Of a DNA stretch of 64,000 nt, positions 1-64,000 are shown piece after piece (positions within the stretch are counted from its first letter, which is position 1; each line of letters opens with the position of its first letter). The notes under the pieces are model-generated. The model did no database searches. It was not told where the DNA came from and saw only the letters and a program-made list of their open reading frames with translations. Source of the DNA: a virus; IMG/VR virus record IMGVR_UViG_3300030099_006395, positions 1 to 64,000 of that record. One strand, written 5' to 3'. Made by a program: the position numbers and the translations under genes.

Positions 1-11
1 TGATAAAATTA

Positions 12-305
12 ATGGAATTAATCGACCAAACAATTGCTAATCGAAGCCTTTACAAACAAGAAAAGCCGTGGGAAAAATTTAATGATGCTACTGATAAAGG
101 TAAAGATGTTTTAGTTGTATTGAAAAAAGATAAGAAGAAACATTATGTTTATCAGCATGGTAATAGTGATATTATAATGATTACAAATTTAGATGGTAAC
201 AAAGTTTTAAATGTTAAACCAACAAAAATTCATCAAATAGTGTTATTACCACATTCAGGTTATGTTAGAAAACATCCTGAATTAAAAAAGTATGGGTTTA
301 GATAG
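12..305 (+). CDS. Hypothetical protein, 97 aa
   Basis: I do not recognise this small lysine-rich protein. It has no membrane segment, no cysteines and no motif I can name. It starts at an ATG right at the window edge; the first bases (TGA TAA) look like the end of an upstream gene, so the start is probably right. Its TAG stop overlaps the GTG start of the next gene, so it is translationally coupled to a run of small head-cluster genes. By position it is probably a late protein, but no function can be given. Confidence 0.6.
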   Translation: MELIDQTIANRSLYKQEKPWEKFNDATDKGKDVLVVLKKDKKKHYVYQHGNSDIIMITNLDGNKVLNVKPTKIHQIVLLPHSGYVRKHPELKKYGFR

Positions 306-577
306 TGATAAAGTTAAAAGACTTATTATCAGAAGGAAAGTTTAAAATGAAAGGTAAGTATTTATATATGCCTGATGGTGAAGTGTCATCTATACCAAAA
401 AGAAATGATAGAGATAGAATTATAATTCAAATAAAAAATGAAAAATTTGAACTTTATGATAATGGATTTAATGAGTTTAATATAATGGGTAGTAGAAATT
501 CTTATCATCCAAAAGGACAAAAAGATTTAGAAAGATTTTTAAATAAAAACAAAGCTAAGTATATTGGGATAGATTAA
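305..577 (+). CDS. Small protein with capsid-targeting-like N-terminus, 90 aa
   Basis: The GTG start overlaps the previous stop. The protein begins MIKLKDLLSEGKF, a short amphipathic helix followed by L-S-E|G, which resembles the T4 prohead-protease site (L/I-x-E before a small residue) that ends the capsid-targeting peptide of T4 internal proteins. Similar N-termini occur in the proteins at 577, 1480, 3449 and 19837. The rest is basic and of unknown fold. I infer a head-internal or virion-associated protein. Alternatively it is a non-virion protein whose N-terminus only resembles that signal. Confidence 0.6.
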   Translation: MIKLKDLLSEGKFKMKGKYLYMPDGEVSSIPKRNDRDRIIIQIKNEKFELYDNGFNEFNIMGSRNSYHPKGQKDLERFLNKNKAKYIGID

Positions 578-1167
578 TGAAACTTCAAGACTTACTAAAA
601 GATATTGAATTAGGTAAGGTTTATACTGATAAAGACAGAAAACCTTTTAAAGTCAATGAAGACCATCATGATAAAAAAGAAGGCAAAATGGCTAAGTATG
701 ATGCAAAAGAAATTGCAGATGACGCTATGGATGTTTTTAAAATGATTGATAACAATGATGATTTGCCAGAGTGGTTAGAGGCCAAGATTACAAAAGCAGC
801 TGATTACATGAATAGTGTAAAAGATTATTTAGAACATCATCAAAATGGTAAAGTTGATGAATCGTGGGATTCACCACAAGCATATTCATCACCAGAAGCA
901 AAAAAAGTTGTTGATGGTGCTATTAGAAATTACTCAAAAGAATTGAGAAAAGTACAATATAAAGTCGTAAAAGATTGGATGTCAAAAGCTAAATCAGGTG
1001 TAATTGATTATTTTGATATTGTTAGGGGATTACAATATGGTGACATTACAAGAGCTCATCCATATGAAACAGATTTCTTACATAAAGTTTTAAATAGAGA
1101 CAAAATTGTAGATAGATTTAGAAGTTATTTTGGTGGAAAAAAAGGTAAAAGAGGAAGAAGAAAATAA
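577..1167 (+). CDS. Hypothetical head-cluster protein, 196 aa
   Basis: Starts with MKLQDLLKDIELG, similar to the K-L-x-x-L-L N-termini of its neighbours, and ends in a very basic stretch (GGKKGKRGRRK). The middle is charged and helical. No catalytic motif is visible. The start overlaps the preceding stop (TAATG) and its own stop overlaps the next ATG, so it sits inside a tightly coupled operon. A DNA-contacting internal head protein is plausible because of the basic tail, but this is inference from composition and context only. Confidence 0.6.
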   Translation: MKLQDLLKDIELGKVYTDKDRKPFKVNEDHHDKKEGKMAKYDAKEIADDAMDVFKMIDNNDDLPEWLEAKITKAADYMNSVKDYLEHHQNGKVDESWDSPQAYSSPEAKKVVDGAIRNYSKELRKVQYKVVKDWMSKAKSGVIDYFDIVRGLQYGDITRAHPYETDFLHKVLNRDKIVDRFRSYFGGKKGKRGRRK

Positions 1168-1451
1168 TGGCAACGAATAAAGAGATAGTTGAAAGATTGA
1201 ATTGTATTGAAGCAAGATTACCAAATGGTGAACTTGAAGAAATACATACAATGATAAAAGAAATTAAAGAAGTTCTTTTAGACCCTGAAGATGGCATAAT
1301 TGTTCGTGTTAATAAAAATACTTATTGGAGAAAAGAATTGGACGCGGATGAATTTAAAGCGTTATTAAGATGGAAACAATCAGTAACACATGCTATGTGG
1401 CTTGTGTACTCTGCAGTATTAGGAATTTTAGTAAAATTAATATTTTTTTAA
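1167..1451 (+). CDS. Small C-terminally anchored membrane protein (XhlA/holin-accessory-like)
   Basis: 94 aa. The N-terminal half is a helical, probably coiled-coil segment. The middle has a DPEDGIIVRVNKNTYWR stretch, and the last 25 residues form one hydrophobic membrane helix ending LVKLIFF. This layout, soluble coiled coil plus a single C-terminal transmembrane segment, resembles XhlA-type proteins associated with phage holins. No second membrane helix typical of a stand-alone holin is seen. The lysozyme gene is 17 kb away, so a role in lysis is only a suggestion. Confidence 0.5.
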   Translation: MATNKEIVERLNCIEARLPNGELEEIHTMIKEIKEVLLDPEDGIIVRVNKNTYWRKELDADEFKALLRWKQSVTHAMWLVYSAVLGILVKLIFF

Positions 1452-1479
1452 TATTTATTATATTATAGGGAGATAAAAA

Positions 1480-2103
1480 ATGGCAAAGTTAAAAAAATTA
1501 TTGGAAGACGCTTTTCAAGACAGACCAAGCGTAAATAAATACGAAGTGATTGAAGGTGTTAAAAGTTTTCAACATATTGGTAAATCTATTTACAATAATG
1601 GTAATGTTTTGGAAACGGCTAAACAATTAGCTTCTATAGCTGAATCAGCACACAATCACATTTTAGGTGAACAAGATGATTGGTTTGATAAGATTTCAAT
1701 TAATAAAAATATGAAATCACTTAAAGGTAGTGTAGTTGAATTTCAAAAAGCTGCTAAAGAAGCACACATGTTAAATCAAAGATTAACAGGTCTTTATGAA
1801 GATATTGGGCATGTTCTTAATCGATATTATGATATTGATGAAGCTCATGTGTATGGACACGATGATGAAGATTCAGAGGTTGAAGAAAAATTAGATAAAG
1901 TTGATCCATCAAAAGTAGAACCAGGTGACGATTTCGAAGATAGAGAAGATAAAGATATTGACAATGATGGTGATACAGATGACTCTGATGAATATCTTCA
2001 CAAAAAAAGACAAGCGATATCTAAAGCTATCAAAAAAGAAAGTAAAGGTATTGGTGGAATGATTGATATTCCTGCACTTGGAGATATGATTAGGAAAAAA
2101 TAA
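1480..2103 (+). CDS. Head-cluster protein with EF-hand-like acidic motif, 207 aa
   Basis: Begins MAKLKKLLEDAF, like other possible capsid-targeting N-termini in this cluster, followed by a helical domain. Residues around 155-170 contain DKDIDNDGDTDDSDEYL, a D-x-D-x-D-G-x-x-D pattern like a single calcium-binding EF-hand or dockerin loop, then a basic tail. I recall this acidic motif from hypothetical proteins of marine T4-like phages. It is preceded by a separate leader and SD (GGGAG), unlike its tightly overlapped neighbours. Function unknown; a virion protein is the most likely role. Confidence 0.6.
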   Translation: MAKLKKLLEDAFQDRPSVNKYEVIEGVKSFQHIGKSIYNNGNVLETAKQLASIAESAHNHILGEQDDWFDKISINKNMKSLKGSVVEFQKAAKEAHMLNQRLTGLYEDIGHVLNRYYDIDEAHVYGHDDEDSEVEEKLDKVDPSKVEPGDDFEDREDKDIDNDGDTDDSDEYLHKKRQAISKAIKKESKGIGGMIDIPALGDMIRKK

Positions 2104-2432
2104 TGAATGTGATTCATCATTTAATACACCTTTTAATATATAGTCTTCTTTTATGGCAAATAGTTTTAGGTGTATGGATTATACTTATATGGGCATCAAA
2201 AAATTTTAAATTTCACCGGTCTCCCGTTCTAAACATTGGAGAATCATTCCAAAAGAGTGATTCTCCAGTTGAAGAAGCAAAGGTGAAAAAAGATATGGGT
2301 CCGATAGAAGTAGATGTAAAAAGTAATGTGATAATGGACACAAAATCAGATGAATCAAGTGTTAAGTTAGATGAAAAAATTAAGGGTAAAGTGAAAACCC
2401 AAAAAGATAAACTAAAAAAGTTAAGAGGTTAA
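2103..2432 (+). CDS. Small membrane-anchored protein with conserved C-terminal tail, 109 aa
   Basis: The N-terminal about 35 residues contain a strong membrane helix (LLIYSLLLWQIVLGVWIILI), followed by a hydrophilic region. The last about 45 residues (IEVDVK ... GKVKTQKDKLKKLRG) closely match the C-terminus of the otherwise different protein at 10461 (IEVDIK ... GKVKTKKDKLKALRNRRR). A shared tail on two unrelated N-terminal parts suggests a common docking or sorting signal. Position between head genes suggests virion assembly at the membrane. No enzyme motif is visible. Confidence 0.6.
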   Translation: MNVIHHLIHLLIYSLLLWQIVLGVWIILIWASKNFKFHRSPVLNIGESFQKSDSPVEEAKVKKDMGPIEVDVKSNVIMDTKSDESSVKLDEKIKGKVKTQKDKLKKLRG

Positions 2433-2433
2433 T

Positions 2434-3474
2434 ATGGCTAAAGGATTAGATTGTGGTACAAGTTATTATATAACAGCCACAGAAGATAGTATAAAAAAAC
2501 AAAGAAATGTATTCTTAACAGTTGACGGAGATGCAAATCAAGTTAAACGAATGTTAAAAAGACAAAGAATACCATTTGTTGAAAAGGCTGGTAAAGTTCA
2601 TATCGTTGGACAACACGCTTTTAATTATGCTCAAATATTTAGTACAACAGATTTAAAGAGACCTATGTCTCAAGGATTACTGAATCCGAAGGAAAAAGAT
2701 GCACTACCTGTATTGAATGCAATTATAGGTGAGTTGATTGGAAAGGCAAAAGGTAAAGAAACTTGTGTTTATTGTATACCAGCAAAACCAATCGACCAAA
2801 CAAGAGAAGTTTCTTATCACGAAGATGTATTAAAACAGATTATTGAAACATATGGGTATGATGTTAAAGTTATCGAAGAGAGTGTTGCTCTTGCCTATGA
2901 AGGATTGGTAGATAATGATTTGACAGGAATAGCGATATCGATGGGTGCTGGGATGTGTAATATATGTGTGATGTATCAAGGTATGAGTGCACTCTCTTTT
3001 TCAGTTGCTAGAGGTGGTGATTGGATTGATGAAAATGTGGCATCAGATTGTGGATGTACAAAAGCAAAAGTAATTTCAGTAAAAGAAAATTCAGATAAGT
3101 TAGATTTAACTAAATCTGCAATAAACGATATTTATCAAGAAGGAAGTGATGAGTATAATATTATAAATGCTATTCGTTCTTACTACGGAGCATTAGTAAA
3201 TTATTTATTAGTAAATTTAACTCATCAGTTCAATAACGCTGAAAGTGTACCAAACTTTCCAGAATCAATTCCAATTGTATTCGGTGGTGGAACATCTTTG
3301 GTGAAAGGGTTTATGGAAGTAGTAAGTGAACAATTTAATCAAGATGAATTTCCAATACAAGTAAAAGAATTTACACTTGTTGAGGACGCACACACAGCAG
3401 TCGCAAGAGGTTGTTTGAGTGAAGCACAACTTATAGAGGAGGAAGAGGGTGAAGATAACCAAGAGCCAGCTTAA
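2434..3474 (+). CDS. Actin/Hsp70-fold ATPase (ParM/MreB-like)
   Basis: 346 aa, with the nucleotide-binding signatures of the actin superfamily in the correct order: phosphate-1 loop GLDCGTS (4-10), connecting segment with IEES (147-150) before a helix, phosphate-2 loop GIAISMGAGMCNICV (165-179), RGGDWIDE (193-200, as in MreB/Hsp70 RGGDxxDE) and adenosine loop VFGGGTSLVKGF (282-293). The length fits bacterial actins. It could form filaments that move or segregate phage DNA or capsids, or be a monomeric Hsp70-like ATPase. It lies in the head cluster with its 3' end overlapping the next gene by 26 nt. No partner DNA-binding adaptor is obvious. Fold assignment is strong; role is inference. Confidence 0.8.
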   Translation: MAKGLDCGTSYYITATEDSIKKQRNVFLTVDGDANQVKRMLKRQRIPFVEKAGKVHIVGQHAFNYAQIFSTTDLKRPMSQGLLNPKEKDALPVLNAIIGELIGKAKGKETCVYCIPAKPIDQTREVSYHEDVLKQIIETYGYDVKVIEESVALAYEGLVDNDLTGIAISMGAGMCNICVMYQGMSALSFSVARGGDWIDENVASDCGCTKAKVISVKENSDKLDLTKSAINDIYQEGSDEYNIINAIRSYYGALVNYLLVNLTHQFNNAESVPNFPESIPIVFGGGTSLVKGFMEVVSEQFNQDEFPIQVKEFTLVEDAHTAVARGCLSEAQLIEEEEGEDNQEPA

Positions 3475-5008
3475 AGAATTAATTAGAAATGCCATTGTAG
3501 AAGACATGATGGATAAAGAGATTGAAAATCCTAAAACAGGTAATAAAATTAAGATTAAAACTGCGTTACAATTACCTGATGAACATCCTGCAAATAAAAA
3601 AGCAAAAGATATGGTTGCTAAATCATCACCAGAAAAAAGTGATGAACCAACGGATGCTACACCAGCTCCTAAAGGTAAACCCAAAGGACCTGTGAAAAAT
3701 CCATTCTCAAAAGAATCACCTGCTTTTGAACCAAAACAAAAACAAATTGATAAAAAGAAAAAACCTAAAGATGAACCAGAAGATGAATTTGATGTCGGTG
3801 GTCCTTCTTATGCAAATGTACCAAAAGGTGTTAAATCTTCAAAAGATATAGGAAAAACTCCACAACCTTCAGATTTTGATGGTGACATGGATAAGTATTT
3901 TGATGCATTAAATAAACATATGAAAGATGTAGAAGCTAAACTTGACAAAGGTGATAAACCCGCTTTCAAAAAACCATCAGATATGGGTTCTGGACAAGGT
4001 ATGATGAAAACTGGTTATGATGAACCAACTGCTGCTGATGATGTGGAATCAAATTGGGATAAATCATCTAAAGAATTTGAATCTCTTGAGGATAAACATG
4101 GTGTTAGAATTGATGACCAATCTGATTGGAGCGGTATTGAAAATAATCCACGAGGTGAATATTCAGTTAGTGGAAAAAATTCAGAAGATGCCGGTGATGG
4201 ATTTAGTGTTTATTCAACTGTTGAAACAGGTGTAGATGGTGAATCATATGAAGGAAATAAAAATATCATAACATTTCCTCAAGATGACGACCCATTTGGT
4301 GGACAAGTTGAAATAGAATTTGATTCTATTGGAGATGCTAAAGAAGCATTAGATAAAATTTTAAGTGATAAAAAAATTAAATCAGCATTAGATGGTGGTA
4401 GAGCTGATATGGCAAATAACAAAGATTACATTAAGAAACAAGTAGAAAAATTAGGTGGTAAAACCATTAGAGAATCCATCAAAGAATCTAAAAAAAGAAG
4501 GTTTACCGTCAAAGAAGTAAGAATGTGGATGAAAAAATTAGAAGAGAATCGTTATAAGAAAGTATATAATTCAGACGCTCGTAGAGTGGCTTGGTTAGCA
4601 AACAATAACTTATCAGAAGATTACGAATCAATGCCAATATCAATGAGAAAAAAATGGAGTAAAGCTCAATACGGAAGAGAAAGATATTTGGCAAAAGAGT
4701 TTCTAAAATCTAAATTAGACCAACTTAAAGAGCAACTTAATGAAATGAAATTAAGAAAACAAATTAGAGAAATCATCAAAGAACAATTGAATGAAGTAAA
4801 ATTTAAAAAAGTCATTTTACCAAATGATATGAAAACAAAAGTTAAAGTATCTAAAATAATTAAAAAAATGAAACTAAAAATAGATAAAGATTATGATGTT
4901 AAAGCTTTAAAAGCAAGAGGAGGAGACCAAGAACTATTACTTCTTCCAAAACACTACAATAAATTTATCGAATTAGCAATGCAAAACAAACTAAATCCAA
5001 GAGGTTAA
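3449..5008 (+). CDS. Large charged head-cluster protein, 519 aa
   Basis: GTG start with a strong upstream SD (GAGGAGG), lying inside the end of the actin-like gene. The N-terminus MKITKSQLKELIRNAIVED is an amphipathic helix like the capsid-targeting peptides suspected in this cluster, and a related segment recurs near residue 430 (KLRKQIREIIKEQLNE). Between them lies a long low-complexity Lys/Pro/Asp-rich region, then a helical domain with a DARRVAWLANNNLSEDYESM segment. The C-terminal about 75 residues look like a compact domain. Probably a virion or prohead-core component; no specific family recognised. Confidence 0.6.
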   Translation: MKITKSQLKELIRNAIVEDMMDKEIENPKTGNKIKIKTALQLPDEHPANKKAKDMVAKSSPEKSDEPTDATPAPKGKPKGPVKNPFSKESPAFEPKQKQIDKKKKPKDEPEDEFDVGGPSYANVPKGVKSSKDIGKTPQPSDFDGDMDKYFDALNKHMKDVEAKLDKGDKPAFKKPSDMGSGQGMMKTGYDEPTAADDVESNWDKSSKEFESLEDKHGVRIDDQSDWSGIENNPRGEYSVSGKNSEDAGDGFSVYSTVETGVDGESYEGNKNIITFPQDDDPFGGQVEIEFDSIGDAKEALDKILSDKKIKSALDGGRADMANNKDYIKKQVEKLGGKTIRESIKESKKRRFTVKEVRMWMKKLEENRYKKVYNSDARRVAWLANNNLSEDYESMPISMRKKWSKAQYGRERYLAKEFLKSKLDQLKEQLNEMKLRKQIREIIKEQLNEVKFKKVILPNDMKTKVKVSKIIKKMKLKIDKDYDVKALKARGGDQELLLLPKHYNKFIELAMQNKLNPRG

Positions 5009-5009
5009 T

Positions 5010-5264
5010 ATGAGAAAAAGACGCAACTTTAGGAAAAAACCTAAAGACACTGCACAAGGGTTATCAGTAACAGTATTTAACAACAATGTAGATGGTGCAT
5101 TAAGAATACTTAAAAAGAAAGTAAAAGAAAGTAATTTGTTTGTAGATTTAAGAAAAAAACAATATTATATAAAACCATCCGAAATAAAAAGGGAAAAAAG
5201 AAATTTAGCAAAATTAAGAGCTCAATACCAAATTCTAAAAGACACAAATAAAAAAAGTTATTAA
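5010..5264 (+). CDS. rpsU: Ribosomal protein bS21 homologue
   Basis: 84 aa, basic. Residues 19-75 follow the bS21 plan: LSVTVFNNNVDGALRILKKK, then a V-x-x-R-K-K-Q-Y-Y-I-K-P-S motif corresponding to the conserved VRRREFYEKPT of bacterial S21, then K-R-E-K-R-N-L-A-K and a basic helix. bS21 sits at the 30S platform near the anti-Shine-Dalgarno sequence, and phage copies are known from marine and uncultivated phages. A phage version could bias ribosomes toward phage mRNA. It has an extra basic N-terminal arm of about 18 residues. It lies among virion genes, one base after the previous stop. Confidence 0.85.
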   Translation: MRKRRNFRKKPKDTAQGLSVTVFNNNVDGALRILKKKVKESNLFVDLRKKQYYIKPSEIKREKRNLAKLRAQYQILKDTNKKSY

Positions 5265-5289
5265 TACACATCAAAAAATAATTGACAAA

Positions 5290-5772
5290 TTGTTTGAATA
5301 TTTGGATTTTTTACAAACACCACATCCAAACTTTAATAACATGCCAATATGTCCTTTTATACAAGGAGACTTACATACGGACAACATTCAATTTATTGTT
5401 TACAATTCATCTATGGATAAATCATTGGTGGACATAGTAAAAGAATGGAAAGAATCCAGATTTAAAACAGGGTTAGTGTTACATGTTGGTGATGATTTAA
5501 AAACAATAAAAAGAAAACCATATCAAAAATTTTTGAATGAACAATTAAGAGAAAATGGTATGGGTGATATTAAAATATTATTATTTTCACCATTTGAAGA
5601 TTTTAATATAACAGGTGTAGATACACGAAAACAAGCCCCATGTATGTTATACAACTTAGCCACACGAGAAGATTTAAATAAAGCTCAAGAAAAATTACAA
5701 AAAACTAAATGGTATGATAATCTTTTAACTGAAGATTATAAAAAGTTAAATATTAAGAAAAAAATACTATAA
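5290..5772 (+). CDS. Hypothetical protein, 160 aa or longer, start uncertain
   Basis: Not recognised. Contains PHPNFNNMPICPFIQ near the N-terminus and a SPFEDFNITGVDTRK stretch, looking like a compact soluble domain. The only conventional in-frame start is a TTG at 5290 without a good SD. The frame is open and protein-like from 5239 (residues VINTHQKIIDK precede the TTG), with no ATG or GTG, so the true start may be ATT or ATA, or depend on coupling to the bS21 gene whose end it overlaps. Downstream lie a promoter-like motif and hairpins before the scaffold gene. Confidence 0.55.
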   Translation: MFEYLDFLQTPHPNFNNMPICPFIQGDLHTDNIQFIVYNSSMDKSLVDIVKEWKESRFKTGLVLHVGDDLKTIKRKPYQKFLNEQLRENGMGDIKILLFSPFEDFNITGVDTRKQAPCMLYNLATREDLNKAQEKLQKTKWYDNLLTEDYKKLNIKKKIL

Positions 5773-5789
5773 TTTTTTATAAATTTATA

Positions 5790-5803
5790 TATTTATAGAT
5801 ATA
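5790..5803 (+). promoter_or_regulatory. Late-promoter-like motif before scaffold gene
   Basis: TATTTATAGATATA, a weaker match to the repeated TATTTATATATGAA motif found before most late gene groups. It lies about 115 nt upstream of the scaffold start, leaving a long leader with two hairpins. Confidence 0.45.
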
Positions 5804-5814
5804 AAATTCTTAAT

Positions 5815-5870
5815 ACACCGTTAGTTTAAATTATATACGGTGTCTAAATATAACTTAACATTATTAAGTT
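5815..5870 (+). other. Two hairpins in scaffold gene leader
   Basis: First stem ACACCGT (5815-5821) pairs with ACGGTGT (5837-5843). Second stem AACTTAA (5852-5858) pairs with TTAAGTT (5864-5870) around a 5-nt loop. Neither is followed by a U-tract, so they look like leader structures rather than terminators. They could affect stability or translation of the scaffold-capsid message. Confidence 0.45.
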
Positions 5871-5915
5871 TCCTAATAAACTTATTCCCAAAAATATAAA
5901 TTGAGGAGAATCGCA

Positions 5916-6998
5916 ATGAGTGATTTATTAAAAGAAGCTATCGCTGATGCTAAAGCTGTTAGAGAAACTGCTTTACAGAACGCAAAGATGGCACTAGAAG
6001 AGGCATTCACGCCTCAACTAAAATCAATGCTCTCTGCTAAACTAAAAGAAGAAGAACTTGACGAAGAAGAAACTCCAGTTGTTAACGAAGAGGATGATGA
6101 TGAAGAAGAAGTTGAAGAATCATCTGAACCTGTTTCTGAAGACGCTGTAGAAGAATCGGAAGAGCCTGTTGAAGAATCTGAATTAACTGAAGAAGATGAC
6201 GATGACGAAGAAGCTGAAGAAGGCAGAATGTCTGATGGACACGATGATGATGAAGCTGAAGAAGGTCGTGGTGATATGGAAGAAGATGATGAAGATGATG
6301 AAGATATGGAAGAAAGTACTTTAGATCTTGAAGCTATAATCAGAGAACTTGAAGCAGAGGTTAACGAAGGTGAGCATGAAGACGAGGATGATGACGAAGC
6401 TGAAGAAGGCCGAGGAATGAAAGAAGAGGAAGATATCGAAGAAGAGTATGAAATCGATGAAGCCGCTCTTACTGAAGAAGATGATGACGAGGACAAAGAC
6501 GAAGTCGATGAAGAACTTGACAAATCATCTGGAATTGGTAAAGGTGACAACAAAACAGATAATACTGACGTATCATCAGGTATTGGTGGTGGTAAAAAAG
6601 GTATGAAAGAATCTTCTGAACTAGCAGCTGAATTAAAAGAATATAAAGAAGCTGTTAAATTCCTAAAAGGTAAACTTCATGAAGTTAACATCTTGAATGC
6701 TAAACTTTTATTTACAAACAAGTTGTTTAAAGAGTTCGCTCTTGACAACAATCAGAAACTTAAAGTGGTTGAAACATTTGACAGAGCTCAAACTACAAGA
6801 GAGATTAAACTTGTTTATTCTACACTTGCAGAGCAGTTTGGTGATAATGGTTCAATTGTAACTAAAAAATCAATTAGTGAATCAGCTAGTAAAGCTGTCG
6901 CATCAACTAAACCTTCTAAAGAAACTACTAAAAAAGTAATTTCTGAAGAGGTACAAGTTGCTGACAGATTTAGAAAACTCGCTGGTTTAATTAAATAA
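5916..6998 (+). CDS. 22: Prohead core scaffolding protein (gp22-like)
   Basis: 360 aa. The ATG at 5916 follows a good SD (GAGGAGA); an upstream TTG is less likely. The N-terminus (SDLLKEAIADAKAVRETAL, then a Glu/Lys helix) and C-terminal helical domain (INILNAKLLFTNKLFKEF-like region, FDRAQTTREIKLVYSTLAEQF) match prohead core scaffolds of T4-like phages. The centre is an extremely acidic Asp/Glu stretch carrying three copies of a D-D-E-A-E-E-G-R motif. Scaffold forms the inner core around which capsid protein assembles and is then degraded by the prohead protease. Located immediately upstream of the capsid gene, as in T4. Confidence 0.85.
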   Translation: MSDLLKEAIADAKAVRETALQNAKMALEEAFTPQLKSMLSAKLKEEELDEEETPVVNEEDDDEEEVEESSEPVSEDAVEESEEPVEESELTEEDDDDEEAEEGRMSDGHDDDEAEEGRGDMEEDDEDDEDMEESTLDLEAIIRELEAEVNEGEHEDEDDDEAEEGRGMKEEEDIEEEYEIDEAALTEEDDDEDKDEVDEELDKSSGIGKGDNKTDNTDVSSGIGGGKKGMKESSELAAELKEYKEAVKFLKGKLHEVNILNAKLLFTNKLFKEFALDNNQKLKVVETFDRAQTTREIKLVYSTLAEQFGDNGSIVTKKSISESASKAVASTKPSKETTKKVISEEVQVADRFRKLAGLIK

Positions 6999-7014
6999 TT
7001 AGGAGATAATTAAA

Positions 7015-8676
7015 ATGTCAAATTATGTAAATGACGCTCTATTAGGAGCAAGTCCTTACAAAAAACAAAAAGAAGAATCAAAAGCTCTCGTTTCTAAATG
7101 GGATAAAACTGGTCTTCTTGATGGTTTGAATGAGGATTTTCAAAGAAGTGGAATGGCTATTATGCTTGAAAACCAAGCAAAACAGTTAGTTTCAGAGGCG
7201 GGAGTCTCAACAACAAATCCAACAGGCGGTTCTGATGAAGAATGGTCTGGTGTTGCTCTTCCATTGGTTAGAAGAATCTTTGGTGAGATTGCAGCTCAAG
7301 AGTTTGTAAGTGTTCAACCAATGAACTTACCATCTGGTCTAGTATTTTATCTTGACTTTAAATATGGTAGTGCAAATAGTGGTGTAAATCAAGGTGGTTC
7401 TTTAGGTGGTACAACAGGTGCTTTAACACCAGCTGCTGACAGAGACGCACATGGTGAAGGTGGTTTATATGGTGCTGGTACTTTTGGGTATTCAATTTCT
7501 CAATCTAAAGCTACTATTACTGGTATTGGAATGCTAACTCAAGCTTCATCATCTTTCAGTCACTGGAATAACAATACTGAATTATCAGCTTCAAAAGCTG
7601 CAACTCAAACTTTAGTTTCTGGATCTGAACACTATGTTCAAATCAGTCTTCCGACTGGTGGAGACGCTAGTGGTGAGTTTGCTAAGGCTGATTTTAAAGC
7701 AGTTAGAAACTTTAGAATTGCAGGTACTTATATTGATTCATATCTACCTGAATTAACTAACTATGATTCAGCAAATGAAGTTGTTAATTTCATTGTTGCT
7801 CCAAAAGCAGGTGGTGCATTAGATGACGGAACATATGGTTTCGTATCATCTTCTGTAACAGTTGATTTCTCACTAGCTCCACAAGAAGCAGACAGAGGTG
7901 ACTTTGAGTCTAAATCTGGTGCTGGAATGGCTATACCTGAAGTTGACTTACAATTAAATAGTTCAGCTATTGTTGCTAAAACAAGAAAACTAAAAGCTGT
8001 ATGGACTCCTGAACTAGCTCAAGACTTGAACGCTTACCATAGTGTAGACGCTGAAGCTGAGTTAACTTCAATGTTGTCTGAATACATCTCAATGGAAATC
8101 GATTTAGAAATCCTTGATATGTTAATTGCAGATGCAACTACTGTTGACTTTTGGTCTGTAAAACAAGGTGATGACTTTGATGCAAGTACAAATACATTCA
8201 AACCTAATACATTCACAGGTACAAGATTCGAATGGTTTCAAACACTAGTACAAAAAATCCAAAAAGTATCTAATGAAATTCATAGATTAACTTTAAGGGG
8301 TGGTGCTAATTTCTGTGTTGTATCTCCGAAGATTGCTACAATCCTTGAATCACTTCCAGGATATAACTCAAACGCAACTAAAGACGCTAACAAGTTTGCG
8401 ATGGGTGTATCTCAAATTGGTTCAGTTGATAGTAGATTCACAGTTTATAAGAATCCTTATATGACTGAAAATCAAATCTTGGTAGGATTTAGAGGTTCAA
8501 ACTTCCTTGAAACAGGTGCGGTTTACGCTCCATATGTTCCATTGATTATGACTCCTCTAGTGTATGATCCAACTGATTTCACTCCAAGAAAAGGTGTGAT
8601 GACAAGATACGCTAAGAAAATGATTAGACCTGAATTTTATGGTAAAATCCAAGTTTCTGGATTAGAGTTACTATAA
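7015..8676 (+). CDS. 23: Major capsid protein (gp23-like)
   Basis: 553 aa. Residues around 100-119 (SVQPMNLPSGLVFYLDFKYG) carry the gp23 family signature, and the C-terminus has the usual TPLVYDPTDFTPRKGVMTRYAKKM-type segment. The N-terminal region (GMAIMLENQAKQLVSE|AG) contains a probable prohead-protease site after Glu61, equivalent to the T4 gp23 maturation cleavage. Forms the hexameric head shell. It lies 16 nt after the scaffold gene with an SD (AGGAG) and is followed by a strong intrinsic terminator, so scaffold and capsid probably form one late transcript. No separate gp24 vertex gene is visible in the window. Confidence 0.95.
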   Translation: MSNYVNDALLGASPYKKQKEESKALVSKWDKTGLLDGLNEDFQRSGMAIMLENQAKQLVSEAGVSTTNPTGGSDEEWSGVALPLVRRIFGEIAAQEFVSVQPMNLPSGLVFYLDFKYGSANSGVNQGGSLGGTTGALTPAADRDAHGEGGLYGAGTFGYSISQSKATITGIGMLTQASSSFSHWNNNTELSASKAATQTLVSGSEHYVQISLPTGGDASGEFAKADFKAVRNFRIAGTYIDSYLPELTNYDSANEVVNFIVAPKAGGALDDGTYGFVSSSVTVDFSLAPQEADRGDFESKSGAGMAIPEVDLQLNSSAIVAKTRKLKAVWTPELAQDLNAYHSVDAEAELTSMLSEYISMEIDLEILDMLIADATTVDFWSVKQGDDFDASTNTFKPNTFTGTRFEWFQTLVQKIQKVSNEIHRLTLRGGANFCVVSPKIATILESLPGYNSNATKDANKFAMGVSQIGSVDSRFTVYKNPYMTENQILVGFRGSNFLETGAVYAPYVPLIMTPLVYDPTDFTPRKGVMTRYAKKMIRPEFYGKIQVSGLELL

Positions 8677-8698
8677 AGTAATTGTTAAAATCAAACTT

Positions 8699-8728
8699 AA
8701 AAGGGTGGGAATTATCTCACCCTTTTTT
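8699..8728 (+). terminator. Intrinsic terminator after major capsid gene
   Basis: AAGGGTGGGA pairs with TCTCACCCTT (one G-U pair) around a short ATTA-type loop and runs into TTTTTT. It lies 23 nt after the gp23 stop and just before the next late-promoter-like motif. Confidence 0.9.
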
Positions 8729-8740
8729 GTGCAAAGTTTA

Positions 8741-8754
8741 TATTTATATATGAA
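8741..8754 (+). promoter_or_regulatory. Late-promoter-like motif, exact consensus
   Basis: TATTTATATATGAA between the capsid terminator and the neck gene, 27 nt before its ATG. Same 14-mer as at 15102, 17508 and 18121. Its complement contains TATAAATA, the T4 late promoter word. Confidence 0.65.
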
Positions 8755-8780
8755 GAATAATACCCATTTAGGAGAATATA

Positions 8781-9992
8781 ATGGCTGATAAATTTCAATT
8801 TGTATATGAAGACCCATCAACAACAGATATTAGTGGTTCAACACCTTATGGAACATACGACAATGACCATTCTTTTGTAAGTGAAAGTATAGGTCTTTGT
8901 AAATTTGTAGCTCGTAGGTTAGGACATCCAGTTATGCAACTTGAGATGAATAGTGGTTCTATATATGCAATGTACGAAGAGGCAGTTAATGAATATTCTC
9001 AACAAATGAACCACTACAATATGAAAAATTGGATGTGGAACTCATATGGTACAGAGAATAAAATAAGTGGTTCTCAATACGCTAGTAACTCTACATCATC
9101 AATGATGGGTACAGGTTCTCTACAAGCTCAAACACCGAGTATGGGAACAACATTTATGTTATCAGAACAATACGGACAAGCAGCACTTGTAGGTGGTAAT
9201 TCAAACTTATATTCAGGTTCAATTACACTATCTGGTTCTCAACAAGTTTATGATTTAAAATCAGAGGGTAGTTTTGAAAGTGCAGTGGGTTCAAACGATA
9301 GAATAGAAGTACAAAAAGTATTTAATTTTCAGAAGGCTGCAATATCAAAATTTTATGACCCTTATGTAGGTTCATTTGACCAACAACAAATGATAGATAA
9401 CTTTGGATTGGGTGATGTATCACCGGCAGTATCATTTATATTGAGACCAATATCACATGATATTAGTAGAGCTCAAGCTATTGAAACAAGTGATAAAGTT
9501 AGAAAATCAGCCTATTCATTTGAATTAATAAACAATAAGTTAAGAATATTTCCAATACCTGAAACAAGTGATGGTGGACAAAAAATATGGTTTCATTATT
9601 TTAAAAGAAGTGATTTGAGGGCTACAACAAATGATACATTGGTAAATAAAGTATCAGATCCTTCAAATGTGCCTTATAAGTTTATAACTTATGAAGAAAT
9701 AAATGCAGCTGGTAGACAATGGATTAAGAAATATACATTGGCTCTATCAAAAGAATTATTAGGAATTATTAGAAGTAAATACGCTTCAATGCCACTTCCA
9801 AATGGAGAAGTTAATTTAGATGGTGAAGCATTAAAATCGGAGGGTAGAGAAGAAAAAGACCAACTCTTAACAGAACTAAAAGAGTTTTTAGAGTCGGTAA
9901 GTTTAAAAGAACAAGCCGTAACAGAACAAGAAGTAGCTGATGCAAATCAAGGTGTATTGAATAAAGCTCCTCTTGGAATTTACATAGGATAA
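8781..9992 (+). CDS. Neck / head-completion protein (gp13-like)
   Basis: 403 aa. Residues 35-75 (KFVARRLGHPVMQLEM, YEEAVNEYSQQ) resemble head-tail connector proteins of T4-like phages, in which a helical domain binds the portal ring. A Gly/Ser-rich region follows, then a C-terminal part with a KLRIFPIPE and IWFHYFKR pattern typical of these virion proteins. It is the first gene after the capsid gene and is followed by a gp14-like gene, matching the order capsid - neck - tail completion. Assignment to gp13 is by position and general resemblance, so the exact T4 counterpart is uncertain. Confidence 0.6.
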   Translation: MADKFQFVYEDPSTTDISGSTPYGTYDNDHSFVSESIGLCKFVARRLGHPVMQLEMNSGSIYAMYEEAVNEYSQQMNHYNMKNWMWNSYGTENKISGSQYASNSTSSMMGTGSLQAQTPSMGTTFMLSEQYGQAALVGGNSNLYSGSITLSGSQQVYDLKSEGSFESAVGSNDRIEVQKVFNFQKAAISKFYDPYVGSFDQQQMIDNFGLGDVSPAVSFILRPISHDISRAQAIETSDKVRKSAYSFELINNKLRIFPIPETSDGGQKIWFHYFKRSDLRATTNDTLVNKVSDPSNVPYKFITYEEINAAGRQWIKKYTLALSKELLGIIRSKYASMPLPNGEVNLDGEALKSEGREEKDQLLTELKEFLESVSLKEQAVTEQEVADANQGVLNKAPLGIYIG

Positions 9993-9996
9993 TATT

Positions 9997-10461
9997 ATGG
10001 CAAATAAACCATTTTTCGTACCACAAAAAGAAATTAATTTAATAGATTCAATGAACGAAGAGTTAATTGATGAGATTGTAGGACAAACTGTAGACATATA
10101 TAAAATATCTGTTGAAGATACAGATGATAATATTTATGGTGAATCATCTACTAAATATTATAACGATGGATTCAGAGTTAATTGTTTGATAAATTGGTCT
10201 GAACCGAGTGTAGACCAAGACGAGTTTGGTGCTGATGTCAACACATCTATAGAAATGTATTTTCATAGAACAACTTTAAAAGAAGCTGAGTTTTTTCCAG
10301 AAATTGGTGACATTGTAAATTGGAACGACTTTTATTTTGAAATAAATGCCGTAACAGAACCACAATTGATTGCAGGACATCAAAACTTTAAACATCAGAT
10401 ATTGGCTACTGCACATCGTTCAAGATTATCATCATTACAGATTGAAGAGAGACCAAGATAA
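9997..10461 (+). CDS. Neck protein (gp14-like)
   Basis: 154 aa. The N-terminal EELIDEIVGQTVDIYKIS and a beta-rich middle with KYYNDGFRVNCLI, then INAVTEPQLIAGHQNF, look like the head-closure/neck proteins that follow gp13 in T4-like genomes. T4 gp14 is longer (about 256 aa), so this would be a short version. It sits 4 nt after the gp13-like gene and ends overlapping the next ATG. In the virion it would seal the connector and take part in tail attachment. The assignment rests mainly on position. Confidence 0.5.
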   Translation: MANKPFFVPQKEINLIDSMNEELIDEIVGQTVDIYKISVEDTDDNIYGESSTKYYNDGFRVNCLINWSEPSVDQDEFGADVNTSIEMYFHRTTLKEAEFFPEIGDIVNWNDFYFEINAVTEPQLIAGHQNFKHQILATAHRSRLSSLQIEERPR

Positions 10462-10841
10462 TGGCTGTACAAAAAATAATAGGAAAAAAAATTACGAAGT
10501 TTGATACTTCTAATCCTAATTTTCAAGAAAAACCACAACCAAAAAAAGAGGTAAGTGGCAACATAGTTGAAGATACAGATGTTTATGGTGAAAAAAAACA
10601 TTTCTATAAACCAGATTCAAATGGTAACTTACAAATGGAACAATTGATGGGTAAGTTGATGAATAAGTTAGACAATATACCTGGTAAAAGTCAAACAGGT
10701 ACAAATGCAATTGAAGTTGATATTAAAAGAGAAATTGCAATTGGAAAAGTTGATTCTAATGCAGTAAAATCAGAGGAATTTAAAGGTAAAGTTAAAACTA
10801 AAAAAGATAAGTTAAAAGCTTTACGAAATAGGAGAAGGTAG
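10461..10841 (+). CDS. Small protein with conserved C-terminal tail, 126 aa
   Basis: Unknown N-terminal part, Lys/Asn-rich and probably unstructured. The final about 45 residues (IEVDIK ... EEFKGKVKTKKDKLKALRNRRR) match the tail of the membrane protein at 2103. It lies between the gp14-like gene and the Hint-containing cysteine-rich gene with a one-base overlap and a one-base gap. I infer a virion-assembly role in which the shared tail is a docking element. Confidence 0.6.
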   Translation: MAVQKIIGKKITKFDTSNPNFQEKPQPKKEVSGNIVEDTDVYGEKKHFYKPDSNGNLQMEQLMGKLMNKLDNIPGKSQTGTNAIEVDIKREIAIGKVDSNAVKSEEFKGKVKTKKDKLKALRNRRR

Positions 10842-10842
10842 T

Positions 10843-12009
10843 ATGGCGTGTAATTGTCAGGGTGCGACAGTAAATTCATGTGGTTCATGTAGTTTTGATT
10901 GTGTAAATTCAGGAGATTCTTGTGGACCAATGGGATGTGGAACTTGTTCTGCTGGTGGTGGTGGCTCATCACTTTGTTTTGTAGCAGGAACTAAAGTAGC
11001 AATGGCTGATGGAACAGAAAAAAATATTGAAGAAATAGAAATAGGTGATGAAGTAAAATCGTGGAACGCCGTAACCAATGAATTTGAATCTAACAAAGTT
11101 ACTAAATTAATATCACCTATTCATGATGATATGGTTATTTTAACATGGGAACACACTTCTGTTAAAAGTACATTTGACCACCCATTTTGGTCTGTTGTTG
11201 ATAATGATTGGGTTTCATATAAACCAGAACTAACAAAAGAAAGATATGAATTTTGTAATGTAGAACAACTTGTGGTTGGAAATAAAGGTTTGTTTTTAAC
11301 TGATGATGGGGTGATTGAGTCTGAATTAATATCAATTGAAGAAGATATGGGAGAAGTTCAAACATACATTTTTGAATTGGATAATAATAATACATTTTTT
11401 GCTAATGGGATAGCCACTCATAATAAAGGAAGACCAGGACAAGGACCTCCAGCGGTTCAACCACAACCATCTCCACCTAAAGAACCATTTTTTATAAGAC
11501 CTGGAACAGGAAAAACTCCTGTAGTTTATAATAGAACTAGGGGGAGAAATAGAAGTTGTCCAAAAGGATATAGAATGCAAAACGGGATTTGTAAAGAAGT
11601 TAATAGAACCACTAATGTAATGGGTGGAATTAATCAAGGTTCTGTAGGAGCTGAAGGACCTCCAGAATGTTGTTACACGGGTTGCGGAACATTTCAGGTA
11701 TGGGTAGAATGTACTCAAGGTGGTGGTGCACCATACTATTTTTACGGTGACGGATTTGCAGCATCAGATGGATGTTCTTCACGTGGATGTCAGTTAGGTG
11801 GTGATGGTACTTTGGTAGGTGCATGTTTAGGTGCACAATCTGCTACTTATGGAACCGCTGAAGATATCTGTGGAAGTTGGCAAACTTGTAGTTGTCGTTG
11901 TCCAGTAGAAAATTGTGAAGACACATCAATTGTACCAACGGGTCAGGCTGCACCACCTAAAGGTGAGTTTAGCAGAGGTGGCCGTATAAGAAGACGTAGG
12001 AGAAGATAA
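10843..12009 (+). CDS. Cysteine-rich Arg-tailed protein with intein-like Hint domain
   Basis: 388 aa in four parts. (1) A 44-residue Cys/Gly-rich N-terminus. (2) A Hint (intein/hedgehog) domain from Cys45: CFVAGTKVAMADGT block A, a STFDHPFW block B with His113, and terminal ATHN (His193-Asn194). (3) A Pro-rich linker with PPKEPF and a CPKGYRMQNGICKE motif (239-252). (4) A second Cys-rich domain ending PPKGEFSRGGRIRRRRRR. At about 150 aa the Hint part has no homing nuclease. The residue after Asn194 is Lys, not Cys/Ser/Thr, which favours cleavage (bacterial intein-like, type A) over splicing. One of six related proteins in the tail clusters; probably virion-associated. Confidence 0.8.
   Translation: MACNCQGATVNSCGSCSFDCVNSGDSCGPMGCGTCSAGGGGSSLCFVAGTKVAMADGTEKNIEEIEIGDEVKSWNAVTNEFESNKVTKLISPIHDDMVILTWEHTSVKSTFDHPFWSVVDNDWVSYKPELTKERYEFCNVEQLVVGNKGLFLTDDGVIESELISIEEDMGEVQTYIFELDNNNTFFANGIATHNKGRPGQGPPAVQPQPSPPKEPFFIRPGTGKTPVVYNRTRGRNRSCPKGYRMQNGICKEVNRTTNVMGGINQGSVGAEGPPECCYTGCGTFQVWVECTQGGGAPYYFYGDGFAASDGCSSRGCQLGGDGTLVGACLGAQSATYGTAEDICGSWQTCSCRCPVENCEDTSIVPTGQAAPPKGEFSRGGRIRRRRRR
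11953..12008 (+). repeat. 56-nt repeat encoding the Arg-rich tail, copy 1
   Basis: This stretch, encoding PPKGEFSRGGRIRRRRRR and the first stop-codon bases, matches 25978-26033 with one mismatch (C against T). The near-identity at DNA level, beyond protein need, points to recent duplication or gene conversion between two cysteine-rich genes. Confidence 0.85.
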
Positions 12010-12701
12010 TGAGAAAAGTTTGTCCAACCGGTTATACAATGATGAGAGGCGTTTGTAAGGAAATGTCAATTTCTCGCAGACCAAGGAGTAGAGATATACC
12101 TGGATGTTGTTCACAAGGTCCTGGTGAAATATCTTATATTTGTTCAGGTGGTGTAATGCATGCTTGGACTTGGATGTGTACTGATGGAGCTACATATAAT
12201 TTCGAATCAGCACAATGGGCGAATATAACACCATGTTATCATGATGGTTCAGTTAGTTGTACTTGTGTTGCTGATTGTTCGGGTATCGGTGGTTCGGATA
12301 AAGAAATACCAGGAGTAGCACCACCTAAAGGTAAGTTTAGAAGAGGTGGTAGATTATCACGTATGCAAAGGACAACATCAAAGAGTAGAGTACAATTAAA
12401 TAATAATAGAAATTGGATTCAAGTTAATTCTACTACTTTTAAATGGAATGGAAATGGACTTGCACCAACAGCACATGGATATTATATCACATGTCGTGAC
12501 CACGATAATCAAGTAAGTCATCAGATAGAATGTCATGTATCACATACTGGTGGTTCGATGCATGAAGATTGTCCAAATCCACCTTGTTATGATTTTGGAA
12601 CATCCGTTGCTGTATGTGATGGTGCTTGTCATGGAGAACAAGTGGGAATATCACCCATAGCAAGAGTAGGTGGTCGTATAAGAAGAAGGCGTAAAAAATA
12701 A
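12009..12701 (+). CDS. Cysteine-rich Arg-tailed protein, 230 aa
   Basis: Starts directly with the family motif (VCPTGYTMMRGVCKE, residues 4-18), then a Cys-rich domain (GCCSQ ... CSCTCVADC-like spacing), a PPKGKFRRGGRLSR segment in the middle, a second Cys/His-containing domain (residues 160-215) and a C-terminal GGRIRRRRKK tail. The internal tail copy suggests it arose by fusion of two units. The start overlaps the stop of the Hint protein (ATAATG) and it precedes the gp15-like gene. No signal peptide. Probably a virion protein stabilised by disulfides or metal; function unknown. Confidence 0.7.
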   Translation: MRKVCPTGYTMMRGVCKEMSISRRPRSRDIPGCCSQGPGEISYICSGGVMHAWTWMCTDGATYNFESAQWANITPCYHDGSVSCTCVADCSGIGGSDKEIPGVAPPKGKFRRGGRLSRMQRTTSKSRVQLNNNRNWIQVNSTTFKWNGNGLAPTAHGYYITCRDHDNQVSHQIECHVSHTGGSMHEDCPNPPCYDFGTSVAVCDGACHGEQVGISPIARVGGRIRRRRKK

Positions 12702-13561
12702 TGTCAGTAAAACCAATAACAAATAAACAAGTCGTAGCTTCATCTAATATTAATAGAGGAAAACAAATCTCTACAAAAGATACTAATGCCGATGGTAATA
12801 GTAGAAAAAGTTTTATACCTGGTATTAATTATAGTAACAATTATGCTATAACTTTAAAAGATATTGACACTGCAGTAATGACTCACATAAAAAATGTAAT
12901 AAAACCAAAAGTCAGAGAAGCTAATGAGACTATTGATGTTGGTGTAATGTATGGTAATGAAGAAAGATGGGCTTCTGTTAGAAAACGAGGAGTTATGAGA
13001 GACAAAAATGGTTCACTTATACTTCCATTGATAATGTTAAAAAGAACAGGTGTAGAAAAAAGTACATCAGTAGCTTCTTCGTTTGAACATGATGTTAAAA
13101 GAGAACATGATGTGGTTAGACATTCTAAATGGTCTAAAACAAATAGATATGATAGATTTGCAGTTCAAACTGGTAAAAAACCAGTAATAGAAAATTTATT
13201 AACAACGATGCCTAATTTCGTAAACATATCATATGATTTTGTTTTATGGACAAATTATATAGAACAAATGAATCCTTTAATTGAGACATTTACAGACCAA
13301 AATAATACATATTGGGGTGCTTCTGAAAATTATAAATTTTTATGTCAATTAGATTCTATATCAGACGCTTCAGAAATGAATCAAGATGGTGAAAGATTTA
13401 TAAAGTCAACATTTAGTGTTACAACAAAAGCTTATTTATTACCAGAATATACAAATTCTGTAGTTACAAATGAAATATCAAATTTAAGAAAAACCCTATC
13501 ACCATCAAAAGTTACTTTTGGATTTGAAGGTGATGCGAGTGATAAACAGGTGGGAAAATAA
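12701..13561 (+). CDS. 15: Tail completion / proximal sheath stabiliser (gp15-like)
   Basis: 286 aa. The pattern DVGVMYGNEERWASVRKR, an ILPLIMLKRTG segment, then ISYDFVLWTNYIEQMNPLIE and a final STFSVTTKAYLLPE follows T4 gp15 (ITYASKEHFM, IYELSIFTRYEDDMFQIVE, FEVNGWMYPP). gp15 caps the sheath and tube and joins the finished tail to the neck. The order neck - gp15 - sheath - tube fits T4. It is inserted between two cysteine-rich genes with which it is tightly packed. Confidence 0.7.
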   Translation: MSVKPITNKQVVASSNINRGKQISTKDTNADGNSRKSFIPGINYSNNYAITLKDIDTAVMTHIKNVIKPKVREANETIDVGVMYGNEERWASVRKRGVMRDKNGSLILPLIMLKRTGVEKSTSVASSFEHDVKREHDVVRHSKWSKTNRYDRFAVQTGKKPVIENLLTTMPNFVNISYDFVLWTNYIEQMNPLIETFTDQNNTYWGASENYKFLCQLDSISDASEMNQDGERFIKSTFSVTTKAYLLPEYTNSVVTNEISNLRKTLSPSKVTFGFEGDASDKQVGK

Positions 13562-14704
13562 ATGAGTTGTAATGAAAATCAAATCACGATAATAGTACAT
13601 GATGGTAATTATGTCGAATGTAGAGATCCTGAATCTATATGGCAAGGTTATCACTTTGGTAGTATGAGTAGTTGTGTGAATGCCAATGAGTGGAGTACAG
13701 ATATATTAAACGGGTGTCCAGATACAGGATGGAATTATTTATGTGGTTCTGAACAAGGAGAACATTGGGATTGTTTACGATGTGGAGACCCAATGGGAAC
13801 TATGGAATATTCAGGTGAAGGTCCTTGGCCATCTAGTCCATATTATGATTTTTACTGTGAAGATATAGTTGAACCACCTGTTCCACCTAAAGGGCCTTTT
13901 GGAAAACTTCCAAAAGATTCTTTTTTAAATCCTGGAGATAATCAAATTAGATCTAAAGATCATTTACTAAAACCTGGTGCTCAAAGTCGTAATAATCCGA
14001 TTAATATTTTCAGAAGAGATATAAGAGATAATAGAGACAAATCAAGAGATTGTCCAACAGGATATTCAATGAATCCAATAAAAGGTATTTGTCAAGAATC
14101 AATTTCAATTTATCAATCACAAAATAATAATAATTTCCCTCAACAGAGAAATGTACCGGCGTGTTGTACTCAACCTAACTCATCAGGAAAATGTTATTTT
14201 GGATGTGTACCATGTATAATGGGAGATGGACAAGCAGCACCAGGACCTCCACAATGTTTTCAGATTACTGATGCTCACACACATCCTTTTTCAGATGGTT
14301 GTAGTGGATATATGGGTACAGAACAAGTAATGGTAGATGTTGAAGTAAATGTTATAGATCCTGAAACAGGATTTCCTCAAATAAATCCAATAACAGGTGA
14401 AATAGTAACAGAAATTACACAAGAAGTTGATGTAGTACCTAGATATGGAACTTTATCTATGGCTTGTATGTTCAAATTAGAACAAATTAAACATCTACAA
14501 ACTACAGGATGTTCACATATGTATGGCCAATTGAATGGTAGTGTTTCTGTTTCATGTCATTGTTGGGCTTTTGAAAATCAAGAATGTCCTGGTCAAGGAG
14601 GTACAACAGATACTACTGGTAATACAGGTCCAAAAAGTGAGTTTAGAAGAGGTGGAAGAATTAGAAGAAGAGGTGGAAGAATTAGAAGAAGACGAAGAAG
14701 ATAA
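13562..14704 (+). CDS. Cysteine-rich Arg-tailed protein, 380 aa
   Basis: Modules in order: Cys-rich domain with several Trp (1-105), VPPKGPF linker, Arg/Asn-rich spacer, DCPTGYSMNPIKGICQES motif (about 163-180), second Cys-rich domain starting ACCTQPNSSGKCYFGCVPC and ending in CHCWAFENQECPG, then a doubled tail RRGGRIRRRGGRIRRRRRR. The ACCTQP...C...CVPC start is shared with the protein at 26034 (ACCTQPDRTYSCRYKCVPC). It lies right after gp15 and is followed by a promoter-like gap. Probably a virion component; no enzyme motif seen. Confidence 0.7.
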   Translation: MSCNENQITIIVHDGNYVECRDPESIWQGYHFGSMSSCVNANEWSTDILNGCPDTGWNYLCGSEQGEHWDCLRCGDPMGTMEYSGEGPWPSSPYYDFYCEDIVEPPVPPKGPFGKLPKDSFLNPGDNQIRSKDHLLKPGAQSRNNPINIFRRDIRDNRDKSRDCPTGYSMNPIKGICQESISIYQSQNNNNFPQQRNVPACCTQPNSSGKCYFGCVPCIMGDGQAAPGPPQCFQITDAHTHPFSDGCSGYMGTEQVMVDVEVNVIDPETGFPQINPITGEIVTEITQEVDVVPRYGTLSMACMFKLEQIKHLQTTGCSHMYGQLNGSVSVSCHCWAFENQECPGQGGTTDTTGNTGPKSEFRRGGRIRRRGGRIRRRRRR

Positions 14705-14734
14705 AAAAAACAACTTTTTAATTAATTTGATATA

Positions 14735-14748
14735 TATTTATATATACT
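14735..14748 (+). promoter_or_regulatory. Late-promoter-like motif
   Basis: TATTTATATATACT, 24 nt before the ATG at 14773; 11 of 14 positions or more match the repeated motif. Confidence 0.5.
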
Positions 14749-14772
14749 AAATAATAACAATGGAGGTTATAA

Positions 14773-15075
14773 ATGGCTGAAGAATCAAAATTAGCAGAAA
14801 AACTAAAAGACTCAACAAAATTTTCAGAAGAAGAAATGAAAACTGTAAAAGAAATACAACAGAGGTATGTTGATGTACAACATAAACTTGGACAACTTTC
14901 TGTAGCTGAAATAAGATTGAATCAACAATTAGATGCATTAAACATAACTAGAACAGAACTTAATGACACTTTTATAAAAACACAAAAAGAAGAAACTGAT
15001 TTTATAAAATCAATTACTGAAAAGTATGGTGATGGTGTTTTGAATCCTGAAACTGGTGAATACAACAAAAAATAA
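14773..15075 (+). CDS. Small coiled-coil protein, 100 aa
   Basis: Almost entirely helical with heptad-like hydrophobic spacing (IQQRYVDVQHKLGQLSVAEIRLNQQLDAL...), ending YGDGVLNPETGEY. This type of prefoldin-like small protein is common beside tail genes of T4-like phages, where I know it only as a conserved hypothetical. It has its own promoter-like motif and SD (GGAGG) and sits just before the sheath gene. A role as tail-assembly chaperone or virion scaffold is a guess. Confidence 0.65.
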   Translation: MAEESKLAEKLKDSTKFSEEEMKTVKEIQQRYVDVQHKLGQLSVAEIRLNQQLDALNITRTELNDTFIKTQKEETDFIKSITEKYGDGVLNPETGEYNKK

Positions 15076-15101
15076 GTTCGCTGTTTGAGCACTTACATAT
15101 C

Positions 15102-15115
15102 TATTTATATATGAA
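15102..15115 (+). promoter_or_regulatory. Late-promoter-like motif, exact consensus
   Basis: TATTTATATATGAA, 73 nt before the sheath start, followed by a strong hairpin in the predicted leader. Confidence 0.65.
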
Positions 15116-15116
15116 T

Positions 15117-15143
15117 TAGACTAATTGTGCACAGATTAGTCTA
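15117..15143 (+). other. Leader hairpin with palindromic loop before sheath gene
   Basis: TAGACTAAT (15117-15125) pairs perfectly with ATTAGTCTA (15135-15143). The loop contains TGTGCACA, itself an 8-nt palindrome able to form a kissing dimer. No U-tract follows, so it is not a terminator. It starts where transcription from the adjacent late motif would begin, so it would sit at the 5' end of the sheath mRNA and might protect it. Confidence 0.6.
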
Positions 15144-15188
15144 TGTAGTCATACACAAAAATTTAATCGATTAATTAGGAGAAATCAC

Positions 15189-17438
15189 ATGGCAGAAAAA
15201 GTAGTTAGTCCAGGCGTATTTACCAATGAACTGGATCAATCTTTTTTACCTGCAGCTGTCGGAGAGATAGGTGCAGCAATTATAGGTCCTACGGTAAAAG
15301 GACCAGCTATGGTGCCAACAGTAGTTTCCTCATTTTCTGAATTTGAACAGAGATTTGGATCTACCGTAAAGAGTGGTAGTAATTACTACTCTTACTTGAC
15401 ATCAGTAGCAGCACAAAATTATTTAAGACATGGAAGTAAATTAACAGTTGTAAGAGTTCTTGATGGAACATTTTCAGAGGCAACAGCTTCTGTAGAAATA
15501 GCTAATTCTAGTGTTACTATAGGTTCAGCTTCTTTCATAATGGGTGGAACACCAGCACAATTTGTTGATGAAGAAGTTTATATCAATGGTGTAAACTTTA
15601 CATTTGTTGGAGCCGGAGACAAAATAGGCCTATTAAATAATTCAGCTACTCAAGTATTTGTAGCAACAGGTTCAACCACTCTTGCAACTGCAATTAATTT
15701 AAGAAACGCTATTCAATCAAACGCATCATTGACTGGATTAACACTTTCAGCATCAGTAAATTCTGGGTTTACTGTAGCAAACGATGCTACGATGAGTATT
15801 TTTTCAACAAGTGAATCAATAAATAACTTTTCAGTATCTAAATCAATGGCTACTGGAGCTGTAGGTTATTGGGGTACTGGAAGAGCAGGAATAGATAATG
15901 AAGCTACAAGTATAACATCTATGGGTGGTGCTGGTACTACAATTGCTGCAGGAAATTCTTCTAATGTATCTTTCAAACTACATACTTTGGGTGAAGGTTT
16001 AGTTATGAACAGTTTCGCTAGAAACGAAGCAATAGGAAGTAATAACACATTGTCTTCAGGTTCATCAGATAATTTAAGATATGAGATTACAAATGTAAAT
16101 CTTAAAAAAGGTACAATTACATTAGTAATTAGAAGAGGTGATGATACAGAAAAAAGAAAACAGGTATTAGAAACTTGGAATAATGTTTCTTTTGACCCGA
16201 AAGCTCCTAATTATATTGAAAAAATAATAGGAAGTCAATTTCATCAATTAGTAACTGACTCTGATGGTACGGCTTATATTCAACCAAAAGGTGACTATCC
16301 ACAACAATCTAAATATGTAAGAGTTGCGAAAGTAAATCAATTACCTGATTATTTAAATGAAAATGGTGAGGTATCTACAGCTTATGCAAATTCAGGTAGT
16401 TTTTTCCCATCAGTTGGAAGTGGTTCACTTCATGGAGCATTTGGTGGTGGTTCTGATGGAACTGCTGGAGTAGGTGGTACAAGATACGATGGTGGAAACA
16501 TCACAGCTAAATTCTATGATGATATAAATTCATCTAATAACCAACACATACAAGGATTTGATATTTCTGACCTTGCAAATGACAATGGTGGAACTGCATA
16601 CAACGACGCATTAAAACTATTATCAAATCAAGATGAATATGATATGAATCTACTTATGTTACCAGGTGTAACTAATGATGGTGGTTCGGCTATTATCAAT
16701 AAAGCTATTACGACTTGTGAGGAAAGAGGTGATTGTTTTGTAATCGCTGATCCAGTTGGGTATGGAGCAGTACAATCAGTAGCTATAACACAGGCTGAGT
16801 CATACGATTCAAATTACGCAGCTATGTATTGGCCTTGGGTACAAGTACAAGACAATAATCTTGGTAGAAATGTATGGGTACCGCCATCAGTAGTATTAGG
16901 TGGAATCTACGCATTCAATGATAAAGTAGCTCATCCATGGTTTGCACCAGCTGGTTTAAATCGTGGTGGAATTGATACAGCTATTCAAGCTGAAAGAAAA
17001 TTAACTCATGGAAACAGAGATACAATGTATGAGTCTAATTTGAATCCAATAGCTACATTCCCAGGACAAGGGGTGACTGTATTTGGACAAAAAACATTAC
17101 AGAAAAAATCATCAGCTCTTGATAGAGTAAATGTTAGAAGGTTAATGATTAGAGTTAAGAAATTCATTGCAGCTTCTTCAAGATTCCTTGTATTTGAACA
17201 AAACAATGTACAAACAAGAAGAAGATTCTTAAATATAGCTAATCCGTTTTTAGAGCAAGTACAATCTAATAGTGGTTTAAATGCATTTAAGATAGTAATG
17301 GATGATACAAATAATACTCCAGATGTTGTTGACAGAAATATCTTATTCGGACAGATATTCCTACAACCAACTAAAACTGCTGAGTTTATTGTATTAGACT
17401 TTACAATACAACCTACAGGAGCAACATTTCCTGAATAA
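15189..17438 (+). CDS. 18: Contractile tail sheath protein (gp18-like)
   Basis: 749 aa. The N-terminus SPGVFTNELDQSF and GAAIIGPTVKGPAMVPT are sheath hallmarks; the C-terminal domain has the conserved DRVNVRRLMIRVKKFI and FEQNN pattern ending in FTIQPTGATFPE. It is somewhat longer than T4 gp18 (659 aa), with Ser/Gly-rich insertions in the surface-exposed middle. It polymerises around the tube and contracts to drive injection. Own promoter-like motif, leader hairpin and SD (AGGAG), and a terminator right after the gene. Confidence 0.95.
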   Translation: MAEKVVSPGVFTNELDQSFLPAAVGEIGAAIIGPTVKGPAMVPTVVSSFSEFEQRFGSTVKSGSNYYSYLTSVAAQNYLRHGSKLTVVRVLDGTFSEATASVEIANSSVTIGSASFIMGGTPAQFVDEEVYINGVNFTFVGAGDKIGLLNNSATQVFVATGSTTLATAINLRNAIQSNASLTGLTLSASVNSGFTVANDATMSIFSTSESINNFSVSKSMATGAVGYWGTGRAGIDNEATSITSMGGAGTTIAAGNSSNVSFKLHTLGEGLVMNSFARNEAIGSNNTLSSGSSDNLRYEITNVNLKKGTITLVIRRGDDTEKRKQVLETWNNVSFDPKAPNYIEKIIGSQFHQLVTDSDGTAYIQPKGDYPQQSKYVRVAKVNQLPDYLNENGEVSTAYANSGSFFPSVGSGSLHGAFGGGSDGTAGVGGTRYDGGNITAKFYDDINSSNNQHIQGFDISDLANDNGGTAYNDALKLLSNQDEYDMNLLMLPGVTNDGGSAIINKAITTCEERGDCFVIADPVGYGAVQSVAITQAESYDSNYAAMYWPWVQVQDNNLGRNVWVPPSVVLGGIYAFNDKVAHPWFAPAGLNRGGIDTAIQAERKLTHGNRDTMYESNLNPIATFPGQGVTVFGQKTLQKKSSALDRVNVRRLMIRVKKFIAASSRFLVFEQNNVQTRRRFLNIANPFLEQVQSNSGLNAFKIVMDDTNNTPDVVDRNILFGQIFLQPTKTAEFIVLDFTIQPTGATFPE

Positions 17439-17462
17439 TTAGGAAAAAATAAATAGAAAAAA

Positions 17463-17497
17463 TAAAGAGGCAGTAGAAATATTGCCTCTTTTTTTTG
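17463..17497 (+). terminator. Intrinsic terminator after sheath gene
   Basis: AAAGAGGCA pairs with TGCCTCTTT around a loop of about 10 nt and runs into eight T. Lies 25 nt after the sheath stop. Confidence 0.9.
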
Positions 17498-17507
17498 CTT
17501 TGTATGA

Positions 17508-17521
17508 TATTTATATATGAA
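17508..17521 (+). promoter_or_regulatory. Late-promoter-like motif, exact consensus
   Basis: TATTTATATATGAA between the sheath terminator and the tail tube gene, 44 nt before the ATG. Confidence 0.65.
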
Positions 17522-17565
17522 AATATGTAACAAGTTTATTGTAGTTACTAAATAGGAGAAAAATA

Positions 17566-18054
17566 ATGGCTGAATTGTTAAGCGCAAATGATATAATGTT
17601 TACACCATTTGAACCTAAAACTCAAAATAGGTTTGTATTTAATATCGACGGTATTCCAGCATATACTATAAAAGCTGGTAATAGACCAACAATTACATTT
17701 GAAGAGGTAGCTCTATCACATTTGAATGTAAAACGATATGTTAAGGGTAGAGGCGAATGGCAAACTTTAGACATAACATTATATGATCCAATAGTTCCAT
17801 CCGCAGCCCAAGCAGTTATGGAGTGGGTTAGATTACACCATGAATCAGTAACTGGTAGAGATGGGTATTCAGATTTTTATAAAAAAGATATTAATTGTCA
17901 ATTGTTAGGACCTGTAGGTGATATAGTAGAAGAATGGACATTGAAAGGTGCAATGATTCAATCTGCTAACTTTGGTGCATTATCTTTTGATGCGAGTGAC
18001 CCTGTTGATATAACACTCACATTAAGATATGACTACGCAATACTTCAATTCTAA
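17566..18054 (+). CDS. 19: Tail tube protein (gp19-like)
   Basis: 162 aa, the usual size for T4-type tube proteins. Starts with FEPKTQNRFVFNIDGIPAY, has RYVKGRGEWQTLDITLYDP and ends in DPVDITLTLRYDYAIL, all typical of the T4 gp19 family. Hexameric rings stack to form the inner tube. It directly follows the sheath gene but has its own promoter motif and terminator, which would allow independent high expression of this abundant protein. Confidence 0.93.
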   Translation: MAELLSANDIMFTPFEPKTQNRFVFNIDGIPAYTIKAGNRPTITFEEVALSHLNVKRYVKGRGEWQTLDITLYDPIVPSAAQAVMEWVRLHHESVTGRDGYSDFYKKDINCQLLGPVGDIVEEWTLKGAMIQSANFGALSFDASDPVDITLTLRYDYAILQF

Positions 18055-18078
18055 ATTAAGTTGACATAATACGATATT

Positions 18079-18113
18079 AAAACCCTTGAAAAAAAATCAA
18101 GGGTTTTTTTATT
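18079..18113 (+). terminator. Intrinsic terminator after tail tube gene
   Basis: AAACCCTTGA pairs perfectly with TCAAGGGTTT around an A-rich loop, then seven T. Lies about 25 nt after the tube stop. Confidence 0.9.
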
Positions 18114-18120
18114 TTGTATA

Positions 18121-18134
18121 TATTTATATATGAA
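18121..18134 (+). promoter_or_regulatory. Late-promoter-like motif, exact consensus
   Basis: TATTTATATATGAA, 16 nt before the lysozyme ATG, immediately after the tube terminator. Confidence 0.65.
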
Positions 18135-18150
18135 TAAGTTATGAGGTTTT

Positions 18151-18624
18151 ATGAAAAGTTTTAAAGAAATTATAGAAAAAGTTTTACATCACGAAGGTGG
18201 TTATGTAAATGACCCTAAAGATTTGGGTGGTGAAACCAAGTATGGTATCACTAAAAGGTTTTATCCAGATGTTGATATTAAAAATTTAACAATCGAACAA
18301 GCAGTAGAAATCTATAAAAAAGATTATTGGGATAAAAACAAAGTTGAATCTTTACCACAGAATTTATGGCATATCTATTTTGATATGTGTGTAAATATGG
18401 GTAAGAGAACAGCAGTAAAGGTTTTACAACGAGCAGCTGTTAACAAAGGTAGAGATATAGAAGTTGATGGTGGTTTAGGACCAAAAACAATCGGAGCTCT
18501 CAAGGGTGTAGAATTAGATAGAGTCAGAGCTTTCAGAGTAAAGTATTATGTAGATTTAATAACAGCTAGACCAGAACAAGAAAAGTTTTATTTAGGATGG
18601 TTTAGAAGAGCAACGGAGGTATAA
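18151..18624 (+). CDS. GH108-family peptidoglycan hydrolase
   Basis: 157 aa. HHEGGYVNDPKDLGGETKYGIT (residues 13-34) is the GH108 signature, with Glu15 the likely catalytic residue. A C-terminal half with NMGKRTAVKVLQRA, VDGGLGPKT and a final YYVDLITARPEQEKFYLGWFRRA completes the family layout. It cuts the glycan strand of peptidoglycan. No signal peptide or membrane segment is present, so it would need a holin for lysis, or it is tail-associated, as its place among tail genes suggests. It is headed by its own late-type motif. Confidence 0.9.
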   Translation: MKSFKEIIEKVLHHEGGYVNDPKDLGGETKYGITKRFYPDVDIKNLTIEQAVEIYKKDYWDKNKVESLPQNLWHIYFDMCVNMGKRTAVKVLQRAAVNKGRDIEVDGGLGPKTIGALKGVELDRVRAFRVKYYVDLITARPEQEKFYLGWFRRATEV

Positions 18625-18626
18625 GT

Positions 18627-18809
18627 ATGTCAACAGATAAATTATATAGTGAGATAAAAGAATTATTCGAACAATTTGAAGAAAATCATAATGTATTTTC
18701 AGAAAAAGGTACAAAAGCAGCTGGAGGTAGAGCCAGAAAAGCTATTGGTGAAATAAAAAAATTAGTTACAGGTTATAGACAAGCATCAGTTTCTGAATCA
18801 AAATCATAG
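18627..18809 (+). CDS. Hc1-type histone H1-like protein, 60 aa
   Basis: After a helical N-terminus (YSEIKELFEQFEENHNVF) comes SEKGTKAAGGRARKAIGEI and LVTGYRQASVSESK, which fits the KGNKAA-x-R-x-R ... K-x-YRK-x-S pattern of Hc1 histone-like proteins known in Chlamydia and Bacteroidota. These proteins bind DNA through basic residues. Here it might help condense phage DNA or alter host chromatin. The gene lies 2 nt after the lysozyme gene and 9 nt before the gp26-like gene. The family match is by motif only; the protein is much shorter and less basic than bacterial Hc1. Confidence 0.65.
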   Translation: MSTDKLYSEIKELFEQFEENHNVFSEKGTKAAGGRARKAIGEIKKLVTGYRQASVSESKS

Positions 18810-18818
18810 GAGCGTAAT

Positions 18819-19571
18819 ATGGCAAACGAACAAAAGTTTCCAAGTGAAGTTGTAGATTTACCAAGTGGTGGTAAGGTATATCCAAAAGATTCACCATTAT
18901 CAAATGGTAAAATAGAATTAAAATATATGACTGCTAAAGAAGAAGATATCTTAACATCAGATAATCTTATTAAAAAAGGTGTTGTCATTACTAAACTATT
19001 AGATTCTTTAATACTTACAGAAGGTGTATCATCATCTGATTTAGTATTAGGTGATAAGAATGGTGTGATGGTAGCAGCTAGAATATTAGCATATGGTCCG
19101 GAATATCAAGCTAAAGTGAATGACCCAAAAACAGGTGATTTAGTTGATGTAACTTTTGATTTGACTGAATGCCCATTTAAAGAAATACCAGATGATTTAA
19201 CAGAAAATGGATATGAATTTGAGTTACCTATATCTAAAACAAAAGTATCATATAAAATACTTACAGGAAAAGATGAAGATGATATTAATTTGGAACTAAA
19301 AAATATTTCTAAAGTTAATAAAGGGGCTTCACCTGAAATAACCACACGAATTAGATATATGTTACAATCAGTAGATGGTGATTCTACACCACAAGTTATA
19401 AATAACTTTTCACAAAACATGCTAGCCAGAGATTCATTAGCTTTAAGGAAAGAAATCAAAAGAGTTTCACCTGATATTGTAATGGACCAAGAGATAGAAA
19501 TAGGAGGGGAGATGGTCTCGGTTACAATACCGATGACCACTAACTTTTTTTGGCCTAACAACGAAGTATAA
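18819..19571 (+). CDS. 26: T4 gp26-like baseplate / tail-assembly protein
   Basis: 250 aa. VVDLPSGGKVYPKDSPL, ELKYMTAKEEDIL, LIKKGVVITKLLDSLI and RILAYGPEYQ are hallmarks of the widespread T4 baseplate gp26-like family. The C-terminus reads TTNFFWPNNEV. The frame ends at 19571, but just before it lies a run of seven T; shifting +1 there joins a well-formed 77-residue extension (19552-19782) that has no start codon of its own near its beginning. This arrangement just upstream of the tape measure gene resembles G/GT tail chaperones. Both a short and an extended product are likely. Confidence 0.8.
   Translation: MANEQKFPSEVVDLPSGGKVYPKDSPLSNGKIELKYMTAKEEDILTSDNLIKKGVVITKLLDSLILTEGVSSSDLVLGDKNGVMVAARILAYGPEYQAKVNDPKTGDLVDVTFDLTECPFKEIPDDLTENGYEFELPISKTKVSYKILTGKDEDDINLELKNISKVNKGASPEITTRIRYMLQSVDGDSTPQVINNFSQNMLARDSLALRKEIKRVSPDIVMDQEIEIGGEMVSVTIPMTTNFFWPNNEV
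19545..19551 (+). promoter_or_regulatory. Putative frameshift site (T7 run)
   Basis: Zero-frame codons read AAC TTT TTT TGG CCT. A +1 slip (or -2) at TTT TTT gives GGC CTA ACA and enters the downstream open frame. The -1 frame is closed by TAA at 19556. The downstream frame is closed upstream by TGA at 19534, so the shift must occur in the 19537-19568 window that contains the T run. Confidence 0.6.
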
Positions 19572-19782
19572 ACCAGAGTTACATAACCAAATATTTCAGT
19601 TAGTTTACTATGGAGAAGGTTTTACTTTTTCAGATGTCTATGATATGCCAGTATATCTTCGAAACTTTTATTATAAAAAGTTAGTAGATGCAAAAGAAAA
19701 AGAAAAAGAAGAAATAGACAAAGCTAAAAAGAAACAAAATTTCAACAAACCAAATTTACAATCATCAAGATTTCGTAGGTAA
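19552..19782 (+). CDS. Frameshift-encoded extension of gp26-like protein
   Basis: In the +1 frame this region encodes GLTTKYKPELHNQIF, then LVYYGEGFTFSDVYDMPVYL and a Lys/Glu-rich helix ending SRFRR. The first ATG in the frame is at about 19645, after most of the conserved-looking part, and no GTG or TTG precedes it. Short ORFs of this type (about 80 aa, with a GFT...MPxxLR pattern) follow gp26 in other marine T4-like phages. I infer translation by frameshifting from the gp26-like gene. The alternative is non-AUG initiation, or a sequencing indel in a single original ORF. Confidence 0.65.
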   Translation, partial: GLTTKYKPELHNQIFQLVYYGEGFTFSDVYDMPVYLRNFYYKKLVDAKEKEKEEIDKAKKKQNFNKPNLQSSRFRR

Positions 19783-19798
19783 TTTTACATAAAATTGA

Positions 19799-19812
19799 TA
19801 TTTATATATGAC
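19799..19812 (+). promoter_or_regulatory. Late-promoter-like motif
   Basis: TATTTATATATGAC, 24 nt before the ATG at 19837. Confidence 0.6.
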
Positions 19813-19836
19813 TAATTACATTATTAGGAGAATAAT

Positions 19837-20088
19837 ATGTCAATCAAATTAAAAGAATTATTAGATACAAAATCAAAACCTAAATTAATAGCTGAAGGAC
19901 TTTTTTCTAAATTAAAATCTTTATTTAAATTAGATAATAAAAAAATAAACACACTTAAAAAAGACAAAAAGTTTATGTCACATGTAAATAACATAAATTC
20001 TAGTTATAAAAGGTTATCAAAACAGATAGAAAAAGACTATGGTATAAAGATAAATTATCAAAAAATGAAAGCTAGTGATTTTTTATAA
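19837..20088 (+). CDS. Small basic protein with capsid-targeting-like N-terminus, 83 aa
   Basis: The N-terminus MSIKLKELLDTKSKPKLIAEG contains LIAE|G, an excellent match to T4 prohead-protease sites. The rest is a lysine-rich helical peptide (FSKLKSLFKLDNKK...) that could bind DNA after cleavage. It is preceded by its own late-type motif and SD (AGGAG) and is followed 12 nt later by the tape measure gene. I infer a head internal protein. Its place outside the head cluster is unusual but not excluding. Confidence 0.6.
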   Translation: MSIKLKELLDTKSKPKLIAEGLFSKLKSLFKLDNKKINTLKKDKKFMSHVNNINSSYKRLSKQIEKDYGIKINYQKMKASDFL

Positions 20089-20100
20089 TAGGAATTTATA

Positions 20101-22110
20101 ATGGCTGATTTTAATCCCAGAAATATCAAAGCTTGGAAACAAGAAGTCAAAGCAGCTAAATCAGATTTGGCTGATATAGCAGATTTGTCTGCTCAGTTAG
20201 AAAAAAGTACTTTAAATTTATCAGAATCTCAAAAAACAAATAATAAATTCCTTGGTGAAGTTTTAGATGCATCAAAAGAAGCTGCAAAACAAGGAAAAAT
20301 GAATTTAGAACAATTAAAAGAGAGAGTAGATTTAATAAAAGATATTTCAAAAGGTGAAATGGATTTAAACCAAATAAAAGAAAAAGAAGAATCTATTGAA
20401 AAAGAAATAATAAAAATTAAAAGAAGATATATTGGTGCAAATAAAGAAAAAGGTGCACAATTAGTAGCTGAACTTGAAAAAAATCAAGAATTATTATCAC
20501 AAGAAAAAGAAAGAGTTTTGGCGGAGGAACGAAGTAAATCTTTATTAGAGGCTCAAGATATGCTTACAGGTGGAATGGCTTCAAAAATGAAAGAATTTAC
20601 AGAGGCTTTCCAAGCTGGGTTGGGACCTCAAGTGTTGATGTTAGCTGGTTTAGCTGCAATCGTAGCATTAGTAAGTAAATTTTCTGAAGGAATTGATGCT
20701 GTAGGTGATGAGTTTGGTGCCATAGGAGTTAAAGAATTTTCATCTGATTTGATGGCAGCAGATGCTGAGTTAGCAAGAATAGGAATGGACGCTGGAACAG
20801 CAGCTTCTATAACAACCGAATTAGCAGATAATTTTGGTGTTGGTGTAGAGGACGCCATTGGTATGGCAGCTGCAGTTGGTGATATGTCAAAGGCATTAGG
20901 GTTAAGTGTACAAGAGGGTGCACAATTGATGGGTACATTTACCACTATGGGTGGTATGACACCTCAACAAGCTGAAGACACTGCTAAAATGGCTGCTCAG
21001 TTAGCTAACGCTAACAATGTTAATCCATCTGCAGTATTAAAAGACATAGCTGGTAGTACAGAAACATTTGCTAAGTTTGGAAAAGATGGTGGTACTAATT
21101 TGGTAGAAGCAGCAGTTGTAGCTAAAAAGTTAGGAACTAATTTAGATTCTGTTGCAGATACAATGGAAGGTATGTTAGATTTTGCAAACTCTACTACAAA
21201 GGCTATGGAAGCTTCTGTACTAATTGGTAGAGATATAAATGTACAAAAATTACAAGAATTATCTTTAGCTGGTGATGCAGCTGGGGTATTAGAAGAACAA
21301 AAAAGATTATTAGGTGACGCTGAAAAGTTTAATTCTATGAATGTTATACAGAGAAAAGCTTTGGCAGAATCGTTAGGATTATCAGTCGAACAGGCTAACA
21401 AAATGGTTAACGCACAAGAAGACGCTGCAAGTTTAGCTGGTGAGTTAGCAAAACAACCTGGATTTGAAGAGTTAGTTGGTAAAGAAGCTTTATCAAGTCT
21501 TTCTCAATTGATGGGTTCATTAACTTCAATAGCGGCTGTGTTAACAAATGTATTAGGACCACCACTTAATTTTATTGTAGGTATTTTTGCAGAAGGTTTC
21601 AATGTAATCAATAGTGTTATTGATACATTGATGGAATTTCCAGCTTTGGCCACAATAGTTGGTGGTGCTTTGGCATTAATGAGTGGTAAATTTTTAGTGA
21701 CTGCTATTGCAGGTGTATGGGCTGGTGTAACATCTATTATGTCAATACCATTTGTAGGACCTGTTTTAGCTGGTATAGCTGCAGCAGGATTAATAGCTAC
21801 TATTTATAAGGCGATAGCTGGAGCTGGTTCACAAAAGGTTGGTGACGCTTTTATGCAAGGTGGAGGTGGTCCAATCGTAACCACACCACAAGGACAATCA
21901 TTTGAAGGTTCTGTAAGAGATGAAGTATTGATGGCACCTGGAATTGCAGGAGCTCAAGCAGCAACTGCAGCAGCTGGAGGTGGAGGAAATATGGCAGTTG
22001 TAGACGCTATAAATAATTTAAATACAACAACAAAAGAAAATAAACCACCATCGGCTAGAGATGTGGGTAAAAGAACAGGTAGAGCTTTAGAAGGAATAGG
22101 AGACGGATAA
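20101..22110 (+). CDS. Tail tape measure protein
   Basis: 669 aa. An N-terminal coiled coil (about 1-155, Lys/Glu/Leu-rich) is followed by an Ala/Gly-rich region with hydrophobic helices (VLMLAGLAAIVALVSKF near 185, and several between 500 and 590) and a MAAQLANANNVNPSAVLKDIAG-type segment. Such composition is typical of tape measure proteins, which fill the tail lumen and set its length. Position between the gp26-like frameshift gene and the tube-cap-like gene supports this. By its position it could equal T4 gp29, though I see no specific T4 motif. Confidence 0.7.
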   Translation: MADFNPRNIKAWKQEVKAAKSDLADIADLSAQLEKSTLNLSESQKTNNKFLGEVLDASKEAAKQGKMNLEQLKERVDLIKDISKGEMDLNQIKEKEESIEKEIIKIKRRYIGANKEKGAQLVAELEKNQELLSQEKERVLAEERSKSLLEAQDMLTGGMASKMKEFTEAFQAGLGPQVLMLAGLAAIVALVSKFSEGIDAVGDEFGAIGVKEFSSDLMAADAELARIGMDAGTAASITTELADNFGVGVEDAIGMAAAVGDMSKALGLSVQEGAQLMGTFTTMGGMTPQQAEDTAKMAAQLANANNVNPSAVLKDIAGSTETFAKFGKDGGTNLVEAAVVAKKLGTNLDSVADTMEGMLDFANSTTKAMEASVLIGRDINVQKLQELSLAGDAAGVLEEQKRLLGDAEKFNSMNVIQRKALAESLGLSVEQANKMVNAQEDAASLAGELAKQPGFEELVGKEALSSLSQLMGSLTSIAAVLTNVLGPPLNFIVGIFAEGFNVINSVIDTLMEFPALATIVGGALALMSGKFLVTAIAGVWAGVTSIMSIPFVGPVLAGIAAAGLIATIYKAIAGAGSQKVGDAFMQGGGGPIVTTPQGQSFEGSVRDEVLMAPGIAGAQAATAAAGGGGNMAVVDAINNLNTTTKENKPPSARDVGKRTGRALEGIGDG

Positions 22111-24263
22111 TGTCATTAAGGAATTTAAAAAGTGCATTTTCTGATTTTGTAAGAGAAACACAAGTAGAAGGTAGACATACAGAAAGTCCTACAACTGTTG
22201 TACCATTCTTACCATCTTCTGTTTTAGAGGCTACAACCTACGCTTATAATAGTATAACAGACGAACCAATAGATTTAGATGGTGGAATGGCACCAGTTAA
22301 TTTTCCATTATTAACTGATTTATTTAATAATCCAGAAACAACAACAACTCTAAATGATTCAACATCAAATATAAATTTTCAGGTTGGTTTAGGATTTCCA
22401 TCACCAAACATGAAAGCAGTTGTTTCAGGAGAAGGATTTCAAGCGAGTGTATCTTATATAAAAACAGCTACCGGTGATGTATTGGCTGCATCAGGTGCAG
22501 TTACGAAATTAGGAAAACTTTCTGATTTAGCTTCAAACATAGGTATAGACACACCTACTTTTGACTTTGGTGCAGATATATCAAGTCTTTTGGATGGGTT
22601 ACCAACACCACCTGAACCTCAATTTTTAAAATATGAAAATACTGTAGAAGAATTATTTAATTTAAATGGAGGGAATTTAACAGACAATTTTGCAAATACA
22701 GGTGATATTGATTCTACTCGTGGTATAATTTACCAAGTTTTAGGAGACCAAAATAAAGCAGGTTTGACTCCTGATTTTAGTTTTCAAGATAGAGTTCAAA
22801 ATATAGCTAATGTTGAATATATAAATCCAATAGCCTCCTTTAATGCAGGTAATATAGAATTTAAAGATGATTATTTTGAAGATATAGGACAATCATTAGG
22901 TGGACTTGCTAGTGCATTAACTCCTGACTTTATTGAAGATAGTTTAAAATTTTTATCAGAAAATGAAAAAATAAGAAATTTATTTTCTGGAATAGGTGGT
23001 GTATTTGAAAATATAGGTGGGTTTGGTAAGAGATTACCTCAACCTAAATTTCCTAAAATTGATATAGATTTTAGTAAAATAGGGAACTTCTTTAAAGGTG
23101 GTTCTGGATTGGGTGGTGGATTTTTAGGTGATTTAGGTAATAACATAAGTAAACTAGCTCAAGGGGTTGGTGACGCATTAAGTTCAGTAGCAGATACAAT
23201 AAAAGATGTTGGTGGACCAATTGCACAATCAGCTAAAGAATTAGCTTCTAACTTAAATCCATTAGATGAATTTACATTACCACAAATTAAATTACAAAAC
23301 CCAAGACAAACTTCTGTGACTGAATATGGTGGACAGGCTATTTTTAAACAAAATACACCGAGGGCTCTATCAAGAGAAATATCACTACGAACTACATCAC
23401 CTGTAGAAACTGCAGACAGAGCTTATGTAGAAAATGATGTATCTACACCATATGCTAAATTAGGAGAAGTTAGATATACAGGTGTGGTAAATGTACCAAA
23501 AGCCTATTATCCAAACGCCTCTATGGATGAAAAGGCTGGTGGAGATAAAATGACTTTAGCGGATGTTAAAGGTCCTTCATTGTCAGCTTATGATGACGCT
23601 ACACCTAACTTTGTAGATTCAGTCGAAAATGGAATGCCATTTTTCTTTAAAGATTTAAGAAACAATACTTATATAATATTTAGAGGTTATATAGATGGAA
23701 TAACAGATAATCCATCACCAAATTGGTCTGAACAAAATTATATAGGAAGAAGTGAAAGTAATTGGGTTTATACCGGAACAAGTAGAGAAATATCTTTTAA
23801 TTTTAAATTAGCAGCACAAACAGCTGTAGAATTAGATTCTATATATCTAAAAGTAAATAAATTAACTGGAATGGTTTATCCAGAATATATGGTAGACCAA
23901 TTTTTACAAACAGGAGGAAATGTTGATAACCCACAATTTAAAGTCAGAATGAAACCACCATTAGCTAGATTACGAATTGGTGATTTATTTGGTAATCCAT
24001 CAGGAGTAACTAGAGATGGTATTTTGGGTTTCATAAAAAGTATAAGTTATACTTGGCCTGACGAGTCACCTTGGGAGACAAGACATGGACAAAGAGTTCC
24101 TAAATTTTGTGATGTTTCTATTGGATGGCAAGTCATACATGAAAGAGTTCCTGATATGAATTATCCATTTTTCTATGGTTATAATCCTGATAGAGAAGAA
24201 GCTAGAGAATTACTAAATCAAAATAATTTAACTGCAGAAGAATTAGCTGCACTTGGAGGTTAA
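22110..24263 (+). CDS. Baseplate / tail tube initiator-like structural protein (gp48/gp54-like)
   Basis: 717 aa. The N-terminal two thirds are low in motifs, with Gly/Phe-rich stretches (for example around residue 330). The C-terminal about 220 residues contain IFRGYIDGITDNPSPNW, YIGRSESNWVYTG, REISFNFKLAAQT and KPPLARLRIGDLFGN, a pattern common in baseplate proteins of marine T4-like phages that nucleate the tube. It follows the tape measure gene and precedes three cysteine-rich genes and gp53. The exact T4 counterpart is uncertain. Confidence 0.6.
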   Translation: MSLRNLKSAFSDFVRETQVEGRHTESPTTVVPFLPSSVLEATTYAYNSITDEPIDLDGGMAPVNFPLLTDLFNNPETTTTLNDSTSNINFQVGLGFPSPNMKAVVSGEGFQASVSYIKTATGDVLAASGAVTKLGKLSDLASNIGIDTPTFDFGADISSLLDGLPTPPEPQFLKYENTVEELFNLNGGNLTDNFANTGDIDSTRGIIYQVLGDQNKAGLTPDFSFQDRVQNIANVEYINPIASFNAGNIEFKDDYFEDIGQSLGGLASALTPDFIEDSLKFLSENEKIRNLFSGIGGVFENIGGFGKRLPQPKFPKIDIDFSKIGNFFKGGSGLGGGFLGDLGNNISKLAQGVGDALSSVADTIKDVGGPIAQSAKELASNLNPLDEFTLPQIKLQNPRQTSVTEYGGQAIFKQNTPRALSREISLRTTSPVETADRAYVENDVSTPYAKLGEVRYTGVVNVPKAYYPNASMDEKAGGDKMTLADVKGPSLSAYDDATPNFVDSVENGMPFFFKDLRNNTYIIFRGYIDGITDNPSPNWSEQNYIGRSESNWVYTGTSREISFNFKLAAQTAVELDSIYLKVNKLTGMVYPEYMVDQFLQTGGNVDNPQFKVRMKPPLARLRIGDLFGNPSGVTRDGILGFIKSISYTWPDESPWETRHGQRVPKFCDVSIGWQVIHERVPDMNYPFFYGYNPDREEARELLNQNNLTAEELAALGG

Positions 24264-24266
24264 TAT

Positions 24267-25349
24267 ATGCCAGCACCATTTTGTGATCCAGAATTAAATC
24301 CACCATACGGTAATTGCTGTATATTGGGTTACAATGACCCGTATCATGAGTATGCTGCAGTAGGATTAGGGCCCTTTGGCCAAACAGGAACAATGGCAGT
24401 TTGTAATTATAATCAATATTGTTATGACGATGCAGTAAGTTGTTTTGGTAGTTGTCCTAGCTCTGGACCAGGAGCACAAGCTTGTAATCAAGGTTGTAGA
24501 CATAGGTTGATGCATTGTTGTGATAAAACACCAGGAACTGAATATGAAAATAATTCAAACGCTGGTAGTATATGTGGTGAAGGTGCTATTGGTGATGAAG
24601 AATTGCAGGGTTACTATGAGTGTACATGTGGTAGTACAGCTGTTTTTATGCCTGATGGTGGAGGTCCACCAAAAATGAGACCACCACTAGCTACTTTTGA
24701 GAAACAACCAAATCAACCATTATCTGGTCAACATAATCAATCACATCCACCTGGAGGATATGCACAAAATAGATTAAGAAAAAATATGAATAAAACATCT
24801 AAATGTGGACCAAATGAAATGAGATTACCAAATGGACGTTGTCAAAGAACAAAATCAAAACAAATAGTAGCTTTAGATAATGGTAATGGTGATGTGGTAA
24901 TGGATTATGGATATGATTGTTGTAGTAGTCAATGTACTGATTTTTATGCTAGAGTTAGTTGTGGACAAGAAACAGTAACTTGTATGCTTCCACAAGGATG
25001 TAGTCAACTAAATTATAGTGAAAACTGGTGGAATCAAAATCTAAATGATCTTATTTTTGGTGACTATAGTAACTCTCAATATCAATATGGTGAAACTTTC
25101 GTAACAACATCATATGAGTTTGAACAAGTCAACGGTGGTGGATTATCTTGTTATGGTGGATGTAGTTATTCAGGTGGAGATTTGAGGTCAGCCTGTTTGG
25201 GCACTGGAGCTTCAGGTTATAGTGCATATAATAATCAATCAGTATGTGGTCAAGTAGTACGATGTAATTGTAAATGTTATGCTGATTGTGGAGCTTCAAT
25301 AATAGCTGATGAAGAAACTTCATTTGGAGGCAGTAAAGGTCCTTTTTAA
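24267..25349 (+). CDS. Cysteine-rich modular protein, 360 aa, lacking the Arg tail
   Basis: Cys-rich N-terminal domain (CCILGYNDPY, then many Cys to about residue 125), a Pro-rich linker GGPPKMRPPLATF, a KCGPNEMRLPNGRCQRTK version of the family motif (about 179-196), and a second Cys-rich domain beginning DCCSSQCTDFYARVSC and ending CNCKCYADCG. It ends in GGSKGPF, where its relatives continue into RGGRIRRRRRR. The next gene begins 16 nt later with another copy of the family motif, so a longer ancestor may have been split here. Probably virion-associated; function unknown. Confidence 0.7.
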   Translation: MPAPFCDPELNPPYGNCCILGYNDPYHEYAAVGLGPFGQTGTMAVCNYNQYCYDDAVSCFGSCPSSGPGAQACNQGCRHRLMHCCDKTPGTEYENNSNAGSICGEGAIGDEELQGYYECTCGSTAVFMPDGGGPPKMRPPLATFEKQPNQPLSGQHNQSHPPGGYAQNRLRKNMNKTSKCGPNEMRLPNGRCQRTKSKQIVALDNGNGDVVMDYGYDCCSSQCTDFYARVSCGQETVTCMLPQGCSQLNYSENWWNQNLNDLIFGDYSNSQYQYGETFVTTSYEFEQVNGGGLSCYGGCSYSGGDLRSACLGTGASGYSAYNNQSVCGQVVRCNCKCYADCGASIIADEETSFGGSKGPF

Positions 25350-25365
25350 TATGGAGATATAAATT

Positions 25366-26034
25366 ATGCCAAGAACAAAATGTCAAAGAGGATTTACAAT
25401 GAATACGTTAACAGGTATGTGTGAAGAAAATAGTAGACTTCAGACTCATACCCCACGTCGTACACAAAAAGCTAATGTTAGAAAAAATACACGAAATTTA
25501 AGAAGAGGAAACACAGGCGGCGGAAATTTACCATTTGCTGATTCACCATCATGTGGAGGAGAAGTATGGAGTGGTTGTTACACACCTTATCTTGAAGGAT
25601 GTAACATGCAATATTGGGATAGTTATTGTAATTGTATGAAAGATTATTATGATGCTATTGGTCAATCAACATTTTGGCAAGATGGTACATATCATTGTAG
25701 TCAAAGTGGTAATGACTGGGCACCTTGTTTATCATCAACAGAATGTATGAATCAAGGATGGTATAAAAATTGTACATGTCTACCACTAGATACAATGGGT
25801 GGGGGCAGTGGTGATTTTGTTTCATGTGCTTCTTTTCATTGTACTGGCTGTCATCATCCAAGTTCAGAAGACTATGTAGAAGGATTTGGTTTTCAGTATT
25901 TTTATTATCCACCTTGGTTTATTGATAATTGTATTCCACCTTTTGACTGGGCAGCCGGAGGAGGAATTGAAATAGGACCACCTAAAGGTGAGTTTAGTAG
26001 AGGTGGCCGTATAAGAAGACGTAGGAGAAGATAG
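25366..26034 (+). CDS. Cysteine-rich Arg-tailed protein, 222 aa
   Basis: Begins PRTKCQRGFTMNTLTGMCEE, the family motif at the very N-terminus, then an Arg-rich spacer, a Cys/Trp/Tyr-rich domain with about 17 cysteines, and the tail GPPKGEFSRGGRIRRRRRR. The last 56 coding bases are almost identical to those of the Hint protein gene at 10843, showing a recent shared origin. Has its own SD (GGAG). It is followed by a GTG-started relative with a 3-nt overlap. Confidence 0.7.
   Translation: MPRTKCQRGFTMNTLTGMCEENSRLQTHTPRRTQKANVRKNTRNLRRGNTGGGNLPFADSPSCGGEVWSGCYTPYLEGCNMQYWDSYCNCMKDYYDAIGQSTFWQDGTYHCSQSGNDWAPCLSSTECMNQGWYKNCTCLPLDTMGGGSGDFVSCASFHCTGCHHPSSEDYVEGFGFQYFYYPPWFIDNCIPPFDWAAGGGIEIGPPKGEFSRGGRIRRRRRR
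25978..26033 (+). repeat. 56-nt repeat encoding the Arg-rich tail, copy 2
   Basis: Matches 11953-12008 with a single mismatch. See copy 1. Confidence 0.85.
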
Positions 26035-26687
26035 TGGCTAGGAGAGGTAGAAGAAATAGAAAAAATCCAAGAGTTTCAGTTTTTGCAATTCATCCTGTAC
26101 AAGGTGGTAATATTGGTGGAGATGATCAAGTATTACAAGAACCTGCATGTTGTACTCAACCAGACAGAACTTACTCATGTAGATATAAATGTGTTCCATG
26201 TTATCTTGCATCAAATCCAAATCAACTTGATCACCTACTTCCTGAAGGAAGCTTCTTTGAAGTCATGCCTGACTTTTGGACAGATAATTTAGCTGGTAGT
26301 CAATGTTTTGAAATAGTTTCAGTAGACCAAACATGTCTATCAGGAGGTGGTCCTGTAGCACATGGTATACCTAATTATGATTTTCAATCAGGTACTTATA
26401 ATTATTTAGCGGGTTCATTTGTACAAGAGGCGGAAGCGTGTCTTGGTAGATTAGTAAATATAATAGCGGGAGGTGCACAAACCTATGAAGGACATGGTGT
26501 ATGTCAATCCACTATGCCTGTAGGTGATTTTCAGTCAACTGTAAGTGGTCCTTGTATGTGTACATCTTATGCAAACTATCAATGTCCAGGACAGACAAAT
26601 CCAAATCCAGAAGAAAGTGAAGGAGATGGTCAACCAAAATTTGATTTTAGACGAGGTGGTAGAATAAACAGAAATAGGAGAAGATAA
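26034..26687 (+). CDS. Cysteine-rich Arg-tailed protein, 217 aa
   Basis: GTG start inside the preceding stop (TAGTG). Begins with a basic arm (ARRGRRNRKN), lacks the CPxGYxM motif, then has EPACCTQPDRTYSCRYKCVPC, the same domain start as in the protein at 13562, a Cys domain ending CMCTSYANYQCPGQ, and the tail FDFRRGGRINRNRRR. It may derive from the C-terminal unit of a longer modular protein. Located directly before gp53. Confidence 0.7.
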   Translation: MARRGRRNRKNPRVSVFAIHPVQGGNIGGDDQVLQEPACCTQPDRTYSCRYKCVPCYLASNPNQLDHLLPEGSFFEVMPDFWTDNLAGSQCFEIVSVDQTCLSGGGPVAHGIPNYDFQSGTYNYLAGSFVQEAEACLGRLVNIIAGGAQTYEGHGVCQSTMPVGDFQSTVSGPCMCTSYANYQCPGQTNPNPEESEGDGQPKFDFRRGGRINRNRRR

Positions 26688-26980
26688 TGTCAAGATATGA
26701 TTCAACTAAAATAAAAAAAACAGAAGAAGAAAAATTTGGAAAAAGAATGAAATCTTTATCCTATACTACTACTATTTATAATGACACTCCTGAAAAAGAT
26801 GATGATATTTATGTCACAACACAAGTAGGAGATAGATTAGACAATTTAGCTCTAACTTTCTATGGTTCACCTGAATTTTGGTGGTTTATAGCTAATGTTA
26901 ATAATTTAACAACAATGAATGTTGAAGCTGGATTAACCTTGAGGATACCATCTTCTTTGTCAGACGCTAAAGGTAAATAA
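26687..26980 (+). CDS. 53: Baseplate wedge protein gp53-like (LysM-type)
   Basis: 97 aa. VGDRLDNLALTFYGSPEFWWFIANVN is the LysM-like core found in T4 gp53, here with the usual LRIPS ending. T4 gp53 is longer (196 aa), so this is a minimal form. gp53 links wedges around the hub. It starts in overlap with the stop of the last cysteine-rich gene and ends 3 nt before the large baseplate gene. Confidence 0.85.
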   Translation: MSRYDSTKIKKTEEEKFGKRMKSLSYTTTIYNDTPEKDDDIYVTTQVGDRLDNLALTFYGSPEFWWFIANVNNLTTMNVEAGLTLRIPSSLSDAKGK

Positions 26981-26983
26981 GTT

Positions 26984-29900
26984 ATGTCAATTTTTAAAAA
27001 AATAGATGACAAATTATTTGATTCGTCAGCTGGTTATGATTTACCAGAAGAAAACTTATCTGAAAACATTCAAAAAAATGTAAGAAAGAAAGGTTCAGCT
27101 TCCGTATCTGTGTTTGGTGCTGATATGGATATAGCAACCAAAATGAAATTGGAAGCTAGACAAAAATTAAATCTTGGAAACAGACTTCCAAATGAATCAT
27201 TACAAAGTAAATATTCGAAAGACGGATTGAGATTAGATGACCCATCGTTAGGTGTAAATTTACAATTTAATGGGCAATCTGATTTTTCTTCGAGAACACC
27301 TATTGCTAGAATGTGGACTGCTGTACAATTAGAAACTTACACAGACACTGGAAATGACTGGTCTAAATTTGATGATGAAAATCACACTAGAGATTTAGAA
27401 AAATATGTTTATAATGTGAGAGGTAATAAAGTTTTTGAAAAAGAAAGAAACAAACATGATAGAATAATTTACGTGGTTGGTAATCATACCATGAATGAAT
27501 TTCAAGGTAAACCCAACGAACCAAGAACAGGAGATACATTAAGTACAAGTTTAGGTAAAAAAATATTACCACAAATGAGTGAAACAAATCAAAACGAATT
27601 TTTTATGCCACCGGCTGGTATAACTGCAGTTTCAATGGAAACAGAAGGAGCTTTAGGTTTAATAAAAAAAACATCAGTATCATTTAATGTTAACAATTTT
27701 CATGATTTTGAAAATATTTTTCAAAGATATTTTTTAAGACCAGGAGCTCAAGTTTTTGTTGACTTTGGTTGGAGTAGTATTCCTTTATATGATCCAAAAG
27801 TTTTATGTTATGACGATTATAAAGATGGTAGAGAGTTAGATGAATTATTATATGGAACTGATGGTATAGTCACTACTGCACATGGTGATTTAGAAGTTAT
27901 GCAAGGATTTGTCACGGAATTTAATTCAAAACTGACTCCAGAAGGAACATATGAATGTTCTTTAGAGTTGGTATCTAGAAACAATTCATTAATGGAATCT
28001 TCTTTTATGGGTGGTGACCAAGGACAGAAAAAAAGAATGTTAGCCACTATAGATTCTGTCATTTTAAATTTTGCAGCTAAACATTTTGGTGCAGACTTAT
28101 TAGGACAAAACAAAATGTATGATAGCACTAATTTAGATGTACAGAATGAGTTAATGTATACTTTTGGGGCAGAACAATTACAATCTACGAGTAAAGGAAC
28201 TGATGTACCTACGGGACCTGAAGTTTTGTTGACAGGTGTATATTGGCAAACACAATATACAACGGAAGAAGATGATCCTGATACGGATGAAGATGAATCA
28301 AAATCTGGTAGCAGACAAGAAGTTCCATCAAGTGATGAAAATATTTATATAATGTGGGGATTGTTTGAAGATTTAATTTTAAATGAACAATTTGGTTTTG
28401 GTAGAGACAAAAAAGATGTTCTTTTCGGTAATGATGTTTCAATAAGATTTGACTCATCAAATTCATTTGTATCATATGAACCTTTATTAGAAAAATCAAC
28501 ACAGATGTCAAAAGCTGGTGCATTTGATTTTAGATATCCAGAGACTTGGGATGAAACATATAACACTTATAGAAATAAAGTAAATGTTGACAGATTAAAC
28601 ACCAATGGAAAATATAAAAAAAGACCTGATGAAAATACAGGTCATAAAAATTGGACAAGTTTAGATAAAAGTTTAAGAAGAGTTCCATTAAGAGAAATTT
28701 TTGTAAACTTGTCTGTGATAAAAGAGTCAATTGAGAAAAAAACCGATGTAAAAAGTATAATGAAAGAAGTTTTAAATAGATTAAAAGATGCTTCTTCTGA
28801 TATATGGGATTTACAAGTAGGTGGTGGTAGAAAAGATGGTTCGGTAGTATCTGCAATTGATAGAAATTTTGTTCAAGCCGAAAGAGATGATTTGGGTGGA
28901 ACAAGTTATTTAGATAGATTGTTTACATTTAAGCCTCATTCTCCTGATTCAATTTGTAAAGATATGAATGTGGAATTTGCTATGCCAAGTAATGATATGG
29001 GCAACATGATTGCTATTCAATCAGGTGCTGGTGGTAATTCTGTATTCGCGGTTAATAAATCAATTGATAGAAATTTGGCTATGAGTATTTTTAAAGAATT
29101 TGGTGGTGATGTAAATGCTCAATACTTACCATCGATGGGAACTTTTCCAATGGAAAAGTTTACAAAAAAAATATCAGAAGGTTATGTAATTGATACATTA
29201 TATAATGATGATGATATGATATTTGCTGGTGATTCTGAAACTTCTGAAGCTATACTTTCAAATTTTGGTAATGTTTCACCATCTTCGTTTGAAAGAAAAA
29301 CAAAGGCAAGATTGGGTAAAGAAAAATGGAATGAGATAAATAGTGTTTCTTTGACGGAAGAAGAGATGGAACGAGAGGGAATGGATGAAGAAGAAATAAC
29401 TGCAGCTAAAGCTAAAAAAGCAGAATTAGAACCAAAAGAAAGTGATTTCTTGAATGATACAGATCAGTTAGCATCTGGTTTAGAAGACTATTATAAACTT
29501 TTAGCTAAGTCAAGTTATTTTTTCTTAAACACATCCTCTCTTTTACCAATATCAATATCATTAACAATAGATGGTATATCTACTCTGAATGTAGGTAATC
29601 TATTTAAAGTGGATTATTTACCAAAAATGTATAGAGAGTCTGTTTATTTTCAAATTACTTCTTTAAAACAAGATTTGAGTAGTGAAGGATGGAAAACAGA
29701 AATTGAAGCTATAATGAGAATAGCTCCTGTAGCAAAACAAAAGGCAGGTATTTATGCAGAGAGCACCAATATATATTTATCTAGAAAAGCATTAACAGAT
29801 GGTGTTGATATAAATGTGGCTAACAAAAATGCATTTAAATCTATAGTAAAAGATTCTACTACATTATTTCCATTTATTTCAAAATTACAAGTCATGGGAA

Positions 29901-30580
29901 CAGGAGAAGATTTTGATTTATCATTGACAAATTACTTAATGTCTTTTGAAGCGTCTGCTAACTATGTAATATTTAGAGGTGATTTTAAAACTGCCATTAA
30001 TACTACAGCTGATAGTGATATAAAATGGGGTTCAAAAAAAGGATACCTCCATTGGGGATTTCCATGGGGTAAAGACGCTACATGGAGATCTAAAAAATGG
30101 GCTCACAGTGTAGATTTTTATTGTGGTAGATATAGAGACTTTTTTATATCAGGATTACAAGACGCTAAAACTTCTAAATTAGAAAGAGCTAATGAGGGAA
30201 AAGGAACTTGGGATTTTTATTACAATTATTGGTCTTGTAATATAAAAAAAGGTGAAAAATATATAATTCAAATTTCAAAACAAAATAATGCAGTTATTTA
30301 TCCATATCCATATACAAGTGGTGTTTTGAATCAAAAAGATTTACAAATGTTAACTTATCATATCGATGGTATATTTCATATGTATGGTGGTTATTATTAT
30401 AAACATCGAAACTATAGACCAACACCTAGTGTATGGACTAAAATGAAAAAAGCACAAAATTATATGGATCAAAAAACAACAGGTTGGTATGAACGAGGTA
30501 GAAAGCCAAGTTGGATAAATAAAACAAGTTATTGGTTGAGATCTTACGCTGATACAAGATATAGATTCGAATCCGATTAA
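26984..30580 (+). CDS. Large baseplate hub-type structural protein, 1198 aa
   Basis: The region around residues 205-260 (ITAVSMETEGALGLIKKTSV and RYFLRPGAQVFVDFGWS) and around 860-920 (PISISLTIDGISTLNVGNLFKV, ITSLKQDLSSEGWKTEIEAIMRI) resembles hub proteins of the gp27/late-control-D type, with a long acidic and helical insertion between. The C-terminal about 230 residues are Trp/Tyr/Lys-rich and look like a separate domain, perhaps one that binds cell-wall or receptor sugars. Follows gp53 directly. The exact T4 equivalent is unclear. Confidence 0.55.
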   Translation: MSIFKKIDDKLFDSSAGYDLPEENLSENIQKNVRKKGSASVSVFGADMDIATKMKLEARQKLNLGNRLPNESLQSKYSKDGLRLDDPSLGVNLQFNGQSDFSSRTPIARMWTAVQLETYTDTGNDWSKFDDENHTRDLEKYVYNVRGNKVFEKERNKHDRIIYVVGNHTMNEFQGKPNEPRTGDTLSTSLGKKILPQMSETNQNEFFMPPAGITAVSMETEGALGLIKKTSVSFNVNNFHDFENIFQRYFLRPGAQVFVDFGWSSIPLYDPKVLCYDDYKDGRELDELLYGTDGIVTTAHGDLEVMQGFVTEFNSKLTPEGTYECSLELVSRNNSLMESSFMGGDQGQKKRMLATIDSVILNFAAKHFGADLLGQNKMYDSTNLDVQNELMYTFGAEQLQSTSKGTDVPTGPEVLLTGVYWQTQYTTEEDDPDTDEDESKSGSRQEVPSSDENIYIMWGLFEDLILNEQFGFGRDKKDVLFGNDVSIRFDSSNSFVSYEPLLEKSTQMSKAGAFDFRYPETWDETYNTYRNKVNVDRLNTNGKYKKRPDENTGHKNWTSLDKSLRRVPLREIFVNLSVIKESIEKKTDVKSIMKEVLNRLKDASSDIWDLQVGGGRKDGSVVSAIDRNFVQAERDDLGGTSYLDRLFTFKPHSPDSICKDMNVEFAMPSNDMGNMIAIQSGAGGNSVFAVNKSIDRNLAMSIFKEFGGDVNAQYLPSMGTFPMEKFTKKISEGYVIDTLYNDDDMIFAGDSETSEAILSNFGNVSPSSFERKTKARLGKEKWNEINSVSLTEEEMEREGMDEEEITAAKAKKAELEPKESDFLNDTDQLASGLEDYYKLLAKSSYFFLNTSSLLPISISLTIDGISTLNVGNLFKVDYLPKMYRESVYFQITSLKQDLSSEGWKTEIEAIMRIAPVAKQKAGIYAESTNIYLSRKALTDGVDINVANKNAFKSIVKDSTTLFPFISKLQVMGTGEDFDLSLTNYLMSFEASANYVIFRGDFKTAINTTADSDIKWGSKKGYLHWGFPWGKDATWRSKKWAHSVDFYCGRYRDFFISGLQDAKTSKLERANEGKGTWDFYYNYWSCNIKKGEKYIIQISKQNNAVIYPYPYTSGVLNQKDLQMLTYHIDGIFHMYGGYYYKHRNYRPTPSVWTKMKKAQNYMDQKTTGWYERGRKPSWINKTSYWLRSYADTRYRFESD

Positions 30581-30616
30581 AAAAAGCTTGTTTTTTATAA
30601 AAATATGTTATATATT
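30579..30616 (+). promoter_or_regulatory. Promoter of family A polymerase gene (TTGTTT-N17-TATATT)
   Basis: AAAAAAAGCTTGTTT (30579-30593) is identical to 46301-46315 before gp43. TTGTTT (30588-30593) and TATATT (30611-30616) are 17 nt apart. The expected transcription start falls at the ATG (30625), giving a leaderless mRNA. Confidence 0.6.
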
Positions 30617-30624
30617 GTTATACG

Positions 30625-31869
30625 ATGTATTGTGTTATACCTATATTTAAAGAACCTTTCTTACATCCATTACACGAAAACAATGGATTATCAGCCCTAT
30701 GGGTTAAACCTAAAGATGATAAATCATTCTTCATAATACAAAAACATCCTGATTCGGATAAAGTATTGGAAGATTTTAAATGGTTAAATGAACATACAAT
30801 TCTTACACCTGATAAAAAAATATTAAATCATTTCTATGAATTTGATAATGTTACTGATATTAATTACTTGTATTGGGATGATACAGGTAAACCATTTGAG
30901 AAACATATAACTAATAATGCAATAGATTTCTTATCAAACAAGTACTACAATGTAAAAAAACTTAACGAAATCATACCATTATCGAAACATAATGAGTATT
31001 GTAACGACATTGTAAAATCAATGAATAACTTAATCTTTGATTCAAATGATGAATATATGAATGATGTTGTGAGGGCATTTACATCTATTGAACAAAATGG
31101 TATCAAAGTATCAGATGATATATGTGACATATTTGATATGAGAGTAAAAAAACACATATCTAATGGTAAATTATATTCACAATATAATCTATGGACAACA
31201 ACAGGTCGTCCAAGTAATTCATTTGGAAGTGTGAACTTCGCAGCTCTACCACCAGAAAAAAGAAAAGGATTTGTGGCTGAAAATGATTATTTAGTTGAAT
31301 TTGACTTTGATGCATATCACTTGAGATTGATTGCTGACTTGGTTGGTTATCATACATTTGGTGAAGAATCAGTTCACGAACATCTTTCAAAATGGTATGA
31401 ATGTTCTTATGAAGAATCAAAACAAAGAACTTTTAAATTATTATATGGTGGAATTGATAAAGAAACACGAGAAAAAGTACCATTTTTTGATTTAACACAT
31501 AAATATATTAATTCAAAATGGAATGAAATAAACACACATAATTTAGTTTTTACAGATATTTATAGACGGAAACTATTATTTAATAATTATGACGATTTAA
31601 ACAGAAATAAAGTCTTTAACTATTTGATACAAGCTTTAGAGACAGAATCAAATATTAAAAAGATTTTATCAATTCAAGACTATTTATTAGAGAAGAAGAC
31701 AAAATTGGTTTTATATGGATATGATAGTTTTCTATTCGACTTTTCTAACGAAGATGGAGTGGAAACTTTGAAAGACATAAAATCAATTTTAGAAGAAAAT
31801 AAACATTACACCAAAGCTAAAATGGGTTTAAACTATGGTGAAATGAAAGACATAACAAAGAGGTTATAA
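30625..31869 (+). CDS. Family A DNA polymerase-like protein, compact
   Basis: 414 aa. Polymerase A motifs in order: TTTGRPSNSFGSVNF (191-205, as in TGRLSS...NLQN), motif A EFDFDAYHLRLIADL with Asp227 aligned to the first catalytic Asp, motif B K266-x3-F270-x3-Y274-G, and motif C LYGYDSFLF with Asp367 retained but the usual H-D-E changed to Y-D-S. The steric-gate Glu of motif A is His. There is no exonuclease domain and the palm/fingers are reduced. It lies among tail and unknown genes, separate from gp43. It may be a repair, priming or specialised polymerase; activity is plausible because both catalytic Asp are kept. Confidence 0.75.
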   Translation: MYCVIPIFKEPFLHPLHENNGLSALWVKPKDDKSFFIIQKHPDSDKVLEDFKWLNEHTILTPDKKILNHFYEFDNVTDINYLYWDDTGKPFEKHITNNAIDFLSNKYYNVKKLNEIIPLSKHNEYCNDIVKSMNNLIFDSNDEYMNDVVRAFTSIEQNGIKVSDDICDIFDMRVKKHISNGKLYSQYNLWTTTGRPSNSFGSVNFAALPPEKRKGFVAENDYLVEFDFDAYHLRLIADLVGYHTFGEESVHEHLSKWYECSYEESKQRTFKLLYGGIDKETREKVPFFDLTHKYINSKWNEINTHNLVFTDIYRRKLLFNNYDDLNRNKVFNYLIQALETESNIKKILSIQDYLLEKKTKLVLYGYDSFLFDFSNEDGVETLKDIKSILEENKHYTKAKMGLNYGEMKDITKRL

Positions 31870-33390
31870 ATGAAACATATTTCAGAGATTATAGAAGATA
31901 TATTAGTAGAATGGGCTTATCGTGTACACGATGGAATGCCTAACCCACAAAACGCACTACATATTCAAGAACTTCGTGAATCAATGGAAGAATTAAAATT
32001 ACCGAATAATGTTATATATCAAGTTATTAAAAATTTACTTAATGAAAAGAAAGTAAAACCACATAAAGATACAGAATTATTAAAAAAATTAGGAGCTAAA
32101 AAATTACCAGTTGATATAATAAATAATATTGGTAATGGTAAATACAAAGACTCTTTATTATCAGCTGGTTCAGGAAGCACATATAATACCAAAAAGAAAA
32201 AATATTCTTTTAATGATTTAAAAAGGGAACTAAATAAAAATGATAAATTATTTATAACAACTTCTGGAACAATATTAAAAGTTAGATCTCAATATGGAGA
32301 AAGAATTTGTCAATTAAGTATATCTAAAGCAAAAAATCCAAAAGATACTTATATGGGTCAAATTAGTGTTTTATATAAATTATCTAAATTAAATAAAGTT
32401 GATATAGTAAATAAAGTTGCTCCTGGTATCGGATATGAAAAAATGCAAATTAAAAATTTAGATAATCATGTTAGTGAGATGTTAGGTATATCTGGACACA
32501 AACCACTACCTTTATTCATAGGTGGAAAAGATACAGGTGTAGATATAGATGGTGGTGCTAAAGTATCTGGTAGTCCAAAAGCTGATTTGGCTTTTGGTAT
32601 AAAAGGAAAACCAAACTTTTTTGTCTCATATAAGCATGGAGAATATATAGATTCAAGTGGTAAAGAACTACCGGCTTCATATCAACAATATGGTTCATTA
32701 AAAACATTTTATACAAAAGAGTTTAATTCGGCGTTTGAAGATGATATAATAGGAAAAACAACAGATAACTTTCTAAACGATGTAGCTTCTGAAATAAAAA
32801 AAGACGCTAGTTTTTTTCCAAATGTAACTGAATTAAAAGAAGTTGATGGGAAAATAACAGTAGTACAAGGTAAAAAAGAAACACCAACAGATTGGAAAGT
32901 TGGGTCTGAATTGTGGAAAAGTAATTTTAAGAGGTTTAATAAAATAGTCGGTTCTGGTAAAAATTTATATGTGTTAGATAAATCAGGATGGGCAGTTAGG
33001 AGATCTTTGTTAAAAGTTCCTGGAGGTAAAGATATATCATTATTATCTATTTTTGGTAAAGATTATTCTAGTGGAAAAGGTGGTATAAATAATTGCAATA
33101 TTTTGATGCAAGATTCTGCAGCTTTCACAGTGTCACTAATGACCGATGAAGATGGTAATGGTAAAGGGATTAATTTAGAAGTAAGTAATAAAGGACACAT
33201 AATGTGGAATCCTAAAATGTATGGTGGTAGTGAAAAGTTTCCAAAATTTGCAGAACCATATGAACCACATCTTGTAGCTAGATATACAGGTAATATGAAT
33301 ATAGGTTGGAACTCTGGAAAAGATTATATAATAGGTGCTAGATTATTAGTTATGCCAAAAAGTCAAGTTAGTGGGAAGAAGGATATCTAA
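31870..33390 (+). CDS. Conserved phage protein of unknown function, 506 aa
   Basis: Begins with an N-terminal module HISEIIEDILVEWAYRV then DGMPNPQNALH, a pattern I associate with proteins of marine T4-like phages of unknown function. Around residues 235-260, KADLAFGIKGKP then FFVSYKHG gives a D...(S)xK arrangement reminiscent of PD-(D/E)XK nucleases, but this is weak. The rest is Lys/Gly-rich. It directly follows the polymerase A-like gene without a gap, so the two are co-expressed and may work together. Confidence 0.6.
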   Translation: MKHISEIIEDILVEWAYRVHDGMPNPQNALHIQELRESMEELKLPNNVIYQVIKNLLNEKKVKPHKDTELLKKLGAKKLPVDIINNIGNGKYKDSLLSAGSGSTYNTKKKKYSFNDLKRELNKNDKLFITTSGTILKVRSQYGERICQLSISKAKNPKDTYMGQISVLYKLSKLNKVDIVNKVAPGIGYEKMQIKNLDNHVSEMLGISGHKPLPLFIGGKDTGVDIDGGAKVSGSPKADLAFGIKGKPNFFVSYKHGEYIDSSGKELPASYQQYGSLKTFYTKEFNSAFEDDIIGKTTDNFLNDVASEIKKDASFFPNVTELKEVDGKITVVQGKKETPTDWKVGSELWKSNFKRFNKIVGSGKNLYVLDKSGWAVRRSLLKVPGGKDISLLSIFGKDYSSGKGGINNCNILMQDSAAFTVSLMTDEDGNGKGINLEVSNKGHIMWNPKMYGGSEKFPKFAEPYEPHLVARYTGNMNIGWNSGKDYIIGARLLVMPKSQVSGKKDI

Positions 33391-33789
33391 ATGAAATCAC
33401 AACTATTATGTACATTTACAACAAAAGAAAATCTTGATAATACTGTTAAAATAATAATTGATGCATACAGTATTATTTTTAATAAAATATATATTTTACA
33501 AAATGAAAACAATGTAAATGAATTAATTTGTACTTATAATGTGGATACACAAAATGGTGTGGATTACAATAAAGTAAAAGGAACGATTTCACTACATAGA
33601 AAAAAACACTCTAATACATTATATACGATAAACGCTTTAAACGAAGTAATAGCAGAATTAAATAATGGAATAGTAGATAGTAAATTTTTAGTTCCTTGGG
33701 AAAATTTTAAAAATACATTATTAGTTACAAATTCAGATGGTTTAAACAGAATAGATACAAGAATTTTTAAAATAATAAAAATAGATTAG
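33391..33789 (+). CDS. Hypothetical protein, 132 aa
   Basis: An alpha/beta protein with no recognised family (KSQLLCTFTTKENLDNTVK at the N-terminus, KIYILQNENNVNELICTYN in the middle). It starts at the base after the stop of the 506-aa gene, so it belongs to the transcript of the polymerase A-like gene. No membrane segments or metal sites are visible. Confidence 0.6.
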   Translation: MKSQLLCTFTTKENLDNTVKIIIDAYSIIFNKIYILQNENNVNELICTYNVDTQNGVDYNKVKGTISLHRKKHSNTLYTINALNEVIAELNNGIVDSKFLVPWENFKNTLLVTNSDGLNRIDTRIFKIIKID

Positions 33790-33810
33790 TTGTTTTTATA
33801 ATTTCATATA

Positions 33811-33824
33811 TACTTATATATAAA
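33811..33824 (+). promoter_or_regulatory. Late-promoter-like motif, weak
   Basis: TACTTATATATAAA, 41 nt before the ATG at 33866; a diverged copy of the repeated motif. Confidence 0.4.
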
Positions 33825-33865
33825 TATAAATTCAAAACACTTTAAACTTATAGGAGAAAACGGTT

Positions 33866-34669
33866 ATGTCAAAAGAAGCCAATAAAGATACAAAAAAGTC
33901 ACAAGTGGAAGAAATAAATCCAGAAGTGATTGAAGATGAAGAAGCTGACTCACCTTGGTATTATTTTTATTCACAAGGATGTGGTTGGTGTAAAAAATCA
34001 GAACCAATTGTAGATGAACTTAACAAAAACAGAGAAGAAGGTCAAGAAATATTAAAACTTGATTTAGCAGATCCTGATAATAGAGCACTTAACGAAGAAT
34101 TAAAAAAAGAATATAATATTCAATGTGGAACACCATGGTTTATTAATGAAGCTACTGGTAAAGGTATATGTGGATTCAGAGAAAAAGATATCGTTCAAAA
34201 ATGGTTAGATGGTGAAGATATTCCAGCACCACCTAGACCAAAAGGTCCTATTCCAAAACTTCCATTATTAGAAGCTCCTAAAAAAGAAGTTAATAAATGG
34301 AAAAAAGATTATGAAAAATGGTTAAAAGATAATGATCATTTACCTGATAATCAGAAAAAAAGTGTGGATGATATGTTGGCAATGCCTAGACCAAAAACAG
34401 ACCCACCAAAACCTCCAATGGCTAATATGTCAGATGATGAACTTAATAAATGGGCTGAAGAATATGATGAGTGGGCTAAAGTTAATAGTCATCTTCCAAA
34501 TTTACAACCGTCCAAAGTAATTCTACAGAGAATAAAAGGACAATCCCAACAACAAGCTGTCAATCAAGCACCAGCTATAGACAATGCAAAGTTAAATACA
34601 ATGGATGCTAAAATTCAAGCTCTTGAAGTTAAGATTGATAAAATAATGAGTCATTTTGGGGTAAAGTAA
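33866..34669 (+). CDS. Thioredoxin-fold protein with CGWC site and tandem repeats
   Basis: 267 aa. Residues 30-125 form a thioredoxin/glutaredoxin-like domain with active site C39-G-W-C42 (YSQGCGWCKKSEP) and a cis-Pro-type TPWF segment. Two about 45-residue repeats follow, each with a Pro/Lys-rich start and a KW-x-x-x-Y-x-x-W ... HLP core (about 130-175 and 180-225), then a C-terminal coiled coil (IDNAKLNTMDAKIQALEVKIDK). No signal peptide, so it acts in the cytoplasm or in the virion. First gene of a three-gene redox/metal cluster. A disulfide reductase, isomerase or virion structural role are all possible. Confidence 0.75.
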   Translation: MSKEANKDTKKSQVEEINPEVIEDEEADSPWYYFYSQGCGWCKKSEPIVDELNKNREEGQEILKLDLADPDNRALNEELKKEYNIQCGTPWFINEATGKGICGFREKDIVQKWLDGEDIPAPPRPKGPIPKLPLLEAPKKEVNKWKKDYEKWLKDNDHLPDNQKKSVDDMLAMPRPKTDPPKPPMANMSDDELNKWAEEYDEWAKVNSHLPNLQPSKVILQRIKGQSQQQAVNQAPAIDNAKLNTMDAKIQALEVKIDKIMSHFGVK

Positions 34670-35098
34670 ATGGCAAGAAGGCGATTTAAGCCTAAAGTAA
34701 CTAGAGATAGAGAAGCTACTCAAGAAGAATTAAAGTGTATTGAACAAACAGAAGAGATGTTGGCGGGAGAGAAAAAACTTCCACCAGCATCTCAAATGAT
34801 TCGTGATTTAGCTACCACTCATTGGAAAACTTTGGGTGCATGGTTACGAGGTTCACAAACAATAGCTACTCAAGAAGAAGCTGCACGAAGATGGGCAATT
34901 TGTAAAGAATGTCCTCATCTTCTCTACGATGAAGTAAATCCAGACACCAATAAAAAAGATGGTAGATGTACTCATTGTGGTTGTTTTATGAATGTCAAAG
35001 TTCACTATGCAGTTGCTGATTGTCCTATCAGTAAATGGGAAAAAAAATGTGGATGTAATTCGGATTGTAAATGTGTAGATGGAGATTGTGATGAATAA
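34670..35098 (+). CDS. Zinc-ribbon-like cysteine-rich protein, 142 aa
   Basis: Residues 80-125 carry RWAICKECPHL ... RCTHCGCFMNVKVHYAVADCPISKW, a four-to-five cysteine ribbon seen in phage and bacterial small proteins. The C-terminus CGCNSDCKCVDGDC is a second dense cysteine cluster, perhaps a metal site. The basic N-terminus could bind nucleic acid. It lies between two thioredoxin-fold genes and overlaps the start of the second by 8 nt, so they are co-translated. Confidence 0.7.
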   Translation: MARRRFKPKVTRDREATQEELKCIEQTEEMLAGEKKLPPASQMIRDLATTHWKTLGAWLRGSQTIATQEEAARRWAICKECPHLLYDEVNPDTNKKDGRCTHCGCFMNVKVHYAVADCPISKWEKKCGCNSDCKCVDGDCDE

Positions 35099-35423
35099 TT
35101 TAACAAAAGAAAAATTAGATACAATATTTAAAGATGGAAAAAATATAAGTGATAAACCAATTTATATAGATTTTTATGCAGATTGGTGAGGTCCTTGTAG
35201 GATGTTTAGTAGTGTACTAGACGAAGTTTCACCTGAATACAATGATAAGGTGAATATGTATAAAGTAGATATAGAAAAGGAAACAGACTTAGCCATAAAA
35301 TTTGGAGCTAGAGCTCTTCCTTACATGGTTTTTATTCCGAAAGAGGGTGAAATAACAGGAACTCCTGGAGCTTTAAGTAAAGACCAATTAAAATATTATT
35401 TGGATGGATTAATTTCTAAATAA
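35091..35423 (+). CDS. trxA: Thioredoxin with in-frame UGA at active-site Cys (candidate selenoprotein)
   Basis: 110 codons from ATG 35091 (SD GGAG just upstream). Codon 33 is TGA and stands exactly where thioredoxins have the first Cys of WCGPC: the sequence reads FYADW-UGA-GPCRMF. Everything after it is well-formed thioredoxin: cis-Pro segment ALPYMVF and GALSKDQLKYYLDGL, as in E. coli TrxA. TGA acts as an ordinary stop in at least five other genes here, so it is not reassigned. A stem-loop fitting bacterial SECIS rules follows (35204-35222). Most likely a selenocysteine UxxC thioredoxin. The alternatives are a recent nonsense mutation, a sequencing error, or translation from ATG 35202 giving a useless 73-aa fragment. 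Confidence 0.75.
35204..35222 (+). promoter_or_regulatory. bSECIS-like hairpin after the UGA codon
   Basis: GTTTAGTA (35204-35211) pairs with TACTAGAC (35215-35222), 8 bp with one G-U, around a GUG triloop. The loop starts 22 nt after the UGA (35187-35189). Bacterial SECIS models as I recall them need an apical loop roughly 16-37 nt from UGA with a G in its first two positions; both hold. It lies within coding sequence, as bacterial SECIS elements do. Confidence 0.65.
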
Positions 35424-35427
35424 AAAA

Positions 35428-35461
35428 AACGTTGACTTATATATACTTTTTGATATATATT
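35428..35461 (+). promoter_or_regulatory. Sigma70-like promoter of gp32 gene
   Basis: TTGACT (35432-35437), 18-nt spacer, TATATT (35456-35461). The upstream 15-mer AACGTTGACTTATAT is identical to that before gp45 (48857-48871). Confidence 0.65.
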
Positions 35462-35476
35462 ATAGGAAACAGGTTA

Positions 35477-35521
35477 TATGGTTTTAGTAAACCATAAATA
35501 ATAAACGATAAACGATAAAAC
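35477..35521 (+). promoter_or_regulatory. Putative gp32 autoregulatory leader: hairpin plus heptamer repeats
   Basis: TATGGTTT pairs perfectly with AAACCATA around a TAGT loop (35477-35496). It is followed by three tandem heptamers, ATAAACG, ATAAACG, ATAAAAC (35501-35521), then the SD AGGAG. In T4 the gp32 leader has a folded 5' element followed by an unstructured A/U-rich stretch to which gp32 binds cooperatively to block its own translation. The layout here is the same, by inference. Confidence 0.55.
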
Positions 35522-35535
35522 ATAGGAGAATATTC

Positions 35536-36333
35536 ATGGACATGAATGCAATCAAAAACAGGCTAAATCAGCTACAATCAACAACTTCAAATAAAGATAA
35601 CTTTTGGAAACCTGAACCAGGTAAACAAGTAGTTCGTATTGTACCTTATTTACACAACAAAGACAATCCATTTATTGAATTGTTTTTTCACTATAATTTA
35701 GGTAACAATAAAACTTACCTATCACCAGCATCATTTGGTAAACCAGATCCAGTAGCAGAATTTGCTGACAAACTAAAATCAACAGGTAATAAAGACGAAT
35801 GGATTCAAGGTAAAAGACTTGAACCTAAAATGAGAACTTTTGCACCTGTGATTGTTAGAGGTCGTGAATCTGAAGGTGTTAAGTTTTGGGGATTCGGTAA
35901 AACTGTATATCAAGAATTACTTGGTGTAATAGCTGACCCTGATTATGGTGATATTACAGACGCTACCAATGGTAGAGATATCATGATTGAAAGACAGACT
36001 CCTGCTGAGGCTGGAAATCAATATGGTAAAACTACTGTAAGAGTTAAACCTAATCAAACTGCTATGACAGATGATAGTAATTTGATGGAAAGTTTGTTAA
36101 CTAATCAATCTGATTTAACCGAGTTATATACAGAACCATCTTATGATGATTTAAAAGAAGCTCTTCAGAATTATCTAAATCCAAGTGATGATGATACTAC
36201 TGAAACTACTACAACTTCTAATGGTGTAGCAGCTAGTACAGCTCCAACTACAAACACAGGAACTGCAACTACTACAGACACTAAAAAAACAGAAAATGTA
36301 GAAGACGCTTTTGACCAATTATTCAATAGTTAA
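35536..36333 (+). CDS. 32: Single-stranded DNA-binding protein (gp32-like)
   Basis: 265 aa. The N-terminal KNRLNQLQS region (cooperativity arm), the core with FWKPEPGKQVVRIVPY and KFWGFGKTVYQELLGVIADPDYGDITDATNGRDI, and an acidic Thr/Asp-rich tail ending EDAFDQLFNS are standard for gp32. The Cys/His zinc ligands of T4 gp32 are absent, as in many marine relatives. Coats ssDNA and coordinates replication and recombination proteins through the acidic tail. It has its own promoter and structured leader. Confidence 0.92.
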   Translation: MDMNAIKNRLNQLQSTTSNKDNFWKPEPGKQVVRIVPYLHNKDNPFIELFFHYNLGNNKTYLSPASFGKPDPVAEFADKLKSTGNKDEWIQGKRLEPKMRTFAPVIVRGRESEGVKFWGFGKTVYQELLGVIADPDYGDITDATNGRDIMIERQTPAEAGNQYGKTTVRVKPNQTAMTDDSNLMESLLTNQSDLTELYTEPSYDDLKEALQNYLNPSDDDTTETTTTSNGVAASTAPTTNTGTATTTDTKKTENVEDAFDQLFNS

Positions 36334-36352
36334 TAAATAACCAAATTGTTAA

Positions 36353-36419
36353 GAGTGGGATGGAAATTACACAAACCACGATTCCTGTAAAGGTGTATGG
36401 TAGAATCACTCTCCCACTC
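36353..36419 (+). other. Structured intergenic RNA between gp32 and uvsX
   Basis: GAGTGGGA (36353-36360) pairs with TCCCACTC (36412-36419) and encloses GATTC (36380-36384) pairing with GAATC (36403-36407). A competing TACAC/GTGTA pairing is also possible. The total fold is about 67 nt, the size of a tRNA, but it lacks a T-arm and CCA and no U-tract follows. It may be a processing site, an attenuator or a small RNA. Confidence 0.5.
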
Positions 36420-36442
36420 ATAACATCATAAGGAGAACTTAA

Positions 36443-37561
36443 ATGTCAGAAAAAGACAACTTGGCTAGTGTAATAGCTGGTGAATTAAATAAACAATTCA
36501 AACATCAAAAGGTGGCTTATTTTCTTGAAGAAGATGAGAATCCAACAGATGTTACTGATTTTATTTCAACAGGTTCAACGATGTTAGATTTAGCTATTTC
36601 CAATAGACCAAATGGTGGTATTGCCGTAGGTAAAATCACCGAATTAAATGGTTTAGAAGGTAGTGGTAAATCTTTGATAGGTTCTCATCTATTGGCTTCA
36701 ACACAAAAGAAAGATGGTATAGCAGTTTATATAGATACCGAATCAGCAGTATCTCAAGAATTTTTGAGAGCTATTGGTGTGGATACTAAAAATATGTTAT
36801 ATGTACATCTTGAAACTGTTGAAGAGATATTTGATACTATTGAAACAATTGTTACTAAAATCAGAGAATCAAACAAAGATAAGTTAGTTACAATCTTGGT
36901 TGACTCATTAGCAGCTGCTTCTACGAAAGTGGAGATGGATGCTGACTTTGATAAAGATGGTTGGGCAACAGCCAAAGCAATCATCATATCAAAAGCTATG
37001 AGAAAAGTAACACAGATGATAGCACGACAAAAAGTTGCATTGGTTTTCACAAATCAATTACGACAAAAGTTGGGTGTAATGTTTGGAGATCCTTGGACTA
37101 CTTCAGGTGGTAAGGCTCTACCATTTCATTCATCAACTCGTGTTAGATTCAAAAACGCAGGACAAATCAAAGATGGTAGTAAGAATACTATCGGTATTAA
37201 GATAAAAGGACAAGTGATTAAGAATCGTCTTGGTCCTCCAATGAGAACTGCAGAGTTTCCATTATATTTTGATACAGGTATTGCCGACTACGATAGTTGG
37301 TTAACTGTGATGAAAGAACATAAAATCTGTAAAGTTGGTGGTTCGTGGTATACATTACCACAAGTTGATACTGAAACTGGTGAATTAATTAAAGAACACA
37401 AATTTCAATCAAAAGATTTTGAAGAATTAATGAATACTAATGATGAATTAAGAGAGTATTGTTATCAACAAATCTGTGAAGCTTGTATTCTTAAATATGA
37501 TTCTAAAGAATTAGGTATTGATGATGTAGAAGAAACTGATGAGGTAGTAGATGAACTCTAA
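36443..37561 (+). CDS. uvsX: RecA-like recombinase (UvsX)
   Basis: 372 aa. Walker A GLEGSGKS (70-77), Walker B TILVDSLAA, and a downstream VFTNQLRQK segment typical of RecA/UvsX loop 2. The length is close to T4 UvsX (391 aa). Forms filaments on ssDNA for strand exchange and recombination-dependent replication, and displaces gp32. It follows the gp32 gene and has an SD (AGGAG). No UvsY gene was recognised in the window. Confidence 0.93.
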   Translation: MSEKDNLASVIAGELNKQFKHQKVAYFLEEDENPTDVTDFISTGSTMLDLAISNRPNGGIAVGKITELNGLEGSGKSLIGSHLLASTQKKDGIAVYIDTESAVSQEFLRAIGVDTKNMLYVHLETVEEIFDTIETIVTKIRESNKDKLVTILVDSLAAASTKVEMDADFDKDGWATAKAIIISKAMRKVTQMIARQKVALVFTNQLRQKLGVMFGDPWTTSGGKALPFHSSTRVRFKNAGQIKDGSKNTIGIKIKGQVIKNRLGPPMRTAEFPLYFDTGIADYDSWLTVMKEHKICKVGGSWYTLPQVDTETGELIKEHKFQSKDFEELMNTNDELREYCYQQICEACILKYDSKELGIDDVEETDEVVDEL

Positions 37562-38615
37562 AAAAGACTTAAATGAAAAATTTATATCTTTCTTGGATAA
37601 AACTAAAAACAATGAAAAAAAATCAGTAACACATCTGAATGACAGAGTATTGATTGTAGACGGCCTGAATACATTTATCAGGTCGTTTGCAGTTAATCCT
37701 GCTATTAATGAAGATGGATTGCACATTGGTGGTATGATGGGTTTTTTAAAATCATTGAGATATACATCAGACATTTTAAAGCCGTCAAGAGTTATTGTTG
37801 TGTTCGATGGAAAAAATGGTAGTGGTAGGAGACAGAAAATATATCCAGAATACAAATCAACTCGCAAAGTTAAGCGTAGGTTGAATCGTAATGTGGATTG
37901 GGGTACAGCTCCACAAGATGAACAACAATCTATGAAACAGCAAATGGGTAGATTGATTGAGTATTTAGAACAACTACCTTTGACTTTAATTTGTGTAGAT
38001 GGGATAGAGGCTGATGATACAATGGCTTATATATCTCAACAAGTGCTTAAAGATAGTGATATATTTATAATGTCTACAGATAAAGATTTTATTCAATTAG
38101 TAGACGATAGAGTAAAAATTTGGTCACCAACAAAAAAGAAACTTTATGATAAGAATAAAGTATTTGAAGAATATGGTATACATTCACATAACATGTTAAC
38201 TTATAGAATACTAGATGGTGACAAGTCAGATAACATAGATGGAATAAAAGGTGCAGGACTTAAAACTCTAAAAAAATTCTGCCCACAATTTTCTTCTATA
38301 GAAAAATTTACAGCTAAAGATTTATTAGAATTTGTAGAAAAATCAGATTCTAAAATAAAACTGTTGGAAAATATAAAAAAAAGTAGTAATATTGTTAAAC
38401 GAAATTATTTACTAATGCAATTAAACAATGTAGACATACCAAACCACACTAAAATGAAAATACAAGGAGCTGTGAATGGTGATGTTCCGCAACTAATTAA
38501 GTATAAATTTCAAACAATGTTTTTAAAGGATAAATTAACATCTGCTATTCCTAATCTTGATTCTTGGATTATGGAGTTTACCAGATTAGATAGATTTAGA
38601 GGATTGAATGGATAA
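37551..38615 (+). CDS. rnh: FEN-family 5'-3' exonuclease / RNase H (T4 Rnh-like)
   Basis: 354 aa. Acidic active-site motifs are all present: LIVDGLN (36-42), VVVFDGKNG, DGIEADDTMAYI, STDKDFIQLVDD, and DGDKSDNIDGIKGAG, the helix-hairpin region that binds DNA. T4 Rnh (305 aa) removes RNA primers and flaps on the lagging strand. The start overlaps the uvsX end by 11 nt and the stop overlaps gp41 by 8 nt, so recombinase, nuclease and helicase are one coupled unit. Confidence 0.9.
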   Translation: MNSKKDLNEKFISFLDKTKNNEKKSVTHLNDRVLIVDGLNTFIRSFAVNPAINEDGLHIGGMMGFLKSLRYTSDILKPSRVIVVFDGKNGSGRRQKIYPEYKSTRKVKRRLNRNVDWGTAPQDEQQSMKQQMGRLIEYLEQLPLTLICVDGIEADDTMAYISQQVLKDSDIFIMSTDKDFIQLVDDRVKIWSPTKKKLYDKNKVFEEYGIHSHNMLTYRILDGDKSDNIDGIKGAGLKTLKKFCPQFSSIEKFTAKDLLEFVEKSDSKIKLLENIKKSSNIVKRNYLLMQLNNVDIPNHTKMKIQGAVNGDVPQLIKYKFQTMFLKDKLTSAIPNLDSWIMEFTRLDRFRGLNG

Positions 38616-39960
38616 ACTAAATGAATTTGGACACACATTTCAGATAAAATCAATTGCTAGTTTGATGAAGAATCAAACATTTCTTGAACAGATACATGAT
38701 ATATTAGATGATAAACACTATGACAGTGATTCTTTAAAATGGTTAGTAAAGGAATGTAAAAAATATTATGATGAATACAGAAAGTGTATTACACTTGATG
38801 TATTTAAAGTTAAAACACAAGAAGTTGAAAATGATATTCTAAAAGTAGCTATTGTAGAAAATTTAAAAGAAGTATTTAAACACATAGAATCACCTGATTT
38901 AGAATTTGTACAAGATAAAGCACTTGATTTTTTTAAAAATCAAACTTTAAAAAATGCAATTTTAGAATCGGTTGAAATTATGGAATCAAAAGGTGATTAT
39001 GATATAATCAAGAGATTGGTGGATGACGCTTTAAATGCTGGTACGGAAAGAAATATAGGACACGAATACATTGAGCACATTGAAGATAGATATTCAGAAA
39101 CAGCTCGTGAAACTGTATCTACTGGTTGGGAAGTGATTGATGAATTAACTCAAGGTGGTTTAGGTGGTGGTGAACTTGGTGTGATTGTAGCACCTGCTGG
39201 TGTTGGTAAGACTTGGGTATTAGCTGCGATTGGTGCTAACGCAATGAAGAAAGGAAAACATATAGTTCATTATTCACTTGAGTTAAATGAATCTTATGTA
39301 GGTTTAAGATATGATAGTATCTTCACAGGTATTGCAAATCAAAACTTAAAGTTTCACAAAGAAGATGTACAAAGTGAAATGGATAAATTAAAAGGTGATT
39401 TGGTGATTAAATATTATCCAACTAAAACTGCTAGTGTGAATACCTTATCAGCACATTTGAAACGAATTACAACATTAGGAACTCAAGTTGATATGGTAGT
39501 TGTAGATTACGCTGACATACTTAAAGATACAGGCACTGCAAGAGAAGTAAGACACGCACTTGGAAACATCTATGAAGACTTGAGAGGATTGGCTGGTGAG
39601 TTTCAAATACCTGTTTGGACGGCTTCACAAGCTAATCGTTCAGCATTAGATGAAGATGTGATTGAGGCACAGAAAGTATCTGAATCATATCAAAAGATTA
39701 TGACAGCAGATTTTGTAATGTCATTAAGTAGAAAAGTAGAAGATAAGATTGGTAACACAGGTAGATTTCATGTAATCAAAAACAGATTCGGACCTGATGG
39801 TATTACTTATCCTGCTAAAGTAAATACTAATACTGGTAAAATGGAGATATATGAATCATCATCTGTCGGTGGACAAGAACAACAACAAAAAATTGATAAT
39901 CGTGACAACATCATGAAAAAAATGTTATCTAATAGATATGAAGATTTGATGAATGAATAA
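38608..39960 (+). CDS. 41: Replicative DNA helicase (gp41 / DnaB-like)
   Basis: 450 aa. Walker A APAGVGKT (195-202) within GELGVIVAPAGVGKTWVLA, IVHYSLELNESYVGLRYDSI (DnaB H1a type), VDMVVVDYADIL (Walker B) and WTASQANRSALDED (H3) define the DnaB/gp41 family. The hexamer unwinds DNA ahead of the polymerase. A C-terminal acidic and Gln-rich tail may contact primase. The primase gp61 gene is not seen in this window. Confidence 0.92.
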   Translation: MDKLNEFGHTFQIKSIASLMKNQTFLEQIHDILDDKHYDSDSLKWLVKECKKYYDEYRKCITLDVFKVKTQEVENDILKVAIVENLKEVFKHIESPDLEFVQDKALDFFKNQTLKNAILESVEIMESKGDYDIIKRLVDDALNAGTERNIGHEYIEHIEDRYSETARETVSTGWEVIDELTQGGLGGGELGVIVAPAGVGKTWVLAAIGANAMKKGKHIVHYSLELNESYVGLRYDSIFTGIANQNLKFHKEDVQSEMDKLKGDLVIKYYPTKTASVNTLSAHLKRITTLGTQVDMVVVDYADILKDTGTAREVRHALGNIYEDLRGLAGEFQIPVWTASQANRSALDEDVIEAQKVSESYQKIMTADFVMSLSRKVEDKIGNTGRFHVIKNRFGPDGITYPAKVNTNTGKMEIYESSSVGGQEQQQKIDNRDNIMKKMLSNRYEDLMNE

Positions 39961-40213
39961 GATATTACATTTAAACTTATACAGGAAGTATTTTGATGAA
40001 ATAGCTAATGGAACTAAAACTATTGAATACAGAGATAGAACTGATTATTGGAAAAAAAGAATAGAACATAAAGAATATGATGTTATAAAATTCAGAAATG
40101 GTTACGCTAAAAATGCACCAACTATGTTAGTTGAATATAAAGGTTGGGATGTAAATGAAGATGGTGAATATGAATTGTATTTAGGAAAAATAATAGAGGT
40201 AAATTATGAGTGA
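39953..40213 (+). CDS. ASCH-domain protein, 86 aa
   Basis: LHLNLYRKYFDEIANGTKTIEYRDRTDYWKKRI matches the start of ASCH/PUA-like domains (K-x-x-x-E-x-R-x-x-x-x-x-W), followed by FRNGYAKNAPTMLVEYKG. These domains bind RNA or modified nucleotides. It overlaps the gp41 stop by 8 nt and the next small gene by 8 nt. Given Mom-like enzymes nearby, a role with modified bases is conceivable, but unproven. Confidence 0.75.
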   Translation: MNKILHLNLYRKYFDEIANGTKTIEYRDRTDYWKKRIEHKEYDVIKFRNGYAKNAPTMLVEYKGWDVNEDGEYELYLGKIIEVNYE

Positions 40214-40343
40214 AGATTATTGGGATACACATTATCCAACACATATAGAAGTACCAGAAGGTTATTGGACAATAACTACTACTATTGTTGAAGAATATAA
40301 CCCAAATAAATATTGGCACAATAAGGAAGATAATGAAAATTAA
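40206..40343 (+). CDS. Small hypothetical protein, 45 aa
   Basis: ATG 40206 overlapping the ASCH gene end. The protein (SEDYWDTHYPTHIEVPEGYW...) is acidic and aromatic-rich with no known motif. It ends overlapping the ATG of the cupin gene, which supports it as a real coupled gene filling an otherwise empty gap. Confidence 0.5.
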   Translation: MSEDYWDTHYPTHIEVPEGYWTITTTIVEEYNPNKYWHNKEDNEN

Positions 40344-40674
40344 ATTAGATAAAACAGATAGTAAAGTAATACATTCAAATGAAACATATGATGTTATAGA
40401 TAATACAAATCTAAATAATCTTATAGTTTCAAAAACTATATTACATGAGGGAAAAGAAACTGGTGGTCACAATCACAAAGGACAAGAAGAAGTTTATATA
40501 TTTACAGAGGGTTCTGGTGTGATGCAAATAGATGATGAAAAGTTTTTAGTTACGAAAGGTGATATAGTATTAATACCAGATGGAGCATTCCATAAAGTAT
40601 TTAACACAAGTAACTATAAGGCAAACAATCCTTTAATATTTGTATGTGTATTTGATGGTGGGAGAAATCATTAA
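40333..40674 (+). CDS. Cupin-domain protein, 113 aa
   Basis: Start chosen at ATG 40333 (MKIKLDKTDSK), downstream of a TTG. The cupin motifs are clear: GGHNHKGQEEVYIFTEGSG (motif 1, two His and Glu as metal ligands) and GDIVLIPDGAFHKVFN (motif 2 with His). Single-domain cupins bind metal and act as isomerases, dioxygenases or sensors. The next gene overlaps its end by 20 nt. Substrate unknown. Confidence 0.8.
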   Translation: MKIKLDKTDSKVIHSNETYDVIDNTNLNNLIVSKTILHEGKETGGHNHKGQEEVYIFTEGSGVMQIDDEKFLVTKGDIVLIPDGAFHKVFNTSNYKANNPLIFVCVFDGGRNH

Positions 40675-41299
40675 AGTATCTGATTTTATAATAGAACCTG
40701 TACCTCGTAGTGCTATTCAATCATTTGTACATAAATGGCATTATTCACATGATACTAATGGTGTACAACAAACACAATGTTTTGCTTTGTTTGATGACAA
40801 TAGAATGATAGGTGCTATGATATATGCTTTACCATCCATGAAATCAACAGCAGCAAAATATAATCCAGATAATCCTGATAGGTGTTGGGAGTTACGAAGA
40901 TTATGTTGTATTGATGATACACCAACAAACACAGAAAGTTATTTTATAGGGCAGACTTTAAGGTGGATAAGACAAAATACTGATATAGAAGTTATTGTAT
41001 CTTATGCTGATTTAGAACAAGGGCATGAAGGAGTCATTTATAAAGCCACTAACTTTCATTATTTAGGCCAAAGTGGTGGTGGTAGAAATTTAATGGTAGA
41101 TGGAAAAAAGTTTCACGCTAGGTCTTTAAATCAAAAAGAAAAACCCTATGGTAGGGATTTAAAAAGAAGATGGGAAAACAAAGAGGGGCATAGTTTTTGG
41201 GATTCAAAACAAGATATGTATTTTGTAAATACAAAACCAAAAAATATCTATGTTTATTACTTAAATAAAAAAATAAAAAAGAAATTACTTAAAAAATGA
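40655..41299 (+). CDS. Mom-like DNA base-modifying acetyltransferase-fold protein (1)
   Basis: 214 aa from ATG 40655. HKWHYSHDTNGVQQTQCFALF, IGAMIYALPS, CWELRRLCCIDDTPTNTES and VSYADLEQGHEGVIYKATNFHYLG follow the phage Mu Mom / GNAT-fold layout (L-x-R-L ... NTES ... S-Y-A-D-x-x-x-G-H-x-G-x-x-Y-x-A-x-N). Mom adds a carbamoylmethyl group to adenine and protects DNA from restriction. A basic C-terminus (KKIKKKLLKK) could bind DNA. A second divergent copy is at 52196. Confidence 0.75.
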   Translation: MVGEIIKVSDFIIEPVPRSAIQSFVHKWHYSHDTNGVQQTQCFALFDDNRMIGAMIYALPSMKSTAAKYNPDNPDRCWELRRLCCIDDTPTNTESYFIGQTLRWIRQNTDIEVIVSYADLEQGHEGVIYKATNFHYLGQSGGGRNLMVDGKKFHARSLNQKEKPYGRDLKRRWENKEGHSFWDSKQDMYFVNTKPKNIYVYYLNKKIKKKLLKK

Positions 41300-41313
41300 T
41301 ATTTATAAATGTC
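41300..41313 (+). promoter_or_regulatory. Late-like motif before ribonucleotide reductase gene
   Basis: TATTTATAAATGTC, 43 nt before the ATG at 41357; a variant of the repeated motif. It is followed by a weak CAACC-AAAA-GGTTG hairpin (41314-41327). Confidence 0.4.
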
Positions 41314-41356
41314 CAACCAAAAGGTTGTATTTTAAACTCAAGGAGAAAAAATAAAA

Positions 41357-43372
41357 ATGGATTATAAGAGATTTTCACTGTCAGATAATTTTATAGATGG
41401 TTACAAAAGAAAAAAACCCCCTTTCGGATTCAATGGATTAGGGGAACTTGTCTATATGAGAACTTATTCTCGTATAAAAGAAGACGGAAAAAACGAAATG
41501 TGGTGGGAAACTTGTCAACGAGTAGTTGAAGGTACTTACAACATGCAAAAAAAATGGATAGAATCACACCATTTAGGGTGGAATGCGTGGCAAGCTCAAA
41601 GGTCAGCTCAAGAAATGTACGACCGAATGTTTAATATGAAGTTTTTGCCACCTGGCCGAGGTCTATGGGCTATGGGAACACCAATCACAGAAGAACGAGG
41701 TTTATACGCCGCCCTTAACAATTGTGCATTTGTATCAACTGATAATCTCAAAGAGGATTTATCAAAACCATTCTGTTTCTTAATGGATGCTTCAATGGTT
41801 GGAGTTGGTGTAGGATTTGATACAAAGGGTGCAGAACAATTCGTAGTCAGAGGTCCTAAAACAGATAGAGAAACAGAAACATATGTAATACCTGATACAA
41901 GAGAAGGTTGGGTAGAATCTGTAAGACGATTATTAGATTCATACTTTCTTGGTATAACAGGTGTTAATTTTGATTATTCTAAAATTAGACCAGAGGGTGC
42001 ACCAATCAAAGGTTTTGGTGGTGTATCGAGTGGATACAAACCATTAGAAGAAGTACACAAATCTGTATCAGAATGTTTAGATAAAAACATAGGTTCACCA
42101 ATATCAATAACCACAATCGTAGACATAATGAATTTGATTGGTAAATGTGTTGTAGCAGGTAATGTTAGAAGAACTGCTGAAATAGTGTTTGGTGATCCTG
42201 AATCAGAAGAATATATTAATTTAAAAAATTATAAAAAGAACCCTCATAGAGAAATGTATGGTTGGACATCTAACAATTCAGTATTTGCTGAGTTAGGACA
42301 AGACTATACAGATATAGCAGAAAGAATTATAGACAATGGAGAACCAGGACTTGCGTGGTTAGATAATATGAAACACTATTCAAGAATGAAGAATGGTGGT
42401 GATGATAAAGACCATAGAGTTGCAGGTGGTAATCCTTGTCTTGAACAATCATTGGAATCATATGAATTATGTTGTTTGGTAGAAACATTTCCACATAATC
42501 ATAAAGATTTAGATGATTATTTAACAACATTAAAATACGCATATCTATATGCAAAAACTGTTACACTTGGAAAAACACATTGGCCTGAAACCAATCGTGT
42601 AATGTTGAGAAACAGAAGGATAGGTTGTAGTGTGAGTGGTATTGCACAATTCATTACACATAGAGGACAAGGTGAATTGAGAAATTGGTTGGAATCAGGT
42701 TATGATAAACTACAAGAGTATGATAAAAACTATTCAGATTGGTTTGCAGTACCTCGTAGTATAAAAACTACATCAGTAAAACCAAGTGGTACAGTTTCAT
42801 TGTTGGCTGGCTCTACACCAGGTCTACATTATCCAGAAAGTAGGTTCTATATCAGAAGAATTAGGTTATCGGTGAACTCACCATTAATCAAACCTTTAGA
42901 AAAAGCTGGTTATAAAATTGAACCTGCATTTGGTAGTGAAGATTCAACAGTAGTAATCGAAGTACCTGTAGATGTAGGTGAAGGAATCAGAACAGTGAGT
43001 GAAGTTCCAATGTGGGAACAAATGGCATTAGCAGCATTTATGCAAAGGTATTGGGCGGATAATCAAGTAAGTTGTACGGTTACATTTGACCCTGAAAAAG
43101 AAGGTCCTATGATAGCGACAGCACTTAACTATTTTCAATATCAGTTAAAAGGTATCTCATTCTTACCTAAATTAGAATTAGGTGCTTATAAACAAATGCC
43201 ATATGAAGAAATATCTGAAAAAAAATATAACGAAATGGTAAAGAAATTAAGTTTCTTATCATTCAGACAGGTAAAAGGTAATGAAGCTGAGATTGATAAA
43301 TTCTGTAATAATGACACTTGTGAAATTGATTTGGAAGCAATTAAAGAAACTCAAGAAATGGAGAACGCATAA
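41357..43372 (+). CDS. nrdJ: Adenosylcobalamin-dependent ribonucleotide reductase (class II)
   Basis: 671 aa, single chain. LPPGRGLWAMGT and NNCAFVST (Cys123, redox cysteine), NPCLEQS with Cys361 as the probable thiyl radical site and Glu363, ELCCL, and KPSGTVSLLAGSTPGLHYPES near the substrate site match monomeric B12-dependent ribonucleoside-triphosphate reductases. It makes dNTPs for replication without oxygen or a second subunit, but needs host cobalamin. T4 uses class Ia instead. No NrdA/NrdB or B12 riboswitch was seen. The C-terminal NDTCEID lacks a full CxxC swinging pair. Confidence 0.92.
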   Translation: MDYKRFSLSDNFIDGYKRKKPPFGFNGLGELVYMRTYSRIKEDGKNEMWWETCQRVVEGTYNMQKKWIESHHLGWNAWQAQRSAQEMYDRMFNMKFLPPGRGLWAMGTPITEERGLYAALNNCAFVSTDNLKEDLSKPFCFLMDASMVGVGVGFDTKGAEQFVVRGPKTDRETETYVIPDTREGWVESVRRLLDSYFLGITGVNFDYSKIRPEGAPIKGFGGVSSGYKPLEEVHKSVSECLDKNIGSPISITTIVDIMNLIGKCVVAGNVRRTAEIVFGDPESEEYINLKNYKKNPHREMYGWTSNNSVFAELGQDYTDIAERIIDNGEPGLAWLDNMKHYSRMKNGGDDKDHRVAGGNPCLEQSLESYELCCLVETFPHNHKDLDDYLTTLKYAYLYAKTVTLGKTHWPETNRVMLRNRRIGCSVSGIAQFITHRGQGELRNWLESGYDKLQEYDKNYSDWFAVPRSIKTTSVKPSGTVSLLAGSTPGLHYPESRFYIRRIRLSVNSPLIKPLEKAGYKIEPAFGSEDSTVVIEVPVDVGEGIRTVSEVPMWEQMALAAFMQRYWADNQVSCTVTFDPEKEGPMIATALNYFQYQLKGISFLPKLELGAYKQMPYEEISEKKYNEMVKKLSFLSFRQVKGNEAEIDKFCNNDTCEIDLEAIKETQEMENA

Positions 43373-43577
43373 TCCATTTACCAAACATCCGAAACAAAAT
43401 GCGGATGAAACTTGGTGGGAACATTTAAAGTTTGCAACTCATATTGGGTTTAGATTATTTTTTACATCATTTTATTTTATAATACATGGTGTACTTCCAT
43501 TTATTAAAATACCGAAATGGATTAACATTTCTGCTACGGCAGAATATTTATTAAAAGAGAATAGGAAAAGAAAATAA
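43281..43577 (+). CDS. Small membrane protein, DUF6356-like
   Basis: The recognisable part starts at HNPFTKHPKQNADETWWEHLKFA and is followed by two hydrophobic segments (RLFFTSFYFIIHGVLPF), as in DUF6356-type small membrane proteins. The start is unclear: the ATG at 43281 would overlap the reductase gene by 92 nt, TTG 43326 or a non-AUG codon nearer 43356 are alternatives, and the conserved part begins only at about residue 30. Probably an inner-membrane protein of unknown function. Confidence 0.6.
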   Translation: MKLRLINSVIMTLVKLIWKQLKKLKKWRTHNPFTKHPKQNADETWWEHLKFATHIGFRLFFTSFYFIIHGVLPFIKIPKWINISATAEYLLKENRKRK

Positions 43578-44074
43578 TGAAAATAGATTGGAAGAAATCA
43601 GTAATAATATTAAGTGGTGGGTTCGACCCAATACACAAAGGACATATGAGAATGTTCAGAGAAGCTAGTAATTTAGGACATCAAGTAATCGTAGGATTAA
43701 ATTCAGACGAATGGTTAACAAGAAAAAAAGGTAAACCATTTATGGAGTTCTACGAAAGAAAAGAAATACTTGAAGGTATAAAATATATTAGTTCAGTTGT
43801 AAAGTTTGATGATTCTGATGATACTGCTAATTCACTAATTACTCAAGTTAGAACTACATATAATGGTGGAATGTTTAATCACGACTTTGAAGATAAAAAC
43901 CCAACAGGTAGAAATGATTATAGGATATATTTCGCTAATGGTGGAGATAGAGGTAAAGGTAACACACCTGAAATGGACACTTGTAGAAAACTCGATGTAA
44001 CAATGTTATGGGGAATAGGTGGTGGTAAAATTCAATCATCATCATGGTTAATTAATGGAGGAAAAAATGAGTAG
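43577..44074 (+). CDS. Cytidylyltransferase-like nucleotidyltransferase, 165 aa
   Basis: ILSGGFDPIHKGHMRMFREA carries the HxGH nucleotide-binding motif of the cytidylyltransferase superfamily, with NGGDRGKGNTPE and GIGGGKIQSSSWL further on, a pattern like RfaE/HldE-type or phage nucleotidyltransferases. It transfers a nucleotide to a sugar or alcohol phosphate. The substrate is unknown; the nearby glycan genes suggest a role in activating a sugar. The start overlaps the previous stop. Confidence 0.75.
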   Translation: MKIDWKKSVIILSGGFDPIHKGHMRMFREASNLGHQVIVGLNSDEWLTRKKGKPFMEFYERKEILEGIKYISSVVKFDDSDDTANSLITQVRTTYNGGMFNHDFEDKNPTGRNDYRIYFANGGDRGKGNTPEMDTCRKLDVTMLWGIGGGKIQSSSWLINGGKNE

Positions 44075-44222
44075 AGGAACACCTGAACAATATTTACAGA
44101 TGTTTTTGTCTGAACAAATTATGCCAAATGAATGGTATAGGATATTAAAAGAAAGACCTGATGTAAATAAATTATATCAAAAATACCTGGAGAAAAGAAA
44201 TGTGGAACATAAAACTAATTAA
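44067..44222 (+). CDS. Small hypothetical protein, 51 aa
   Basis: ATG 44067 with SD (GGAGG) inside the end of the cytidylyltransferase gene. The sequence (SRGTPEQYLQMFLSEQIMP...) is helical with no known motif. Its stop overlaps the start of the trypsin gene by 23 nt. Accepted because of the good SD and because it fills the gap exactly. Confidence 0.5.
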   Translation: MSRGTPEQYLQMFLSEQIMPNEWYRILKERPDVNKLYQKYLEKRNVEHKTN

Positions 44223-45537
44223 AAATATATTTAAAGTATTTTGTTTACTTGGATTAATACTATTATTTTGTAATAGTTGTCAAGATTCAAATCCAATGAC
44301 AATGGAAGAACCTTGTTGTGTGAATCCTCCTGATTTAGATTTAAGGTCTGAAGAACAACATACGGTGATGCCTGGTGAACTACCACAACCAATGATTGTC
44401 GGTGGTGAGGAAGTAAACCCAGCTTGTCCTAATTGTAAATATGATTTCATGGTTTCATTACAAACAGATGGTTGGTTTGGTGGACACTTTTGTGGTGGTT
44501 CATTGGTTAGAGAAGATTGGGTTGTGACAGCTGCTCATTGTGTTCAAGGTACTTCACCAAATAGTATTGAAGTGGTTATCGGATTACATAATGTAAACGG
44601 AACTACAGGACAACAAACAAGAAATGTATCGGAAATAATCATACATCCACAATATAGTGGTAACTCTTTAAATAACGATTATGCTCTGTTGAGATTATCA
44701 TCACCAATCACAGATTTTGAACCGATTAAATTATGTACAGATACTGCACACGATGAAGAACCTGTAATGTCAACAACAATGGGTTGGGGAGCAATATATA
44801 GTGGTGGTCCTTCATCAAGTGTATTACTTGAAGTAGATGTACCCATTGATGATTCTTGTGGTAACTATTCTAATTCAGATATAACAAACAATATGGTATG
44901 TGCTGGTGATGGAAATGGTGGTGAAGATTCTTGTCAAGGAGATAGTGGAGGCCCTTTGATTATGACAAACTCTGATGGTGAGTATGAGTTAATCGGAATA
45001 GTAAGTTGGGGTTATGGTTGTGCTGAAGCTCAGTATCCGGGTGTGTACTCTAAAATTCATAGTAGATTAAATTGGTTCTTTAGTTACATTGGAGAACCTG
45101 AAGAAGATTTTGTAGTAGATTTATATGGTGATGTTAACTTTGATAATTCATTGGATATAACAGATGTTATATTATTGATTAACTTTGTTTTAGGACAAAC
45201 ACCAACAGAAGAGGAATCATTAACTGCTGATATGAATCAAGATGGTATTGTAAATATACTTGATGTGATATTGTTAGTTAATGAAATATTAGGAACAACA
45301 TTTAGTCAATCTGTACAATGGTTGGAAGAAAACTTTCCATCATTAAAAACAAAAGAAAGATTAAGTAAATTAGATAAATCACAATTTTTTGCAAAAAGAA
45401 ACAATTGTATTCAATTACAAAAAGAATTTGATATCTTACTAAAAGAATATGAAGAATTAGAAACAAGATATAGATTACTACAGAAATTAGATTTAGATAA
45501 ACAAAAAATTATAAAAAAATTATCGGAGGAAAAATGA
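44200..45537 (+). CDS. Trypsin-like serine protease lipoprotein with dockerin-type repeats
   Basis: 445 aa. The N-terminus has a membrane signal with a lipobox ending at Cys27 (LILLFCNSC). IVGGEE (66-71) is the chymotrypsin-fold N-terminus, followed by TAAHC (His113), NNDYALLRL (Asp160) and CQGDSGGP (Ser249). Asp243, six residues before Ser249, predicts Arg/Lys specificity. Disulfide cysteines are conserved. Residues 309-365 are two dockerin-type calcium repeats (GDVNFDNSLDITDVILLINFVLG and a second copy), then a coiled coil. It would be exported and lipid-anchored, an unusual phage gene probably taken from a host. Residue 65 is Met, not Arg, so activation differs from trypsinogen. Confidence 0.88.
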   Translation: MWNIKLIKNIFKVFCLLGLILLFCNSCQDSNPMTMEEPCCVNPPDLDLRSEEQHTVMPGELPQPMIVGGEEVNPACPNCKYDFMVSLQTDGWFGGHFCGGSLVREDWVVTAAHCVQGTSPNSIEVVIGLHNVNGTTGQQTRNVSEIIIHPQYSGNSLNNDYALLRLSSPITDFEPIKLCTDTAHDEEPVMSTTMGWGAIYSGGPSSSVLLEVDVPIDDSCGNYSNSDITNNMVCAGDGNGGEDSCQGDSGGPLIMTNSDGEYELIGIVSWGYGCAEAQYPGVYSKIHSRLNWFFSYIGEPEEDFVVDLYGDVNFDNSLDITDVILLINFVLGQTPTEEESLTADMNQDGIVNILDVILLVNEILGTTFSQSVQWLEENFPSLKTKERLSKLDKSQFFAKRNNCIQLQKEFDILLKEYEELETRYRLLQKLDLDKQKIIKKLSEEK

Positions 45538-45923
45538 TGGGGAAAAAAATGGATAAACATATTTACTCAGCAAAACTTCAAAGAGTCGTAGATGGTGACA
45601 CTTGTGATGCTCTAATTGACTTGGGTTTTGATACTTGGGTTAAGAAAAGAATTAGATTTTATGGAGTGGATACTTGGGAATCAAGGACACGGAACAAAGA
45701 AGAAAAGGTAAAAGGATTAGCTGCAAAAGCATATACAAAAGATTTATTAGAAAATTCAGACGAGGGTAAGTTCTTATTAAAATCTCACGGAGTTGGGAAA
45801 TATGGACGGGTCCTCGGTGAACTATTTGTAAAAGGTCACGAACAATCAGTAAATGAATTGTTGAAAGAAAACGGACATGCTAGTGCTTACTATGGTGGAA
45901 AGAAAAAAGTGTTCGGAGGATAA
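45534..45923 (+). CDS. Staphylococcal nuclease-like endonuclease
   Basis: 129 aa. RVVDGDTCDALIDLGF, RIRFYGVDTWESR and GKYGRVLGELF carry the thermonuclease core with its calcium-binding Asp, the catalytic Arg, Asp and Glu, and the second Arg. It cuts DNA or RNA. No signal peptide is visible, so it may act inside the cell, for example on host nucleic acid. The ATGATG start overlaps the trypsin stop. Confidence 0.88.
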   Translation: MMGKKMDKHIYSAKLQRVVDGDTCDALIDLGFDTWVKKRIRFYGVDTWESRTRNKEEKVKGLAAKAYTKDLLENSDEGKFLLKSHGVGKYGRVLGELFVKGHEQSVNELLKENGHASAYYGGKKKVFGG

Positions 45924-46322
45924 ATGAAAATAGGTTTTACTTGTAGTTGTTTTGATTTATTACACGCTGGACATATATTGATGTTAAAAGATGCTAAATC
46001 ACAATGTGATAAATTAATAGTTGGATTACAAACAGACCCAACATTAGACAGGCCAGAAAAAAACAAACCAATCCAAACATTAAAAGAACGTAAGATACAA
46101 CTTGAAGCTGTAAAATATGTAGATGATATATTTGTATATGATACGGAGGAAGAGTTGTATCATTTGTTAAAATTAATAAATCCTGATATAAGAATATTAG
46201 GTTCTGATTATGAAGATGGTAGATATTATACCGGAGTGGAGTTAAATATTCCAATATATTTTCATAAAAGAAATCATAATTATTCCTCAACAAATTTACG
46301 AAAAAAAGCTTGTTTAAAATAA
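45924..46322 (+). CDS. Glycerol-3-phosphate cytidylyltransferase-like protein
   Basis: 132 aa. FTCSCFDLLHAGHILMLKDAK has the HAGH motif, RPEKNKPIQTLKERKIQLEA matches the substrate-recognition segment, and HNYSSTNLRKK is the ISTTxLR-type signature of TagD/GCT enzymes. It would make a CDP-activated alcohol or sugar from CTP. The second nucleotidyltransferase in 2.5 kb. It may feed the glycosyltransferases downstream. Confidence 0.82.
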   Translation: MKIGFTCSCFDLLHAGHILMLKDAKSQCDKLIVGLQTDPTLDRPEKNKPIQTLKERKIQLEAVKYVDDIFVYDTEEELYHLLKLINPDIRILGSDYEDGRYYTGVELNIPIYFHKRNHNYSSTNLRKKACLK

Positions 46323-46338
46323 ATAAAGGTTGTATATT
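46301..46338 (+). promoter_or_regulatory. Promoter of gp43 (TTGTTT-N17-TATATT)
   Basis: AAAAAAAGCTTGTTT (46301-46315) is identical to 30579-30593 before the family A polymerase. TTGTTT (46310-46315) and TATATT (46333-46338) are 17 nt apart. The predicted start coincides with the gp43 ATG at 46344, and no SD is present. Confidence 0.6.
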
Positions 46339-46343
46339 CTAGT

Positions 46344-48857
46344 ATGTATCAAAATATATATGTAAAGCGCACAAAAACATCAAGTGAAGTTCATCTTTGG
46401 GATGACAAAACTGGTTATACAAAATTTCAGTATAAACCATATGCTTATCTAAAATCACCGAGTGGAACATATCGTTCTTTGTATGGTGACAAACTCAAGA
46501 AAGTAAACTTTTGGACACAAGAAGACTTGCAAGAGGGTAGAGTATTTGAATCAGATGTACCAATTGAAACTCGTGTATTAGTTGATATGTATGGAGACTC
46601 GGATGAGGTTTCGGAAGGACATCGTGAGGTTTATTTTGATATTGAGGTTGAAGTAAAAGATGGTTTTCCAGATCCCAAACGAGCTGATAATAAGATAACT
46701 GCTATTGCATTGTATGATAAATCAACAGACAAATATCATTGTTATGTTTTGGGTAATGTTCCAAATACAGATGTGGTTGAATCCTTTCAATCAGAAGAAG
46801 AATTACTACAAAGGTTTTATCAGAAATATCTTGAAATCAATCCAACGATATTAAGTGGTTGGAACATTGATGGTTTTGATATCCCTTATCTATATAACAG
46901 AACAACACGAGTTTTAGGTGAACAATTTGCAAATGCTCTTTCGCCGATTGGTGAGGTATTTTATTCTGAAAATAAAAATCAATATAAGATAGCAGGTGTG
47001 TCTTGTCTTGATTACATGAGACTATATAAGTGGTTCACATATACACAACAATCATCATATAGATTGGATTTCATAGGACAATTAGAAGTTGGTATTGGTA
47101 AGATTGAATATGAGGGAACATTACAAGATTTATACGAAACGGATATTGAAAAGTATATTGAATATAACTTAAACGATGTTAAGATTGTAAAGGCGTTAGA
47201 TGATAAACTAAAGTTTATTGATTTGGCTCGTGGTTTAGGACATCTTGGACATATTCCATATGAAGAAAACTTTTTCAGTAGTAGATATTGTGAAGGTGCT
47301 ATGTTGGTTTATATGAAAAAGATTGGTGTAGTTGCACCAAATAAACAACATAGATCTTATCAGAGGTCTGATGAAGACAGATTTGCAGGTGCTTATGTCA
47401 AAGACCCTAAACCAGGTAGATACGAATGGGTGTTTGATTTAGATTTAACTTCTATGTATCCTTCAGTTATCATGTCATTGAATATATCACCTGAAACCAA
47501 GATGGGTAAATTAGTTGGTTGGAACGCTGAAGAGTTTGTAAAGGGTACACCAAAAACTTATACTCTTATGGTTGGTGATAAAGAAAAAGGTAGATATAAT
47601 CAAGATGAATTAAAACAAATGTTTGACAATAATAAAGTTTCCATATCTTCAAATGGCATAATGTATCGTTATGATAAAAAAGGTTTAGTTCCTGTGTTAT
47701 TAGAAAAGTGGTTTAACGAAAGAGTTGAATACAAAAAACTAATGAAGAAATATGGTGACGAAGGTGTTACAGAAAAGTATGAATATTTCAAGAGAAGACA
47801 ACATGTACAGAAAATTATTCTAAACTCATTGTATGGTGTGTTGGGATTACCTGTGTTTAGATTCTATGATGTGGACAACGCTGAGGCCACTACATTGACA
47901 GGCCAAGAGTTAATCAAGTTTACAGAGAAGATTGCTAATAGTTATTACAATAAACAATTGGGTGATACAAAAGATTATTGTATCTACACCGACACCGATT
48001 CAGTATTTTATCCTTCCATTCCATTGATTCAGAAAGATTATCCAGATGCAGACTTATCTGATGATAAGTTTATGACGGAAAAGATATTAGAAAAAGCTGG
48101 TGTTGTTCAAGATTTTATAAATGATTCGTATAATCTTTTTGCTGAAAGATTGTTGAATGTAAAAGGTGGTCACAGATTTGATATCAAACAAGAGTGTGTG
48201 GCTAAATCGGCATTTTGGGTTACGAAGAAAAGATATGGACAATGGATTATTAACGATGGTGGTGTGGTTTGTGATAAACTTGATGTTAAAGGTTTGGACA
48301 TTGTGAGAAGTAACTTTCCTGTGGCAATGAGAAAGTTAATGACAGAAGTTCTTCAAGATATATTGTCAAATGAAGACAAAGAATTAATTGACGATAAGAT
48401 AATTTCATTTAAAAAAGAAATGAAAACTTTACCATTAGAAGATATAGCTTTACCAACTGGTGTTAAGAATTTAGGTAAGTTTGCTGACAAAAGAAAAGTT
48501 GGTAAGTTATATGGTAAGGGTAGTATAATGACACCAATGCACAAAGGTACACCTGTGCATGTGAAAGCTGCTTGGATTTATAATGATTTATTAAAGCATT
48601 ATGGTTTGAATAATGTTGAACAAATTAAAAATAGTGAAAAGATTAAGTGGGTTTATCTTAAAGACAATCCTTTAAGTATATCACAGATTGCTTTCAAAGG
48701 TTATGATGACCCAAAAGAAATTATGGATTATATTAATCAGTATGTAAATCATAGTAAATTGTTTGAGAAAGCCTTGAAGAAAAAAATAGATATGTTTTAT
48801 GATTCAATGGGTTGGACATTAGTTGACAAAAAAAATACATTAGAAAGATTTTTTTAA
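46344..48857 (+). CDS. 43: Family B DNA polymerase (gp43-like)
   Basis: 837 aa. Exonuclease motif I YFDIEVEV (Asp99, Glu101), polymerase motif A DLDLTSMYPSVI (Asp367), motif B KIILNSLYGVLG and motif C YTDTDSV (Asp550, Asp552) are all intact. The C-terminus GWTLVDKKNTLERFF is a probable clamp-binding tail. It is the replicative polymerase, working with gp45, gp44 and the gp62-like protein just downstream. The start lacks an SD and appears leaderless. Confidence 0.95.
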   Translation: MYQNIYVKRTKTSSEVHLWDDKTGYTKFQYKPYAYLKSPSGTYRSLYGDKLKKVNFWTQEDLQEGRVFESDVPIETRVLVDMYGDSDEVSEGHREVYFDIEVEVKDGFPDPKRADNKITAIALYDKSTDKYHCYVLGNVPNTDVVESFQSEEELLQRFYQKYLEINPTILSGWNIDGFDIPYLYNRTTRVLGEQFANALSPIGEVFYSENKNQYKIAGVSCLDYMRLYKWFTYTQQSSYRLDFIGQLEVGIGKIEYEGTLQDLYETDIEKYIEYNLNDVKIVKALDDKLKFIDLARGLGHLGHIPYEENFFSSRYCEGAMLVYMKKIGVVAPNKQHRSYQRSDEDRFAGAYVKDPKPGRYEWVFDLDLTSMYPSVIMSLNISPETKMGKLVGWNAEEFVKGTPKTYTLMVGDKEKGRYNQDELKQMFDNNKVSISSNGIMYRYDKKGLVPVLLEKWFNERVEYKKLMKKYGDEGVTEKYEYFKRRQHVQKIILNSLYGVLGLPVFRFYDVDNAEATTLTGQELIKFTEKIANSYYNKQLGDTKDYCIYTDTDSVFYPSIPLIQKDYPDADLSDDKFMTEKILEKAGVVQDFINDSYNLFAERLLNVKGGHRFDIKQECVAKSAFWVTKKRYGQWIINDGGVVCDKLDVKGLDIVRSNFPVAMRKLMTEVLQDILSNEDKELIDDKIISFKKEMKTLPLEDIALPTGVKNLGKFADKRKVGKLYGKGSIMTPMHKGTPVHVKAAWIYNDLLKHYGLNNVEQIKNSEKIKWVYLKDNPLSISQIAFKGYDDPKEIMDYINQYVNHSKLFEKALKKKIDMFYDSMGWTLVDKKNTLERFF

Positions 48858-48890
48858 ACGTTGACTTATATTATAAAAAATTTGTATATT
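48857..48890 (+). promoter_or_regulatory. Sigma70-like promoter of sliding clamp gene
   Basis: TTGACT (48861-48866), 18-nt spacer, TATATT (48885-48890). Shares the 15-mer AACGTTGACTTATAT with the gp32 promoter. Confidence 0.65.
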
Positions 48891-48922
48891 AATAAAAATA
48901 ATAGTTATAGGAGAAATGTAAG

Positions 48923-49642
48923 ATGCAAAAAAGTAAGTTAGATAGATTCATTCAAAAATACAACTTGGGTGGAAATGTCAATTCAGTAAAGTGGAAATCA
49001 AATGGTTCATCTTTGTCAACTTCATTTGTTACACCAGACAAATCTTTATTAGGTAATGTCAAAGTTGACAATTTTAAATTTGAAGACGCTGAACTTGGTG
49101 TATATCAAACCGACCAATTAAAAAGTTTGATAAATGTGTTGGGTGAAGATGTATCTTTAAATTTATTAAAAGTGGGTGACAAAGCAGTATCACTAAATGT
49201 TAAAAATGGAAGTGTTTCTATTGATTATGTATTAAGTGATTTATCTGTAATAGCAGACCCACCAGCCTTAAAAAGACTTCCGGAGTTTGGAACACGTATT
49301 AAACTTGATGGTAGTTTTATTAATAGTTTTATAAAAGGTAAATCTGCTTTAAGTGATATTGATTCATTTGCAGTTGTAAATGGAAAAAATGGTTGTGAGG
49401 TTATAATTGGATACGCTTCAACAAATACTAACAGAGTTAATATACCTGTTGATTGTACAGAGTGTGACATTACAAGTCCAATCATATTCAACGCTAATTT
49501 GTTTAAAGAAATGTTGATGGCTAACAAAGAATGTACATCTGCAATTCTTGAAGTTTCTACCGAAGGTTTAGCCAAAGTAAACTTTAAAGTTGATGATTAT
49601 GATTCGGAATATTTTATTGTAGCAATGCAGGATGTTGATTAA
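48923..49642 (+). CDS. 45: Sliding clamp (gp45-like)
   Basis: 239 aa, near T4 gp45 (228 aa). The internal repeat of the clamp fold and the segments WKSNGSSLSTSFVTPDKSL, LGVYQTDQLKSLINVLGED and a final DYDSEYFIVAMQDVD fit marine T4-like clamps. A trimer encircles DNA and tethers gp43; in T4 it also activates late transcription with gp55 and gp33, which are not in this window. Its own promoter; the stop overlaps gp44 (TAATG). Confidence 0.85.
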   Translation: MQKSKLDRFIQKYNLGGNVNSVKWKSNGSSLSTSFVTPDKSLLGNVKVDNFKFEDAELGVYQTDQLKSLINVLGEDVSLNLLKVGDKAVSLNVKNGSVSIDYVLSDLSVIADPPALKRLPEFGTRIKLDGSFINSFIKGKSALSDIDSFAVVNGKNGCEVIIGYASTNTNRVNIPVDCTECDITSPIIFNANLFKEMLMANKECTSAILEVSTEGLAKVNFKVDDYDSEYFIVAMQDVD

Positions 49643-50547
49643 TGAGTCATAGTTTATGGGTAGAAAAATATCGTCCTAAAGACTTATCAACTTACATTGG
49701 TAACGAGCATCTTAAAAATAAGGTAAAGGTATATCTTGAGTCAGAAGATGTACCACACCTTCTCCTTTATGGAAAGGCTGGTACTGGTAAGACAACATTG
49801 GCTAAGATTATTACATCTAATATAGATTGTGATTACATGTACATAAATGCTTCTGATGAGAATAGTGTTGATGCTGTTAGGTTCAAGATAAGGTCTTTTG
49901 CAGCTTCTGTTGGTTTCAAAGATTTGAAGGTTATCATACTCGATGAGGCTGATTATCTTACACCAAATGCACAGGCTGCATTGAGAAACCTAATGGAAAC
50001 ATTTTCAAAACATTGTCGATTCATTCTAACTTGTAATTATGTAGAGAGAATAATCGACCCAATCCAATCAAGATGTCAATCATATAAAGTTATACCACCT
50101 TCAAAGAAAGATATAGCCCAACATGTTGTAAAAATATTAGAGACGGAACAATGTTCTTTTGATTTAAAAGATGTAGCTATGGTAGTAAACGCTGGTTATC
50201 CTGATATTCGTAGAGTTATTAATTCTGTACAACGGCAAATAGTTGATAATACTTTAAAAATCGATACAAGTTCAATAATACAAAACAATTACAAAATACA
50301 GTTATTACAAATGTTATCGGATGGTAGTAAATTAAACGATATAAGAAAGTTGATAGCTGATAATTCTATAAGTGATTATTCTGAATTATATAGATTGTTG
50401 TATGATGAGGTAGAAACTTATAGTAATGGTAAAGTGGCAGAGTGTATCTTAAATATTGCAGAAGCTCAGTATCAAGATGTTAATGTGGTAGATAAAGAAA
50501 TTAATTTTATGTCATTAATAATAAGAATAACAAGGATAATTAAATGA
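49642..50547 (+). CDS. 44: Clamp loader large subunit (gp44-like)
   Basis: 301 aa. Walker A GKAGTGKTT (44-52), Walker B with DEAD box D101-E-A-D104, sensor 1 FILTCNYVERII with the arginine finger region SRCQSY, and sensor 2 PDIRRVINSVQ are present. AAA+ ATPase that loads gp45 on primer-template DNA. Directly follows gp45, as in T4, and its stop overlaps the next gene (ATGA). Confidence 0.93.
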   Translation: MSHSLWVEKYRPKDLSTYIGNEHLKNKVKVYLESEDVPHLLLYGKAGTGKTTLAKIITSNIDCDYMYINASDENSVDAVRFKIRSFAASVGFKDLKVIILDEADYLTPNAQAALRNLMETFSKHCRFILTCNYVERIIDPIQSRCQSYKVIPPSKKDIAQHVVKILETEQCSFDLKDVAMVVNAGYPDIRRVINSVQRQIVDNTLKIDTSSIIQNNYKIQLLQMLSDGSKLNDIRKLIADNSISDYSELYRLLYDEVETYSNGKVAECILNIAEAQYQDVNVVDKEINFMSLIIRITRIIK

Positions 50548-50798
50548 GAACATTTTTAGTAGAAAATACCCGAAAGGGAACAACGGTAAAAGTAACTTTA
50601 CATAATCCACCTTATGAAAATGAAAATGTATTAGCTTTTACAGGTTATAGTGAAAAAGATTGTGTCATAACGGATTTATCAGAAAATAATACAATAGATT
50701 TAAATGATTATAATTCTATAGATAATGAACATGATGAAAGAGAAAATAGTTTAATGGGAGCTAAAGCCCCTAAAAAAACGAAAGGTAAAAAGAAATGA
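50544..50798 (+). CDS. Small hypothetical protein, 84 aa
   Basis: Coupled to gp44 by ATGA overlap. An N-terminal beta-rich half (TFLVENTRKGTTVKVTLHNP) and an acidic middle lead to a basic KAPKKTKGKKK tail. Not recognised. It occupies the place of gp62 in T4, but its sequence does not match gp62; the better gp62 candidate lies two genes downstream. Confidence 0.55.
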   Translation: MRTFLVENTRKGTTVKVTLHNPPYENENVLAFTGYSEKDCVITDLSENNTIDLNDYNSIDNEHDERENSLMGAKAPKKTKGKKK

Positions 50799-51031
50799 TA
50801 ACACCAGGAAAAGATGGTCAAATGCAACAACAAATTGACATAAGTAAAACATCAGAGATTAAATGTGAAGCTTGTGGGGGTTTGACATTCAAACAATCAT
50901 TGATGTTGAGAAAATTATCAGCATTAGTATCACCAAGTGGACAAGAAACTTTGATACCTGTACAAGTATTTGCATGTGAAAAATGTGAGCATGTAAATAA
51001 AGAATTTTCTGATATAGCCGGTATTCAATAA
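50795..51031 (+). CDS. Zinc-ribbon protein, 78 aa
   Basis: Two CxxC knuckles (KCEACGG and ACEKCEHV) separated by about 37 residues form a probable zinc ribbon. Coupled to the previous gene by ATGA overlap. It may bind nucleic acid or the clamp complex; function unknown. Confidence 0.65.
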   Translation: MITPGKDGQMQQQIDISKTSEIKCEACGGLTFKQSLMLRKLSALVSPSGQETLIPVQVFACEKCEHVNKEFSDIAGIQ

Positions 51032-51205
51032 ATGCCATTCTACACATATAAATGTCCATCATGTGATAAAGAAAAAGAAGTATTACAGAAAATGAATGAC
51101 AAACCGCCATTATGTGATGGTGTAAAGATGAAAAGAATATTTAAACCAAATGCAAAACCAGGTTCTAAAGATGGTTCTTGGGGTTTTGGGGGGAAAAAGA
51201 GATGA
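51032..51205 (+). CDS. FmdB-type zinc-ribbon protein, 57 aa
   Basis: PFYTYKCPSCDKEKEVLQ is the FmdB-like start, with a Cys pair and a later single Cys; the C-terminus GSKDGSWGFGGKKR is also typical. It starts one base after the previous stop and ends in an overlap with the gp62-like gene. FmdB proteins are putative regulators; the role in phage is unknown. Confidence 0.7.
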   Translation: MPFYTYKCPSCDKEKEVLQKMNDKPPLCDGVKMKRIFKPNAKPGSKDGSWGFGGKKR

Positions 51206-51627
51206 CAATTATAGATTGGATGAACCAGTTATTGGTTCATAAAAAATCATGGGATTCTTTTTCAGAAAATGAACAAAAATCTTTTAATACATTTATAATC
51301 AATCGCTGGTTATCAATGGATAAAGAGTTTATAGAAATTGTGAATTACTTTCAAAAATATTCTATTGGAACATTAGAGTCAAGAGAGGTTTACAAGTGGT
51401 ATTGTGACATACTTCCTAAAGGTAAAAGATTCAATAAGTATATTAAAGGTAAAAAAAGCACTAAATATGAAAAAGAATTAGTTGACATATTAATTAAATA
51501 TTTTGAATGTAGTAAGTTACAGGTAAAAGATTATTTAGAATTAATTTCTGAAATAGAATTAGTTCAAATATTAGAAAGTTATGGAAAAGACAAAAAGACA
51601 ATTAAGAGGTTATGTAAATGGAAATAA
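51202..51627 (+). CDS. 62: Clamp loader small subunit (gp62-like)
   Basis: 141 aa from ATG 51202, preceded by a purine-rich SD (GGGGGGAAA); an upstream TTG is less likely. ILPKGKRFNKYIKGK matches the PRGKRYGKWAKL segment of T4 gp62, and the C-terminal helical part ending TIKRLCKWK parallels gp62's QLKKLALEW. It would be the fifth clamp-loader subunit holding four gp44. Shorter than T4 gp62 (187 aa). The match is by short motifs and context. Confidence 0.65.
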   Translation: MTIIDWMNQLLVHKKSWDSFSENEQKSFNTFIINRWLSMDKEFIEIVNYFQKYSIGTLESREVYKWYCDILPKGKRFNKYIKGKKSTKYEKELVDILIKYFECSKLQVKDYLELISEIELVQILESYGKDKKTIKRLCKWK

Positions 51628-52001
51628 TAAAAGATACAAAAAATAAAAAAGATGTATTTACAAATCATCCAATTGTAGAACAAATGGAAGAAGAGTGGCC
51701 TGAAATGACTGGTGAGTTTAAAAGATTACAAAGAGAGCAATATGAGTTGTTTTGTAGAAAACAACACGATTATGGTCCTGGTAATATTTCAGTTGGAACA
51801 CAATTGCAAACGCCTGAAGAGGTAAGTTTATCTCTGACTGGATTATGGTTTCGTATGAATGATAAAATACAAAGACTAAAAACTTTGTTAATGGGTAACA
51901 AAGACACCGCTGTAGATGAACCTTTAGAAGACGCATATCTTGATGTGTCTAACTATGGTATCATGGCAACAATTGTAAAAAATGGTAAATGGGGAAAATA
52001 A
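51618..52001 (+). CDS. DUF1599 / Nmad1-type nucleotide modification-associated protein
   Basis: 127 aa. FCRKQHDYGPGNIS, GLWFRMNDKIQRLKTL and DEPLEDAYLDVSNYGIMA fit the DUF1599 / nucleotide-modification-associated domain 1 pattern, an all-alpha domain of the MazG-like type. Such proteins are often near base-modification genes, and a Mom-like gene lies 200 nt downstream. It may act on modified nucleotides. The start overlaps the gp62-like gene by 10 nt. Confidence 0.75.
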   Translation: MEIIKDTKNKKDVFTNHPIVEQMEEEWPEMTGEFKRLQREQYELFCRKQHDYGPGNISVGTQLQTPEEVSLSLTGLWFRMNDKIQRLKTLLMGNKDTAVDEPLEDAYLDVSNYGIMATIVKNGKWGK

Positions 52002-52002
52002 A

Positions 52003-52215
52003 ATGAATAAATTATTAATGGCAGCTATTGATAGTTACCAAGCACAAAAAACAGAAGCACTAGCTCATTTGGATTTATTGTTCAATGATGCCACAATGAT
52101 AGGTGAACACACAGATTTAACAGCTGAAGTAAAAAAATGGACAATGAGTTTAGCAGAAGCTGAAGGTTGTTTAAAAGTATTGGATACACATTTTTATGTC
52201 GGTAAATCCAAGTAA
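52003..52215 (+). CDS. Conserved small phage protein, 70 aa
   Basis: ATG 52003 chosen (MNKLLMAAIDSYQAQKTEALAHL), one base after the previous stop; an upstream ATG at 51982 is inside that gene. Helical, with a GEH then W-T-x-x-L-x-E-A-x-G pattern I associate with small proteins of T4-like marine phages. Function unknown. It overlaps the next gene by 20 nt. Confidence 0.6.
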   Translation: MNKLLMAAIDSYQAQKTEALAHLDLLFNDATMIGEHTDLTAEVKKWTMSLAEAEGCLKVLDTHFYVGKSK

Positions 52216-52951
52216 AATAACCATAAGAGAAATCTCAAAGAAGATAGCCAAAGATATGATTGTAAAAAATCATTACAGTCACAAGTGGACAAGTTGTAGA
52301 TACGCTTTAGGTATATTTTATGAAACAGATAACCAACACGCATTCTTTGATGAGAAGGATGAGAAGTTAGCTGGTGTGGCTATCTATGGTTATCCTGTTG
52401 GAAGAAGTGCTCCTAAATCTATCTCACCTGAATTAAAGGAAGAAGAAGTATTAGAGTTGACAAGGTTATTTATCTTTGATGATTATGGTAAGAATACAGA
52501 AAGTGTGGTTTTATCTAAAACATTTAATTGGTTAAAGGAAAACGCTAGTGAGATAAAAGTATTGGTAAGTTATTCAGACCCAGAACAAGGACACTTGGGT
52601 ATTATTTATCAAGCTACGAATTGGATATATCAAGGTAATAGTATAAGGTTAATGCCTAACTACGCTATACGACTTACAGAAGATGGTACTTGGATGCACT
52701 CACGAAATGTAACAACAAAGTTTGGTTCTCATAACCTTGAGAAACTAAAGAAAAGAATCGGACACACATTTTGGAGAAAGGAAGAACCTGAAAAACACAG
52801 ATATTTGTATTTGTTATGTGGTAAGAAAGATAAGAAAAAGATTATGAATACATTGATACATAAACCTAAGCCTTATCCAAAAGATGCTTATCAATTTTAT
52901 CCAGAGATACAAAAGATTGAAGTAACTTCAAAGGAAAAATTTTATGAATAG
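52196..52951 (+). CDS. Mom-like DNA base-modifying acetyltransferase-fold protein (2)
   Basis: 251 aa. VKNHYSHKWTSCRYALGIF, LAGVAIYGYPVG, EVLELTRLFIFDDYGKNTES and VSYSDPEQGHLGIIYQATNWIYQG match the same Mom layout as the protein at 40655, though the two differ over much of their length. The C-terminus GHTFWRKEEPEKHRYLYLL is also paralleled in the first copy (GHSFWDSKQDMYFV). It probably modifies adenine in phage DNA. It follows the DUF1599 and small helical genes. Confidence 0.78.
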   Translation: MSVNPSKITIREISKKIAKDMIVKNHYSHKWTSCRYALGIFYETDNQHAFFDEKDEKLAGVAIYGYPVGRSAPKSISPELKEEEVLELTRLFIFDDYGKNTESVVLSKTFNWLKENASEIKVLVSYSDPEQGHLGIIYQATNWIYQGNSIRLMPNYAIRLTEDGTWMHSRNVTTKFGSHNLEKLKKRIGHTFWRKEEPEKHRYLYLLCGKKDKKKIMNTLIHKPKPYPKDAYQFYPEIQKIEVTSKEKFYE

Positions 52952-53801
52952 AATAAGTTATAGTCAATTGTCAATGTTTAATGAGTGTCCATTGAGATGG
53001 AAATTAAATTATGTAGACGATTTATCTATATCAGAACCAAGTATTCACCTGTTATTCGGAACAGCGATGCACGAAGTTATACAAACTTGGTTAGAAGTTA
53101 TGTATCACGATAGTATCAAAAACGCTGATAAGTTAAATCTTGAACAAAGACTACATGATAAAATGTATGAGAGGTTTCAAATAGATAAGGAAGCTTATGG
53201 TAAGAATCCTTGTACACTTGAAGAAATGAAAGAGTTTTTTAATGATGGTGTGGCTATACTTGATTTTGTTAAAAAGAAAAGAGCAGATTATTTCCAAAAA
53301 AGACAATATGAATTAGTTGGTTGTGAAGTTCCTATTGAAGTTATGTTAAAAAAAGATATTAAAATGGTTGGATATTTAGATGTTGTGTTAAGACATAAAC
53401 CAACAGATACAATTACGATTATTGATATAAAAACATCTACTCGTGGTTGGAATAAATGGATGAAAGCTGATAAGAATAAAACTCAACAATTATTATTATA
53501 TAAACAATTTTATTCTAAACAATATGGTACACCGATTGAAAATATAGATGTTGAGTATTTTATAGTAAAAAGAAAACTATGGGAGAATACAGACTTTCCA
53601 CAGAAAAGAGTTCAAAAGTTTGTACCTGCGAGTGGAACTGTAAGTATGAACAAAGTAAATAATGGCCTAAATCTATTTTTAGAAAATGCATTTGATGACA
53701 AAGGTGAATATAGGACTGATAAGATATTTGCATTACCAAGTAAAAAATCTTGTAGATTTTGTGAATTTAAAAATACGGAGTATTGTAGTTATGGTGTATA
53801 G
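52944..53801 (+). CDS. PD-(D/E)XK nuclease of the RecB/Cas4 type
   Basis: 285 aa. GYLDVV (Asp146) and TIIDIKTS (Asp161, Lys163) form the active site, and QQLLLYKQFY is the QxxxY motif IV. One Cys near the N-terminus (FNECPLRWKLNY) and three near the end (CRFCEFKNTEYC) suggest a 4Fe-4S cluster as in Cas4/AddB nucleases. It would degrade or process DNA ends. It overlaps the Mom-like gene by 8 nt. Confidence 0.85.
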   Translation: MNRISYSQLSMFNECPLRWKLNYVDDLSISEPSIHLLFGTAMHEVIQTWLEVMYHDSIKNADKLNLEQRLHDKMYERFQIDKEAYGKNPCTLEEMKEFFNDGVAILDFVKKKRADYFQKRQYELVGCEVPIEVMLKKDIKMVGYLDVVLRHKPTDTITIIDIKTSTRGWNKWMKADKNKTQQLLLYKQFYSKQYGTPIENIDVEYFIVKRKLWENTDFPQKRVQKFVPASGTVSMNKVNNGLNLFLENAFDDKGEYRTDKIFALPSKKSCRFCEFKNTEYCSYGV

Positions 53802-54174
53802 TACGGTGTTTTTATCATTAAGAATGAAACTAGATAATATTATTGAAGATTTGGAATACGAAAAAAAAGTAATTGAAAATATAAAATATTGTAGAAGAAT
53901 TATTGGTAAAGAATTTAAAGTTATATTTTGGAATGAAAATCTATTAGAAAGTCAAGTAAAGGATTTTATAAAAAGAAATAGTGATACCTTAATTGAAGTC
54001 AACACAGAAATTACTAAAGAGTTCAATATATGTTGGTTTGTGATTGGAGATGATGATAAAAGTAAACATAGGTATTTATATAATGGAGATATACTTCCAG
54101 GTATAGCTGCTTTTTTAAAAGTTTCAAAAATTTTAATAAAAAAGGATAGAAATGAAGATAGCTATAATAGGTAG
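53791..54174 (+). CDS. Hypothetical protein, 127 aa
   Basis: Start at ATG 53791 (11-nt overlap with the nuclease gene) or ATG 53824. An alpha/beta protein (MKLDNIIEDLEYEKKVIEN..., NICWFVIGDDDKSKHRYLYN) without a recognised family. Coupled to the SLOG gene by a 23-nt overlap. No metal or nucleotide motif. Confidence 0.55.
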   Translation: MVYSTVFLSLRMKLDNIIEDLEYEKKVIENIKYCRRIIGKEFKVIFWNENLLESQVKDFIKRNSDTLIEVNTEITKEFNICWFVIGDDDKSKHRYLYNGDILPGIAAFLKVSKILIKKDRNEDSYNR

Positions 54175-54553
54175 TAGACGATATGAAAATAAAAGAAAAA
54201 TAAAAGAGTTTATATTTAAACTTAAAAATCAATATGGAGAGGATACTACCATTGTTAGTGGTGGGTGTAAACAAGGAGCTGACAAGTATGCTAAAAAATA
54301 TGCATTGGAGTTAGGATTACAATACGAAGAGTATCCACCATTTCATGAGGTTCATAATTTATATTGTCCACTACCTGAATCAAGATATGGAAAACCATAT
54401 AGTATGAAATACTTTTTTGCAAGAAATAAAATTATAGCTGGTACATCAGATTTTATAGTTGGTTTTATTCCAGAAGGAGTTGAAGGTAGAGGAACGATGA
54501 ACACTATAGATTACGCTAAAAAGTTCTCAAAAAAATATATAATTATTTCGTAG
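54152..54553 (+). CDS. SLOG-domain protein (DUF2493/YspA-like)
   Basis: 133 aa. IAIIGSRRYENK at the start, TIVSGGCKQGADKYAKKYALELGL, and a VEGRGTMNTIDYAKK segment match the SLOG Rossmann-type nucleotide-binding family. Such domains sense or bind nucleotide ligands and occur in many phages. The SD is weak and the gene overlaps its predecessor. The ligand is unknown. Confidence 0.82.
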   Translation: MKIAIIGSRRYENKRKIKEFIFKLKNQYGEDTTIVSGGCKQGADKYAKKYALELGLQYEEYPPFHEVHNLYCPLPESRYGKPYSMKYFFARNKIIAGTSDFIVGFIPEGVEGRGTMNTIDYAKKFSKKYIIIS

Positions 54554-54571
54554 TTTTTTTATATTTGTATA

Positions 54572-54585
54572 TATTTATATATGTA
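54572..54585 (+). promoter_or_regulatory. Late-promoter-like motif
   Basis: TATTTATATATGTA, 21 nt before the ATG at 54607; it probably drives the glycan gene cluster. Confidence 0.6.
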
Positions 54586-54606
54586 CATATATGATGGAGA
54601 AACAAT

Positions 54607-54801
54607 ATGAAAAACACAAAATTAACATCGGTAAAAATATTAGAAAATTTATATAATGATTTTAAAATTAAAACTGTATCAAATAGTATGACTTTACAGA
54701 AATTAACAAATCGTTGTATAAATCTTTATGTAAGAGACGATGAATTTAGAGATAAAATAGAAAGTAATCAAGAATTAATAATTAGTGGTAGTAATTTTTA
54801 A
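54607..54801 (+). CDS. Ribbon-helix-helix-like small protein, 64 aa
   Basis: KLTSVKILENLYNDFKIKTV then SMTLQKLTNRCINLYV fits a ribbon-helix-helix fold: a short beta strand, two helices. Such proteins bind DNA as dimers and are common transcription factors in phages. As first gene of the glycan cluster with its own promoter motif, it may regulate that operon. Identity is by pattern only. Confidence 0.65.
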   Translation: MKNTKLTSVKILENLYNDFKIKTVSNSMTLQKLTNRCINLYVRDDEFRDKIESNQELIISGSNF

Positions 54802-54823
54802 TTTAAAATAGAGGAAATAGGTT

Positions 54824-56200
54824 ATGTCAAAAAAGAAAATTCTACTCTTGTCAGACGACTTGAGAATGCATAGTGGAATAGCCACGGTTTCAAAAGATGT
54901 TGTATTAGGAACAATGCATAAATATGATTGGGCTCAAATTGGTGGAGCAGTAAAACATCCAGAACAAGGAAAAATATTTGATATGAGTCCAGATTGTGTT
55001 AAAACCACAGGTGTAAAAGATTCATACTTAAAAATATATCCAGTTACAGGATATGGAAATGCTAATATTTTAAGAGAAGTTATGGAGTTAGAAAAACCAG
55101 ACGCTATACTTCACTATACAGACCCAAGATTTTGGATTTGGTTGTATGAAATGGAAAATGAAATAAGACAACAAATTCCTATTTTTTATTATAATATTTG
55201 GGATGATTTACCAGACCCACATTGGAATGAAAACTATTACAGAAGTTCTGATTTATTGATGGCTATATCAAAGCAAACTTATGGTATCAACAAAAGAATT
55301 TTACCAGACTATGAAGATTGGCAAATAACCTATGTACCACATGGTATTAGTTCACAAAGATTTTTTAAATTAGAAGAAAAAGGTGATACTAAATTTAGAG
55401 AGTTTGAGAAAAAATTTGGTTTAGATAAGTACAAATTTAAAATTTTATATTCAAATAGAAATATAAGAAGAAAAAATCCAGGTGATACTGCCTTAGCATA
55501 TAAACATATGATGGATAAACTTACACCCGAACAGAGAAAAGAATGTGTATTTATATTTCATTCAGCTCCTGTTGACGAAAATGGAACTGATATGAGAGCT
55601 TTGTGTAAAGCTTTGTTACCTGATTGTCCTGTAATATTCACATATGACATAAATGGTCCTCAAGGTTTTAATGACGAACAAATGAACTTTTTATTTAATT
55701 CCGCCGATGTTTATATCAATATGGCTTCTAATGAAGGATTTGGGTTAGGTAGTTGTGAAGCATTAACTTGTGGAACACCAATAGTAGTAAATGTAACTGG
55801 TGGATTACAAGACCAATGTGGATTCAAAAATGAAAAAGGTGAATATCTAACTGCTGATGATTATATTGAGTTAGGTTCTAATCATAGAGGAACGTATTTA
55901 AATCACGGTGAGTGGGTGAAACCCGTATTCCCAACTAATAGAAGTTTACAAGGTTCACCAATGACACCATACATCTTTGATGATAGATGTGACTATGAAG
56001 AAGCTGGTCAATGTTTATTGGAATGGTATAAAGCTGGTTCAGAGGAGAGAGAAAGATGTGGAAACAAAGGTATAGAGTTCGTAAAAGATAAAAATATTTC
56101 TATGGATTCTAAAGAGATGTGTGGTAAATTTATTGAATCTATGGATAGTGCATTTAATAAGTTTGAACAAAAACCTAGATATATAATGGAGGCTGTATAA
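54824..56200 (+). CDS. Glycosyltransferase family 4-like, 458 aa
   Basis: GT-B fold. The N-terminal LLLSDDLRMHSGIATVSK loop and C-terminal SNEGFGLGSCEALTCGTPIVV (E-x7-E motif) with nearby VNVTGGLQDQC are typical of GT4 enzymes. It would transfer a sugar from an activated donor. Stop overlaps the next start (TAATG). Acceptor unknown: host surface glycan, virion protein or modified DNA base are possible. Confidence 0.85.
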   Translation: MSKKKILLLSDDLRMHSGIATVSKDVVLGTMHKYDWAQIGGAVKHPEQGKIFDMSPDCVKTTGVKDSYLKIYPVTGYGNANILREVMELEKPDAILHYTDPRFWIWLYEMENEIRQQIPIFYYNIWDDLPDPHWNENYYRSSDLLMAISKQTYGINKRILPDYEDWQITYVPHGISSQRFFKLEEKGDTKFREFEKKFGLDKYKFKILYSNRNIRRKNPGDTALAYKHMMDKLTPEQRKECVFIFHSAPVDENGTDMRALCKALLPDCPVIFTYDINGPQGFNDEQMNFLFNSADVYINMASNEGFGLGSCEALTCGTPIVVNVTGGLQDQCGFKNEKGEYLTADDYIELGSNHRGTYLNHGEWVKPVFPTNRSLQGSPMTPYIFDDRCDYEEAGQCLLEWYKAGSEERERCGNKGIEFVKDKNISMDSKEMCGKFIESMDSAFNKFEQKPRYIMEAV

Positions 56201-57510
56201 TGAAAAAATTTATGTTAATATGTGCACCAATGACATCACGAAGTGGGTATGGAGCTCACGCCAGAGATTTAATTAAATCATTCATGGAACATGATAAATA
56301 TGATATTCAAGTTTTTGATGTTCCGTGGGGGTCTACACCAAGAAATGCATTGGATAAAAATAATGTAGATGATAAAAAAATGTTAGATTTAATTACAAGA
56401 GAAAATAGCTTTCAGACTCAACCTGATATTTATGTTGATATCAGAATACCTAACGAATTTCAAAATCCTGGTAAATTTAACATTGGTATAACTGCTGGTA
56501 TAGAAACAAATGCTGTATCACAAGCTTGGATTGAGGGTTGTAACAAAATGGATTTAGTCATCGTTCCATCAAAACATTCAAAAGACGGATTTGTTAACGC
56601 TTTATATGAAAAAATACAGCAGTTACCTGATGGTCAACAAAAAAAGATTGGTGAACTAAAACTTGAAAAACCAATAGAAATTTTATTTGAAGGTTCTGAT
56701 AAAATATATAGAAAATTAAGCACGGAAGAAATAGATTCTAAATTTTTTGATTGGTTAAATGATGAAGTACCTGAAAAGTTTGCATTTTTACATGTAGGAC
56801 TTTGGGGTAAAGGTGGTTATGGTGAAGATAGAAAAGATATAGGAACATTACTTAAAACTTTTTATGAATCATTTGCAAATAAAAAGAAACAACCAGCTTT
56901 AATATTAAAAACAAGTGGTGCTACTTATTCGATATTAAGTAAAAAAGATATTTTAAATAAAATAAATAATATTAAATCTATGTTTCCATCAGATTGGAAT
57001 CTACCAAATGTTTATTTATTACATGGCGATTTAACTGATGAAGAAATGAATTATCTTTATAATCATCCTAAAGTAAAAGCTATGGTTTCATTTACACATG
57101 GTGAGGGTTATGGAAGACCTCTACAAGAAGCCAGTATGGTTGGATTACCTGTTATGGTTAGTGGTTGGAGTGGTCATATAGATTTTTTAAATCAACATGA
57201 AAGTCTTTTAGTTCCAGGTAAATTAGAAAAAGTTCCACAGTCACAAGTATGGGAAAATATAATAATACCAGAATCAAGTTGGTTTAACATAGATACAAAT
57301 TCAGCTTATCAGGGGTTCAATATGTTACATAACAACATAAAAAAATATCAAAGTCAAGCTAAGTCTTTAATGTACACCAATAGGAATAAATTTACATTAG
57401 AAAAGATGACACGGAAATTAGATGAGATTGTTAATAATTACACATCTGATATGCCACAACAAGTTGAATTACAATTACCAAAATTAAAAAAAGTTAAGGA
57501 GTCTGTATAA
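56200..57510 (+). CDS. Glycosyltransferase family 4-like, 436 aa
   Basis: APMTSRSGYGAHARDLIKSF at the N-terminus and HGEGYGRPLQEASMVGLPVMVSGWSGHIDFL near residue 300 mark a GT4-type GT-B enzyme. The C-terminus VELQLPKLKKVKESV resembles the end of the next protein (DLKLPKLKKK), so the two neighbours share a tail and may bind one partner. Tightly coupled to both flanking genes. Confidence 0.82.
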   Translation: MKKFMLICAPMTSRSGYGAHARDLIKSFMEHDKYDIQVFDVPWGSTPRNALDKNNVDDKKMLDLITRENSFQTQPDIYVDIRIPNEFQNPGKFNIGITAGIETNAVSQAWIEGCNKMDLVIVPSKHSKDGFVNALYEKIQQLPDGQQKKIGELKLEKPIEILFEGSDKIYRKLSTEEIDSKFFDWLNDEVPEKFAFLHVGLWGKGGYGEDRKDIGTLLKTFYESFANKKKQPALILKTSGATYSILSKKDILNKINNIKSMFPSDWNLPNVYLLHGDLTDEEMNYLYNHPKVKAMVSFTHGEGYGRPLQEASMVGLPVMVSGWSGHIDFLNQHESLLVPGKLEKVPQSQVWENIIIPESSWFNIDTNSAYQGFNMLHNNIKKYQSQAKSLMYTNRNKFTLEKMTRKLDEIVNNYTSDMPQQVELQLPKLKKVKESV

Positions 57511-58013
57511 TGCAACCAATAATAAGTAATTGCCCGCTGTGTGAAGAGCACTCACTTCATCTTTCGGAAGACAAAGAATTGAATTTTATGCAATGTGTAA
57601 ATTGTGGGTATGTCAGTTCTGATAAATTTTTAGGTAGTAAAGAAACAAATGAAGAGTATGCTAAATTAGATGAATTGTTACAAAAGTGGGTTAAAGAAAC
57701 TGAAAATAGGTTATGGATACCAATACAAATGACATTACCTTTTGGAATGATTTATCCAGCTTTAGTAGATAACGAAATGAAATGGATTTTTGCAGACACA
57801 CAAGAGATACCTGAAGAAGAAAGAAAAAATTATCCGATTGAAGGACAAGAAGGTAAATTCTATGATAGAAAGTATAATACAGAAAATCCAAAAATGTACG
57901 ATATTTATGCAGAAGCTTTAGCGGATGTTCAAAAAATAATTCAAAAAGAAACTCAAAAAGCTGCAGATAATAATAGTATAGATCTTAAACTACCCAAACT
58001 TAAAAAGAAATAG
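57510..58013 (+). CDS. Zinc-ribbon protein with LPKLKK tail, 167 aa
   Basis: NCPLCEEHSLHLS and QCVNCGYVSS form a two-knuckle zinc ribbon at the N-terminus. A middle domain (RLWIPIQMTLPFGMIYPAL) of unknown fold follows, then a tail DLKLPKLKKK like that of the preceding glycosyltransferase. It may tether the transferase to a shared partner. Not otherwise recognised. Confidence 0.65.
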   Translation: MQPIISNCPLCEEHSLHLSEDKELNFMQCVNCGYVSSDKFLGSKETNEEYAKLDELLQKWVKETENRLWIPIQMTLPFGMIYPALVDNEMKWIFADTQEIPEEERKNYPIEGQEGKFYDRKYNTENPKMYDIYAEALADVQKIIQKETQKAADNNSIDLKLPKLKKK

Positions 58014-58481
58014 ATGGCAAACAAAAAATTACCATATAACTGGAAAAGAGTTAAAGCCGGTGACATAATATCTTTTAAGTATAAGAAAGAATCCACTGGT
58101 AAAGTTAGAGTTAATTCTATTTTAGTATTAAATCCCATAATGAATGTTAAATTAAAAGACGGAACTTCAAAAAGACATTTGATTGGTGTAAAATTAGAAG
58201 AATCTAACAAAGTAAAACTATTATTAAACAGCCAAAGAATAAGTTTGTTAGAAAAAATTGGTGATTTCATAAAAATAGATGATAAAAATAATTTATATAA
58301 ATTATCCATAAAAGATACTTTTGTAATTAATGATAGAAAAGGTATTAAAAAACAGGCTTGGGATATAATATCTAAAAATTTATCAATAAATGGAAAATAC
58401 AGAACATATGATTATGACAAAGCTATAAAAAGTTCAGTTTATTTAGAACCAATAAGGGCAAGGATGAAAGATGAAGATTAG
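58014..58481 (+). CDS. Hypothetical protein, 155 aa
   Basis: A basic beta-rich protein (YNWKRVKAGDIISFKYKKEST, ILVLNPIMNVKLKDG) that could be an SH3-like barrel, followed by helices. Not recognised. The start follows the previous stop by one base and its end overlaps the next gene by 11 nt. Confidence 0.55.
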   Translation: MANKKLPYNWKRVKAGDIISFKYKKESTGKVRVNSILVLNPIMNVKLKDGTSKRHLIGVKLEESNKVKLLLNSQRISLLEKIGDFIKIDDKNNLYKLSIKDTFVINDRKGIKKQAWDIISKNLSINGKYRTYDYDKAIKSSVYLEPIRARMKDED

Positions 58482-59091
58482 TTATAGTATATTGACTCAC
58501 AATGAAGATGAGTCACTACAAAAATTACTTGAGTTTTTAGTCAAACATAAAGACGAAGAGGACGAAATAGTAATTCTTGATGATTATTCAGATAATAAAA
58601 AAACAATAGAGATATTAGATGTAATGACATCCATGCACGAGATGACTTTTGAACAAAGACATTTGTTAAAAGATTACGCTGGACAAAAAAATCACTTGAC
58701 TCGTATGTGTTCTGGTGACTATATTATAAATATAGATGCTGATGAGATTCCACACAAATCATTGATGAAGAATCTTAAACCAATATTAGAATCAAACCCA
58801 ACAATAGATTTATATTGGGTGCCAAGAGTGAATACAGTTGATGGTATCACACAAGAACATATTAATAAATGGGGTTGGCAAGTAAATGAAAAAGGTTGGG
58901 TAAACTGGCCAGATTATCAAGGGAGAATTTGGAGAAATAGACCTAACATTATTTGGAAAAACAAAGTACATGAAGTATTGACAGGATACAAAGAACACAC
59001 TTATCTTCCAATGGAAGAAGAGTTTTGTTTTTATCATCCTAAAGAAATTGAACGACAAGAGAGGCAAAATAAATTTTATGACACAATATAA
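58471..59091 (+). CDS. Glycosyltransferase family 2-like, 206 aa
   Basis: GT-A fold: ISYSILTHNEDESLQKLLEF, EIVILDDYSDN, and a metal-binding INIDADEIPH (DxD) motif, then ending with HEVLTGYKEHTYLP. The enzyme is short, with only the catalytic domain. It overlaps the FkbM methyltransferase gene by 14 nt. Probably one step in assembling a phage-encoded glycan. Confidence 0.85.
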   Translation: MKISYSILTHNEDESLQKLLEFLVKHKDEEDEIVILDDYSDNKKTIEILDVMTSMHEMTFEQRHLLKDYAGQKNHLTRMCSGDYIINIDADEIPHKSLMKNLKPILESNPTIDLYWVPRVNTVDGITQEHINKWGWQVNEKGWVNWPDYQGRIWRNRPNIIWKNKVHEVLTGYKEHTYLPMEEEFCFYHPKEIERQERQNKFYDTI

Positions 59092-59956
59092 TCAAGAGTT
59101 ATTCGATAGAATAGATAATTACAGAGATGAAGTTTTGAATTTTTTAAGAAGTAAAGGTAATTATTTTTACACAAATGAAATTAATATAGAAATGGGTAAA
59201 TACAAAATAAATTATCACAGGTGGTTACATCCAATGCAGGGTAGTTGGGAAACAACTGAATTGTTTACGCCACAAAAATTAGGATATCTTAAAAAGATAA
59301 TAAAAGAAAATTCTGTTGTATTAGATATAGGAGCACATACAGGAAATATGTCAGTAGCTTATAGTTTGTTTGCTAGAAAAGTAATATCATTTGAACCAAA
59401 TCCATCTACTTTCGATGTATTAAATCAAAATTCTAAATTAAACAGAAACATAATACCTTATAATTTTGGATGTTCTACTGAAGATGGTAAAATGGAATTT
59501 CATTATTCTGATGAAGGTTTTAACAATGGGGGATTAGCCTCTACATTAGATAATGGTATAGGTGTTACAGGACACAAAGTTCCTATTGAAGTTTATTGTG
59601 TAAATGTTAATAATTTATTAAAAGATTTACATTCTGATGATTACGACAATATAAGTTTTATTAAAATTGATTGTGAGGGTCATGATAAAGAAATATTACC
59701 AACATTAAAAGGTATAATAGAAAAAAATAAACCTATAATTCAAACGGAAATTTATGATGGTTTAACAGATAGAGAGAAAATAGAATTGATAGAGGTTATA
59801 GATTCTTTGGGTTATGATTGTTACAATCTTACAGAAGCTAACGATAATATAGATGATTTGGGTGAAAAAATAACTAAAGATTCTGTTAGTGATTTAAGTT
59901 TATTGACTGGTCATAATTTAATATGTTTTCCAAGAGGTATAAATGATACCAAATAA
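59078..59956 (+). CDS. FkbM-family methyltransferase
   Basis: 292 aa from ATG 59078 (SD GAGAGG; an upstream TTG at 59048 is less likely). SAM motif I VVLDIGAHTGNMSVAYS, VISFEPNPSTFDVL and IKIDCEGHDKEILP are FkbM hallmarks. It O-methylates sugars in many glycan clusters. It sits between two glycosyltransferase genes and so probably modifies their product. Confidence 0.88.
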   Translation: MTQYNQELFDRIDNYRDEVLNFLRSKGNYFYTNEINIEMGKYKINYHRWLHPMQGSWETTELFTPQKLGYLKKIIKENSVVLDIGAHTGNMSVAYSLFARKVISFEPNPSTFDVLNQNSKLNRNIIPYNFGCSTEDGKMEFHYSDEGFNNGGLASTLDNGIGVTGHKVPIEVYCVNVNNLLKDLHSDDYDNISFIKIDCEGHDKEILPTLKGIIEKNKPIIQTEIYDGLTDREKIELIEVIDSLGYDCYNLTEANDNIDDLGEKITKDSVSDLSLLTGHNLICFPRGINDTK

Positions 59957-60713
59957 GTTTCACTATGTATATTTAACACATGACAATAATAAACATCCAA
60001 TGTACCAGAAATTTCATTTGTTACATTATCTTTGTATAAAATCTGCAATTGAAGTAAATAATCCTGATGAGGTAAATGTTTATTGTAATCAAGAGCCAAA
60101 AGGTGAATGGTGGAAAAAAATAAGAAACGAAGTAAATGTAGTTATAATAGAACCACCCACAGAAATATTTGGTTTACCAATAACAGAATTAGCTCATATG
60201 TCAGATGTTATTAGGTTACAGGTGTTATTAGAAGAAGGTGGAATTTATACAGATATGGATACTATATCAGTTAAACCTTATGGTGATTTATTAAATAATA
60301 AATTTGTTTTAGGACAACAAGGGGTTGGTGGTTCTGAAGGATTATGTCCAGCAGTGATTATGTCAGAAAAAGATTCTCATTTTGGTAAACAATGGTTATA
60401 TGGATTTAAAGATACATTCAAAGGAGGTCCTCCTGGAAGTGATGGTTGGTGTACACACTCTGTTTACTATCCATTACATTTAGCTAAATCTATATCAGAA
60501 CATATTCATATAGAACCTCATACAAGTTTTTTTCATCCGACTTATCATCAACCTTCATTGAAAGATATGTTTGAAAAAGTTGTAAATTTTGATAAAGCAT
60601 ATTCACACCACTTGTGGGAAACAGCTTCTATGAAATGGATTGAAAATATAACTGTAAAAGAGATAAAAAATAATGATACAACTTTTAATTTAATAGCGAG
60701 AAAGTATTTATAA
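59943..60713 (+). CDS. DXD glycosyltransferase (GT32-like)
   Basis: 256 aa. IPNKFHYVYLTHD at the start and RLQVLLEEGGIYTDMDTISVKP with Asp104-Met-Asp106 give the GT32/capsular-polysaccharide transferase pattern (GGxYxDxD). A retaining transferase that uses a nucleotide sugar. Overlaps the FkbM gene by 14 nt and the next start by one base. Confidence 0.85.
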   Translation: MIPNKFHYVYLTHDNNKHPMYQKFHLLHYLCIKSAIEVNNPDEVNVYCNQEPKGEWWKKIRNEVNVVIIEPPTEIFGLPITELAHMSDVIRLQVLLEEGGIYTDMDTISVKPYGDLLNNKFVLGQQGVGGSEGLCPAVIMSEKDSHFGKQWLYGFKDTFKGGPPGSDGWCTHSVYYPLHLAKSISEHIHIEPHTSFFHPTYHQPSLKDMFEKVVNFDKAYSHHLWETASMKWIENITVKEIKNNDTTFNLIARKYL

Positions 60714-61843
60714 TGAAAATTGGTATATTTGCATCAGACGCTAAAGGTTTAAGTATATTAAATAGTTTAATAAATGAATTACATGAGAATAACATTGATT
60801 ATTTTGCTATGATATGTCAAAATACTCAATTAGCTAGAGTAAGAGAGGATTACTCACATTTAACAAATGTAGAAACATCTGAAGAAATTTGGTCTGATAC
60901 CTTACTAATAAATATACCATTTAAACCTGATTGGTTGGTTGTACAAAGAGAAAGATGGAAGCCAGAAACTGGTATCATACAAGAATTTAAAAATAAATTT
61001 AATTCTAAAATAGCTTTGGTGGAACAAAATGCTCAAATGTTGAATAGTGTAGAAACTATTTTAGAAACATATTCTCGTAATAGATTTGTACCATATATTG
61101 ATGTATTTTTTGATCATAGTAAATGGATTTCTGAACAAAGAAAATTAGTTGGTTTTAAAGGGAATAGTTTTGTTGTAGGTAATCCCAAATATGATATAAA
61201 TTTAGATGTATCTGATTTACATATTAAAACGATGAAAGAATATTATGGAGTTGATGATAACAAAAAACAGGTATTGTTGTTTTCTTTAATAAATACCGCG
61301 AGAGAAAATCTTTTTAATGAATTTGAAAAGTACATAGAAGATAATCCTGATTATCAATATTTTATTAAACCTTATCCAGGAGAACCATTCGGTGAACAAT
61401 TTGGTAATGAGTATTTCCCAAATTTTAGAATTAAAAATGTTACACCTATATTGGATGAAAATCATATTTGGCCTATGTTCAGTATATGTGATATTCATAT
61501 GGGTTGTTTAAGTTCTATATTTCATGCTTCTTTATTGTTGAAAAAGGAAATAATAGATTTTTCTAAAGAAATAGGTATGGCTGAAAAATATTTAGACGTG
61601 GATAGAATAATGAAATCTACAAATAAAGGTGTAGAAGATAGTAAAGGGTTATGGATGAACTCATTCGGATTTACAGAAGATAGTCAATTACTTGAATTAT
61701 TACCAAAAGATTTATTGAAAAAAATAGAAGAAAACAATAATAACGTTTGGAATTGTCAGGAAAATGTCGTAAGTTTATTTGATGACTATAATGACGGTAA
61801 GGCATCAACAAGAATTATAAAATACTTGAAGGAGAATGTGTGA
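60713..61843 (+). CDS. GT-B-like glycosyl/glycerophosphotransferase-like protein, 376 aa
   Basis: An alpha/beta protein in which IKPYPGEPFGEQF and CDIHMGCLSSIFHASLLLKKEIIDF resemble the C-terminal half of CDP-glycerol-transferase/GT-B proteins. With a CDP-glycerol-type cytidylyltransferase at 45924 this would make biological sense, but the match is loose. The stop overlaps the GTG start of the NeuB-like gene. Confidence 0.55.
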   Translation: MKIGIFASDAKGLSILNSLINELHENNIDYFAMICQNTQLARVREDYSHLTNVETSEEIWSDTLLINIPFKPDWLVVQRERWKPETGIIQEFKNKFNSKIALVEQNAQMLNSVETILETYSRNRFVPYIDVFFDHSKWISEQRKLVGFKGNSFVVGNPKYDINLDVSDLHIKTMKEYYGVDDNKKQVLLFSLINTARENLFNEFEKYIEDNPDYQYFIKPYPGEPFGEQFGNEYFPNFRIKNVTPILDENHIWPMFSICDIHMGCLSSIFHASLLLKKEIIDFSKEIGMAEKYLDVDRIMKSTNKGVEDSKGLWMNSFGFTEDSQLLELLPKDLLKKIEENNNNVWNCQENVVSLFDDYNDGKASTRIIKYLKENV

Positions 61844-62700
61844 AAAAAACATATATAATAGCAGAAATAGGAATAAATCATAATGGAGATTTAGATATAG
61901 CTAAAAAACTAATTGACATAGCTCATCTATCTGGTTGTGATTCAGTTAAATTTCAAAAACGAAATCCCGATGTATGTGTTCCTGAACATCAAAAAGGTGT
62001 TATGAGAGATACTCCTTGGGGTAGAATGACATATTTAGAATATAAATATAAAGTAGAGTTTGGTAAAGAAGAGTATGATGAGATAGATAGATATTGCAAG
62101 GAAAGAGGAATTGATTGGTCAGCATCTCCCTGGGATATGGATAGTTTAGATTTCTTGATGCAGTATGATATTCCATATATAAAAATACCATCAGCTATGT
62201 TAACCAATAAAGAATTGATAATAGCTGCTAGAGATACAGGTAAAAAAGTTATACTTTCTACTGGAATGAGCACTTGGAGAGAAATTGAGGAAGCTAACAC
62301 TTGGTTAATACATGGTAATGAAGGTCAAATAAAATTAGGTCAAGGTAATAAAAATTATGCATTGTTACATTGTAATTCACAATATCCAGCACCACTTGAA
62401 GAATTGAATTTAAGTGCAATAAAAACCTTGAAACAGAAATACTTTTGTGAAGTTGGTTATAGCGGACATGAGTTTAGACTAGGTACATCCGTAGCAGCTG
62501 TTTATTTGGGAGCAACAATTATAGAAAGACATATTACACTTGATAGAACTATGTGGGGTACAGACCATTTATCTTCTGTAGAACCTCAAGGTTTAATCAA
62601 GTTAGTAAAAGGTATTAGAGAATTAGAAACTTGTTATGGTGACGGAGAGTTAGGTTGTTCACCTGGTGAGTTAGAAATAGCTAAAAAATTAAGGGGGTAA
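61840..62700 (+). CDS. neuB: NeuB-like sialic/nonulosonic acid synthase, 286 aa
   Basis: GTG start within GTGA overlap and SD GGAG. TIM-barrel motifs: AEIGINHNGD (8-17), VKFQKRNPD, STGMS, HCNSQYPA, GYSGHE and IIERHITLDRTMWGTDH. It condenses phosphoenolpyruvate with an N-acetylated sugar to make a nonulosonic acid. It lacks the C-terminal SAF (antifreeze-like) domain of typical NeuB of about 345 aa, which closes the active site in the dimer. Followed by PseB- and PseC-like genes, so pseudaminic-type product is possible. Confidence 0.88.
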   Translation: MKKTYIIAEIGINHNGDLDIAKKLIDIAHLSGCDSVKFQKRNPDVCVPEHQKGVMRDTPWGRMTYLEYKYKVEFGKEEYDEIDRYCKERGIDWSASPWDMDSLDFLMQYDIPYIKIPSAMLTNKELIIAARDTGKKVILSTGMSTWREIEEANTWLIHGNEGQIKLGQGNKNYALLHCNSQYPAPLEELNLSAIKTLKQKYFCEVGYSGHEFRLGTSVAAVYLGATIIERHITLDRTMWGTDHLSSVEPQGLIKLVKGIRELETCYGDGELGCSPGELEIAKKLRG

Positions 62701-62701
62701 A

Positions 62702-63685
62702 ATGAATAATTTTTACAAAGGTAAAAAAATACTAATAACAGGTGGTACAGGTTCATTGGGTAAAGCATTAATAAAAGAACTAAAAAATTATGATTGTGAA
62801 CTAATAGTTTATAGTCGTGATGAAGGGAAACAGGCATTATCATTTGGAAATGATTCAAGTATTGTTAGAGTTATTGGTGATGTCAGAGATTTAGATAAAC
62901 TTGATGTAACTATGAAAAGACATAAACCTGATTATGTAATTCATACAGGTGCATTAAAAAGAATTGATGATATGGAGTTTTATCCAGATGAATGTGTAAA
63001 GACAAACATTCAAGGTTCTGAAAATGTAGCAATTGCTTCTCAAAATAATGGTGTAAAAAAATGTATATTAATATCTACTGATAAGGCGTGTCAACCTGTT
63101 AATGTGTATGGTTCGAGTAAATTTATAGCAGAAAGAATATTTACTAATTATGATTACAATTCAAATTCTACTATATTCTCTTCAGTTAGATATGGTAATG
63201 TAATTGCAAGTAGAGGTTCTTTTATACCTTTATGGATGGACGCTATATCAGAAGGTAAAAGAATGAATGTAACATCAATGGAAATGACAAGATTTTTATT
63301 TACATTGAGTGACGCTGTTGATACGGTGTTGAAATCTTTGTATTATGCAGAGGGTGGTGAAGTATTTATACCAAAAATAAATTCATTTAAAATGCGAGTT
63401 ATAATAGATTCTATTAAAAAGTTAGTTGGTAAAGATGATGTGGAAACTAAAATAATTGGAGTTAGACCAGGTGAAAAACTACATGAAGATATGTTGGCCA
63501 AAACAGAATTGCCATTTACATATCAGCCTGATGATAAGTTGTTAACCGTTATTCCACAATATACAAATAAATCTCATACATATAGTAAAAAATATGATGG
63601 TAAAGAATTTAACTCATCATTACATAATAATGATAATGTAGATGATTTGTGTGAATTAATAAAAAGAGGGTTACAAGTAGATTAA
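62702..63685 (+). CDS. PseB/CapD-like UDP-sugar dehydratase, 327 aa
   Basis: Extended SDR: TGGTGSLGKAL NAD-binding loop, STDKACQPVNVYGSSKFIAE with the YxxxK-type catalytic segment, and RYGNVIASRGSFIPLW, EMTRFLFTL, GVRPGEKLHE, hallmarks of 4,6-dehydratases of the PseB/CapD class. It would start from UDP-GlcNAc and give the 4-keto sugar for the aminotransferase that follows. One base separates it from the NeuB gene. Confidence 0.88.
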   Translation: MNNFYKGKKILITGGTGSLGKALIKELKNYDCELIVYSRDEGKQALSFGNDSSIVRVIGDVRDLDKLDVTMKRHKPDYVIHTGALKRIDDMEFYPDECVKTNIQGSENVAIASQNNGVKKCILISTDKACQPVNVYGSSKFIAERIFTNYDYNSNSTIFSSVRYGNVIASRGSFIPLWMDAISEGKRMNVTSMEMTRFLFTLSDAVDTVLKSLYYAEGGEVFIPKINSFKMRVIIDSIKKLVGKDDVETKIIGVRPGEKLHEDMLAKTELPFTYQPDDKLLTVIPQYTNKSHTYSKKYDGKEFNSSLHNNDNVDDLCELIKRGLQVD

Positions 63686-64000
63686 TGAAATCATTTGAAC
63701 CAACAATAACAAAACAAGACATACAAAAAGTTACAGAACTATTAGAATCAGGTAACATAGGGTTCGGTAGTAATGTAAAAGTATTTGAAGATAAATTTTC
63801 TAAACATTCAGAAAAAAAATATAATATCGGATTAAATTCTGCATCAGCTGCAGCATATTGTCTATTCGCATATCTATACGATAAACATGGTAGTTGTGAT
63901 ATTTACACACCTTCATTGGGATTTACATCAGTTTCATGGGCAGCAGAAAAAAATGGTCATCGTGTTATTTTTGTCGATGTAGATGATAATTTATTATTTG
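63685..64000 (+). CDS. DegT/PseC-type PLP aminotransferase, partial at window end
   Basis: The first 105 residues are seen. SGNIGFGSNVKVFEDKF and IGLNSASAAAYCLFAY followed by TPSLGFTSVSWAA and NGHRVIFVDVD are the DegT/DnrJ/EryC1 start (N-S-x-S-A-A-x, then P-x-x-x-F-x-S). It transfers an amino group to the keto-sugar made by the preceding PseB-like enzyme. The PLP lysine lies beyond the window. The start overlaps the previous stop (TTAATG). Confidence 0.85.
   Translation, partial: MKSFEPTITKQDIQKVTELLESGNIGFGSNVKVFEDKFSKHSEKKYNIGLNSASAAAYCLFAYLYDKHGSCDIYTPSLGFTSVSWAAEKNGHRVIFVDVDDNLLF

Follow-up and report, generated by a model that had tools for sequence, protein, structure and literature searches.

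The window analysed here, 64,000 nucleotides of a 113,475-bp virus record (G000), contains a complete 110-codon thioredoxin gene with a single interruption, a UGA at the codon for the first active-site Cys (W-U-G-P-C). Read across this UGA, the translation is MNNLTKEKLDTIFKDGKNISDKPIYIDFYADW-U-GPCRMF...GLISK, closed by a TAA at 35421-35423. The first 8 nt of the gene overlap the upstream gene, and the gene is followed by genes for gp32-type and UvsX proteins and, about 6 kb downstream, by a class II ribonucleotide reductase (RNR) gene with the Pfam RNR_Alpha and RNR-II insertion domains (Table 1). Other genes were recorded in passing. Two genes upstream (33866-34669) a second, weak thioredoxin-like domain has a CGWC motif as well as a long tail rich in Pro and Lys. 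The phage genome has two Mom-family (DNA modification) genes, one in the window (40640-41299) and one at L052:9340-10062 with a DruA-like fragment beside it, and it encodes a protein in which a trypsin-family protease is joined to a type I dockerin domain (window 44200-45537).

Table 1. Features of the candidate selenothioredoxin locus and associated genes (window positions unless a record is named)
Feature	Position	Strand	Remarks
Upstream neighbor, 142 aa, Cys-rich	34670..35098	+	phrog_13558; adjoins the thioredoxin gene in all relatives tested, including L060 and L061
Candidate selenothioredoxin CDS	35091..35423	+	110 codons, predicted Sec at codon 33, stop TAA
In-frame UGA (putative Sec codon), first active-site Cys	35187..35189	+	UGA shared by 24 distinct sequences; syntenic L060 and L061 have TGT
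Putative bSECIS apical stem-loop	35204..35222	+	GUUUAGUA-GUG-UACUAGAC, from folding; relatives have TTGAGC-AGGT-GCTCAA at the same place
Putative SECIS apical loop, GUG	35212..35214	+	22 nt after the UGA; within the published spacing rule
gp32-type ssDNA-binding protein, downstream neighbor	35536..36333	+	conserved next to the thioredoxin gene
UvsX	36443-37561		follows the gp32-type gene
Adenosylcobalamin-dependent ribonucleoside-triphosphate reductase (class II RNR)	41357..43372	+	TIGR02505, 355.9 bits (cut-off 340)
tRNA-Sec	G000:103633-103727		outside the window; Rfam RF01852, 69.4 bits (cut-off 47); ARAGORN SeC(tca)

The thioredoxin gene and its relatives

The first-pass annotation had described a thioredoxin frame broken only by this TGA and thioredoxin-like to its C-terminus, and both points held up. 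The product matches the Pfam Thioredoxin family (PF00085) at 6e-22 and the sequences of 295 solved structures at E<1e-5, with Thioredoxin 3hxs as the top match; against the NCBIfam equivalog TIGR01068 it scores 88.8, slightly under the cut-off of 96.8. In an AlphaFold model made from phage homologues (pLDDT 94.3), residue 33 is predicted to immediately precede a helix spanning residues 34-50, which is thioredoxin-like. The product would thus combine the thioredoxin fold of PF00085 with a W-C/U-G-P-C active site. TGA had also been called a normal stop in at least five other genes; it ends 14 of the phage genome's 121 ORFs that are 80 aa or longer and is therefore not reassigned, which led us to dismiss a general code change (TGA as Trp or Cys). 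We also rejected an internal start at 35202, which would give a product without the active site and leave the conservation 5' of the UGA unexplained. When other in-frame TGA candidates were listed across the phage genome, only the thioredoxin resembled a conserved protein.

Scans of IMG/VR returned 24 further rows in which this thioredoxin has UGA at the corresponding codon. With the window this makes 25 rows and, after subtraction of one near-duplicate, 24 distinct UGA sequences, the window counted among them. Where measured, their protein identity to the window copy is about 50-92%. A homologue search had been named as a check on the original proposal, and a base-call error as something that would overturn it. 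In all of the UGA relatives the thioredoxin frame runs on, intact, to its natural C-terminal end, and the occurrence of the codon in 24 distinct sequences excludes a miscalled base. The coding sequence is under purifying selection both before and after the UGA. Downstream of it, dN/dS is 0.07-0.29 in most close pairs (0.10 between the window and its relative L001), with one outlier pair, L017/L026, at 0.56. The order 142-aa gene, thioredoxin, gp32, UvsX is the same wherever the UGA contigs extend far enough. INPHARED holds no member of the UGA clade, every match there falling below 60% identity, and the closest isolated phages by capsid and polymerase, at about 50% identity, infect Flavobacterium and Microcystis.

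Homologues without the UGA have Cys at exactly this codon. The codon is TGT in L060 and L061, which are syntenic with the UGA contigs, and in L063 and L064, and TGT or TGC in more than 60 other phage thioredoxins. An in-frame UGA that aligns with Cys in at least two homologues and conserved coding sequence after it are two comparative marks of a bacterial selenoprotein gene, and this gene shows both.

The hairpin downstream of the UGA

The published model of the bacterial SECIS element (bSECIS) has a loop of 3-9 nt with a G within its first two positions, a stem of 4-16 bp, a spacing of 16-37 nt and a minimum free energy at or below -7.5 kcal/mol (PMC13188914). The 8-bp, GUG-loop hairpin that the first-pass annotation proposed as such an element (9 bp counting one more U-G pair) has a geometry within these rules. 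So do the hairpins of 23 of the 24 UGA sequences, with the loop at +22, the remaining sequence (L025) having one stem mismatch. Folded from the UGA to +57, all 24 reach -7.5 to -15.8 kcal/mol; folded from +1 to +45, some lie above the -7.5 limit, so the energy result hinges on the stretch folded. The window gives -10.2. The hairpins by themselves give about -4 to -9 kcal/mol.

Two forms of the hairpin were found. The 20 sequences outside the window clade have TTGAGC-AGGT-GCTCAA or a variant; those of the window clade have GTTTAGTA-GTG-TACTAGAC, with a GTA loop in one member. Relative to the majority form, the window clade has its central stem pairs changed on both sides and its register shifted by one base; because of this shift, the window-clade register fails when applied to all sequences (54.9% paired). 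In the majority register 84.8% of column pairs are paired, compared with 31-44% in slid controls and with none of 500 shuffles reaching the observed value. Covariation is modest, with two pairs changed on both sides and a covariation score matched by 14 of 500 shuffles. Across the family the loops are AGGU, AGUU, GGUC or GUG; cellular WUGPC genes, too, have loops of AGUU, GUU and GGUC. In L149, where two residues are altered (QV to RS), the loop still contains GGU.

Taken alone, the window hairpin is marginal against chance (z -1.97; 11 of 200 shuffles), and 5.6% of synonymous recodings reach its energy. The corresponding share is 1.5-5.6% within the window clade and at most 0.4% outside it. 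The claim that a chance nonsense codon is unlikely here was nevertheless sound, its decisive support being comparative: the 24 UGA sequences themselves, the codon bias in the hairpin and the energies of UGA versus Cys genes. Among the UGA sequences, the hairpin codons are GAG in 18/18 (19% in the genome), CAG in 19/19 (13%), GTG in 18/21 (11%) and CTC in 19/24 (1.3%), while in most other conserved columns the codons match the usage of this 31% GC genome. The 23-nt hairpin segment has a median energy of -6.75 kcal/mol in the 24 UGA sequences and of -1.0 in 67 Cys phage thioredoxins (p = 7.7e-13). Most Cys phage thioredoxins lack a comparable hairpin.

In SECIS elements of the E. coli fdhF type, a bulged U lies a few bp below an apical loop of the GGU type. 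The majority phage hairpin, GU-U-UGAGC-AGGU-GCUCA-AC, likewise has a GGU-type loop above a bulged U. However, the phage element is shorter than that of fdhF and lies in an AT-rich context, and in the window clade the loop is GUG and the bulge is missing.

The two syntenic Cys homologues bear on the history of this element. In the tree, L060 branches off first and L061 next, both directly outside the UGA clade; the fork parting L061 from that clade has a support of 87/91. The L061 gene (6067-6384) encodes WCAPC and retains a hairpin, TCAAGC-AGGT-GCTTGA, at +22; L060 has no comparable hairpin. The simplest reading, and a likely one, is that Sec was gained once in the phage lineage and reverted to Cys in L061, whose hairpin would be a fossil SECIS. 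Alternatively, the hairpin may be older than the UGA in this lineage.

A phage tRNA-Sec and the share of the host

Beyond the window, the same virus record contains a tRNA-Sec gene (Table 1). Its product has the UCA anticodon, an 8-bp acceptor and 5-bp T stem (13 bp), a 6-bp D stem, a long variable arm, G73 and an encoded GCCA, and thus every tRNA-Sec feature of RF01852 that was checked. The gene is flanked by continuous phage DNA, and five related contigs (L381-L385) match around the slot, with other small cargo or nothing there and with no tRNA-Sec. The gene is therefore phage-borne and was probably acquired recently. No tRNA-Sec was found in the other contigs with the UGA thioredoxin, which are mostly short fragments that rarely reach that region. 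A pattern scan of viral contigs found no close copy of the phage tRNA, and blastn against INPHARED gave no match.

A more general scan for UCA-anticodon tRNAs gave many loci, which we set aside as evidence. Some resemble cellular tRNA-Sec and are possibly prophage insertion sites; others lie in phage tRNA arrays and have long variable arms yet are not tRNA-Sec. For example, L194, L209, L217, L239 and similar contigs have UCA-anticodon tRNAs with long variable arms, several within phage tRNA arrays, that ARAGORN calls SeC and whose acceptor and D arms are unlike those of tRNA-Sec. Annotated phage tRNA-Sec genes may be such UCA tRNAs and merit re-checking. Two further RNAs were observed in this genome. 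Directly 3' of the tRNA-Sec (G000:103734-103835; L283:1735-1836) lies a structured, conserved RNA of about 102 nt, which also precedes the matched gene in L381, L382 and L385. Among only four sequences, 11 of its 30 consensus pairs show compensatory change; it has no Rfam match at the gathering threshold and is possibly a new phage RNA. A phage tmRNA (G000:92044-92387; L050) lies beside a tRNA-Arg and has the tag GNEYQYMAVA, and L383 and L384 also have a phage tmRNA.

The tblastn searches with E. coli SelA and SelB and with Neomarinimicrobiota SelB found neither protein in the phage, and the same E. coli queries recover SelA and SelB side by side in a Neomarinimicrobiota locus (G215). Dependence on the host is therefore expected for both. 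The first-pass annotation had expected the phage to rely on host SelB and host tRNA-Sec. The SelB part stands; the tRNA part does not, since a phage with its own tRNA-Sec need not use that of its host.

As to which host this may be, we compared the phage tRNA-Sec with those of Neomarinimicrobiota and Planctomycetota. The nearest are from two Neomarinimicrobiota genomes, G215 and G231 (79% and 77% over 84 nt; 68 and 63.5 bits), whereas the best among 149 Planctomycetota genomes scores 54.5 bits. In six of the seven Neomarinimicrobiota genomes tested selB is above the cut-off, and in G215 a SelA match lies beside it. These data are weakly suggestive of a Neomarinimicrobiota host.

Readings of the UGA and their biological meaning

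We consider it very probable that 35091-35423 is a genuine phage selenoprotein gene encoding a UxxC thioredoxin, a reading that comes from sequence comparison. Given the UGA, the conserved hairpin and, in one member, a matching tRNA-Sec, this family of T4-like viruses very probably makes a selenium-containing protein. In the mechanism that we propose, a ribosome arriving at the UGA would be met by host SelB with Sec-tRNA-Sec, host- or phage-encoded, bound to the hairpin. SelB would insert selenocysteine as residue 33, and translation would proceed to residue 110. Sec33 would be the attacking nucleophile of the thioredoxin redox pair that it forms with Cys36. The phage would contribute the mRNA, the SECIS and, in the G000 genome, the tRNA-Sec, and the host would contribute SelA, SelB, SelD, SerRS and thioredoxin reductase. 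Class II RNR enzymes need a dithiol reductant, and thioredoxin is the usual one; consequently the phage's own B12-dependent enzyme is the most likely client, and the selenothioredoxin would probably serve as its reductant, in support of dNTP supply for phage replication.

Other explanations of the UGA must be weighed against the same data. The codon might be read by near-cognate suppression (e.g., as Trp) with selenium uninvolved; the hairpin would then stimulate readthrough in a general way. A hairpin 3' of a stop codon can increase readthrough in some viruses, and most of the relatives' contigs have no visible tRNA-Sec. However, the UGA stands in for the catalytic Cys only, the codon being TGT in syntenic homologues, and Trp at that position would abolish the redox site. 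The hairpin agrees with bSECIS in loop sequence and spacing, and the G000 genome has an intact tRNA-Sec and uses TGA elsewhere as a normal stop. We therefore regard suppression as very unlikely. Slimmer still is the chance that tRNA-Sec or a variant UCA tRNA brings Ser or Cys to the codon in a host without SelA or selenium. UCA-anticodon tRNAs with long variable arms do occur in other viral contigs, but the phage tRNA agrees with tRNA-Sec in all features checked, Ser at residue 33 would be inactive, and TGA is not generally reassigned. Least probable, to the point of being already refuted, is a nonsense mutation or sequencing error in an ordinary thioredoxin. The marginal statistics of a single hairpin would be consistent with such decay or error, and the comparative data contradict it: 24 distinct sequences have the UGA, dN/dS after it is low, and the RNA element is under selection. 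Selenocysteine insertion remains our preferred reading.

Sec thioredoxins with a UxxC motif are an established bacterial selenoprotein family (PMC1088965, PMC2398784, PMC13188914). The bacterial forms, such as those of the Sargasso Sea and GOS surveys (PMC1088965, PMC2398784) and the UxxC Trx entry in the 2026 catalogue (PMC13188914), likewise have the thioredoxin fold of PF00085, a UGA at the first Cys, a bSECIS within the coding sequence and Cys homologues. In our own genome scan, many UGA thioredoxin-like genes were found in Planctomycetota, Melainabacteria and Neomarinimicrobiota. In contrast to the bacterial forms, the phage gene stands in a T4-like gp32/UvsX replication cluster, belongs to a viral clade of single origin and is accompanied, in one genome, by a phage tRNA-Sec. 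The phage Cys thioredoxins (phrog_22) share its fold and role class but have Cys for Sec, and among those examined only L061 has a comparable hairpin. Phages are not mentioned as a source of selenoproteins in the 2005 and 2008 marine surveys or in the 2022 and 2026 reviews, and the literature searched, mainly open-access journal papers, contained no description of a phage selenoprotein. A selenocysteine tRNA has been annotated in huge phages (PMC10747093) and in Salmonella phage SSBI34 (PMC8879037), where, in the passages concerned, possible selenoproteins were inferred from the tRNA alone; here there is a UGA gene and a SECIS with evolutionary support, and the tRNA lies above the Rfam tRNA-Sec cut-off. 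What appears to be new is the phage lineage together with its tRNA-Sec, the UxxC thioredoxin itself being already known in bacteria.

A second case may exist. A 115,903-bp contig (L148/L492) from a different T4-like phage, with rIIA, UvsX, a DnaB-like helicase and a class Ia RNR, encodes a lipoprotein-type thioredoxin (L492:10001-10342) with WUGPC and a 6-bp hairpin, loop AGUU at +22. Its Cys relatives have TGT or TGC. As this is a single sequence whose total folding energy is weak (-4.9), and the contig yielded no tRNA-Sec, we treat it as a lead. Only tentatively, and short of an even chance, do we suggest that phage selenoproteins are a recurrent viral strategy, with at least two unrelated T4-like lineages, Sec/Cys interchange as in L061 and tRNA-Sec cargo that secures the decoding of UGA.

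If the main reading is true, an auxiliary redox gene of phages uses the 21st amino acid, and part of the machinery that decodes it is brought along by the phage. Their host range would be tied to host SelA/SelB and selenium supply, and viruses would provide a route by which selenoprotein genes and tRNA-Sec move between bacteria. UGA-containing phage genes would be misannotated as truncated or missing, and some of the marine Sec thioredoxins that earlier surveys credited to bacteria could come from viruses.
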